Origin: a virus
Direction: 5' to 3' (one strand)
Length of the DNA stretch: 33,723 nt
IMG/VR virus record: IMGVR_UViG_3300032322_003144
Coordinates: 1 to 33,723 of that record
A program made the translations under genes and the position numbers. How positions within the stretch are numbered: position 1 is the stretch's first letter; each line of letters begins with the position of its first letter. Under the pieces are notes generated by a model, which was given only the letters and a program-made list of their open reading frames with translations, was not told where the DNA came from and did not search any database. This document shows positions 1 to 33,723 of this stretch, piece after piece.

Positions 1-612
1 TAGCGCCATGGCCTGCTGGACGAGTTCGGCTTTGGTCTGGCTGCTGTCGAGCTCCACGCCGTAGACGCTGGAGCAGAACTCAACGATCTGGGCCTTGGTC
101 ATCGCCTGGAAATCAGGCGGCTCCATAGCCAGCAAGGCCTCGCCACCATCGGTGGTGGTTTCCATTGGCTCCAGCAGCTCGACGGTGGGCGTGGGCTCAT
201 CCGGTGCTGAGGCGGGCTCCGGCGCTTGCGGTTGCTCGGGCTCGAGGGCCAGCGCATCCATCAATTCCTGCTTCTGCGGCTCCTGTTCAGGGGGTTCCTG
301 GCCGGGATCTACTGCAGGCTCAGGCTCGTTGTCATCGGCATCAACCGGGGCCGGAGCATCGCCGCCACCGGCAGAGGTGAGCAGCTGCCAGCCCAATGCC
401 TGCCAGCCGGCTAGGTGCACCGGCCATATCGAGCGGCTCTCGCCGTCCTTGGCGATCAGCAGCTGGCTAGGCGGCAGCAGGGAGTCATCGCCCACACCTG
501 GATCAGGGGTGACGATCAGCCGCTGCTCCGGGCCCGAGAGATGAACGGGCATAGAGGCGGGGTTGTTGCCATCAAGGGGTTGCAGCAGTTGCAAGGGCAT
601 TGCGGTTTCCAT
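1..612 (-). CDS. Phage protein with C-terminal HeH/LEM-like motif (partial)
   Basis: An open frame reads leftward from ATG at 612 to the window edge with no stop, so the C-terminus is missing (204 codons seen). AGGTGAG just upstream of the ATG can act as a ribosome binding site. The first 100 or so residues are unremarkable. The middle is rich in Pro, Glu, Asp and Gln, so probably disordered. The last 35 visible residues (MTKAQIVEFCSS, then DSSQTKAELVQQA) have the two-helix, lysine-spaced pattern of HeH/LEM or Rho-N-like modules, which often end phage structural proteins. It follows the capsid and decoration-like genes on the same strand, so a virion or head-tail role is plausible. The function is not known. 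Confidence 0.7.
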   Translation of the reverse strand, partial: METAMPLQLLQPLDGNNPASMPVHLSGPEQRLIVTPDPGVGDDSLLPPSQLLIAKDGESRSIWPVHLAGWQALGWQLLTSAGGGDAPAPVDADDNEPEPAVDPGQEPPEQEPQKQELMDALALEPEQPQAPEPASAPDEPTPTVELLEPMETTTDGGEALLAMEPPDFQAMTKAQIVEFCSSVYGVELDSSQTKAELVQQAMAL

Positions 613-622
613 GGCACTCACC

Positions 623-1057
623 TCAAAGCCCCTGGTTGGCGGTCAGCGCCACGCACATCCCCACCGGTGTGCTCGGGGTGATCACAGCGCGGGCCAGCCG
701 CAGGCAGGGCGGTGTAACCAGTTCGCTGTCGGCTGGATTCAGCAGCAGGGCAGCACCACTGATGCTTGCCTCCACCTTGCCGCCAGCGGCGGGGATAGCA
801 ACGGCAGCGGCTGTTATCCAGCTGCCGGCGGTGCCATCAGCCAGCAGCGGCGCTAGCTCCAGCGTCACGGTTACCGCCTTGTTGTGGCCGGCGTGAGAAG
901 CCACCAGCACAAAGGAGCTGGAGGCATCAAGGTCGGTGCCGAGGTTGATGACATCGCCGCTACTGCGGCTGTGCTCGTAGCAGTCGGTTGCCGAGTGGTT
1001 GATCCAGCCGACGAGCACCGTCTGGGCATCGAGCAGCCGGGTGGCTTGGGTGGTCAT
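623..1057 (-). CDS. Small phage structural protein, possible capsid decoration/cement protein
   Basis: A 144-residue protein encoded immediately downstream of the major capsid gene. It is rich in Ala, Val, Leu and Thr, with alternating hydrophobic stretches (SSFVLVASHAGH, AVTVTLELAPLL) suggestive of a beta-sandwich, and has no signal peptide or membrane segment. Size, composition and position right after the capsid gene are those of head decoration or cement proteins; the outline resembles the Bbp16-type cement protein of Bordetella podoviruses, but that is only a pattern impression. It ends 10 bp before the next gene, so the two are probably co-transcribed. Confidence 0.65.
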   Translation of the reverse strand: MTTQATRLLDAQTVLVGWINHSATDCYEHSRSSGDVINLGTDLDASSSFVLVASHAGHNKAVTVTLELAPLLADGTAGSWITAAAVAIPAAGGKVEASISGAALLLNPADSELVTPPCLRLARAVITPSTPVGMCVALTANQGL

Positions 1058-1123
1058 GGATAGGGCTCCTATGGGGAATGAATGTGTGGTTCTGGGCAGT
1101 CCTCCGGGGGCTGGCGCTGGCGC

Positions 1124-2065
1124 TTAGGGCAGCACCAGCGGCATGGGCGCCACGTTGTAGAGCCGGGCAGCGGCCTTGCGATTGCAGACGGCAAAGCCCA
1201 CGTACCAATCCACCCGCGTGCGGAACACCGGTGCGTCATGCACCTCCCCGAAATCACGCACCGCAATGCCATACCTGCCCTCAAACGGCCCCTGCAGACC
1301 GCAGACCGCCGCATCACCCAGCACGCAGCAGTAGATCGAGGTGGTGCCCGCCGGTTCGTCGTAGCCGAGTACGGCATGGCCCTCGGCGTCTTCCTCCACC
1401 AGAAGGATTTCGATCCCCTCGAAGTAGTGCCGCCCGTCGATCACCTCATACAGCTCCCCGCCGGCCTGGCGGGAGGCGGTGCTGATCTGGCGGCGGGCGG
1501 CCTTGCTGGCGATCAATACCTTGTCGCCGCCGTAGCCGATCACGCTGTCGCTCAATGCCTCCAGCGCCAGCAGGTTGAGGGTGCTGCCGCCGTTGTCGAT
1601 TGTCTGCTCGTCTCCAGGTGCCAGGCGCTTGCTCAGCCCGTTGAAGGCCCGCGGATCAAAGGTGTCGTCGCCATTGATGATCGCGGCCTCCAAGGTGAGG
1701 CGCATGGAGCGCACCTTCATCTCGGTCTGGGCAGCACGGGCCTCAGGGCCCTGCAGATCAACGATCGAGCGGTCCACATCGAGATCACCGCCAAATAGGT
1801 GCACAAACTCCGAATCGGAGTTGATCACCCCATAGCTCTGGCGGTAGCCCTCATTTACCGCCCGGAAACCAACGCGGGGCAACTTGGTTTCAGCCGGGAA
1901 GCTCAATGAGCCACCGACAAGGTTGCGGAAGGGCAGGCGGCGCAGCAGCTCCCCCTCAGCAAAGGTCTTGAGCACCGCCAGCTGTTCAGCTCGGCGGGCA
2001 TATTTCTGCGCCTCGATCAAGGTCAGGCCCAAGGGCACTCTCCCGGGGCCTTGCCCCAGTGACAA
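1124..2065 (-). CDS. Major capsid protein (HK97-fold type)
   Basis: A 313-residue protein that should form the icosahedral shell. The sequence has the typical plan of one HK97-like capsid group: an N-terminal helical arm (TLIEAQKYARR), FRNLVGGSLSF with following beta strands, a helix ending in AAIINGDD and a FNGLSKRL turn, then the A-domain segment DKVLIASKAARRQI, and beta strands up to the C-terminus. It heads the capsid, decoration-like and HeH-like series on the minus strand. The scaffold gene, normally adjacent, lies more than 7 kb away at 9794-10705, separated by plus-strand genes. I am confident of the role and less so of the subfamily. Confidence 0.85.
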   Translation of the reverse strand: MSLGQGPGRVPLGLTLIEAQKYARRAEQLAVLKTFAEGELLRRLPFRNLVGGSLSFPAETKLPRVGFRAVNEGYRQSYGVINSDSEFVHLFGGDLDVDRSIVDLQGPEARAAQTEMKVRSMRLTLEAAIINGDDTFDPRAFNGLSKRLAPGDEQTIDNGGSTLNLLALEALSDSVIGYGGDKVLIASKAARRQISTASRQAGGELYEVIDGRHYFEGIEILLVEEDAEGHAVLGYDEPAGTTSIYCCVLGDAAVCGLQGPFEGRYGIAVRDFGEVHDAPVFRTRVDWYVGFAVCNRKAAARLYNVAPMPLVLP

Positions 2066-2214
2066 CAGCAGCTGTTGCCAGGTGCCAGAAGGACCGCCCG
2101 CTGGTGGTCAGCTCAGGGCATGGCGTTGGTGGCTGGCGGAGTTTTCGGCAGTCGCTCCGCAGGGTGCCCCAGTGCACCGGGGCGCGGTGGTCGCGTCCTG
2201 CTTGCCACACCGCC

Positions 2215-2427
2215 ATGGCCACCATTCCCGTTGAGCCGGCCTGCCCGATCCGCTTGATCTCCTTCCGCCTGGCCGCCAAGGGCAGCACGGAGCCACGGCA
2301 CCTGTTCCTCGATGGAGAAGGGCAGATCTGCGCCGATCCCCACTGGCTGCCGCGTGAGCAGGCCCTGCTGCTGGCGCACAATCAGCAGCTGATCTGGGGT
2401 TCAGCCGCCAGGGTGCAAGTGCTCTGA
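2215..2427 (+). CDS. Small hypothetical phage protein
   Basis: A 70-residue protein beginning MATIPVEPACP. The frame is open upstream to 2059, but the extension overlaps the capsid start region and is Arg/Ser-rich like a shadow frame, so the ATG at 2215 is preferred. It has a balanced composition (LFLDGEGQICADPHWLPREQ) that looks like a real compact protein. There are no recognisable domains, membrane segments or signal peptide. It is convergent to nothing and divergent from the capsid gene, and is the first plus-strand gene of the block interrupting the late module. The capsid promoter would have to lie in 2066-2214. Confidence 0.5.
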   Translation: MATIPVEPACPIRLISFRLAAKGSTEPRHLFLDGEGQICADPHWLPREQALLLAHNQQLIWGSAARVQVL

Positions 2428-2502
2428 GCGCGCAGCTGCGGGCCCGAGGGCTAGCGGGCTTGGGCCGCTGCCCCTACCACTGCTGCCGCTGGTGCCTGTG
2501 CC

Positions 2503-2646
2503 TTACAGCGACTCCAGCCAAGAAAACAGAAGGCGGTGCTTGTTCATGCCCTCGATCGAAACAGCCGGAACAGCCTTCACATGAGCGTCAGGGTGCTGGG
2601 CCAGGACGATATCCACGGCATGGGCCTCATCAAGGGCCTGCACCAT
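2503..2646 (-). CDS. Possible small protein or gene remnant
   Basis: A 47-residue minus-strand frame starting MVQALDEAHAVDIV and ending in LLFSWLESL. Amino-acid use (acidic, aliphatic, few Arg/Ser/Pro runs) is protein-like, whereas the upstream extension of the same frame is Arg/Pro-rich and looks non-coding. It may be the C-terminal stump of a lost gene. I do not recognise it. Confidence 0.3.
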   Translation of the reverse strand: MVQALDEAHAVDIVLAQHPDAHVKAVPAVSIEGMNKHRLLFSWLESL

Positions 2647-2866
2647 CTCAATGCCAGCTCCCAATGAGCCAGAAAGAGCACGGCGTAGTGGATGGGGTCT
2701 CCTAGTCAGCAGCCTTCCTTGATAGCTATGGCGGTGCCGACGCCAGCACCTGGGGCGTAATCGGCTCAGGAGCCACTGCGCCCATGGCAGCGGATGTCTA
2801 AGGGGTGCTGCGAATTGCCCCAGCACCAGACCCCGTGGAGGAAGCCCTGGTGGTGGGCTACTACGG
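2647..2866. other. Stretch without a convincing gene
   Basis: Only short frames are present, for example a plus-strand piece around 2708-2803 reading DSYGGADASTWGVIGSG before a stop. It could be decayed coding sequence at the boundary of the AT-richer cassette. With the two doubtful small frames on either side, 2428-3179 contains no gene I can support firmly. Confidence 0.4.
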
Positions 2867-3001
2867 ATGAACACGCCAGCAGATCGCATACCGAAATGGG
2901 ACAAAGAGCAACGCCCTCAGCTGCTATGGGCGGAGAGCTTGTTGCTGGCTGTAAGAAATGACTTGCGAATCAAGTTGGACAGGTGGTTTGCGGACCCGTG
3001 A
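2867..3001 (+). CDS. Possible 44-residue protein
   Basis: A short plus-strand frame, starting MNTPADRIPKWDKEQ and ending in LDRWFADP, with a well-mixed, charged composition. No clear ribosome binding site. It lies directly upstream of the dyad-rich region before the SIR2 gene. It could be a small leader gene, a remnant or chance. Not recognised. Confidence 0.3.
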   Translation: MNTPADRIPKWDKEQRPQLLWAESLLLAVRNDLRIKLDRWFADP

Positions 3002-3128
3002 GCTACAGCTAGTATTAGCTCAAGTTGACTCCAAACTCATGCGCCAACTTGAGTTCGTCAGATCGCAGGAGAGGCGCGTACCTTGGTTATCGGAAAGGAG
3101 CAGACTGATCTAGCAGGTTCTCGGAACC
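2970..3128. promoter_or_regulatory. Dyad-rich control region before the SIR2-domain gene
   Basis: Three copies of CAAGTTG occur: 2971-2977 and 3021-3027 on the plus strand and 3045-3051 inverted. The last two form a perfect 9-bp inverted repeat, CTCAAGTTG (3019-3027) and CAACTTGAG (3045-3053). Next to it AGCTA-GTAT-TAGCT (3007-3020) is a second perfect dyad, and GGTTC-TCG-GAACC (3116-3128) a short hairpin. The arrangement suggests an operator controlling the gene starting at 3180. No consensus promoter could be fixed with confidence. Confidence 0.45.
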
Positions 3129-3179
3129 ATCCAATAATGAGTTATGCAATAGGATGCTTTCAATGATGTACTGAAGCCT

Positions 3180-4814
3180 GTGACTGATTATCTCTCATTT
3201 TTTCCAGCCCCCTTCCTTGAGGACCTTGTCGAAGGAAGATGCTTGCCTTTCATTGGCGCAGGTTTTTCCCTCAATGCGAAGATTCCACGAGGGAAGAAGA
3301 TGCTCGATTGGGTTGCGCTGGGCAAAAAGGCTGCGGAGTCTCTTCCTGAGTATCAGTACACCACAGCATTGGAAGCCCTTTCCGCTTATTCACATGAATA
3401 TTCGCGGGTAAAACTGGTTGAGTTCCTTGAAAGTGCTTTGCTTGTAAATACTTTGCAGCCAGCAAAGGCTCACGAAGAGTTTTGTAGACTTCCTTTCGAG
3501 AAGGTGGTTACCACAAACTTTGATTTCCTGCTAGAACAAGCGTATAGCCGAATCAGTCGGTATTGCGTTCCACAAGTATCTGAAGATCAGCTGGCCGTAA
3601 GCAACTCTAATGCCGCTGTTCAACTTCTAAAGCTCCATGGTGATCTGCATCACCCTCATAGGTTAGTTGCAACGGAAGAAGATTATGATTCATTCCTTAT
3701 TAGATTTCCACTTCTTGCGACACATCTTTCGAGCTGCCTTATAAATCATACCGCACTCTTTCTTGGGTATAGCTTAGACGACCCGGACTTTAGGCAGATA
3801 TGGCAGTTGGTAAAAGAGCGTCTTGGCTCGTTGAGACGCCCAGCATATGTAATCCAAATGTCGTCTGCTCCACATAACATAGCGCGATACGAAAGACGTG
3901 GGGTAAAGGTGATTAACCTGCCCAAGATCCAATCACGCTCATATTCAGAGACACTTGAACAGGCCTTGCGGGAACTTCGTGAGTACTGGAGCCAGCAGAT
4001 TATTGCCCGAAGTACCGCCACAGAACCTGAGCCTCAAGCAGAGTTGTCTCTTCCGGACGATGCACGTACACGCCTCGCGTTCTTTTCTGTCCCCACAAGA
4101 CTTGCTGCTCTTTATAAAGACAAGATTTATCCGCTTGCAGAAAAGTATGGATTTAATCCAATCATGGCAGCCGATGTCTCTGCACCAGGTGATAATCTAA
4201 TGGCTAAGATCTACGCCCTTCTCAGGCGTTCAGCAATTGTAGTCGCTGATGTTGGAAGTCCTAATACTATGTTTGAGGTTGGTATGGTTCTTTCCGGTGA
4301 GGGAGGTGATAAGCCAGTTATCCTGATCTCCGAAGATCCACCAAATCTTCCATTTGACATTAAGGACCATATCTTTATCCGGAGGCCTGCCTCACTTGAA
4401 AATGAGTCGTCAAAGTTCATAAAAGAGCTGGAAAAAGCATTTTCTTCGGCATTTGAGCTTATATCTCCTTCTCTTGAGGATGAGCCTAGTAGACTTCTCT
4501 CAAAAAAGGAGTATCGAGCATCCGTCATCGCCGTTTTCTCATCTTTGGAACATGAGCTTAGGCAGCTCTTGGCTTCTTCAGGCCTGGATGCATTTGCATC
4601 GAGATCCTCGCTTACAATGCTTCTTGATTTTGCCAACAGCAAAGAACTGTTGACAAAAGAGGATTTCTATCAGCTTAGAAAACATGTTATGGTGCGAAAT
4701 CGAATCGCACATACACGAGCGGAAGTAACTCCTGTGCAAGCCAAAACAATCGTCACTGAAGTCAGTGCTGCCATTGTCAAGCTCCGTTTGACGATAGATG
4801 GCAATGGAGTGTAA
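3180..4814 (+). CDS. SIR2 - deoxyribosyltransferase-like - HEPN multidomain protein (candidate anti-phage effector)
   Basis: A 544-residue protein with three parts. Residues 1-270 are a SIR2-like domain: GAGFS (26-30), TTNFD (111-115), KLHGD (151-155, putative catalytic His153) and LFLGYSLDDPDF (193-204). In defence proteins this domain usually hydrolyses NAD+. Residues 296-425 have a Rossmann-like fold of the nucleoside 2-deoxyribosyltransferase/TIR/SLOG type, with AIVVADVGSPN and MFEVG (Asp357, Glu366 at the usual catalytic places), so it may bind or cut a nucleotide. Residues 440-544 look like a HEPN domain with the RNase motif RNRIAH (Arg506, His511). The start is GTG at 3180; an in-frame stop lies at 3150. 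Base composition is clearly poorer in GC than its neighbours (28 of 60 bases at 3601-3660), a sign of transfer. The likely partner gene is downstream at 4999. Confidence 0.8.
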   Translation: MTDYLSFFPAPFLEDLVEGRCLPFIGAGFSLNAKIPRGKKMLDWVALGKKAAESLPEYQYTTALEALSAYSHEYSRVKLVEFLESALLVNTLQPAKAHEEFCRLPFEKVVTTNFDFLLEQAYSRISRYCVPQVSEDQLAVSNSNAAVQLLKLHGDLHHPHRLVATEEDYDSFLIRFPLLATHLSSCLINHTALFLGYSLDDPDFRQIWQLVKERLGSLRRPAYVIQMSSAPHNIARYERRGVKVINLPKIQSRSYSETLEQALRELREYWSQQIIARSTATEPEPQAELSLPDDARTRLAFFSVPTRLAALYKDKIYPLAEKYGFNPIMAADVSAPGDNLMAKIYALLRRSAIVVADVGSPNTMFEVGMVLSGEGGDKPVILISEDPPNLPFDIKDHIFIRRPASLENESSKFIKELEKAFSSAFELISPSLEDEPSRLLSKKEYRASVIAVFSSLEHELRQLLASSGLDAFASRSSLTMLLDFANSKELLTKEDFYQLRKHVMVRNRIAHTRAEVTPVQAKTIVTEVSAAIVKLRLTIDGNGV

Positions 4815-4907
4815 CCATTTTAGATAGAAAAGTTTTTATCTTTGGACTGGCATAACATCAAGATTCAGAAGACGGGTGCGGAGTGGTGGGGCATATCCTT
4901 GATCTCT

Positions 4908-4953
4908 GCCCGCTTCTGATCTTGGCGTTAACTAATACCCTGAGAGAGATGTC
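4908..4953 (+). repeat. Imperfect direct repeat, copy A
   Basis: This stretch resembles 6248-6292. Both carry GCCCGCT(T)TCTGAT, then TTGG, then CG(T/C)TAAC, then CTGAG(A/G)GAG and GTC, in the same order and orientation with small gaps. The copies bracket the PIN-like gene. Either a duplicated regulatory element or a scar of insertion. Confidence 0.45.
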
Positions 4954-4961
4954 AGAATTAG

Positions 4962-4967
4962 TATAAT
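4962..4967 (+). promoter_or_regulatory. Candidate -10 box before the PIN-like gene
   Basis: A perfect TATAAT lies 31 bp before the ATG at 4999, in the 184-bp gap after the SIR2 gene. No good -35 box is seen at 16-18 bp spacing, so a separate promoter for the second gene is possible but not shown. Confidence 0.35.
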
Positions 4968-4998
4968 CAAATCCAATCGATGGCAGCCAGCACACCCT

Positions 4999-6159
4999 AT
5001 GCCAAAATTGGATGAACAATATGTTGCAAAAAGAATTGTTCAGCATCTCGAGTATCCTGAGATATCAACCAATGCTTACGTTAAGCAAAAGATAATTGCA
5101 CTTGGCGCTTCGCTCTCTAGCCTCATAAAGGTATATCTTGATAAGCGATTTTGGATCTTACTTCGAGATGTCCATATGGGCAGATCTTCTTATCCAGATA
5201 TTTGCAGACTTCTCGACACGCTAAGACTATCCGTACAGAAAGGTTATCTCATCTGCCCGATCAGCGACTCAATCTTTCTTGAATTGCTAAAGCAGGAGGA
5301 TATCAATACTCGGCGATCCACGGCTGAGCTGATCGACGAATTAAGTCTTGGAATCACTCTTGTTCCGAACCAGCAACGTACTGGGCAAGAGCTTGTCGGT
5401 GTCTTTACTAAGTTTGCAGATGCTGGCAGAGATTTTCATATAGTTGATCATCTAGTCTGGTCGAAACTTGGATATGTTCTTGGTGTTGTTCATCCATCGT
5501 TGCCATCTTCAGATCCTGATGGCGAACGAGCTATCCAGAAGGCCTTTTTTGACCTTATGTGGGATTTCCCCTTGGCAAATCAGATAAACACGATTGGCGA
5601 GGATGGATACCAAAAGCCAGTGTCGTTTGAGGCCACTGCCAATAGGATAAATGCGCTTAACCGAGAGCATCAGGCAGACGTTCGCGATTTCAGGCGAGTG
5701 TATATCGATGAATTTAGGGGGATGCTAAGCCTTTGCATGCATCACCCGCGACAGTGGATTGAACAACAGTACGAGCTTAAGACAGGCGAGAAATGTCTTT
5801 CAAGTCCCGAGCAGATACGTAAATACGAACATGAGCTTCATATATTCTTCGGGAATCTTATTTCCCAAAAAAGGGAAGCAGCATTGATGCTGCCAACTCT
5901 GCACATCAGTGCTTTGTGTTACTCGGCCATACGCTGGGACAAGAAACGCAACTTATCTGCAAATGACATCTATGACTTCCAGCATGCCGCGGCAGCGATT
6001 GGGTATTGCGATGCATTTCTAACGGAGAAGCCATTGATGAATCTTCTAGCTCAGCGACAGCTCAAGATAAATGCTGACTTCCGATGCGCTGTAATCTCTG
6101 ACATCGAAGAAGCCAATCAGTGGATTTCAAGCAAATCAGCTAAGTCGGCAATGGGTTAG
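4999..6159 (+). CDS. Large PIN-like nuclease-domain protein, putative partner of the SIR2 protein
   Basis: A 386-residue protein not matching any family I know by name. Three segments fit a PIN-like nuclease: YLDKRFWILLRD (46-57, Asp48), SIFLELLKQ (91-99, Glu95) and, near the C-terminus, NDIYDFQHAAAAIG followed by DAFLTEK (Asp326, Asp338, Glu343), matching the spacing of the D, E and D...T(D/E)K motifs of PIN RNases. Between Glu95 and Asp323 is a long helical insertion of over 200 residues, making it three times the usual PIN length. No membrane segment. It follows the SIR2 gene on the same strand after 184 bp and shares its AT-richer composition, so the two were probably acquired together. 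I infer an RNase or tRNase role, perhaps as toxin or regulator. Confidence 0.65.
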   Translation: MPKLDEQYVAKRIVQHLEYPEISTNAYVKQKIIALGASLSSLIKVYLDKRFWILLRDVHMGRSSYPDICRLLDTLRLSVQKGYLICPISDSIFLELLKQEDINTRRSTAELIDELSLGITLVPNQQRTGQELVGVFTKFADAGRDFHIVDHLVWSKLGYVLGVVHPSLPSSDPDGERAIQKAFFDLMWDFPLANQINTIGEDGYQKPVSFEATANRINALNREHQADVRDFRRVYIDEFRGMLSLCMHHPRQWIEQQYELKTGEKCLSSPEQIRKYEHELHIFFGNLISQKREAALMLPTLHISALCYSAIRWDKKRNLSANDIYDFQHAAAAIGYCDAFLTEKPLMNLLAQRQLKINADFRCAVISDIEEANQWISSKSAKSAMG

Positions 6160-6247
6160 ATTTATCTACATTGAAAAACTTGCATGGATTGCCTACATCT
6201 AGATGCATAAGGCGGGAGCAAAGGCTTATTTCTGTCCCGAGCCGCTG

Positions 6248-6292
6248 GCCCGCTTTCTGATTTGGAGCGCTAACCACATCTGAGGGAGTGTC
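6248..6292 (+). repeat. Imperfect direct repeat, copy B
   Basis: Partner of 4908-4953, downstream of the PIN-like gene. It is followed at 6323-6353 by a hairpin (CAGCCCTGCT with AGCGGGGCTG, one T-G wobble) and at 6362-6377 by AGTGGT-CAGC-ACCACT, ending just before the ATG at 6382. There is no T-tract, so the hairpins are not typical terminators; they could affect expression of the lysis genes. Confidence 0.4.
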
Positions 6293-6381
6293 CCGCACCG
6301 CAGATATCGTGAAGTAAGTGTTCAGCCCTGCTGCCGGTGCTGTAGCGGGGCTGGCAAAGGCAGTGGTCAGCACCACTCCCC

Positions 6382-7107
6382 ATGACCACCCCGATGAGCG
6401 CCGAGCGGTTCAGCGATCGCTTCCGCTTCTACCGCGACCAGCCGCAACAACAAGCCGGCGTGCAGCAGCTGTATGCCGCCATCGACAGCAGCAACCAGGG
6501 CACTGCAATCCTCGATGAGCAGGCCCCCTGGGCGCTCACCTACAGCGAAGAGCCGCCGACTCAATCCGGTGGTCTCGATCCCCGCGGTTCAGAAGAAGCC
6601 GGCATGGCCGGCCCGCAAAAGCCAGCACCGGTCAAACCGGGTGATTCCTACCTGCTTGTGAATGACCGCGACGAAGACATGGAGGCCTACGACCACACCG
6701 GCCGCTTCCTGTGGAAGCTCCCCTGCCTGGCGAGGGGGCAGGGCGCTGACACCGATTGGACACACACCAATACCGACACCCCGCCCGGCCTCTACAAGCT
6801 GGGGCAGCTGTATGCCGACTATGAACAGAACCCCAACCCGCCCTGCAGCGATACCGCCATGGGCTACGGCTGGTACTCCTTCGACATGGAGGAGCTAGAG
6901 GGCCAGGAGGTCAAGGCAGGCCGGGCCGGGATCATGCTCCACGGCGGGGGATCCGCCTGCGGCTGGCCCGGGGCCTGGGCAGCGCAACAGCCCCTGCATC
7001 CCACCCTGGGTTGCCTTCGCCTACACAACGCCGATCTGCGTGATCGGGTGCTGCCCCTCTACCGCAAGGGCACGGTTTATGTGGGGGTGTTTCAGGAAAA
7101 AAAGTGA
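6382..7107 (+). CDS. L,D-transpeptidase (YkuD)-like cell-wall enzyme, likely lysis protein
   Basis: A 241-residue protein. The C-terminal half has the YkuD catalytic pattern: a His-Gly-Gly-Gly turn (IMLHGGG) followed by HPTLGCLRLHNADL, containing the catalytic Cys with its conserved Arg and Asn. Before it come the expected beta strands (SYLLVNDRDEDMEAYD and LWKLPCLARG) and a TPPGLYKLG segment typical of the fold. The N-terminal 80 residues are Gln/Pro-rich and probably a linker. No signal peptide, so export would need the holin-like protein encoded next. L,D-transpeptidases cross-link peptidoglycan; in phages the fold is used near lysis genes. The adjoining small membrane protein supports a lysis cassette. 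Assignment of the fold is firm; the lytic role is inferred. Confidence 0.8.
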   Translation: MTTPMSAERFSDRFRFYRDQPQQQAGVQQLYAAIDSSNQGTAILDEQAPWALTYSEEPPTQSGGLDPRGSEEAGMAGPQKPAPVKPGDSYLLVNDRDEDMEAYDHTGRFLWKLPCLARGQGADTDWTHTNTDTPPGLYKLGQLYADYEQNPNPPCSDTAMGYGWYSFDMEELEGQEVKAGRAGIMLHGGGSACGWPGAWAAQQPLHPTLGCLRLHNADLRDRVLPLYRKGTVYVGVFQEKK

Positions 7108-7161
7108 CGGCGGGGCTGCTGCCGACGCGGGCTTTGGGCTGATCGCGAGGGAGGAGTAGCA

Positions 7162-7434
7162 ATGGACTCAGGCCCACTGGCCCGACCGCCGAAGCCGCCC
7201 TTCGACCGGGAGCGGTTTGTGTTCAAGATCCTGGCGGTGGTGATCGGCACCCAGCTGCTGATCTATTCGTTGGCTGCTGGGGTCTGTGGCCAGCGCGCGC
7301 TGGAGGGGCGGCCGGTTGGTCAGATTTGCCCGGGCACGCTGGAGCAGCTGCAGGGCGGCTTTGATTCCACCCTCAAGCTGCTGCTGGCGCTGCTGGGTGG
7401 AGCAGCGCTGTCGCGGATGGCACCTCCCTCTTGA
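7162..7434 (+). CDS. Holin-like small membrane protein
   Basis: A 90-residue protein with a charged N-terminus (FDRERF) and two hydrophobic segments: about residues 21-43 (FKILAVVIGTQLLIYSLAAG) and about 68-84 (TLKLLLALLGGAAL). Size, two membrane spans and position 54 bp after the L,D-transpeptidase-like gene fit a class II holin or lysis accessory protein. GGGAGGAG upstream of the ATG is a strong ribosome binding site. Membrane nature is clear; the holin role is inferred from context. Confidence 0.6.
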   Translation: MDSGPLARPPKPPFDRERFVFKILAVVIGTQLLIYSLAAGVCGQRALEGRPVGQICPGTLEQLQGGFDSTLKLLLALLGGAALSRMAPPS

Positions 7435-7454
7435 GCGCGATCAAGCTCCTGCGC

Positions 7455-7550
7455 TCACGGCCTAGGCCGCAACACCAGCCAAACAATCAGCAGGATGCTG
7501 CCGGTGCTCACCAGCGCAAAAATCCAATCGGCGTAGGGAGTCCAGGGCAT
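7455..7550 (-). CDS. Possible 31-residue membrane peptide
   Basis: A minus-strand frame starting MPWTPYADWIF, with one hydrophobic span (ALVSTGSILLIVWLVL) and a basic end (RPRP). It lies convergent to the holin-like gene. The upstream part of the frame looks non-coding. A shifted frame upstream begins MLGMVLSLFFQGY, so this could be a broken small membrane protein. Confidence 0.3.
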   Translation of the reverse strand: MPWTPYADWIFALVSTGSILLIVWLVLRPRP

Positions 7551-7674
7551 CCACCCAGCCTGCCTCCACCGGGTAACCCTGGAAGAAGAGGCTGAGCACC
7601 ATGCCCAACATGTCTGCTCAGCTCTGGAAGCCGACTTAAACAACCGAAATTCGGGTGTTTGATCGCTCCGAGCT

Positions 7675-7771
7675 TCCACCCGCTCGCTCCCGCTCTGGGA
7701 TTCCAGTTCTGCGCTGAACAGGCCGCACATCCGGCCTTGCTCCACCCACTCGCGCCTACTCAGGGATTCCG
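7675..7771. repeat. Two copies of a GC-rich dispersed repeat
   Basis: Copies near 7677-7704 and 7741-7771 read roughly CCACYCGCTCGCxCCTxCTCxGGGATTCC. Related copies occur at 8708-8744 and 8796-8834. They lie in stretches without firm genes, so look like a small intergenic repeat family. The rest of 7551-7897 has no gene I can support. Confidence 0.4.
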
Positions 7772-7897
7772 CTGCACCCCAAACAGGCTCACCTTCAAAA
7801 CTCTTGGGTTGCCCACCAGTGGCTTGCTCCGGGCTTCCTCAGTCTGAGGCATTCCTGCGTCATGCCTCCGCTTCGGGAAGTCCCGTCGCTGCGCCCA

Positions 7898-8218
7898 ATG
7901 GCGCAGATGATCATGGTTTCTCTTTCAGCTGCCGCTTCACCGTTCTGCAGGCCAGAAGAAGATCCCTTCCTGCTGCTCGAATCCACCCTCCGTTCCATCG
8001 AGGTGGTGCTGATGCTGCGGCGCAATCTGCCGCTGCGCCGCACCTGGAGTGAGCAGCCCTATGGAGAGGAGGAGATCACCCGCCTGGAAGAGGAGGTCCT
8101 GCCAGCCATCCGCAAGTGTCTGGCCCGCGTTGATGAGCTCGATCAGCGGCTGCTGGCCCAGCATGAGTTGCTGGTGCTGCGCTGTGAGCTAGAAGCCAAG
8201 CGGCACGCTGTGGCCTAA
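7898..8218 (+). CDS. Hypothetical small helical phage protein
   Basis: A 106-residue protein (from the ATG at 7898; starts at 7862, 7907 or 7913 are also possible, and the first falls in repeat-like sequence). The C-terminal two thirds are strongly helical with heptad-like spacing (EEEITRLEEEVLPAIRKCLARVDELDQRLLAQHELLVLRCELEA, quoted here only as positions about 55-100), suggesting a coiled coil. It is followed by a clear terminator at 8246-8270, which probably ends the lysis-gene transcript. Function unknown; position would suit a lysis accessory or tail-associated protein. Confidence 0.6.
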   Translation: MAQMIMVSLSAAASPFCRPEEDPFLLLESTLRSIEVVLMLRRNLPLRRTWSEQPYGEEEITRLEEEVLPAIRKCLARVDELDQRLLAQHELLVLRCELEAKRHAVA

Positions 8219-8245
8219 GGCCCAGGAGCCAAAGGCTCAAGCCCG

Positions 8246-8270
8246 GCCGGGGGCCTAATCCCGGCTTTTT
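8246..8270 (+). terminator. Rho-independent terminator
   Basis: GCCGGG (8246-8251), an 8-base loop and CCCGGC (8260-8265), followed by five T. It lies 28 bp after the stop codon at 8218, in the right orientation to end plus-strand transcription of the lysis block. Confidence 0.8.
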
Positions 8271-8502
8271 CACCCTGTTGGTTTGCTGGAGATCAGGGTC
8301 AGCCGTGGTGCAGCGCAGGGGAGAGCACTTCCCCAATGGTTCGCCCAAGCGCCAGCTGCCTGTCGGGCTGGCAGCGCCGCAGCGTCAAGGCCAAGGCGAG
8401 CGCCCGGTGGGAATTACTGAGTGCACCTTTCGGTGCCACTCGGGCGGCCTTGACCCGGCGGCTTAGTGGGCGCGAGGGGGGGCGTTTTTTCTCCTTCCTG
8501 CG

Positions 8503-8679
8503 ATGCAAGCCACCTCCACCCTGCTCCGCTCCAGCAGCACCAGGCAGCGCAAGGCCGGCCCGGCCACCACAGCAGCTCGGCAGCTGGTCCTCTTCTCTTT
8601 GCCCGAGCCGAGCGCCTGCTGCTGGGATCTGATCTGCCCAGAGGAAGCCTGGGAGCAGCCCCTGCGCTGGGCCGTCTAG
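8503..8679 (+). CDS. Small hypothetical protein, 58 residues
   Basis: Begins MQATSTLLRSSSTRQRK and ends EEAWEQPLRWAV. A basic Ser/Thr-rich N-terminus is followed by a segment with LVLFSLPEPSACCWDLICPEE, whose mix of acidic and aromatic residues with a Cys-Cys-Trp and a further Cys looks like a real protein rather than a shadow frame. It follows T-rich sequence (8484-8493). Not recognised; possibly a small metal-binding or phage accessory protein. Confidence 0.45.
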   Translation: MQATSTLLRSSSTRQRKAGPATTAARQLVLFSLPEPSACCWDLICPEEAWEQPLRWAV

Positions 8680-9223
8680 GGCCAAGGCCCGCTGGAGGCC
8701 TAAGCCCCTCCACCCGCTCGCGCCTGCTCGGGAGTTACGCGGCGGCCTTTTTATGGCCTAACTGGTTGGCCAGCAATCGGCCAAGGCCTATGCCGCTACG
8801 CCTCTCGCGCCTGCTCGGGCTACGCGGCTCCGGCCGGGATGAACAGCAGTAGAGAACTAACTGCTAGGCCAGGCCACCAGGCAGGCAAGGCCCCAAGCAA
8901 CAGACGAACGCTGGCCGGGGTGCAGCAGAGCGGGCCGGCAGGTTGCCGCTACTCGGCAGGCCACATCAGCTCAGAGCGGGCTACTTGGCAGTCCTCGATC
9001 GCCAGGGAAGCGAGCGTGTCTATGCACCGAACGCGGTAAGGAGGCAGCACGGGTCTTTCAGCAGAGCCACTGGGCATTGGCTGGCCGGGCGTTGCGAAAC
9101 CCCCTCCGCAGCCTGCCCCTGCGGCTCGCACTAGCAAGGGCTGGCGCGAGGCTCGCTGCTCTCGCCCCTGGCTAGTGCTCACCTTTGGGGCGCTTGGTCG
9201 GTGTTCTCCGCACCACCCCAGCC
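8680..9223. other. Stretch without a supported gene; repeats and hairpins
   Basis: Contains two copies of the GC-rich repeat (8708-8744 and 8796-8834), a hairpin TTGGCC/GGCCAA at 8766-8784, and a longer imperfect hairpin CACTAGC (9129-9135) with GCTAGTG (9171-9177) including an inner GGGC/GCCC pairing. Frames on both strands have low-complexity Arg/Ala/Ser composition, so I call none. Confidence 0.5.
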
Positions 9224-9442
9224 ATGGCCACTCCCCAAGGCCCCGTCTGTGAAGTCCGCCTGCTTGTTGTTCACCGCTATCCGCCCGGCGTTCAGAAGCT
9301 CGGCTCCACTCCCTGCGAAGTCGAGTTCTTTGGCCGCCGCGGTAAGCCCGTCAAGAAGATGCGGCTGATCCCCGCCGAGAAGGCATTTGCCTTTGCCCGC
9401 AAGCTGCAGGGCACCCCCGGCTGCACCGTCTCGGTCTGCTGA
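9224..9442 (+). CDS. Small basic hypothetical protein
   Basis: A 72-residue protein starting MATPQGPVCEVRLLVVHRYPP. It has beta-strand-like alternation, a lysine-rich middle (GRRGKPVKKMRLIPAEKAFAFAR) and ends PGCTVSVC. The frame is open to 9185, but the ATG at 9224 gives a natural N-terminus. It looks like a compact beta fold, possibly nucleic-acid binding, but no family is recognised. It is convergent with the minus-strand gene at 9484-9759. Confidence 0.6.
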   Translation: MATPQGPVCEVRLLVVHRYPPGVQKLGSTPCEVEFFGRRGKPVKKMRLIPAEKAFAFARKLQGTPGCTVSVC

Positions 9443-9483
9443 GCCAAAGGGCTCTGGCCCAGCTGCCGGTTGGTGGCCGGGCC

Positions 9484-9759
9484 TTACAGCCAATGCCTGT
9501 AGCTACTCCGCTGCCGCCGGGCCCTGGCCTTAGAGCGAGCAGAGCCGAACTGGGGGCTGCTGCCATCGCGGCGACGGCGCACCCAGGTCCCTTTTCTGAT
9601 CAAGCCAGCGTCCTGGCTGTTGGCGCGGCGTGCAGCAACGATCGCTCCGTAACCACGCTTTTGTTTGGCGCGGGCACGGGAGCGGGCCTGGCTGGCGCTA
9701 GCGGCCGGCACCACCGTGGCGGTGGATCGGTCGCGCCAGAACACCAGATACCAAGCCAT
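9484..9759 (-). CDS. Small basic hypothetical protein downstream of the scaffold gene
   Basis: A 91-residue protein starting MAWYLVFWRDRSTATVVPA. The N-terminus looks like a short beta hairpin; the remainder is very rich in Arg, Lys, Ala and Ser (ARSRARAKQKRGYG, RRRRDG), which suggests DNA or RNA binding. It follows the scaffold gene by 34 bp on the same strand, so is likely in the morphogenesis transcript. A role as internal DNA-binding virion protein or as an inhibitor is possible; nothing specific can be said. Confidence 0.55.
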   Translation of the reverse strand: MAWYLVFWRDRSTATVVPAASASQARSRARAKQKRGYGAIVAARRANSQDAGLIRKGTWVRRRRDGSSPQFGSARSKARARRQRSSYRHWL

Positions 9760-9793
9760 CAGCTACTGCAGCAGGGGGTATGCGATGCGCTCA

Positions 9794-10705
9794 TCAGCGC
9801 CGCGGTGCCGGTGCCCTGGGGGTGGTGGCTTTGACGGCCTCCAGGTAAAGCTCGGCGGTGCTCAGGGTCTGCAGGTTCGGCGCGGCGCTGTGGTCATGGC
9901 CCGCCTCTGCAACCGTGCCCGCATACAGGCCACTGCGCTGCTGGAACAGGAAGCTGAACACCGGGTGACGGCGCATCTCTTCCATGTAATCGCCATCGGA
10001 GAGGGCGACCCCATCGGCGGTGAGGGGCTGACCCTTGCCATCCACTGGCAGAAGCCGCTCACGGCCATCCGCCTCCCCCAGCTGGAAGTGGCCACCGCAC
10101 AGCGTCACGAAGGTGTCGAAAAACGTGCCCCGCTCATCGCCGCCGACGCGCCCCTCGGCTTCTGAGAACAAGCGCTCCAGCAAGCGCTCCTTGCGCAGGT
10201 TCTGCACCTGGGAGCGGGCCTCATCCCGTTCCTTTTCAACGCTGCGCACGCGGCGGATGTTGGCCTCATTGAGCTGGCGTTCACGGTCGCCCACCTGGCG
10301 TTCGAACTCTTCTCGCTTGCGCTCAGCGTCCTGCAGCCGGGCATATTCATCGGGATTGATCTCCGAGAAGCGAGACAGCTGGGCGCGGGCCTTGCGCAGC
10401 TCTTTTTCGAGCTGGTTGCTGCGGCGGCGTTCAGCGCGCAGCGGCTCAGCACTGCCGAGAGCAGCAGCAGGGGGGTCGTCGTTGTCGCTGCTGCCGCTGC
10501 TGGCGTCCTGGGGAGGGACCGAGTCAAAGCTGTCGTCACCAGCGCCGCCGTCGTGGCCGCTGGCCTCGTCGTCGCCCTCATCGAGGGGATCGAGTTCAGC
10601 AGCTAGTGGAGCTATGGAGCCAGCAGGGCCCTGGTTGGGTTGCTGCTGCTGCTGGCGGTAGGTCTGCCAAGGCGCGGCAGTGGTCGAGAAGAAGGAGGAG
10701 GACAT
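9794..10705 (-). CDS. Capsid scaffolding-like protein
   Basis: About 303 residues. The first 100 are acidic and low in complexity (many Asp, Ser, Gly, Pro after a Gln run). Residues about 100-190 form a long charged coiled coil (LRAERRRSNQLEKELRKA onward, with repeated EREEFERQ and EKERDEAR patterns). The C-terminus has a small domain ending in basic residues (APAPRR). Acidic disordered start, long coiled coil and basic tail are typical of scaffolds that guide capsid assembly, where the basic tail binds the shell. ATG at 10705 is preferred over the GTG one codon earlier. The scaffold is unusually far from the capsid gene. Confidence 0.75.
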   Translation of the reverse strand: MSSSFFSTTAAPWQTYRQQQQQPNQGPAGSIAPLAAELDPLDEGDDEASGHDGGAGDDSFDSVPPQDASSGSSDNDDPPAAALGSAEPLRAERRRSNQLEKELRKARAQLSRFSEINPDEYARLQDAERKREEFERQVGDRERQLNEANIRRVRSVEKERDEARSQVQNLRKERLLERLFSEAEGRVGGDERGTFFDTFVTLCGGHFQLGEADGRERLLPVDGKGQPLTADGVALSDGDYMEEMRRHPVFSFLFQQRSGLYAGTVAEAGHDHSAAPNLQTLSTAELYLEAVKATTPRAPAPRR

Positions 10706-10825
10706 CACCCATCACGGCTGTGGTGTTGCGGGCGCCCCGTCCGGGCTGCGCTCGCTCTCCCTGTTGCCAGGCCCTGAGAATGTGTATGCCTGGCCTAAGC
10801 TCTACACATCGCCTCTGGGGCCTGC

Positions 10826-11041
10826 ATGCGCACCAACATCGTCATCGACGACACCCTGATGAAGCAGGCAATGCAGGCCAGTGGTGCACGCAGTAAGCGG
10901 GAAGCCGTGGAGTTGGGGCTGCGCACCCTGGTCAAGCTGCAGCAGCAAGCAGAAATTCGCGCCTTCCGCGGGCGCCTGGCCTGGGAAGGTGATCTGGAGG
11001 CCCAACGCCTGGATGAGGAGCCTGCGGGCAAGCAGCCGTGA
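10826..11041 (+). CDS. vapB: VapB-family antitoxin
   Basis: A 71-residue protein with the N-terminal ribbon-helix-helix pattern of the VapB group: MRTNIVIDDTLMKQAM (strand and first helix), SKREAVELGLRTLVKLQ (second helix) and a flexible toxin-binding tail with FRGRLAWEGDLE. It should bind the partner PIN toxin and repress the shared promoter as a complex. It overlaps the toxin gene by 4 bp (GTGA). The pair sits on the plus strand inside the minus-strand morphogenesis series, between scaffold and LysM genes, so it is an insert. Its role may be element maintenance or phage defence. Confidence 0.9.
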   Translation: MRTNIVIDDTLMKQAMQASGARSKREAVELGLRTLVKLQQQAEIRAFRGRLAWEGDLEAQRLDEEPAGKQP

Positions 11042-11427
11042 TCGTTGTTGATTCCTCGGTCTGGATCGACTTCTTCAATGGGGTCAGTACCCCCGAGGTG
11101 GATCGGTTGGATGCGCTGCTCGGGGTGACACCACTAGCGATCGGCGACCTCATCCTGGTAGAGGTGATGCAGGGATTCCGCAACGAGCGGGATGTTGCCA
11201 CCGCCCGGCAGCTGTTCCATTCCCTAGCTCTGCTGCCTCTGTTGGGGGGAAGCAACCCCTGGAAAGCGGCTGAGAACTACAGGCAGCTGCGCCGCAAAGG
11301 GATCACGGTGCGCAAGACGATCGATGGGATCATCGCCACTGCCTGCATCGAGGCCAACCTGCCGCTGCTATTCAGCGACCGGGACTTCCAGCCCTACGTC
11401 GAGCACCTGGGCCTGTTGGCGGCATGA
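11038..11427 (+). CDS. vapC: VapC-family PIN-domain toxin RNase
   Basis: A 129-residue PIN domain. Expected catalytic acids are visible: Asp5 in IVVDSSVWIDFF, a Glu in LILVEVMQGF, the first C-terminal Asp in TIDGIIATAC and another in LLFSDRDFQPY. VapC toxins cut structured RNAs, often initiator tRNA or rRNA, in a Mg-dependent way. The start is GTG at 11038, overlapping the antitoxin stop, so the two are translationally coupled. Full length for the family, all motifs intact, so probably active. It ends 26 bp before the convergent LysM gene stop. Confidence 0.9.
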   Translation: MIVVDSSVWIDFFNGVSTPEVDRLDALLGVTPLAIGDLILVEVMQGFRNERDVATARQLFHSLALLPLLGGSNPWKAAENYRQLRRKGITVRKTIDGIIATACIEANLPLLFSDRDFQPYVEHLGLLAA

Positions 11428-11452
11428 GCTACCGGTCGCGGCACCACCCCGT

Positions 11453-12613
11453 CTAAGCAGGCAGCTCCTCCAGCACAGCTGCAGAGCGCCTCGCCGGCAG
11501 GTAGATCCACTCCCCCGCCGGCAGCTGCGTTGACGGCAGATAACCCGGCACCAGCAGTTGCATCCCGGCCGGGATCGGCGTGGTGGAGCGGTAGACAGGC
11601 AGCAGCAGGGTGGTGCCTAAGGGCAGCGGTTCCTCGCTGGGCCAGCTGCTCAGCTCAGGGTTGAACTCGCGCAGCAGGGTCAGGCTCAGTTGCTGCTCGC
11701 TCGCCACGCTGCTCAAGGTCTCCCCCTCACTGGTGAGGTAGGCCTCGCTCTGCTGCAGCACCGGGTTGAGGCTGCGCAGCTTGGCTTCCGTGGTGCCATG
11801 GCGCCCGGCCAGCACCGCAAGCGAATCCCCCTCGATTGAGGTGATCGTTTGGGTGCTCTCCAGCTGGGGGTTGCTCCGCCGCAAGGTGGCCACGGTGGTG
11901 CCGTAGCGCTCAGCGATCAGGTTCAACGTGTCGCCATCACGGAGCACCAACACGCTGTGGGGCCTAAGCACCAGCTGGATCGCCTCCCCCAGCAGCGGCT
12001 GCACCAATAAACCGATGCCACCAGGGCCGTAGTCCGCCCCGAAGTGCTGCACCAGGCAGCCGGCGAATTGAGCACGACCGCCGGAGGGCAGCCCGCCCTG
12101 GGGCAACAACTGAGCCAGATCCCCGAGCCACATCACCCCCTGGCAGGGGGCCTGCACCGTGCCCAGTAGTTCTGGCTCCCAGGGCAGCGGTGCCTCATCA
12201 CGAAAGCCGGGGGTGGCCCAGGGCAGTTCAGCCGCAAGCCAGTCAAAGGTGTTGCTGGTGCTCACCGGCAGGATTGCTGAGCGGCACAGGTAGCCCCGCA
12301 GCAAGACATCCCCCGGGTCAGTGAGAGCGGTGTCGTTGTAGCCGCCCACGATGCCGGCTTGCTCGAGGAAGCAGTCGATCACATGCCGGCGGATAGGAAC
12401 CGGACTTCGGCTCTCAGGACGGTCGACTTCAAAGAGGCAGAGGCGGGCATTGGCGTAGGGCTGCAGGGCCAGCCATAGAGGCGCAGCAGCAGGCAGGGCC
12501 ACCCGGCTGTCGATCGCTGGTGAGGCCGCTGGCAAGCCCACCAGCTGGCCCCACTGCCCTGCAGCCCGCACGGGGTTAAGGCCCTGGTTCAGCGGCGAGA
12601 GGGGCTGCTCCAT
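11453..12613 (-). CDS. Phage virion-associated protein with LysM-like repeats
   Basis: A 386-residue protein. Residues about 218-345 hold three LysM-like repeats: VLVLRDGDTLNLIAERYGTT, SIEGDSLAVLAGRHGTT, SEGETLSSVASEQQL, each followed by the LRxxNPxL turn typical of LysM. The first 215 residues are a different domain with Trp, Pro and Cys residues and no recognised family. After the LysM part are short proline-bracketed strands (GTTLLLPVYR, GMQLLVPGY) that repeat a LLxP pattern, as in the LysM terminus. LysM binds GlcNAc in peptidoglycan, so this could be a virion protein that meets the cell wall during infection. It is encoded downstream of portal and connector-like genes. Confidence 0.75.
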   Translation of the reverse strand: MEQPLSPLNQGLNPVRAAGQWGQLVGLPAASPAIDSRVALPAAAPLWLALQPYANARLCLFEVDRPESRSPVPIRRHVIDCFLEQAGIVGGYNDTALTDPGDVLLRGYLCRSAILPVSTSNTFDWLAAELPWATPGFRDEAPLPWEPELLGTVQAPCQGVMWLGDLAQLLPQGGLPSGGRAQFAGCLVQHFGADYGPGGIGLLVQPLLGEAIQLVLRPHSVLVLRDGDTLNLIAERYGTTVATLRRSNPQLESTQTITSIEGDSLAVLAGRHGTTEAKLRSLNPVLQQSEAYLTSEGETLSSVASEQQLSLTLLREFNPELSSWPSEEPLPLGTTLLLPVYRSTTPIPAGMQLLVPGYLPSTQLPAGEWIYLPARRSAAVLEELPA

Positions 12614-12616
12614 TGC

Positions 12617-13114
12617 TCAACCCCGCACCAGAGATCCATGGAAGGGGTCGGGGTTGCACTGGCGCCAGTTCTGCAGCCGCGGCAAAAGCAGCGCCAGCTG
12701 GCCGATGTGCTGGCTCCTGTGCCGGTTCAGCACTACCGCCGGTGACGGTCCCGCAGGGTTCCACTCGCTTTCGGTTTCCTCCAGCAGTAGCTCGGTGGCG
12801 TAGTCGACCACCGCCAACTTGCTCAGCGGCAGCGGGTTGGGCACGACGCCACCGGCCACACCCTTGCGCTTGCTACGAACCGGGGTGTTCACCTCAGCCG
12901 GGGTCAGCACCGCCAGCTGCTGATCCAGGTCGGCGATTGCATCGAGGTGGCCCTGGGCGGTGCACACCCCGGTGGAGTAATGGCACTGCAGCAGGGCCAT
13001 CTCCCGGTTCAGAGCCGAGAGAGAGGGTGCGCTGACAGGAATCGAGAGGGCGATGCGCAGGGCTTCTGCGTCGCTTGGGCGCCAGCTGCAGGTGGGCGGG
13101 GAGGGCTGGGTCAT
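12617..13114 (-). CDS. Hypothetical phage protein between portal and LysM genes
   Basis: A 165-residue protein from the ATG at 13114, preceded by AGGGAGG at good spacing; the frame is open to 13186, but that part overlaps the portal stop. It starts MTQPSPPTCSWRPSDAEAL and contains helical segments (LSALNREMALLQCHYS, AVVDYATELLLEETESEWN). Position right after the portal gene (17 bp gap) and size suit a head-tail adaptor or connector, but no motif confirms this. It ends 3 bp before the LysM gene start, so it is co-transcribed and probably translationally coupled. Confidence 0.65.
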   Translation of the reverse strand: MTQPSPPTCSWRPSDAEALRIALSIPVSAPSLSALNREMALLQCHYSTGVCTAQGHLDAIADLDQQLAVLTPAEVNTPVRSKRKGVAGGVVPNPLPLSKLAVVDYATELLLEETESEWNPAGPSPAVVLNRHRSQHIGQLALLLPRLQNWRQCNPDPFHGSLVRG

Positions 13115-13130
13115 GCCCTCCCTTGCCAGC

Positions 13131-14711
13131 TCAGCTGCCCCCAGTGATCTCGCCCAGCCCCAGCTGCTGACGCAGCTCCACCCCATCGATCACCCCCCGC
13201 TCATGCAGCACCAGCCACTCCTGCACCGATGGCTGGGGTTTGCGCGGCGGCTGCGGCGGCACCAGCGGACAGATCTCCACGTTGCAGGCCGGCGTGTCGG
13301 AGAGCTTTTCGCCAGTGAGGCGGGTCCACTGGCGCAGCAGGGTGCTGAGCATCGAGCTCTTCTGGCCCGCCAGCGACTGCAGCACCGCAAAGCTCTGGCC
13401 GGCAGTCAGCGAAATCTCCAGCTCGGTGCGGGCTGCACCGTGGCCACCGGCAGGGATCAGAGCGTCGCGGCGCATGGCCTCCTCCAGCTGCTGCAGGTAG
13501 GCCCGGTGCTCCGCCAGTGAGCGGGCTTCTATCTCGACCCACTGAAACTTGGCACCCTCCGGCAGGTCCATGAAGGAGGAGGTGGAGAGCACCAGGCGCT
13601 GGGGGCGTTGAGCATCTCCGGTGCCAGCTCCTTGTGTAGATCCAAGAGCGCCATCACTGCGGCGGAAGCCGTAGGCATCCACCAAGCCCGTGCGCACCCC
13701 CACTGGCAGGGCGGTGCGTGACAACAGATCCTCGTAATCGCTGCGGCAGCGGTAGTGGTTCAGGTACTGGTGGGCTAGGCCCAGATGCGGCAGATCGCCC
13801 TCACCAAAGGCGCTGCCATCTACTGAGTACCAGAGGGCCGGCAGGTCAAAGCGCTGGGGCAGCAGCGAAGGCTCGCCTACCGGCACCACGTCGTAGCCAT
13901 CGACGGCGCCGGGATTGGGGTTGGCCTGCCAGCTGCGCAGCACCAGGCCGTCGTCCGTCACTGAAAAGCTTCGGTACAGCCAGGCCTGTGGATCCGGCAC
14001 CAGGCCACCATGAGCATCGATCACCACCGTGGGCACCGAGGCATTGCCGCCTGCGTAACGAGGCGGCAGGGCCTGGCGGCGTGGCTCCCGCCAGACGATC
14101 ACCACTGGCCCCGATGCCGGAGCAGCACTGGCGGCATCGGTGGGCAGGCGCCAGTTGAGCAGGTCGCCTCGGGGTACCAGCTGCAGCCGGGGCATGGACA
14201 GCCGGTCACCCTTGGCGAGTGCCTCCAGCCGGTCGCCTTCTGAGGGCCAGCGGTGCTGGGGCGGCAGCTGCAGGATCAGGCAGCCGCCATCGCGCAGGGT
14301 GAGCAGGTCGGCCAGGAACAGGAACACTCCCAGATCGGTGCCTTGGCCATCGACATCGGTGGCCACCCGGGTGAGGGAGTCGGGCAGCTCCTGCCAGGAC
14401 AATCGAGACAGCATCCCCGCGTAGGTACGCAGGGCATCGCGGTAGAAGCCGGTGGGGCGGGCTGCTTCCAGTCGCTTGATGTAGCAGGTCTCGGGTTCCT
14501 CTATGCCGCGGGTTAGATACAGCGGCCGGCGGCTGGTGCCGTCGGGGAGCTCCAGCAGGGTCCAGCAGTCGTAAACCAGCTGCAGGCGGTCTCTCAGGCC
14601 GGAGAGGGTCGGGTGTTCCAGCCAGGGGGGCTGGGCAGGGCGCTGAGCCTGCGGCGGGGCTGGGGGTGTGGGGCTGCTGGTGGTGACTGACTTGCGGCGG
14701 GTGGTAGGCAC
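13131..14711 (-). CDS. Portal protein (DUF4055-like)
   Basis: A 526-residue protein. Pattern features match DUF4055-type portals: an N-terminal Pro-rich leader, then YLTRGIEEPETCYIKRLEAA and YRDALRTYAGMLSR (early helices), a central beta-rich region (VVIVWREPRR, WLYRSFSVTDDG), the LNHYRCRSDYEDLLSRTALPV segment (stem helix), and near the C-terminus GAARTELEISLTAGQSFAVLQSLAG before the crown. Portals form the dodecameric ring through which DNA enters the head. It is encoded downstream of terminase and sigma-like genes on the same strand, separated from them by the inserted hydrolase gene. Confidence 0.8.
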   Translation of the reverse strand: MPTTRRKSVTTSSPTPPAPPQAQRPAQPPWLEHPTLSGLRDRLQLVYDCWTLLELPDGTSRRPLYLTRGIEEPETCYIKRLEAARPTGFYRDALRTYAGMLSRLSWQELPDSLTRVATDVDGQGTDLGVFLFLADLLTLRDGGCLILQLPPQHRWPSEGDRLEALAKGDRLSMPRLQLVPRGDLLNWRLPTDAASAAPASGPVVIVWREPRRQALPPRYAGGNASVPTVVIDAHGGLVPDPQAWLYRSFSVTDDGLVLRSWQANPNPGAVDGYDVVPVGEPSLLPQRFDLPALWYSVDGSAFGEGDLPHLGLAHQYLNHYRCRSDYEDLLSRTALPVGVRTGLVDAYGFRRSDGALGSTQGAGTGDAQRPQRLVLSTSSFMDLPEGAKFQWVEIEARSLAEHRAYLQQLEEAMRRDALIPAGGHGAARTELEISLTAGQSFAVLQSLAGQKSSMLSTLLRQWTRLTGEKLSDTPACNVEICPLVPPQPPRKPQPSVQEWLVLHERGVIDGVELRQQLGLGEITGGS

Positions 14712-14849
14712 GGGCTGGTGGTGGAGTCAGAGCCATTGCCAGAGGCCGTGTTTGGCCGCGGGGAAGGCGATGCAGGATCTGCAGGGTTCCAGCCAGATCA
14801 TCCGCGCAAGCGAGTCGGCCAGAGCGAGGGGCACGGGTTCTCTTATGAG

Positions 14850-14952
14850 GGTCCGCATATGAACCAAACTTGAGGATCCATCTGCCCGAGAGTGATTGCC
14901 ACGCAGTGGGTTTAGGGTTGAACTGGTAATGGTTCCGGTTCTTATGCGGACC
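14850..14952. repeat. Long inverted repeat at the edge of the hydrolase insert
   Basis: Two 16-bp arms, 14850-14865 (GGTCCGCATATGAACC) and 14937-14952 (GGTTCTTATGCGGACC), are reverse complements at 15 of 16 positions, with 71 bp between. The arms lie where the GC-rich portal gene gives way to the AT-richer hydrolase gene. They could be a junction scar, a two-part operator or a transcript hairpin. The rest of 14712-15054 has no gene I can support. Confidence 0.6.
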
Positions 14953-15054
14953 AACAGGGGCCAGACTATTTTTAACGAGGATCAGACATATAGCGTTGGG
15001 CAATGAATCGCTAAACGAATCTAAAGAAAACTCGAAGAGCGTGAGGCTTTTTGT

Positions 15055-17052
15055 TTGCTATATTGCTATCCTTACTTCCAGATCCATGACATGCAACTCA
15101 ACATGGAGAAACCTCAGAGAGCAACTCGTAATTTCAGCATTGTCAAGCCTAATCATATGTCCAGAAAGCCAGAAGGAGTTTCGAAATTCATGTGGCTTAA
15201 AGGAAGCAGCGATGAACTATTTGTAGTCATCCACGGATATTCCTCGTCGCCCGAAGACATGTCTTCGCTGGTCAGCATAGTCGACGAAAAATATGAACAC
15301 TCAATATTGATTCCCGAGTATGACGCGTCACTGCTATCTACCACCGACCCTAATTGCATTGTGCGTGACATTCTATTGCGTATCGATGAATTATATAAAG
15401 AGAAAAAATTTGAGAAAATAACATTAATAGGACATAGCCTAGGTGCTCTTCTTGCAAGAAAGCTTTACGTATGTGCCAACTGTCAGAAAAAAGAGATATC
15501 TTTTGAGACGACATTCGCGAATTTGGAGAATTCTGGAGAATGGAGCCCAAAGGTTAAGAACATAGTTCTATTGGCTGCCTTGAACCGTGGCTGGATGATC
15601 ACTGAAAAGATGTCCATCCAAAATATGTTTAAATTCAAGCCCGCAGAGTTAGTCTATAGTTTGCTAATCCCATTTGAGCGATGGACTGGCAAACCATTAA
15701 TATTCTCCATCAGAAGAGGCGCCCCCTTTATAACGCAATTACGCCTGCAGTGGCTTGAAATGAAGCGTTTGAAGCCAAGCAGTGTTTCAGTAACGCAGCT
15801 TTTAGGAAGTATAGACGACCTAGTCTCTCCCGAGGACAATTTAGATCTTGTAACTGGAGAAGACTTTGTCTATCATGACGTTCCTCATACTAATCATAAC
15901 AACATACTTGAAATGATTGGGCAATCTGAGGAATGCTCTGAAAGGGCTAGACTTCTTCGAAATGCTATTGCTTATAGCGGTAAAGACAAACAAAAAGAAA
16001 CTACCGCAGACAATGATTCAATTAAACCCGATCCAGTTGTTCCTGGCGTAACTATCGGAGACTATGATCCAATTAAAGCTGATCCAAATGTTACAGATGT
16101 CGTCTTTGTTATCCATGGAATTAGAGATTTTGGGTATTGGACTCAAAAGATCGCCAGGAGAATAAAATTGCTATCCAAAGAGGTTAAATCCCTTCCAGAT
16201 AAAACCGAGACTAGTTGCGAGGAACAGACTAACTCAAAACGAAAGATAATAATGAAGACAGAGACTTCTGCATATGGATATTTCCCAATGCTTTCTTTTA
16301 TCCTTCCAGCGCAGAGAAGGGCGAAAGTTGAATGGCTAATGGATCAATATACCGAAAATAAAGCACTTTACCCAAATGCCAATTTTCATTATGTTGGGCA
16401 TAGTAATGGTACCTATCTCCTCGCAAAAGCGCTACAGCTATATCCCGCATGCAAGTTTTGTAATGTAGTCTTTGCCGGAAGCGTAGTTCGCAGAAGCTAT
16501 CCCTGGGATAGAATTCGACAAAATGGCCAAATCCAGTCCTTGCTTAATTTTGTCGCTACAGGAGATGCGGTTGTTGCATTCTTTCCCAAATTATTTCAGG
16601 TTCTTAGAATCCAAGACCTGGGTAGCGCTGGCCATGATGGATTCAACTCTATCGAGAAGAATTCAAACAATAAAGAGGCAGGTACTAATGTGAATAAGAA
16701 TAAGAGTCAATTTCTTTTCCTGGATAAGGAGGCAAACTTAACGGAAATCCGATTCATCACTGGTGGCCATGGGGCTGCGCTTAACGAGGACAACTGGGAC
16801 GCTATTGCCAATTTTATTTTAAGTGGTTCTCTTTCGGAGAAGGACTTAGATCAGAGTCTGATAAATAAGAAACAAAATCGTTTGATTGCGGCCATTGGAG
16901 CAGCTCCCTATTTGGTCTGGATCGTAATACTCGCGCTTCTCTTCTACATGGGCAGCTGGCTAATGCCATCTATTGCAATTGCCGAGTGGATAAGGGGTCT
17001 TATGTTTGCTTTGTTCTTATGGTTAATTTGGACTATTCTAACAAGAGTTTAA
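15055..17052 (+). CDS. Tandem alpha/beta-hydrolase with C-terminal membrane helices (candidate defence or exclusion effector)
   Basis: Up to 665 residues (TTG at 15055; ATG at 15091 or 15103 also possible). Two serine-hydrolase halves are visible. Half one: oxyanion HG (60-61), GHSLG (126-130, Ser128), then GSIDDLVSPED with the Asp and VPHTNHNN with the His. Half two: HG (354-355), GHSNG (448-452, Ser450), TGDAVVAFF with the Asp and TGGHGAAL with the His. So both triads look complete. The last 60 residues hold two hydrophobic spans (around YLVWIVILALLFYMG and GLMFALFLWLIW), anchoring it in the membrane. AT-richer than its neighbours (25 of 60 G+C at 15421-15480) and opposite in strand, so it is probably acquired. 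I infer lipase or esterase activity near the membrane; the substrate is unknown. Confidence 0.75.
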   Translation: MLYCYPYFQIHDMQLNMEKPQRATRNFSIVKPNHMSRKPEGVSKFMWLKGSSDELFVVIHGYSSSPEDMSSLVSIVDEKYEHSILIPEYDASLLSTTDPNCIVRDILLRIDELYKEKKFEKITLIGHSLGALLARKLYVCANCQKKEISFETTFANLENSGEWSPKVKNIVLLAALNRGWMITEKMSIQNMFKFKPAELVYSLLIPFERWTGKPLIFSIRRGAPFITQLRLQWLEMKRLKPSSVSVTQLLGSIDDLVSPEDNLDLVTGEDFVYHDVPHTNHNNILEMIGQSEECSERARLLRNAIAYSGKDKQKETTADNDSIKPDPVVPGVTIGDYDPIKADPNVTDVVFVIHGIRDFGYWTQKIARRIKLLSKEVKSLPDKTETSCEEQTNSKRKIIMKTETSAYGYFPMLSFILPAQRRAKVEWLMDQYTENKALYPNANFHYVGHSNGTYLLAKALQLYPACKFCNVVFAGSVVRRSYPWDRIRQNGQIQSLLNFVATGDAVVAFFPKLFQVLRIQDLGSAGHDGFNSIEKNSNNKEAGTNVNKNKSQFLFLDKEANLTEIRFITGGHGAALNEDNWDAIANFILSGSLSEKDLDQSLINKKQNRLIAAIGAAPYLVWIVILALLFYMGSWLMPSIAIAEWIRGLMFALFLWLIWTILTRV

Positions 17053-17202
17053 TGTAAGCCTGTCAATCTTCAAGATCTTGCGACTCGATAATTGGTAAGT
17101 ATTTGCCTAGCACAACCATTCGCCTGACCTGCCTCCGAATAATCACTGCACCCTACGAAGGACATTCTCCAATGGCTCTCTACGGGCAGGTGATGGCCAG
17201 CG

Positions 17203-17898
17203 TCAATCAACCGGGAAAGCAACCACCCGCACTGAGCAGGCATCAACAATCTGAATCCACTGCTCGCGGCTGATCCCTAACCGCTCCAACATCTCGCTCA
17301 CACCCACCCCTGATGTCAGCAATCGCTGCCCACGCGCGTGAAGCTCCCGCCATGTCGGTGGCACCTTCAGCAGGAAGCCATTGTCCCGCAAAAAGTGTGT
17401 GATCTCTCCATTGGCGTAGGTGCGCCCGTAGGGCCGGAAGGGTCCCCGTGAAGGGTCGTAGCGGCGGGCCGCTTTGATCAGCCCAATCATCGCCAACTGC
17501 AGCAAGTCCTCCTTGGGGTGAACAGTGCGCCGAGCGAAGTTGCCAGCGATCTTCTCCGCCAGGCCCATGTGCTCAAGCGCCAGGGCATCTGCCGCGGCAT
17601 GGGGTCGCACGGGGCGCTGACGCCGTGGCCGGCAGCGGGAAGCCTGCCGGGCCGGAGCCCTCGGCGGGTGCCGTGCCGGCTCTGCCCAGTTGATCTCCAG
17701 CTGCCCCGCTTCCGCACAACAGGCCGGCCGGCGATAACGCCGTTGCCGCAGCATCCGCACCGCAGCGGCAGGTGTCCCCACCAGCACCACCGGGACCGGA
17801 AGCGACAGCTGCAGCACCGCCGGCTGCCCATCCACAGCCGCCAGAGTCTTCGGCGGTGACTGCTCAGAAGCTTCCAGGACTGCACCCGTCATCGGCAT
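17203..17898 (-). CDS. Sigma-70-like factor lacking region 4
   Basis: A 231-residue protein. Residues about 110-175 match sigma region 2: MGLAEKIAGNFARR, EDLLQLAMIGLIKAARRYDPSRGPFRPYGRTYANGEITHFLRD. This contains the core-binding helix and the -10 recognition helix. A region-3-like segment follows (WRELHARGQRLL, ERLGISREQWIQIVDACS) and the protein then ends, without a region 4 for the -35 box. The first 105 residues are basic and Pro/Ala-rich. It could direct late transcription from -10-type promoters or bind core polymerase as an inhibitor. It follows the large terminase gene after 7 bp. Family assignment is firm; role inferred. Confidence 0.8.
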   Translation of the reverse strand: MPMTGAVLEASEQSPPKTLAAVDGQPAVLQLSLPVPVVLVGTPAAAVRMLRQRRYRRPACCAEAGQLEINWAEPARHPPRAPARQASRCRPRRQRPVRPHAAADALALEHMGLAEKIAGNFARRTVHPKEDLLQLAMIGLIKAARRYDPSRGPFRPYGRTYANGEITHFLRDNGFLLKVPPTWRELHARGQRLLTSGVGVSEMLERLGISREQWIQIVDACSVRVVAFPVD

Positions 17899-17905
17899 CC
17901 CCCCC

Positions 17906-19564
17906 TCACCGGCTCACCAGTAGAGGCGTCACCACCGGCTGGAGGCCCTGGGCCTTCCAGTAGCGACCTTCCAGCCAGAGGGCGCCGTGGCAGAAGGCAT
18001 CCACCAAGTCCTTGCTGCCCTTGGGGAAGCGGATCGCTTCTTCCACCAGCGGTTGGGCGCGGTGGTGAAAGCGGATTTGTCCTGCTTCCACCAGTGGAGC
18101 GACGGCATGGGCGCGGGTTTCCTTGCTGCCTCTCGCCGTGATCGGCAACATCCCCGGCACCCGCCTCCTGAGCGTCTGCAGCACCGCCGGGCCGTTGGCG
18201 GCGTCCTCGATCAGCACCGCATGGGGCCGCAGGCCCTGCTGCTCCAGCGCCTGCAGGCAGCCCAGCAGGAAGCGAATCACCTCCGGCAGGCCAAAGCGGT
18301 GCCGGGCAGCCCACAGCACCTCCATCTCCAAGGCTGTGATTTGAAGAGGACCCTCGTGTTCGCCTGTGCGCGGGTTGAGCTGTCTCGGTGGTGGTGCCAG
18401 TAGCCCCGCCAGGCAGAAGCCGCAGTAGTCGCTTTCTGCCTCCCCCTTAAATGACAAGTCACAGGAGAGGGCCAGCAGGGCGTACTGGCGCTGGCGGCCA
18501 GCCGCCTGGCTTGTTGCTTCCCTCGGGAACGGGGGCCTGATCCAGTTGCGCAGGAAGATTGATCCCGACGCCGGGCTGGGCCGCTGCTGATACAGCGCCG
18601 CCCACCAGTAAGCGCCGAGGCGGGCGCGGATTTTTACCAGCTCGCTTAGTGGGAAGCGCTCGGGGCAGAGAGCCTCGCCTGGTTGGCGCCAGTCGGGTAT
18701 CAAGGTGCAGGTGGGCGGCAGCTTGGGGCGTTCAGCCGGCTCTTCTGCAACAGCGGGTAGGTCCAGCACGGTCCACTGCTGGGGCGCCTCGCCCAGCTCC
18801 TGCTCGTACAGCCAGCCGATCACGTCCTGGTGGTCCCAGCGGGTCAGCACCACCACCTGTGCTGAGAGGTTTGGCTGCTCCCTGCCGTCTGGTCCCAGCA
18901 CCATGGCCGGCTCTGCCCGGGTGAGCCACACCGAGCGCAGCCAGTCGATCAACTTCTGGCGTAGCGCCGGGGATGCGGCATCACCGGGGCCCTTATAGGG
19001 GTCGTCAATGATTCCCAGGCTGTAGCCCTTGCCGGTGAACGGGCCATCCACACCAGCGGCGATGCAGCCGCCGCGTTGGCGGGTGAGCCAGTTGCCCACC
19101 GCCGCTGAATCGCGGGCCAGCAGGTGCCCAGTGACCCGGTAGAAGTGGCGCGCTTCTCTGGAGTGGGCATAGGCCAGCTCGGCTGAGTAGGAGGCAATCG
19201 CCGCAAACAGGTGCGGGTAGCGCTGCAGGAAGTAGGCCGGAAACAGCTTGGAGACCAGGAGACTTTTTCCGAGCCGGGGAGGACAGGTAACGATCAAGCG
19301 GCTGAGCTGGCCATCGGCCACGGCTTGCAGCAGCTCGATCAGCACCTCGGCCCAGCGGTGGAAGCCATAGCGGGGGTATGCCTCGGCAATGAAGCTGCGC
19401 AGGCTCTGGGGTGCTGATGGCTCGGCTGTGGTGGCAGTTGGCAGGTGGAGCAGGCCGGCGTCACCCCAGGGGTCAAGCTCGTTCAGCAGCAGGCCGCCTT
19501 CTGCAGGGGCATGTGGCGTAAGCACTGGTGCAGCCATAGCGGTGGCGGTTGTGCTCGCGTTCAT
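17906..19564 (-). CDS. terL: Terminase large subunit
   Basis: 552 residues from the ATG at 19564, which overlaps the small-subunit stop by 4 bp; the longer frame upstream is only a shadow of that gene. The N-terminal ATPase has a Walker A-like CPPRLGKS (94-101), Walker B GIIDDP (184-189) and the coupling motif TRWD (241-244). After the typical linker WWAALYQQRPSPASGSIF the nuclease domain has Asp369 (SCDLSFKGE), Glu453-Asp454 (LIEDAANG) and Asp522 (KDLVDAFCHG), the acids of an RNase H-like fold. It cuts and pumps phage DNA into the head through the portal. Confidence 0.95.
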   Translation of the reverse strand: MNASTTATAMAAPVLTPHAPAEGGLLLNELDPWGDAGLLHLPTATTAEPSAPQSLRSFIAEAYPRYGFHRWAEVLIELLQAVADGQLSRLIVTCPPRLGKSLLVSKLFPAYFLQRYPHLFAAIASYSAELAYAHSREARHFYRVTGHLLARDSAAVGNWLTRQRGGCIAAGVDGPFTGKGYSLGIIDDPYKGPGDAASPALRQKLIDWLRSVWLTRAEPAMVLGPDGREQPNLSAQVVVLTRWDHQDVIGWLYEQELGEAPQQWTVLDLPAVAEEPAERPKLPPTCTLIPDWRQPGEALCPERFPLSELVKIRARLGAYWWAALYQQRPSPASGSIFLRNWIRPPFPREATSQAAGRQRQYALLALSCDLSFKGEAESDYCGFCLAGLLAPPPRQLNPRTGEHEGPLQITALEMEVLWAARHRFGLPEVIRFLLGCLQALEQQGLRPHAVLIEDAANGPAVLQTLRRRVPGMLPITARGSKETRAHAVAPLVEAGQIRFHHRAQPLVEEAIRFPKGSKDLVDAFCHGALWLEGRYWKAQGLQPVVTPLLVSR

Positions 19565-20112
19565 GCCCTCGGCTCCGGTGGCTTGATCGGTGCCCGCAGC
19601 AGGCCGCCGATCTCCGCAATCACCCGGAAGGCACCGACGGCAGCGTTGAACTGCTCGGCCTCCATGGCCCGGCGGGCGCATTCGTTGAGGGCATAGATCT
19701 GCTCTGCCTGGTGGCGGCGCCGGTCGGTGAGCAGCTCCTGCACCATCCGCTGACGCGCCAGGGCCAGGTACTTGCTGATCGTCTTGATGTTGCTGATTCC
19801 CCAGTTCTGGGCTGCTTTTTCCCTGATCACAGCCAAAGGAAGCCGCTGGGCGATCCACAGCTGGGCCTCAGCTATGCGCGTCTCCACCTCCATATGGCTG
19901 GCGCGGGGTTTGTGGCTCTGGCTGCGGCGGCCCCTGGGCGGATTGCCCTTTCCCACCGGCCGGCTGGGATCCACAGCTGGCCAGAGCGGCTGACCATCGG
20001 CGTCCTGCTGGGGCGCCGCCTGGCGTAGCTCATCGAGCAACTCCAGATCAGCATCCACCGCCTCCGCCATGCCTTGAGCGGTATTGCCAGCAGTAGAGGC
20101 TGGGTGGCTCAC
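19561..20112 (-). CDS. Terminase small subunit
   Basis: 183 residues from the GTG at 20112, which overlaps the stop of the preceding gene by 4 bp (GTGA). The region from ETRIAEAQLWIAQRLPLAVI to NIKTISKYLALAR is a helix-turn-helix typical of small terminases, and a helical C-terminal half (ERR-free AEQIYALNECARRAMEAEQ then VGAFRVIAEIGGLL) fits the oligomerisation domain. It should bind the packaging site and load the large subunit, whose gene overlaps its stop by 4 bp. The N-terminus is Pro/Asp-rich and disordered. Confidence 0.85.
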   Translation of the reverse strand: MSHPASTAGNTAQGMAEAVDADLELLDELRQAAPQQDADGQPLWPAVDPSRPVGKGNPPRGRRSQSHKPRASHMEVETRIAEAQLWIAQRLPLAVIREKAAQNWGISNIKTISKYLALARQRMVQELLTDRRRHQAEQIYALNECARRAMEAEQFNAAVGAFRVIAEIGGLLRAPIKPPEPRA

Positions 20113-20468
20113 AGCAACCCCTCTCGCAGGATCAACCGCAGGTAGGCGGCCCACTGCTCGGGTGTAAGCACCACTCGCCAGGTGCCGCCGCGGAAGCGCA
20201 CCAAGGTTGCGGCGAATGGTTCACCGGCATGGTCCGCCTGCAGAGAGGCCTCAGCTGGCTTGATCCGGGCGGCAGCAGCGACATTGGTCCAGCTGGCCAC
20301 CTGAATCACGTGACCCGGCACGCCGTCGAGGTCGCCGGTGTCCCCGCCAGCACTGGTGGTGCGGCCAGCGCCCAGCTTGCGGCGCACCGTCAGGGCCAGG
20401 AGAGCGCTGAGCAGTTCGGCCGCTTCTCGCTCGGCCCCATCCCCCTTGCGCTTCTGGGGATTGGCCAT
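20109..20468 (-). CDS. PD-(D/E)XK resolvase-like protein, probable loss of the catalytic Lys
   Basis: A 119-residue protein. KRKGDGAEREAAELL at the start, RRKLGAGRTTSAGGDTGDLDGVPG in the middle and VIQVASW after it follow the order of phage Holliday-junction-resolvase/PDDEXK proteins (E... GDIxGxPG ... (E/Q)xK). The helix AGEPFAATLVRF and strand WRVVLTPEQW complete a small alpha/beta fold. But where the (E/Q)xK motif should have Lys there is Ala (VIQVAS), so catalysis is doubtful. The gene lies just ahead of the small terminase and overlaps it by 4 bp, a common place for this family. Confidence 0.7.
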   Translation of the reverse strand: MANPQKRKGDGAEREAAELLSALLALTVRRKLGAGRTTSAGGDTGDLDGVPGHVIQVASWTNVAAAARIKPAEASLQADHAGEPFAATLVRFRGGTWRVVLTPEQWAAYLRLILREGLL

Positions 20469-20471
20469 CGC

Positions 20472-20819
20472 TCAACCCCGCGCCGCCTTGATGGTCCAGA
20501 ACGCCTTGCCCTGCTTCTCGCTGGCGGCACCGGTTGCAACAGCAAGCCGCTGGGCCTCCTTAAGCGCCTGCTCCTGCTGTTGCAGCGGCTCGGGGTAGGC
20601 GTAGCTGGTGCGCCCGGCGGACCAGGAGAAGCTGCAGCCGTTGCGGGAGAAGACGGCATCAAGTTCGCCTGCTTCCAGAGCACCGCTGAGCTGCTCCAGC
20701 AGCGGGGAGAGCTCGGCCTCGATGCTTTTTTGCTGCAGCTTGAGGACGGTGATGCGATCGAGCAGCGCATCGAGCGCAGCGCCGGCCAGGGGAGCATTGC
20801 TGGTGGCGCTGGCAAGCAT
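20472..20819 (-). CDS. Hypothetical phage protein, helical
   Basis: 115 residues from the ATG at 20819 (the open frame continues to 20897). The N-terminal half is helical (ALDALLDRITVLKLQQK, IEAELSPLLEQLSGALE); a central segment FSRNGCSFSWSAGRTSYAYP and a second helix (LQQQEQALKEAQRLAVA) follow, and the end reads KQGKAFWTIKAARG. I recognise the helix-turn-aromatic pattern as one shared by phage proteins of unknown function found near replication genes. It ends 3 bp before the resolvase-like gene, so it is in the same transcript. Confidence 0.65.
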   Translation of the reverse strand: MLASATSNAPLAGAALDALLDRITVLKLQQKSIEAELSPLLEQLSGALEAGELDAVFSRNGCSFSWSAGRTSYAYPEPLQQQEQALKEAQRLAVATGAASEKQGKAFWTIKAARG

Positions 20820-20915
20820 CAACCGATCCAACTGGGAGAGGAAAGCGAGCAGACAAACTGCTTCTGCCAAAATATAGCGGCTCGATAGTCCGAACAAACA
20901 AGTTCGGATAATGCC

Positions 20916-21626
20916 TCACCAGGGCCGCATACGACTCACATAACCAGTCCATGCCGCTGCCCAGGCCGCCAGGCATTCCTCGCGGGAATACAGCGGCGAG
21001 AAGCGCGTCTCCCCTGGCCGGGCCCAGATCGTCTGGCCGGCGGCGTAGTGCACCCCCCAGGTTGCTTCCAGGGCCATGTAGCCGCCCAGCTGGGCGCGGG
21101 TGCAGTAGCTGCTGGAGTTTGGCGCTGAAAGAGTTTTGAGGTCGGCAAGTACCCGCAGGCCGCTGGCCTGCTGGATGTAGCCGGTGTCGTAGGTGCCGGC
21201 CAGGTTGCGGATCAGGCAGCAGGTGGGCCGTTCAGAAGCGATCACCGTTACTTGCCGCCAGTGGGGGTGGGCCAGCAGGGGCTCGATCCAGACCCGGTAG
21301 TCGCCACCGCGCAGGTGCTGCAGCAGCTCGCTTGCCTGCTGCCGCTGCTGGGGCATGGGGTGAAAGCGGCTATGCAGCAGGGCCTCCAGCGCCAGGTGCA
21401 CGGTGTGGCCGCGCGGCTCCCAGACGTGGCGAGTGGCCTCGATGCGGGCCAGCGCCCAGGCGCTCTTGGCTGAACCGACCACACCGGTGATCGACACCGC
21501 GAACAGGTGATCTCCCAGCCAGTAGCGGTGCTCAGGGTCGGTGCGCCGCAGGCCTGGGATCGGCGCCAACCAGCTGGTCGCCGCGATCTGGTGATCGAAG
21601 ACACGTCCGGTGGTTATCAACGTCAT
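20916..21626 (-). CDS. RecB/Cas4-like PD-(D/E)XK nuclease
   Basis: 236 residues from the ATG at 21626. The motif series is GHTVHLALEALLHSRF (73-88, first helix with His and Glu), AGTYD (143-147, Asp147), ADLKT (161-165, Asp162 and Lys164) and QLGGYMAL (179-186), that is the order E, D, DxK, QxxxY of RecB-type nucleases. All key residues are present, so it is probably active. A role in end processing for recombination with the Rad52-family protein, or in replication, is likely. It begins next to the iteron array, 404 bp after the primase-helicase stop. Confidence 0.75.
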   Translation of the reverse strand: MTLITTGRVFDHQIAATSWLAPIPGLRRTDPEHRYWLGDHLFAVSITGVVGSAKSAWALARIEATRHVWEPRGHTVHLALEALLHSRFHPMPQQRQQASELLQHLRGGDYRVWIEPLLAHPHWRQVTVIASERPTCCLIRNLAGTYDTGYIQQASGLRVLADLKTLSAPNSSSYCTRAQLGGYMALEATWGVHYAAGQTIWARPGETRFSPLYSREECLAAWAAAWTGYVSRMRPW

Positions 21627-21659
21627 CACCAGAACCTCACATGAAACACAAAATTGGTT

Positions 21660-22024
21660 GGATTCTTTGGACCCCGTTGCAGCGCAGGGGATCTGGGCAG
21701 ATAATCGAACTTGGGATTCTTTGGATTCTTTGGATTCTTTGATCCCCAAGGGCTTTCGACTTCTGGAAACGGGGTGCCGCAAAGAATCCAAAGAATCCAG
21801 AGCGGATCCAGCCCCCTTATGGCGTCAAAGTGCCTGCGCTGGAGGGAGATCCAAAGAATCCCAAGAATCCAGCCCCCTCTCCAGAGGACGTAGCCAAGTG
21901 GCAGCCGATCAGTGGTGGCTAAGCAGTGGCCAGCAAAGAATCCAAAGAATCTCGAGAGAGTCCGCTTAGCCAGAAGCGTCAGATCAATTGCGCTGGAGGG
22001 TGATCCAAAGAATCGCAAGAATCC
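21660..22024. repeat. Iteron array, candidate replication origin or operator cluster
   Basis: Twelve 9-bp units of GGATTCTTT or its complement AAAGAATCC, exact or with one mismatch. Plus orientation: 21660-21668, and three exact tandem copies at 21714-21740. Minus orientation, in five-base-perfect pairs: 21781-21798, 21853-21870, 21935-21952, 22007-22024. Four units point one way, eight the other. A 41-bp block is also duplicated with three mismatches (21836-21876 and 21990-22030). The last copy overlaps the stop of the primase-helicase gene. Such tandem 9-bp units beside a primase-helicase gene are typical of iteron origins. No convincing gene lies in 21627-22029. Confidence 0.8.
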
Positions 22025-22029
22025 AACCC

Positions 22030-24564
22030 CTATAGATCGAACTCACGCGCCAGCCACTCCGCACCGGCGTCACTGAGCCCATAGCGGAGGTAGTAGCTCG
22101 CGCCGCTGGTACCCACCCGGGTGGCCGTCACCAGGCCATCGAGGCTGCCGAGAAAGCGGCCCATGGCCTTGTAGCTGGTCAGCGCTTCCCCCTCGAGGTC
22201 CCGCTTGAGCCGAGCCTCCGCCGGCGCCAGGTCTATTGCTTGCAGCAGCTCCAGCAGGCCCACTCCGGCAAGGCCATTGGCGTGGAGAACCTGGAGATAA
22301 CGCAGGGCCTCTTTCTGCTTCTCACTGGCCTTGCGCACCCGCTGGGCGGCGCGATCGAGATCGCTCTCCTGCTCCTGCTGCTCCTGCAGATCGTCGTAGG
22401 TGCCGAGCCTTGAGAAGGTTCCGCTGTTGCCGTCAATCGCCACCACCAGATCCGCTGGTGGACCGGAGCGGGCCTCGCGCACCAGGCGCCGCTGGGGCGA
22501 ATCCTTGATCAGGCGGTTGCCCCTGGCCAGGTAGTGGAGGGTGAGGATCGTGTTGGCCGCACCGGCGATGGCGTTGTGGCCAGAGAGGGCCTCGGTGCCG
22601 GTGGTGTCGTTGGCCTTGTTGCAGTGGTGAATCAGCAGCAACGTGCCGCCGGCATCGGTGACCTGGTGCTTGAGGTCGTAGATCAGCGAGCCCATCTCCG
22701 GGTCGTTCTCGCCAAAGCAGCAGCTGCGGGTAATCGAGCGCAGCGAATCGAGGATCACCACAGCGCCGGGGTGTGCGGCCAGGCACGCCAGCAGGGCATC
22801 GAGGTTGGCCTCAGTGACGCGGAAGCGGCGTGACCAGAGCAGCAGCGGGTGATCCCAGATCCCCAGCTGCTGCAGCATCTGGGCGGTATCGCCATCGCCT
22901 TGGTCATCGCTCACCAGGATCACCGGCCGCGGTTGCTCCGGCGCCCCGAAACCGAGAAAGTCCTCGGCGCAGAGCAGGCAGCGGGCTAGGGCGTGCACCA
23001 GCCGCGTTTTGCCCACCTTGGCCCGGCCGCCCACGATCGTCAGATCCTGCTTTGGGATACAGCCGGGGATCTCCCACTGCACCACCGGTGGGGGCATCGC
23101 AGAGCGCTCGTCTGGTGTGAGGGCGCGGAAGCGGTTGCCGTTACGCAGGTCAAGGGCCTCAAGGGTGAGCTGGCCGATCTCCTGCAACCGCAGGGCGGTC
23201 TTGAGTTCCAGCGCGGCATGGCACTCCCGCACGCGAGCCGAGCGGCGCAGGCTGTTGCGCTCACGCCCAACTAGGGAGCGGATGCAGTACTCCAAGGCAT
23301 TGAGGCGGCGGTTGATCGGTAGGTGCACCTTTCCCCAGCGCACCTGGGTGTCAGCTCTGGGCGAGAAGCGATGCTGGCCAGTGCCAGAGACAGATCCGTT
23401 TGTGCCCCTGGCGTTAATGCTGCTGGTGCGGTCGCTGCTCCTGCCACCGGGATGCCGCCCGCCGGTATCGCCCTGGCTCCGCTGGCTACCTGAAGCTTGC
23501 GATCCAGGTGGCCTGGGGTTGGGGTTGCTGGCGTTGCAGCAAGACTGCGGCGGCAGCCAGCCGTGCTGGCGTGCGTGGAACCAGAAGGTGGCGGCGCTGA
23601 TCTGCTCACCACCGGAGCTGGCGACCTGGCGGATGTCCCAGCCGCAGCTGGCCGAGGGGCTGTGGGCCTCCATCAGGGCGATCGCCAGCTCGCGGTCTTG
23701 ACCGGCCTGCTCGCAGGCCTCGATCAGGCCCCAGAGAAGGTTGCGAAAGTCGGCGTAGGTGTTGCTGCCAGCAACGCGCCGGGGGATAGCGGCCAGGGCG
23801 GCTCGGATCTCCTCCAGCGGGCGGGGCGGTCCGAACTCTTCGTCGCCTAGTTCGGGCAGCGGGATACCAGTTGCTGGGCTCTCGATTACTTGCTCCAGGG
23901 AGATGGCTGGTTGCGGCGCGGGCTCTGGCGCTGGTTCGGCGAACTCATCGGGCAGCAGAGCCAGGGCGATGTCCTCGGGCACGTAGCGCTGGCCGCTGAC
24001 GTGTACCAGCTCCACCAGAGCGATGGGCTCACCGCTGGCATCGACGTACCAGCAGCCCGGTAGGCGCATCACCCGCGAGGCGTCCTTGCAGTGGGGGTCG
24101 CCGCCGGCGTAGGCGATCAATTCGGCTTGCAACGGCTCCCATTCTTGAGTCGGGATGGGTTGCTGCAGCACCCAGTAGCAGTGGGCCGACTTACCGCCGC
24201 TGAGCACGATCAGCGATGGTTCCGGCAGCCCGAGTTCCCGCCAGGCCGTCAGCTGCCAGGGGATCGGCCGGTCGTCCCACTCCACGAACAACGCCCGGCA
24301 GGCCGTGATCTCGCTCTTACGGTCACCGCCGTCGTTAATCACCAGGTAAACGCCGCGGCCTTCGCGCTGCCACTGCTCCGCCAGTTCCAGATCAAAAGGG
24401 CCTTTGCGGGCGCCGATCTCACCCTTGGCAGGGTTGGCGCGGTGGGGAAAGGCGCGCAACCGAGCCTTAGCAGGGCTCTTTCCAAGCAGGGAAAGGAATT
24501 GCTGGGCGGCGCCGTGGTCGATGCAGGCCTGTGCAGGGGCGGCCGCCGGTTCAGCGCTGGCCAT
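22030..24564 (-). CDS. Primase-helicase fusion (RepB-like primase with RepA-like ATPase)
   Basis: An 844-residue replication protein. Residues about 1-200 look like a primase of the archaeo-eukaryotic/RepB type: VEWDD (94-98) and SGGKSAHCYWVL (122-133). Residues 260-336 resemble the PriCT linker domain. After a Gly/Ser-rich hinge (345-405), residues 500-720 form a RecA-like ATPase: Walker A GGRAKVGKT (512-520), Walker B VVILDS (602-607), then GTLLLIHH (640-647). The C-terminal 100 residues look like a winged helix, probably binding DNA. It should prime and unwind the phage DNA from the adjacent iteron array. The upstream ribbon-helix-helix gene overlaps it by 14 bp. Confidence 0.85.
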   Translation of the reverse strand: MASAEPAAAPAQACIDHGAAQQFLSLLGKSPAKARLRAFPHRANPAKGEIGARKGPFDLELAEQWQREGRGVYLVINDGGDRKSEITACRALFVEWDDRPIPWQLTAWRELGLPEPSLIVLSGGKSAHCYWVLQQPIPTQEWEPLQAELIAYAGGDPHCKDASRVMRLPGCWYVDASGEPIALVELVHVSGQRYVPEDIALALLPDEFAEPAPEPAPQPAISLEQVIESPATGIPLPELGDEEFGPPRPLEEIRAALAAIPRRVAGSNTYADFRNLLWGLIEACEQAGQDRELAIALMEAHSPSASCGWDIRQVASSGGEQISAATFWFHARQHGWLPPQSCCNASNPNPRPPGSQASGSQRSQGDTGGRHPGGRSSDRTSSINARGTNGSVSGTGQHRFSPRADTQVRWGKVHLPINRRLNALEYCIRSLVGRERNSLRRSARVRECHAALELKTALRLQEIGQLTLEALDLRNGNRFRALTPDERSAMPPPVVQWEIPGCIPKQDLTIVGGRAKVGKTRLVHALARCLLCAEDFLGFGAPEQPRPVILVSDDQGDGDTAQMLQQLGIWDHPLLLWSRRFRVTEANLDALLACLAAHPGAVVILDSLRSITRSCCFGENDPEMGSLIYDLKHQVTDAGGTLLLIHHCNKANDTTGTEALSGHNAIAGAANTILTLHYLARGNRLIKDSPQRRLVREARSGPPADLVVAIDGNSGTFSRLGTYDDLQEQQEQESDLDRAAQRVRKASEKQKEALRYLQVLHANGLAGVGLLELLQAIDLAPAEARLKRDLEGEALTSYKAMGRFLGSLDGLVTATRVGTSGASYYLRYGLSDAGAEWLAREFDL

Positions 24565-24739
24565 GGAGCCCCGAGCGCTGGCGGGGCTTGCTGACGAGCT
24601 GGTCGCGTTCCATGGCCTCGGCCACGATCAGCCGGATCACCGAGGAGCGCGACAGCAGGCCGCCGCGGGTGCGCTGGTCCAGCCAAGCCTGCTGCTGGGG
24701 CGTGAACTGCACCGACAAAGGCGTCATCAACGGAGCCAT
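24551..24739 (-). CDS. Ribbon-helix-helix DNA-binding protein
   Basis: A 62-residue protein. TPLSVQFTPQQQAWLDQRT is a strand and helix, and LLSRSSVIRLIVAEAMERD is the second helix, the pattern of CopG/Arc-type dimers. Its tail (PRQRSGLHGQR) is basic. It overlaps the primase-helicase gene and starts the replication transcript, so it probably autoregulates the operon or binds the divergent promoter region 24740-24876. Confidence 0.75.
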   Translation of the reverse strand: MAPLMTPLSVQFTPQQQAWLDQRTRGGLLSRSSVIRLIVAEAMERDQLVSKPRQRSGLHGQR

Positions 24740-24876
24740 GGACAGCTTCGGTGGGCCGAATGATCCTATTGGTACTGACTCGACCTCGCTAGAGCGAATA
24801 AAAATGCGAATGGTGGCTGGACTGCGGCGAGGCGGAGCAGGTCACATCCCAGCGCACCTCAGCGGGAGTAGCCGCT
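24740..24876. promoter_or_regulatory. Divergent intergenic region between replication and early genes
   Basis: 137 bp between the minus-strand replication operon and the plus-strand early genes. It should carry two divergent promoters. CTCGCTAGAGCGA and an A-run (AATAAAAATG) lie near 24786-24805. I cannot fix -10 or -35 boxes with confidence. Confidence 0.35.
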
Positions 24877-25374
24877 TTGCAGCCATGGCAAGGGATTACG
24901 GCAATCGCTTTGCCGCTACTGGCTCGCTGCTGCGCCACCGAGATCAAACTTGCCCTCCTGGCCTTACTGGCTGGCGAGGCTTTCCTGGCTAGGCGCAGCT
25001 GGCAGGAGATCTGGTGGGGGCGCCTGCATCTCGATCTGGCCAGCGGCTGGCAGCTGGCGATTGAAATCGAGCGCGACCAGCTCGGCGCCTTGCTGTGGGC
25101 GCTGTCTCCCGATGGCCGTGATTGGGTTTACGGCTGTCAGCGGGACGACTGGACCCTTGGGCCAGACAGCCGCATTGTCGAGCCACTGGGGCAGCTAACA
25201 GCAGCACAACGCCTGGAGCTAGAAGGCTTGCTGCATCAGGCCTGCTGCTGGCCGCCGCCCTTGGTTTCAAGCGATTGGCTGCTCCCGCCCGAAGGTCGCC
25301 TTTGCTCGTACCGCCAACGCAAGCAGAGGCAACAGCCAGGCCAGATTCATGCCAATCCATTGCAGCAACATTAG
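24877..25374 (+). CDS. Hypothetical protein
   Basis: A 165-residue frame starting with TTG at 24877. It has a hydrophobic N-terminus (ITAIALPLLA, IKLALLALLAGEAFLA), a Trp-rich centre (WQEIWWGRLHLDLASGW) and beta-type segments with YGCQRDDWTLGP. The end is Gln/Arg-rich. The composition is that of a real protein. No family recognised. The start is uncertain; ATG codons upstream are in other frames. It is the first gene of the plus-strand early block. Confidence 0.55.
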   Translation: MQPWQGITAIALPLLARCCATEIKLALLALLAGEAFLARRSWQEIWWGRLHLDLASGWQLAIEIERDQLGALLWALSPDGRDWVYGCQRDDWTLGPDSRIVEPLGQLTAAQRLELEGLLHQACCWPPPLVSSDWLLPPEGRLCSYRQRKQRQQPGQIHANPLQQH

Positions 25375-25392
25375 AGATGTGATTCCGCATCT
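25375..25392. promoter_or_regulatory. Dyad upstream of the XRE-like gene
   Basis: AGATGTG (25375-25381), ATTC, CGCATCT (25386-25392): inverted repeat with one mismatch, 45 bp before the start at 25437. Possible operator for the regulator encoded next. Confidence 0.35.
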
Positions 25393-25436
25393 GAAACCTG
25401 GCTTAGCCTCTCGCTAATGGCCAGATTTCAGCCTTG

Positions 25437-26120
25437 ATGCCGTCTGAGTACCGGTACATCGAAGCCAAGCAGCTCGAAGCCGGTCAGCAGTTCGGGCGAA
25501 TGCTGCGGCGCTGGCGGGAACTGAACCACTGGACCCAGTACACGGCCTACAAGTGGGCCAAGGAGGCCGGCTTTGAAATGATGGCCCCCAGCACGCTCAG
25601 CGTGTTTGAGAACGGCAAGGCGCCCAAGCCCCGGCCAGAGAGCTTCTTTGCTCTCGCCGAGGTCAATCGGCGCCTGGCGGCTAAGGATTTCAACGGTGTG
25701 CGCACCGGCGACCTCAAGGAGCTGATCAGCCAGGCCGAGCCGCTGCTGGATGACGCAGGGCTGATTTGGGGGCCGGCCGAGTTTTGGAGCTGCCATCTGG
25801 GTCTGCTGGCCGTGCCGAGCGCCTACCAGACGCCGGAGCTGCCGGCCCAGCCTGAGCTCGATGGGGCAGAAGCCCAACGCTTGAGCGAGCAGTGGCGAGC
25901 CCAGCTGGTGCAGATCGCTAAGCAGAACGGCATAGGCGTAATGGATGCCCTCAGCTCGGCGGCTAAGGCGGCGCCGGTCAAGCAGCGGCAGACCTTCCAA
26001 GCCGTGCTGGCAGGGTTTGAGAGCTATGCACCAGAGCAGCTGAAGGGGCTGTGGGACGGTGAGGCGTGGCTGCCGCAGCGCTGGCTCCAGGACTGGGCAA
26101 GCAAGGCGATAGCCAGCTGA
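25437..26120 (+). CDS. XRE-like helix-turn-helix regulator
   Basis: 227 residues from the ATG at 25437. Residues about 15-75 have the form of a Cro/cI-type helix-turn-helix: LEAGQQFGRMLRRWRE, LNHWTQYTAYKWAKEAG, PSTLSVFENGKAPKPR. The rest is helical with Gln, Ala and Trp (LSSAAKAAPVKQRQTF). Large for a Cro but normal for a phage regulator with an oligomerisation part. The dyad at 25375-25392 could be its operator. It may control the lysis-lysogeny decision together with the Bro-N protein. Confidence 0.7.
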   Translation: MPSEYRYIEAKQLEAGQQFGRMLRRWRELNHWTQYTAYKWAKEAGFEMMAPSTLSVFENGKAPKPRPESFFALAEVNRRLAAKDFNGVRTGDLKELISQAEPLLDDAGLIWGPAEFWSCHLGLLAVPSAYQTPELPAQPELDGAEAQRLSEQWRAQLVQIAKQNGIGVMDALSSAAKAAPVKQRQTFQAVLAGFESYAPEQLKGLWDGEAWLPQRWLQDWASKAIAS

Positions 26121-26149
26121 ACCGCTCAAAACCATGCGAATTCGGCATA

Positions 26150-26238
26150 GACCATAGGCCCGTGTTCTGAGATACAGATTCGGATTAGCGAGTCAGTAAT
26201 ATCTCGTGCAAGCGGGCGCCGGTCCCGCAGTGCCTTCG
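26150..26238. promoter_or_regulatory. Dyads before the next early gene
   Basis: CGAATTCG lies in an imperfect palindrome just after the XRE gene (around 26138-26152), and GAGATA (26169-26174) pairs with TATCTC (26200-26205). They lie in the 118-bp gap before the ATG at 26239, so could be operator sites. Confidence 0.3.
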
Positions 26239-27000
26239 ATGACCACCACCCAAAGCGGGCGGATGGAGCCGACGCCAGGTCCCACAGCCGCCCTTGATTT
26301 CAACCACGCCCTGCTGCAGAGCCGGGATCAGGCCCGCGCCCAGTGGGCCGATGGCCTGGCCAAGTTCCAGGCCCAGATGCTCGCCATCCAGGAACCATCG
26401 TTGCCCGAGGTCGTCCTGGCCGCAGCGCCTGCCTTTGCCCTGGGCTTCTCGTTCAGTGCCCAGAAGCTGATTCAGGAAGATCAGCAGCTGTTGCGGGTGA
26501 TCCTGCGCCATCGCGGCGGCGCCGAGGAGTTCAGCGAAGCGCTGGCGCCAGTGGAGGGGAGTCAGGCCTGGCAGGCACTAACCGCCTCGTTGCTAGTGGG
26601 GCTACTGGGCATTCCTGTCACCAGCCTTGCTCAGGCTAACGAGCCCGAGTTGCAAAATACTGCGCTTTCCAGCAACAGCAGCTCTGCCGGCGCTCCTGCC
26701 GAAGCAGCTCCTGAAACAGAACTGCCGCAGAGCGCCGATGACGAGTGGTCCAATCCGCTGGAGGCGCAGCCCGTTGCGCTGGATCAAGGCCTCGAGCCCC
26801 TGACGCAGGAGGAGGTCGCCACCTTGCACAAGTTCCTAGCGGCGATGCCGGCGGAGGTCCGCAAGCGGTTCACGATTGAGTTCCGCCATCACTTCCAGGT
26901 GCCCAGGGAGGTGCGGACGATCAAGGACCGCATCAGCCAGCAACGCCACAAGGCCTTCATCGACGTGTTCGAGCGCGAGCTGGCGGGGGTTACGCCATGA
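26239..27000 (+). CDS. Hypothetical early phage protein
   Basis: 253 residues from the ATG at 26239 (open frame from 26206). Two helical parts are joined by a Ser/Ala/Pro/Glu-rich linker (about residues 145-175). The first is Ala/Leu-rich and has LPEVVLAAAPAFALGFSFSAQKLI; the last 80 residues have LTQEEVATLHKFLAAMPAEVRK and a basic VREVRTIKDRISQQRHKA-like segment, likely DNA-binding. It overlaps the next gene by 4 bp. No family recognised. Confidence 0.6.
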   Translation: MTTTQSGRMEPTPGPTAALDFNHALLQSRDQARAQWADGLAKFQAQMLAIQEPSLPEVVLAAAPAFALGFSFSAQKLIQEDQQLLRVILRHRGGAEEFSEALAPVEGSQAWQALTASLLVGLLGIPVTSLAQANEPELQNTALSSNSSSAGAPAEAAPETELPQSADDEWSNPLEAQPVALDQGLEPLTQEEVATLHKFLAAMPAEVRKRFTIEFRHHFQVPREVRTIKDRISQQRHKAFIDVFERELAGVTP

Positions 27001-27236
27001 GCCTCTGCCGCCGCGCTTACGCCAAGCCCCAGCCGCGGGTGCAGCACGGTCGCCACACCCTGTGCGTCTGCGTGCATAGCGATATCTACCGGCAGGTACA
27101 GCAGCTAGCGGCCGAGCACCAGCTGAGCCTCTCCGGCGCTGCCCATCACCTGCTGCGGCTAGGCGCCGGCCTGGATCCCTTGCTGCCTCTCTCTTGTTCC
27201 CCCTCCACCCAATCGAGCGACACCCATGGCGATTGA
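26997..27236 (+). CDS. Small hypothetical protein, possible ribbon-helix-helix
   Basis: 79 residues. HTLCVCVHSDIYRQVQQLAAEH followed by LSLSGAAHHLLRLGAG resembles a strand, helix and second helix. It starts with ATGA overlapping the previous stop and overlaps the next gene by 11 bp. Probably a DNA-binding regulator of the early operon; uncertain. Confidence 0.5.
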   Translation: MSLCRRAYAKPQPRVQHGRHTLCVCVHSDIYRQVQQLAAEHQLSLSGAAHHLLRLGAGLDPLLPLSCSPSTQSSDTHGD

Positions 27237-27879
27237 ACTCAACGACGGCAGCCGCAGTGCGGCGCCGGTGATCCGGCAGCAACGCCTCGCTGAGGTGGCT
27301 TACCTGGCGATCGTGCGCCCTGAGCAGCGCGACCGATTGCGCAAGAACCTCAGCAGCGGCGCGATGGAGTCGATCCCCAACGGCAGCGACCGCCAGGGCA
27401 GGCCCAAGGTCAAGCAGGAGATGGTCATCCATGCGGTGGCCATGCCGGGCACAACGATGGAGGCGCGCATCGGCGATGAGGGCGGTGTGCCCACGCCGGG
27501 CGATCGGGTGCGGTTGATCCTCAAGGCCAAGGGTTTTGGCGACTGGATCGAGGCACGGCGCCAGCACCGCCGCGGCCGGCTCAATGTGGGGGATGTGCTG
27601 GTGCTGGAGACCCGCTGGGCCCAGCAGTACGACCAGGACGGCAACCCCAAGGGCCCCAAGATCGAAGACCAGGCCTCCGCCGATGCGGTGCCCCGCAACG
27701 TCACGATCGGCTTTTACGGCCCGCTGAGCATCCGCGAGGGCACAGATCCAGCCTGGATCGAAGCAGCCGAACAGGCCTACCGGGCCGATGAGGCAGCAGC
27801 GCGCCAGCAGCAGGCAATCCCCCTTGCCGATGCAGAGGACTACGGCGATGAGTTCGCCGACGAAGAGGTGCCCTTCTGA
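27226..27879 (+). CDS. Single-stranded DNA-binding-like protein with SSB-type tail
   Basis: 217 residues. The middle has beta-rich, OB-like segments (GDRVRLILKAKGFG, GRLNVGDVLVLETRW, NVTIGFYGPLSI), and the last residues, EFADEEVPF, are the acidic tip (D/E)xxPF through which SSB proteins recruit partners. The N-terminal half carries positive charges (RLRKNLSS). So it is probably a phage SSB, covering single strands during replication and recombination. It overlaps the previous gene by 11 bp and shares one base with the next start. Confidence 0.7.
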   Translation: MAIELNDGSRSAAPVIRQQRLAEVAYLAIVRPEQRDRLRKNLSSGAMESIPNGSDRQGRPKVKQEMVIHAVAMPGTTMEARIGDEGGVPTPGDRVRLILKAKGFGDWIEARRQHRRGRLNVGDVLVLETRWAQQYDQDGNPKGPKIEDQASADAVPRNVTIGFYGPLSIREGTDPAWIEAAEQAYRADEAAARQQQAIPLADAEDYGDEFADEEVPF

Positions 27880-28154
27880 TGACCCACCACGCCAATTTCC
27901 GCCTGTGCGAAAGGGGAAAGAATCCCAAACTGCCGGCCTTCTGCCGCACCCGCCGGCAAAGCGCCACCACCGTGCGGGTAAGCAGCCTGCAGCAGCTGCT
28001 GTGGTTGCAGTGGCTTGTGCTGGCGCTGCAACTGAGCACGATCTTGCTGCTGCTCGCCGGCCCGTTGTCAGCTCCCACCAGAGAGCAGGCAGGAGCCCCC
28101 CTCGCCGCCACTGGCGCAGCTGGCGCCACTGTCCTCTCGCCTTCTCAGCCATGA
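27879..28154 (+). CDS. Small membrane protein
   Basis: 91 residues. A basic N-terminus (LCERGKNPKL, CRTRRQS) with two Cys, then one strong hydrophobic segment (about 41-61, LLWLQWLVLALQLSTILLLLAG) and an Ala/Ser-rich tail. The start overlaps the preceding stop by one base (TGATG). Function unknown; it may be a superinfection-exclusion or membrane accessory protein. Confidence 0.5.
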   Translation: MTHHANFRLCERGKNPKLPAFCRTRRQSATTVRVSSLQQLLWLQWLVLALQLSTILLLLAGPLSAPTREQAGAPLAATGAAGATVLSPSQP

Positions 28155-28909
28155 GCAGCACAACCGCTCTGATGCCCTACCGATTCGAAGGGCAACTCAT
28201 TCGGGTGAGCACCGATGAGAACGGTGAGGCCTGGTTCGTCGCCGCTGATGTCGCCGCCGCCCTTGGCCAGCAGCCGATCGCCAAGGCACTAGCCAACTTG
28301 CGGGAGGAGGAGCAATGCCTCTATTCCCAGGAGGGCCCCGGCAGCGAGGGCTGCACCCTGGCCCTGATCAGTGAGGGCGGCCTGCTGCGCCTGCTGCTAC
28401 TGGGCGACAACCCGACAACCTGGCGGATGCGGCGCTGGCTCACCCATGAGCTGCTGCCCGCCATCGCGCGCAGTCAGCAAGGCATGGCGGCACAGGGGGC
28501 CAGGAGCATCGAGGCAATCCGCAGGCAGACCGCGGCAGAGGTGCTGCTTCAGGCCGACGAGATCATCGACCTCACCGGCGTGCCGAAGGCCGAGGCCCTG
28601 CTCAGCGTCCTGGAGAGGATCCAAGGCAGCAGCGGCTCCTCCGGCACTGAGATGCAGCAAAGCTCCTGGCAACGCGCAGGGGCGACCTGGTTAAGAGCCG
28701 GGCAGCTGGCAGAGCGGCTCGATCGCACCCTCCGCAGCATGAACCAACAGCTAGCCGCCGCCGGCTTTCAGCTGCGCAACGACGATGACGACTGGCAGCT
28801 CACGGAAACCGGTCGCGACTGGGCCGTCACCCGACCGCTCTGCAGCAAAGAAGGGCAGCGTCTGGAAATCCTCTGGGATCCAGCGGTACTGCCATGGCTG
28901 AACCGATGA
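28151..28909 (+). CDS. Bro-N domain antirepressor
   Basis: 252 residues. Residues 8-105 match the Bro-N fold: MPYRFEGQLIRVSTDENGEAWFVAADVAAALG, LISEGGLLRLLLLGDN, WRMRRWLTHELLPAIAR. The C-terminal part has a winged-helix look (GATWLRAGQLAERLDRTLRS, and ITETGRDWA-like QLTETGRDWAVTRP). Antirepressors of this group bind DNA or the repressor and promote induction. It starts on ATGA overlapping the previous gene and overlaps the next by 16 bp. Role inferred from family. Confidence 0.85.
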   Translation: MSSTTALMPYRFEGQLIRVSTDENGEAWFVAADVAAALGQQPIAKALANLREEEQCLYSQEGPGSEGCTLALISEGGLLRLLLLGDNPTTWRMRRWLTHELLPAIARSQQGMAAQGARSIEAIRRQTAAEVLLQADEIIDLTGVPKAEALLSVLERIQGSSGSSGTEMQQSSWQRAGATWLRAGQLAERLDRTLRSMNQQLAAAGFQLRNDDDDWQLTETGRDWAVTRPLCSKEGQRLEILWDPAVLPWLNR

Positions 28910-29142
28910 GTGCGACAGCCAGCACAGGCCGTCATCGGGCCTGGTTCACTACGGCGGAGGTGTGTGAGTGGCTTGGGATCAGCCGTGAAACCTTGCGGCA
29001 GCTGCGGCTACGAGGAGTTCTGCAGCCCGGCAAACACTTCCGCCGCTGGGGCTGCACCCAGGGGAAAGGCCCCCTGCAGTGGCACCTAGAGAACGTGGAA
29101 GCCACCATCACTGGCTGGAGCCGGCGCCACTTGCGGCAGTAA
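28894..29142 (+). CDS. Excisionase-like helix-turn-helix protein
   Basis: 82 residues. WFTTAEVCEWLGISRETLRQLRLRGVLQPGKHFRRW has the pattern of a MerR/AlpA-type winged helix-turn-helix, as in phage excisionases. It lies just before the attP-like site and the integrase gene, which favours a role in directing excision. It overlaps the Bro-N gene by 16 bp. Confidence 0.65.
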   Translation: MAEPMSATASTGRHRAWFTTAEVCEWLGISRETLRQLRLRGVLQPGKHFRRWGCTQGKGPLQWHLENVEATITGWSRRHLRQ

Positions 29143-29700
29143 CAGCGTCCTGGCCCCGCTGGATCAGCCGGGCGCTGGTCTGAACCCGATTACGCCCTCC
29201 TTCCGCGTCTGCGTGGTCGGAGTGGGTGATCGGGTTGTTGGTTTGGCCCTGATCCTGCGGGTGCGGTGAAACCCAGGGTCCAGCGCCAGCGTTTGCTCCA
29301 GATTTGCTCACCTGTGCGCTGTAAGCAGGCCAGAAAGGCGCTCTTGGGCCGCTCTCGAGCAGGGCAGCGATCCGCAGAACGATCAGGACCCGGTGGGCCC
29401 ACCCCTGAGCCAACTTCCCAATCAGGTACTCAAAAAGAAGACCAAGGGAGGCGTGAGCGAAGCGGCGATTTGCTCACCTATTTGCTCACATGGCCCTTGG
29501 CCTATCGGTGAAAAGTCAATCGGGGCGACAGGATTCGAACCTGCGACCTAGTGCTCCCAAAGCGACTATTGGGTTCAGCCCCCATAAGGCCGTTTCTGTG
29601 TTGGCAAGGGTTTTGGCCGACGCTGGGTGGCCTTGTCCGGTCAGCCTGGGCTAGTTTTGCCCACATCTTGCCCACAAACGGGCTGTCGAGGGCCCCTGCT
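29143..29700. other. attP-like region with tRNA-Pro 3' half
   Basis: On the minus strand, 29563-29520 reads as the 3' half of tRNA-Pro(UGG): anticodon loop TTTGGGA, then GCACTAGGTCGCAGGTTCG and the acceptor end CGCCCCGA. The 5' half does not follow, so this is no full tRNA. The left flank has TTTGCTCAC at 29303-29311, 29469-29477 and 29481-29489; the right flank has TTTGCCCAC at 29656-29664 and CTTGCCCAC at 29667-29675. Paired copies are 11 or 12 bp apart, as integrase arm sites usually are. An inverted repeat AACCCGAT/ATCGGGTT spans 29183-29236. No gene is seen here; the integrase frame extends back to 29551 but probably starts at 29701. Confidence 0.85.
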
Positions 29701-30951
29701 ATGCCAGCGATACGTCGCCAGGAGTCCTGGTCAGAAGCTCTAAGAACATCGGTGCGCAGCAGCACCGCCAAAGGCTGGAACGTTTACGAGTTCCGCGGCC
29801 AGGTGCGACTAGAGCTCCGTTACCCAGACCAGCCCAAGCAGACCGTCTTCCTTCCTTTCGACTGGGCCAAAGCGTCAGTTGGTGATGTTCTCACCCGTGT
29901 ACGCAATATCTACCCACTGGTTGCAGAGGGGCACACCCTGAAGGCCGCAGCTGAGATTGCTGATGGCAAAGCACCAAAGCCAGTCATGGACTGGGCTGGC
30001 GCCGTTGAGAGGTTCCGAGTGCAAAAGATGGAGCACGGCCGTGCGGTCAAGCAGGTCACGTGGGACCACAGCTACGCGCCTGTGATTGCCGATGCCGTTG
30101 CGGCGCTTACCAGCCAGAAGGCACCAACGTCACCCGCCAATTTGCTGGATCAGATGATCCGGCAGTGGGCTACGGGAAGTCGGACGAGACAGATTCGGGC
30201 TCAGTCCCTATCGCAGTTTCTGCGCTACTGCGTTAATCGCGAGGGATTCCCGGCGATGTGGCTGCCTCCCACCGATCTCCGCGCGCACATTGGCAGCAGG
30301 CCCACACAAGATCTCAACCGCAGTAAGGGGGATCCAATCGAGGATCAACAGATCATCAACCTCCTGGCTTCCTTGCCCGTCGATGCGGCGGGTGGGCGAT
30401 GGGCAGAAGCGGTGCGGCTTCTGGCCGAACTCGGCCTGAGACCGATCGAGCTCCTGCACCTCTCGGTGCAAAAGGACCGCAGCACCGGCCAGCACTACTG
30501 GTGGTGCAGCTATCGGAAGCGCAGCGGCGGCGGCGACACCGAACCGCGGCGAGTGCATCCGCTGCCGTTGGTGGATTCAGAAGGCACGGTGCAGCAGTGG
30601 AACCTGATGGGGCGGTGGCAGGCGGGCTTGATCGAGCTCCCGCCGTTAAGTAGCGGAACCGGCGCTGGCGATGCGATCGGGACATACCTCAACCGCCAGC
30701 ACGGCTGGTGCAGCCTCAAAGCGCTCCTGGCTGCCAAGGGTGAGCGGCTAGTGCCCTACAGCTTCCGGCACAGCTACAGCCTGCGTGGCCACTTGCGCGG
30801 CATCGATGCCGGGTCGGTGGCATTGAGCATGGGTCACAGCTTCGAGGTTCACTGCCGCGCGTATCCCTGGGCAAGCCACTCAGGAACGGCTGCGGCCTTC
30901 GAGCGGGCGAACGCAGCGCTCCTCGGGGTTGATCTTTCTGCTGCCCAGTAA
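29701..30951 (+). CDS. int: Tyrosine-family integrase
   Basis: 416 residues from the ATG at 29701. The catalytic domain (about 220-400) shows LLAELGLRPIELLHLS (first Arg), then YSFRHSYSLRGH (H/R-x-x-S/R pair), SMGHSFEVHCRAYPWAS (His and the Tyr nucleophile). The N-terminal part (RLELRYPDQPKQTVFLPFDW, VPVA-type core-binding helices) fits a cyanobacterial integrase with an arm-binding domain. It should recombine the att core at 29520-29563 with the host tRNA-Pro gene. It lies next to its own site, as is usual. Confidence 0.9.
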   Translation: MPAIRRQESWSEALRTSVRSSTAKGWNVYEFRGQVRLELRYPDQPKQTVFLPFDWAKASVGDVLTRVRNIYPLVAEGHTLKAAAEIADGKAPKPVMDWAGAVERFRVQKMEHGRAVKQVTWDHSYAPVIADAVAALTSQKAPTSPANLLDQMIRQWATGSRTRQIRAQSLSQFLRYCVNREGFPAMWLPPTDLRAHIGSRPTQDLNRSKGDPIEDQQIINLLASLPVDAAGGRWAEAVRLLAELGLRPIELLHLSVQKDRSTGQHYWWCSYRKRSGGGDTEPRRVHPLPLVDSEGTVQQWNLMGRWQAGLIELPPLSSGTGAGDAIGTYLNRQHGWCSLKALLAAKGERLVPYSFRHSYSLRGHLRGIDAGSVALSMGHSFEVHCRAYPWASHSGTAAAFERANAALLGVDLSAAQ

Positions 30952-31452
30952 CCAGCGGCCAGCATCGAAGACATCCACCAGCAGCGGATCTGGCAACCGT
31001 GGCGCAGGAGAAGCAGGACCTCGTTCAGGCTGACAGGGGAAACCTCATCGATTCAAGGTGACTCTGAGCGGCCCGATGGGTTGCAGGGAGCCTGCGACCT
31101 GCGGAGCGGATGGCTTGGGGCTAATTACGACACCGCACGGCTACGTCCGGCAGCGGCCATCCTTCAGCGTGCCACGGCTGGGCCGTGGCCTGCATCGGCC
31201 AGCCGCCGCCGCCCTCCGCTCTGGGGCCGGTTAATTGGGGGTGGAAGGCAGGGCCACTTCCCCGCGGCTGCGGTGGCCAGGCATTCGCCCGCGTTGATGG
31301 GGAAGGGGAAGGTTCCAAGTTTCCTCGCGCGGCTGCGCGGCCGGTTGGCTATTCAGAGCTGAATCTGGTGGAGCTGCTTATCAATTGCAGATCCCTCCGA
31401 GCATGGCCAGGTTTTGCAAAGATCCATTGCCCTGCAGCGGCTCTGCCGGCTC
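30952..31452. other. Stretch without a supported gene
   Basis: Contains a strong hairpin GCCACGG-CTGGG-CCGTGGC (31171-31189) without T-tract, so not a typical terminator. Open frames (for example 31185-31637) have Pro/Ala/Arg-rich, low-complexity translations; none is called. Confidence 0.45.
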
Positions 31453-31477
31453 ACAAGTGCACTTGTACTGGTAGAAT
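31453..31477 (+). promoter_or_regulatory. Palindromic operator with candidate promoter
   Basis: ACAAGTGCACTTGT (31453-31466) is a perfect 14-bp palindrome, followed at 31472-31477 by a TAGAAT -10-like box. The palindrome occupies the spacer and -35 area, as a repressor site would. It lies 127 bp before the SLOG gene at 31604 and likely controls the following recombination operon. Confidence 0.6.
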
Positions 31478-31603
31478 AAGGGCTGCGCCAAAGGCCCCTA
31501 GCTCATCGCCTGCGGTAATCCAATTCCCTGATCTCGCCAGCACTGCCGCTGTTCTTTTTGCGGTGTGTTGCCCCGATTGGTTGTCACCTCTGGCAGCTGA
31601 TTC

Positions 31604-32101
31604 ATGGATCTTTATCTCTCATCTAGCCCTGAAATAGCCTCATCCCGTTCATTGGTGATCGCGGCCGGAGGCGGCCGTGATCTGGCCTGGCCCCAGCAGC
31701 GGGTTGCCGCTGAGCTGCTCGCCCGCAGCGGTGGCCGGCTGGTGCATTTGCTCCTCCATGGCGGTGCCCGCGGCGCTGATGCCGCCATTGGTCGCGCTGC
31801 CCAGCAGCTGGGTTGGTCAGCTCTGGTTATGCCAGCTAAATGGCAGCTCCACGGCCGGGCCGCTGGGCCAATTCGTAATCGGGCTCTGCTCGAGCAGGCC
31901 ATTGCCCGGGCCGTCGCCCACAGCTCACCAAGCTGCCTCACCTCAGTGCAGGTAGTCGCCTTCCCCGGTGGCCCAGGCACCGCCTCGCTGGTGAGAGAAG
32001 CCCGCCGCATGGCATCCCATTCCCCGGTGCCGATCTCAGTGGCCGAGGTCAGCCCATCAGCAGGGCTCTGGGCCGTGCCGGCTGGCGTCGGCCGCTCCTG
32101 A
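31604..32101 (+). CDS. SLOG-domain protein (DUF2493/YspA-like)
   Basis: 165 residues. The order VIAAGGGRDLAWP, HLLLHGGARGADAAIGRAA, VMPAKWQLHGRAAGPIRN and VVAFPGGPGTASLVREAR matches the DUF2493/YspA group, which has a Rossmann-like nucleotide-binding fold. Members bind nucleotides or nucleotide-derived ligands; exact reactions are mostly unknown. It leads the plus-strand Gp157-Rad52 group and starts 32 bp before the stop-free region used by the next gene. It might be involved in nucleotide sensing. Assignment to the family is firm, function not. Confidence 0.85.
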   Translation: MDLYLSSSPEIASSRSLVIAAGGGRDLAWPQQRVAAELLARSGGRLVHLLLHGGARGADAAIGRAAQQLGWSALVMPAKWQLHGRAAGPIRNRALLEQAIARAVAHSSPSCLTSVQVVAFPGGPGTASLVREARRMASHSPVPISVAEVSPSAGLWAVPAGVGRS

Positions 32102-32177
32102 TCTCCCAGCGCCACAAGCCTTTGGCGCCCCTGGCGCTCCGTTCCGTTCTTTCCATACCCATCGCCTTCTCACCGTC

Positions 32178-32810
32178 ATGGCTGTTCTCACCCCCATCCC
32201 TGCTCCAGTCGCTGCCCCTGCCCCAGCGGAGACCCCCTCGGCAACAGGCCCCGCCTGCTCCCTGCAGCGCTCTGGTTCCCTTTGGCAGCTGGGCAGCGAG
32301 GCACAGGAGCTCACCGCCGCCATCGGCCAGCTGGCCGAGCAGCTGGAAGCTGATGATCCCGAGCGGCGGGCCCTGGCCCTGGCCGAGCTGGAGGCCGCAC
32401 TTCTGGCAGAAGAGGGCAATAAGAAGGCCCTCTCCGCCAAGGCCGATGCCACCTGCTGGGTGATTGAGCATCTGCGCGGCCAGGCCACTTACCGCCAGCA
32501 GCAAGCCAAGCGGCTCGCCGATCTGGCCCGTAGTGATGCCGGCCGGGCTGATGCGCTGGAGGAATCGCTGGTGTTTGTTCTCACCCAGCTGCAGCCGGCG
32601 GCTACGCGGTTCTCCTTCCCCGATCACGAGCTCACAAGCCGCAAGACCCAGGCGGTAGTGATCGACGACGAAGAGGCCCTCGATGCCGAGTGGCTCACCT
32701 TCTCCACCACAAGTAAGCCGGACAAGAACGCCATCAAGGAAGCCCTTAAAGCCGGCCGCCAGATCACCGGCGCCCAGCTGCTCAACCGCCGCTCCTGGCG
32801 CATCCACTGA
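32178..32810 (+). CDS. Gp157-like phage protein
   Basis: 210 residues. The central coiled coil (from about 50 to 130: LTAAIGQLAEQLEADD, IEHLRGQATYRQQQAKRLADLA, LEESLVFVLTQLQP) and the end FSFPDHELTSRKTQAVVIDDEE, KNAIKEALKAGRQITGAQL match the siphovirus Gp157 family, often encoded near recombinases. Function unknown, possibly a recombination helper. It is followed after 109 bp by the Rad52-family gene. Confidence 0.85.
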   Translation: MAVLTPIPAPVAAPAPAETPSATGPACSLQRSGSLWQLGSEAQELTAAIGQLAEQLEADDPERRALALAELEAALLAEEGNKKALSAKADATCWVIEHLRGQATYRQQQAKRLADLARSDAGRADALEESLVFVLTQLQPAATRFSFPDHELTSRKTQAVVIDDEEALDAEWLTFSTTSKPDKNAIKEALKAGRQITGAQLLNRRSWRIH

Positions 32811-32919
32811 CCGGAGGGGGGCAGAGCCCCCCGCGACATGGCCCGCTGCAGTGGCGGGCCCCTTCTTCCTGATCCGATTTCACTCCTCTCTTTTTCTCGC
32901 TCCACCGCTTCCCATCGCC

Positions 32920-33723
32920 ATGACAGTCGCCGCTCCTTCCGCCAATGGGTCCAGCACCAGCAGCCGTCCCGCAGCGCTTCGTCCGGCCCAGCGGCCGCCC
33001 TCCGCTCTGGAGGTGATCCGCTCAGCTGACCGGGCTGATACGGAGACAGCAGCAAACCCACCATCAGCCGCAGCGCCGCAAGTCCTCCAGGCTCAGCCCC
33101 TTGGCTTCTCCCCCGAGCAGCTCGCCGCCCTGGCCGCTCCGCTGGATCGGGCCAAAGTCCGCCAGCGGGAGCAGGGCCGCAGCCGAGTGAGCTATCTGGA
33201 GGGTTGGCAAGTAATCGCGGAAGCCAACCGCATCTTTGGTTTTGATGGCTGGCAGCGCCAAACCATCGCCGTCCGCTGCGTTGCCCAGGCCGAACGAACC
33301 ATCGGCAGAGATCAGAAGCCCGGCTGGGGCGTCACCTACACCGCCCGCGTCCGCATCACCGTCACAGCCGGAGGTCTTACGCCCCTGGTTCGAGAAGGCA
33401 CCGGCGCTGGCCACGGCATCGACGTCGACTTGGGCCAGGCCCATGAGTCCGCCATCAAGGAGGCCGAGACCGATGCGATGAAAAGAGCGCTGATGACCTT
33501 TGGCAATCCCTTTGGTCTGGCGCTCTATGACAAGCAGCAGCGGCAGGTCACGAGTTCCGCGTCTCCGCATGAGCGCCCAACAGGCCAGCCCCGGCTGAGC
33601 GGGCCTGCATCCCATAGGCAATCAACTGCGGCAGCCAATGCTGAGCCCAAAGGCATGGATGCAGGCTCTCCACATCAGCAGGATCCAGGGCTACTCCCCC
33701 TCGATTCGGCCGCAATCCGCGCA
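32920..33723 (+). CDS. Rad52-family recombinase (partial)
   Basis: 268 codons from the ATG at 32920 are open to the window edge, so the C-terminus is missing. After a disordered, Ala/Pro-rich first 70 residues comes the Rad52/22 core: LDRAKVRQREQGRSRVSYL, EGWQVIAEANRIFGFDGWQR, TARVRITVTAGG, REGTGAGHGIDV, AHESAIKEAETDAMKRALMTFGNPFGLALYD. These are annealing proteins that catalyse strand annealing in phage recombination. The rest (from about 210) is Ser/Pro/Gln-rich and probably a linker to the SSB-binding tail. Likely works with the RecB-like nuclease and the SSB-like protein. Confidence 0.9.
   Translation, partial: MTVAAPSANGSSTSSRPAALRPAQRPPSALEVIRSADRADTETAANPPSAAAPQVLQAQPLGFSPEQLAALAAPLDRAKVRQREQGRSRVSYLEGWQVIAEANRIFGFDGWQRQTIAVRCVAQAERTIGRDQKPGWGVTYTARVRITVTAGGLTPLVREGTGAGHGIDVDLGQAHESAIKEAETDAMKRALMTFGNPFGLALYDKQQRQVTSSASPHERPTGQPRLSGPASHRQSTAAANAEPKGMDAGSPHQQDPGLLPLDSAAIRA

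Follow-up and report, generated by a model that had tools for sequence, protein, structure and literature searches.

Introduction

The winged helix of P4 alpha lies at the C terminus, and its primase is of the TOPRIM type. In the account of P4 given in PMC4234260 (citing Ziegelin and Lanka 1995 and Yeo et al. 2002), primase, helicase and the winged helix that binds the origin repeats are parts of one protein. The pRN1 origin is located directly 3′ of its PrimPol-helicase gene (PMC4234260). For the PLE RepA, the DNA-binding domain and the origin have been exchanged together, and replication required a matched pair (PMC8263062). The origin of phage lambda lies within the O gene, whose product binds the iterons (PMC6022878); it is made up of four iterons and an AT-rich element (PMC3349717), and extra origin copies halt lambda replication (PMC4488673).

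The locus described here, an array of 9-bp repeats next to a gene for an 844-aa PrimPol-helicase, shares with iteron-type origins the tandem direct repeats beside or within the initiator gene. As in P4 alpha, primase, helicase and a (modelled) winged helix are joined in one protein, but they comprise an AEP PrimPol and a RecA-like AAA_25 helicase instead of a TOPRIM-type primase, and both the unit sequence and the convergent 9-bp layout differ from the P4 origin. The order AEP PrimPol, helicase and C-terminal winged helix is that of pRN1 ORF904 and Bordetella phage BIP-1 (PMC4234260). In these two, the helicase is of the SF3 type and the origin is a stem-loop that lacks iterons, in contrast to the RecA-like AAA_25 helicase and the iterons found here, and no convincing 9-bp inverted array was seen at the reported origin place of BIP-1. 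The PLE satellites of Vibrio cholerae offer the parallel of a binding domain that co-varies with the origin, the remainder of the initiator staying conserved. However, PLE are satellites with a RepA_N-type binding domain and iterons of ~30 bp, whereas the present case is a phage with a winged helix and 9-bp units, and only two PLE specificity groups are described in PMC8263062. Lambda O, an iteron-binding phage initiator with an in-gene origin, resembles one distant clade of the family treated here; unlike the present protein, it has no fused primase or helicase. A literature search found no laboratory test of this PrimPol-helicase family.

Results and discussion

Genomic setting of the array

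The window, that is, the whole stretch of DNA analysed, is a 33.7-kb virus record with genes for terminase, portal, major head protein, scaffold, an integrase-like protein and an antirepressor. The virus is prophage-like (temperate) and belongs to cyanobacteria of the Cyanobium clade. The array is found between the stop codon of the PrimPol-helicase gene and an exonuclease-like gene:

22030..24564, minus strand: PrimPol-helicase gene, 844 aa, with N-terminal AEP, RecA-like AAA_25 helicase and C-terminal winged helix
20916..21626, minus strand: PD-(D/E)XK exonuclease-like gene just past the array, likely ATG at 21626
24551..24739, minus strand: gene for a small RHH-like protein, upstream of the primase, without Pfam match

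The best solved relative of the AEP PrimPol domain was the PrimPol of cyanophage S-2L (6zp9, E 2.7e-26, profile positions 20-173), with 71% DNA identity over ~240 bp; no 9-bp array was found in the region next to the S-2L gene. The helicase domain matched AAA_25 (E 8e-22), and no SF3 family was among the listed matches. The C-terminal region of the protein had no family match. A search for a RepA_N domain in the 844-aa protein was negative, and the domain make-up differs.

Units and layout of the array

The array is composed of twelve 9-bp units, eight being exact copies of GGATTCTTT and four having one mismatch; the core GATTCTTTG is exact in 10 of the 12. As originally predicted, the units are present in both orientations, as a single unit, a triplet and four pairs, with a step of exactly 9 bp within every group. 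Read in the sense of the primase gene, eight minus-strand units come first (pairs at 22007/22016, 21935/21944, 21853/21862 and 21781/21790), followed by four inverted ones (a triplet at 21714/21723/21732 and the single unit at 21660):

21660..22024, both orientations: 9-bp iteron array, proposed replication origin
22007..22024, minus strand: unit pair 1, CGATTCTTT and GGATTCTTG
21935..21952, minus strand: unit pair 2, GGATTCTTT and AGATTCTTT
21853..21870, minus strand: unit pair 3, GGATTCTTT and GGATTCTTG, within the duplicated block
21781..21798, minus strand: unit pair 4, two exact GGATTCTTT
21741..21780: central 40 bp, flanked by the two convergent halves; helicase assembly or opening is proposed to take place here (layout observed, function inferred)
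21714..21740, plus strand: inverted triplet, three exact GGATTCTTT
21660..21668, plus strand: inverted single unit
21822..21876: 55-bp block with a copy at 21976-22030, 84% identical

Shuffling the region left 0.33 unit sites on average and never more than 3, compared with the 12 observed, and lag 9 was the strongest in the autocorrelation of the region (z 4.0). Only one further exact copy of GGATTCTTT occurs in the window, at 27917. The duplicated block had been described as 41 bp long. The duplication was recovered but extends over 55 bp, with ~41 bp forming a core that is conserved better than the rest, and a third copy of the longer module is partial and inverted, around the single unit.

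The GC content of the array is 53%, compared with ~65% in its surroundings. No strongly AT-rich opening element was found within it, the only AT-rich sequence being a short leader near 21626-21659. The GC-skew scan proposed earlier as a check showed no switch at the array, which in a mosaic temperate genome speaks neither for nor against an origin. No known RNA element was detected in the array, and two weak terminator-like matches were iteron sequence. In a check for large stem-loops, the array strand folded better than its shuffles (z -5.9), which the inverted iterons account for.

Array types in close relatives

The comparison set consisted of 19 close relatives with proteins 84-91% identical, found in IMG/VR contigs and in genomes of the Cyanobium clade, Vulcanococcus and Microcystis elabens. 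Every one with an intact PrimPol-helicase/exonuclease junction had an array at the same place. Three types were recognised: type A, GGATTCTTT, to which the window array belongs; type B, GGAAACTTN mixed with GGATTCTTN; and type C, NNNTTCTTT. A long open frame runs through the array, a single one in nearly every close relative; since 9-bp repeats inflate such frames, we make no claim on a coding relic.

Types were assigned from the array alone, and their association with the flanking sequence was followed by sliding ANOSIM along the RHH-like gene, the primase gene, the array and the exonuclease gene. R was ~0 upstream of about residue 760, jumped to 0.98 at the C-terminal domain, reached 1.0 in the array and was down to ~0 within ~130 bp of the exonuclease gene. 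In blocks, R was 0.15 for the RHH-like gene, -0.04 for the AEP, 0.04 for the helicase, 0.17 for residues 741-770, 0.64 for 771-785, 1.00 for 786-812, 0.85 for 813-829 and 0.60 for 830-844. The array itself had 1.00, the leader 0.59, the first 120 bp of the exonuclease gene 0.31 and its remainder -0.02. These block distances replaced a two-breakpoint mapping of each sister pair, which was dominated by gaps.

On the tree of the protein body, at least 10 type changes were needed (shuffled mean 9.2), a parsimony count on a recombining gene that serves as a guide and is not exact, and the tree of the last 78 codons needed 2, the minimum. All six sister pairs on the body tree differed in type, two of them having incomplete or divergent downstream sequence. 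Each time the type switched on this tree, the winged helix switched along. The array type and the recognition helix/wing are exchanged together as a cassette. Two hybrid cases, L021 and L045, had type C winged helices and some A-like units in their arrays; such mixing would be tolerable because C units contain the A core.

The two relatives L023 and L047 are broken prophages, each broken at the specificity cassette: the primase gene is cut off within the winged helix (~residues 801-807), and the array is gone. In the Cyanobium FGCU52 assembly, near-identical replication genes of type B (L019) and type A (L020) are found on different contigs, possibly as co-resident prophages of different replication type. 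In another case (L013), the N-terminal half could barely be aligned with the AEP half of the window protein and the helicase-winged helix half was the same, so the priming module may also be exchanged.

The winged helix as candidate reader of the array

The part of the protein that co-varies with the array is its C-terminal domain:

22033..22368, minus strand: C-terminal winged-helix domain, residues 733-844, with recognition helix 792-806 and wing 812-830 (from the model)
22129..22209, minus strand: residues 786-812, the segment matching array type perfectly (ANOSIM R = 1.00)

Residues 733-844 were modelled by AlphaFold as a winged helix (pLDDT 94.6). Five residues separating the types (796, 799, 800, 806 and 807) are in or at the recognition helix and three (818, 820 and 821) in the wing; residue 787 also separates them. 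The closest folds (Z 8-9) were MarR/ArsR regulators, ORC winged helices and the pNOB8 centromere-binding protein. That the P4 origin-binding domain is missing from the fold matches listed does not speak for a difference. The winged helix of a distant family member was modelled with less confidence (pLDDT 80), and its elements follow the same order.

The original prediction had named the array the best origin candidate and either the primase-helicase or the RHH protein as its binder. The comparison of relatives strongly supports the array as a candidate origin and the primase-helicase as its probable reader, in that, of the sequences nearby, only the C-terminal winged helix of this protein varies along with the array type. 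Binding by the RHH-like protein, with an R of 0.15, is not supported, and this protein can be set aside as the specificity factor.

The winged helix and the array are neighbours on the DNA, so a single crossover can move the two, and this linkage must explain part of the association. A reading in which another phage or host protein binds the array, and the winged helix merely moves along as its neighbour, would also fit the partial association on the other side (the leader and the first 120 bp of the exonuclease gene). We consider it improbable. The association is strongest at the recognition helix and wing and does not rise steadily towards the array, being low at residues 741-770, and the neighbouring RHH-like gene is unassociated. 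R falls again at residues 830-844, nearer to the array than the peak, which argues against linkage as the whole cause of the association, although this block is only 45 bp long. Furthermore, the proteins of L039 (type A) and L040 (type C) are identical at residues 725-795 and diverge from the recognition helix on, and their arrays differ too.

Iterons often cause incompatibility. Together with the pNOB8 plasmid protein among the structural matches, this could point to a centromere-like partition or incompatibility site of a plasmid-like prophage state. The window carries an integrase-like gene, however, its relatives sit in cyanobacterial genome contigs and the window genes scanned included no recognisable partition ATPase, all of which makes a partition site very improbable. 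We retain the reading of the array as the origin read by the winged helix.

Conservation of the layout in distant family members

Members with 36-77% identical helicases had entirely different units, e.g., TGGGGTCAG, GTGACACTC, TGGAATCAA and CCTCAACTA, but also CCGTGACAA, TCCGGACAA, TGGATCCCT and others. A lag-9 repeat signal after the helicase was present in 16 of 24 family members, compared with counts of 1, 1 and 2 for three control regions taken from these loci (22-24 regions each); in L072, L051 and L065, the top lag was not 9. The convergent two-half layout, with forward units followed by inverted ones, was complete in 9 of the 14 members tested and partial in the rest. The 9-bp step and the convergent layout are conserved, and the unit sequence is not. 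It had been argued earlier that a period of 9 bp must mean different binding of adjacent units. As worded, this is not supported: the family as a whole keeps the 9-bp step, which is more likely its normal packing step. No homologues of the helicase-winged helix half were found among named phages.

In one clade (L050, L052, L053, L055, L058, L059 and L074), the array lies inside the gene, 3′ of the winged helix, where its translation gives three-residue repeats. A common DPxW-type motif follows at the end of several of these proteins, and with this shared ending after the array, translation through it looks real.

These arrays bear on two further readings. Repeats of triplet codons can yield 9-bp repeats, and the exact GGATTCTTT triplet had two matches in other viral contigs (L103 and L104), where it is a coding repeat in unrelated sequence without a primase. 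That the array is likewise a low-complexity or recombination by-product without a bound protein is nevertheless most improbable, given both orientations, a conserved order and the same step across lineages with unrelated units, in coding and noncoding sequence alike. The array could instead be a transcriptional operator, bound by the winged helix of the PrimPol-helicase or by another factor, which controls the exonuclease gene and beyond and has no role as an origin. Its place directly before the start of the exonuclease gene and the similarity of the winged helix to MarR/ArsR regulators would agree with this. On the other hand, no sigma-70-like promoter was found in 21500-22150, the genes on both sides of the array run in the same direction, and the candidate binding domain shares its polypeptide with a primase and a helicase. 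An array within the translated tail of an initiator gene is odd for an operator and known for an origin, as in lambda gene O (PMC6022878). We regard an operator without origin function as unlikely.

Proposed mode of initiation

Taken together, the comparative data suggest that the array is probably the replication origin of this temperate phage, read by its own PrimPol-helicase via the C-terminal winged helix. The best reading is a P4-alpha-like logic that is built from other parts (the primase is archaeal-type, the helicase RecA-like) and includes an exchangeable specificity cassette. One winged helix would read one 9-bp unit, and tandem units would set neighbouring protomers every 9 bp, each step turning by about -51 degrees. 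Each of the opposed halves could assemble one helicase ring near the central 40 bp, with the helicases face to face. The helicase would then open the duplex at the centre and the AEP domain would prime, leading to bidirectional theta replication.

Exchange of the cassette would render replicons non-interfering, or free them from origin-directed attack or decoys. The arrest of lambda replication by extra origin copies indicates one possible reason for the diversification of types. More speculatively, and with doubt outweighing confidence, we propose a previously undescribed family of initiators, whose winged helix, being part of a PrimPol-helicase, would line up head-to-tail at 9-bp intervals to form two opposed filaments. 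The protein geometry would fix the step, and the sequence read would diversify freely under frequency-dependent selection by co-resident prophages, decoys or origin-directed nucleases, with replication types acting like immunity types. The data suggest that temperate phages diversify their replication specificity as they do with repressor immunity, FGCU52 having two types in one assembly. Among the relatives, initiator domains and origins come in matched pairs, a natural series with three types close by and about ten further out, which differ at few named residues and bases. With this series, the winged-helix recognition code and the switch of origin specificity become directly testable by a one-helix swap.

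Other features of the window

Two islands of low GC content were noticed. The first (3000-6200, ~45% vs 65%) carries a SIR2-like gene at 3180-4814 on the plus strand (Pfam SIR2_2, E 5e-27; PADLOC ThsA, E 2e-33) and a 386-aa gene without known family; it is located among the head genes and probably represents defence cargo. The second (15055-17052, plus strand, 41%) lies between the portal and sigma-factor genes and encodes a 665-aa alpha/beta-hydrolase-like protein without PADLOC match. The gene adjoining the large terminase (17203-17898, minus strand) encodes a protein with sigma-70 region 2, a sigma factor that this temperate cyanophage supplies itself. Near the integrase end, a small YspA/SLOG-like protein is encoded at 31604-32101 on the plus strand.
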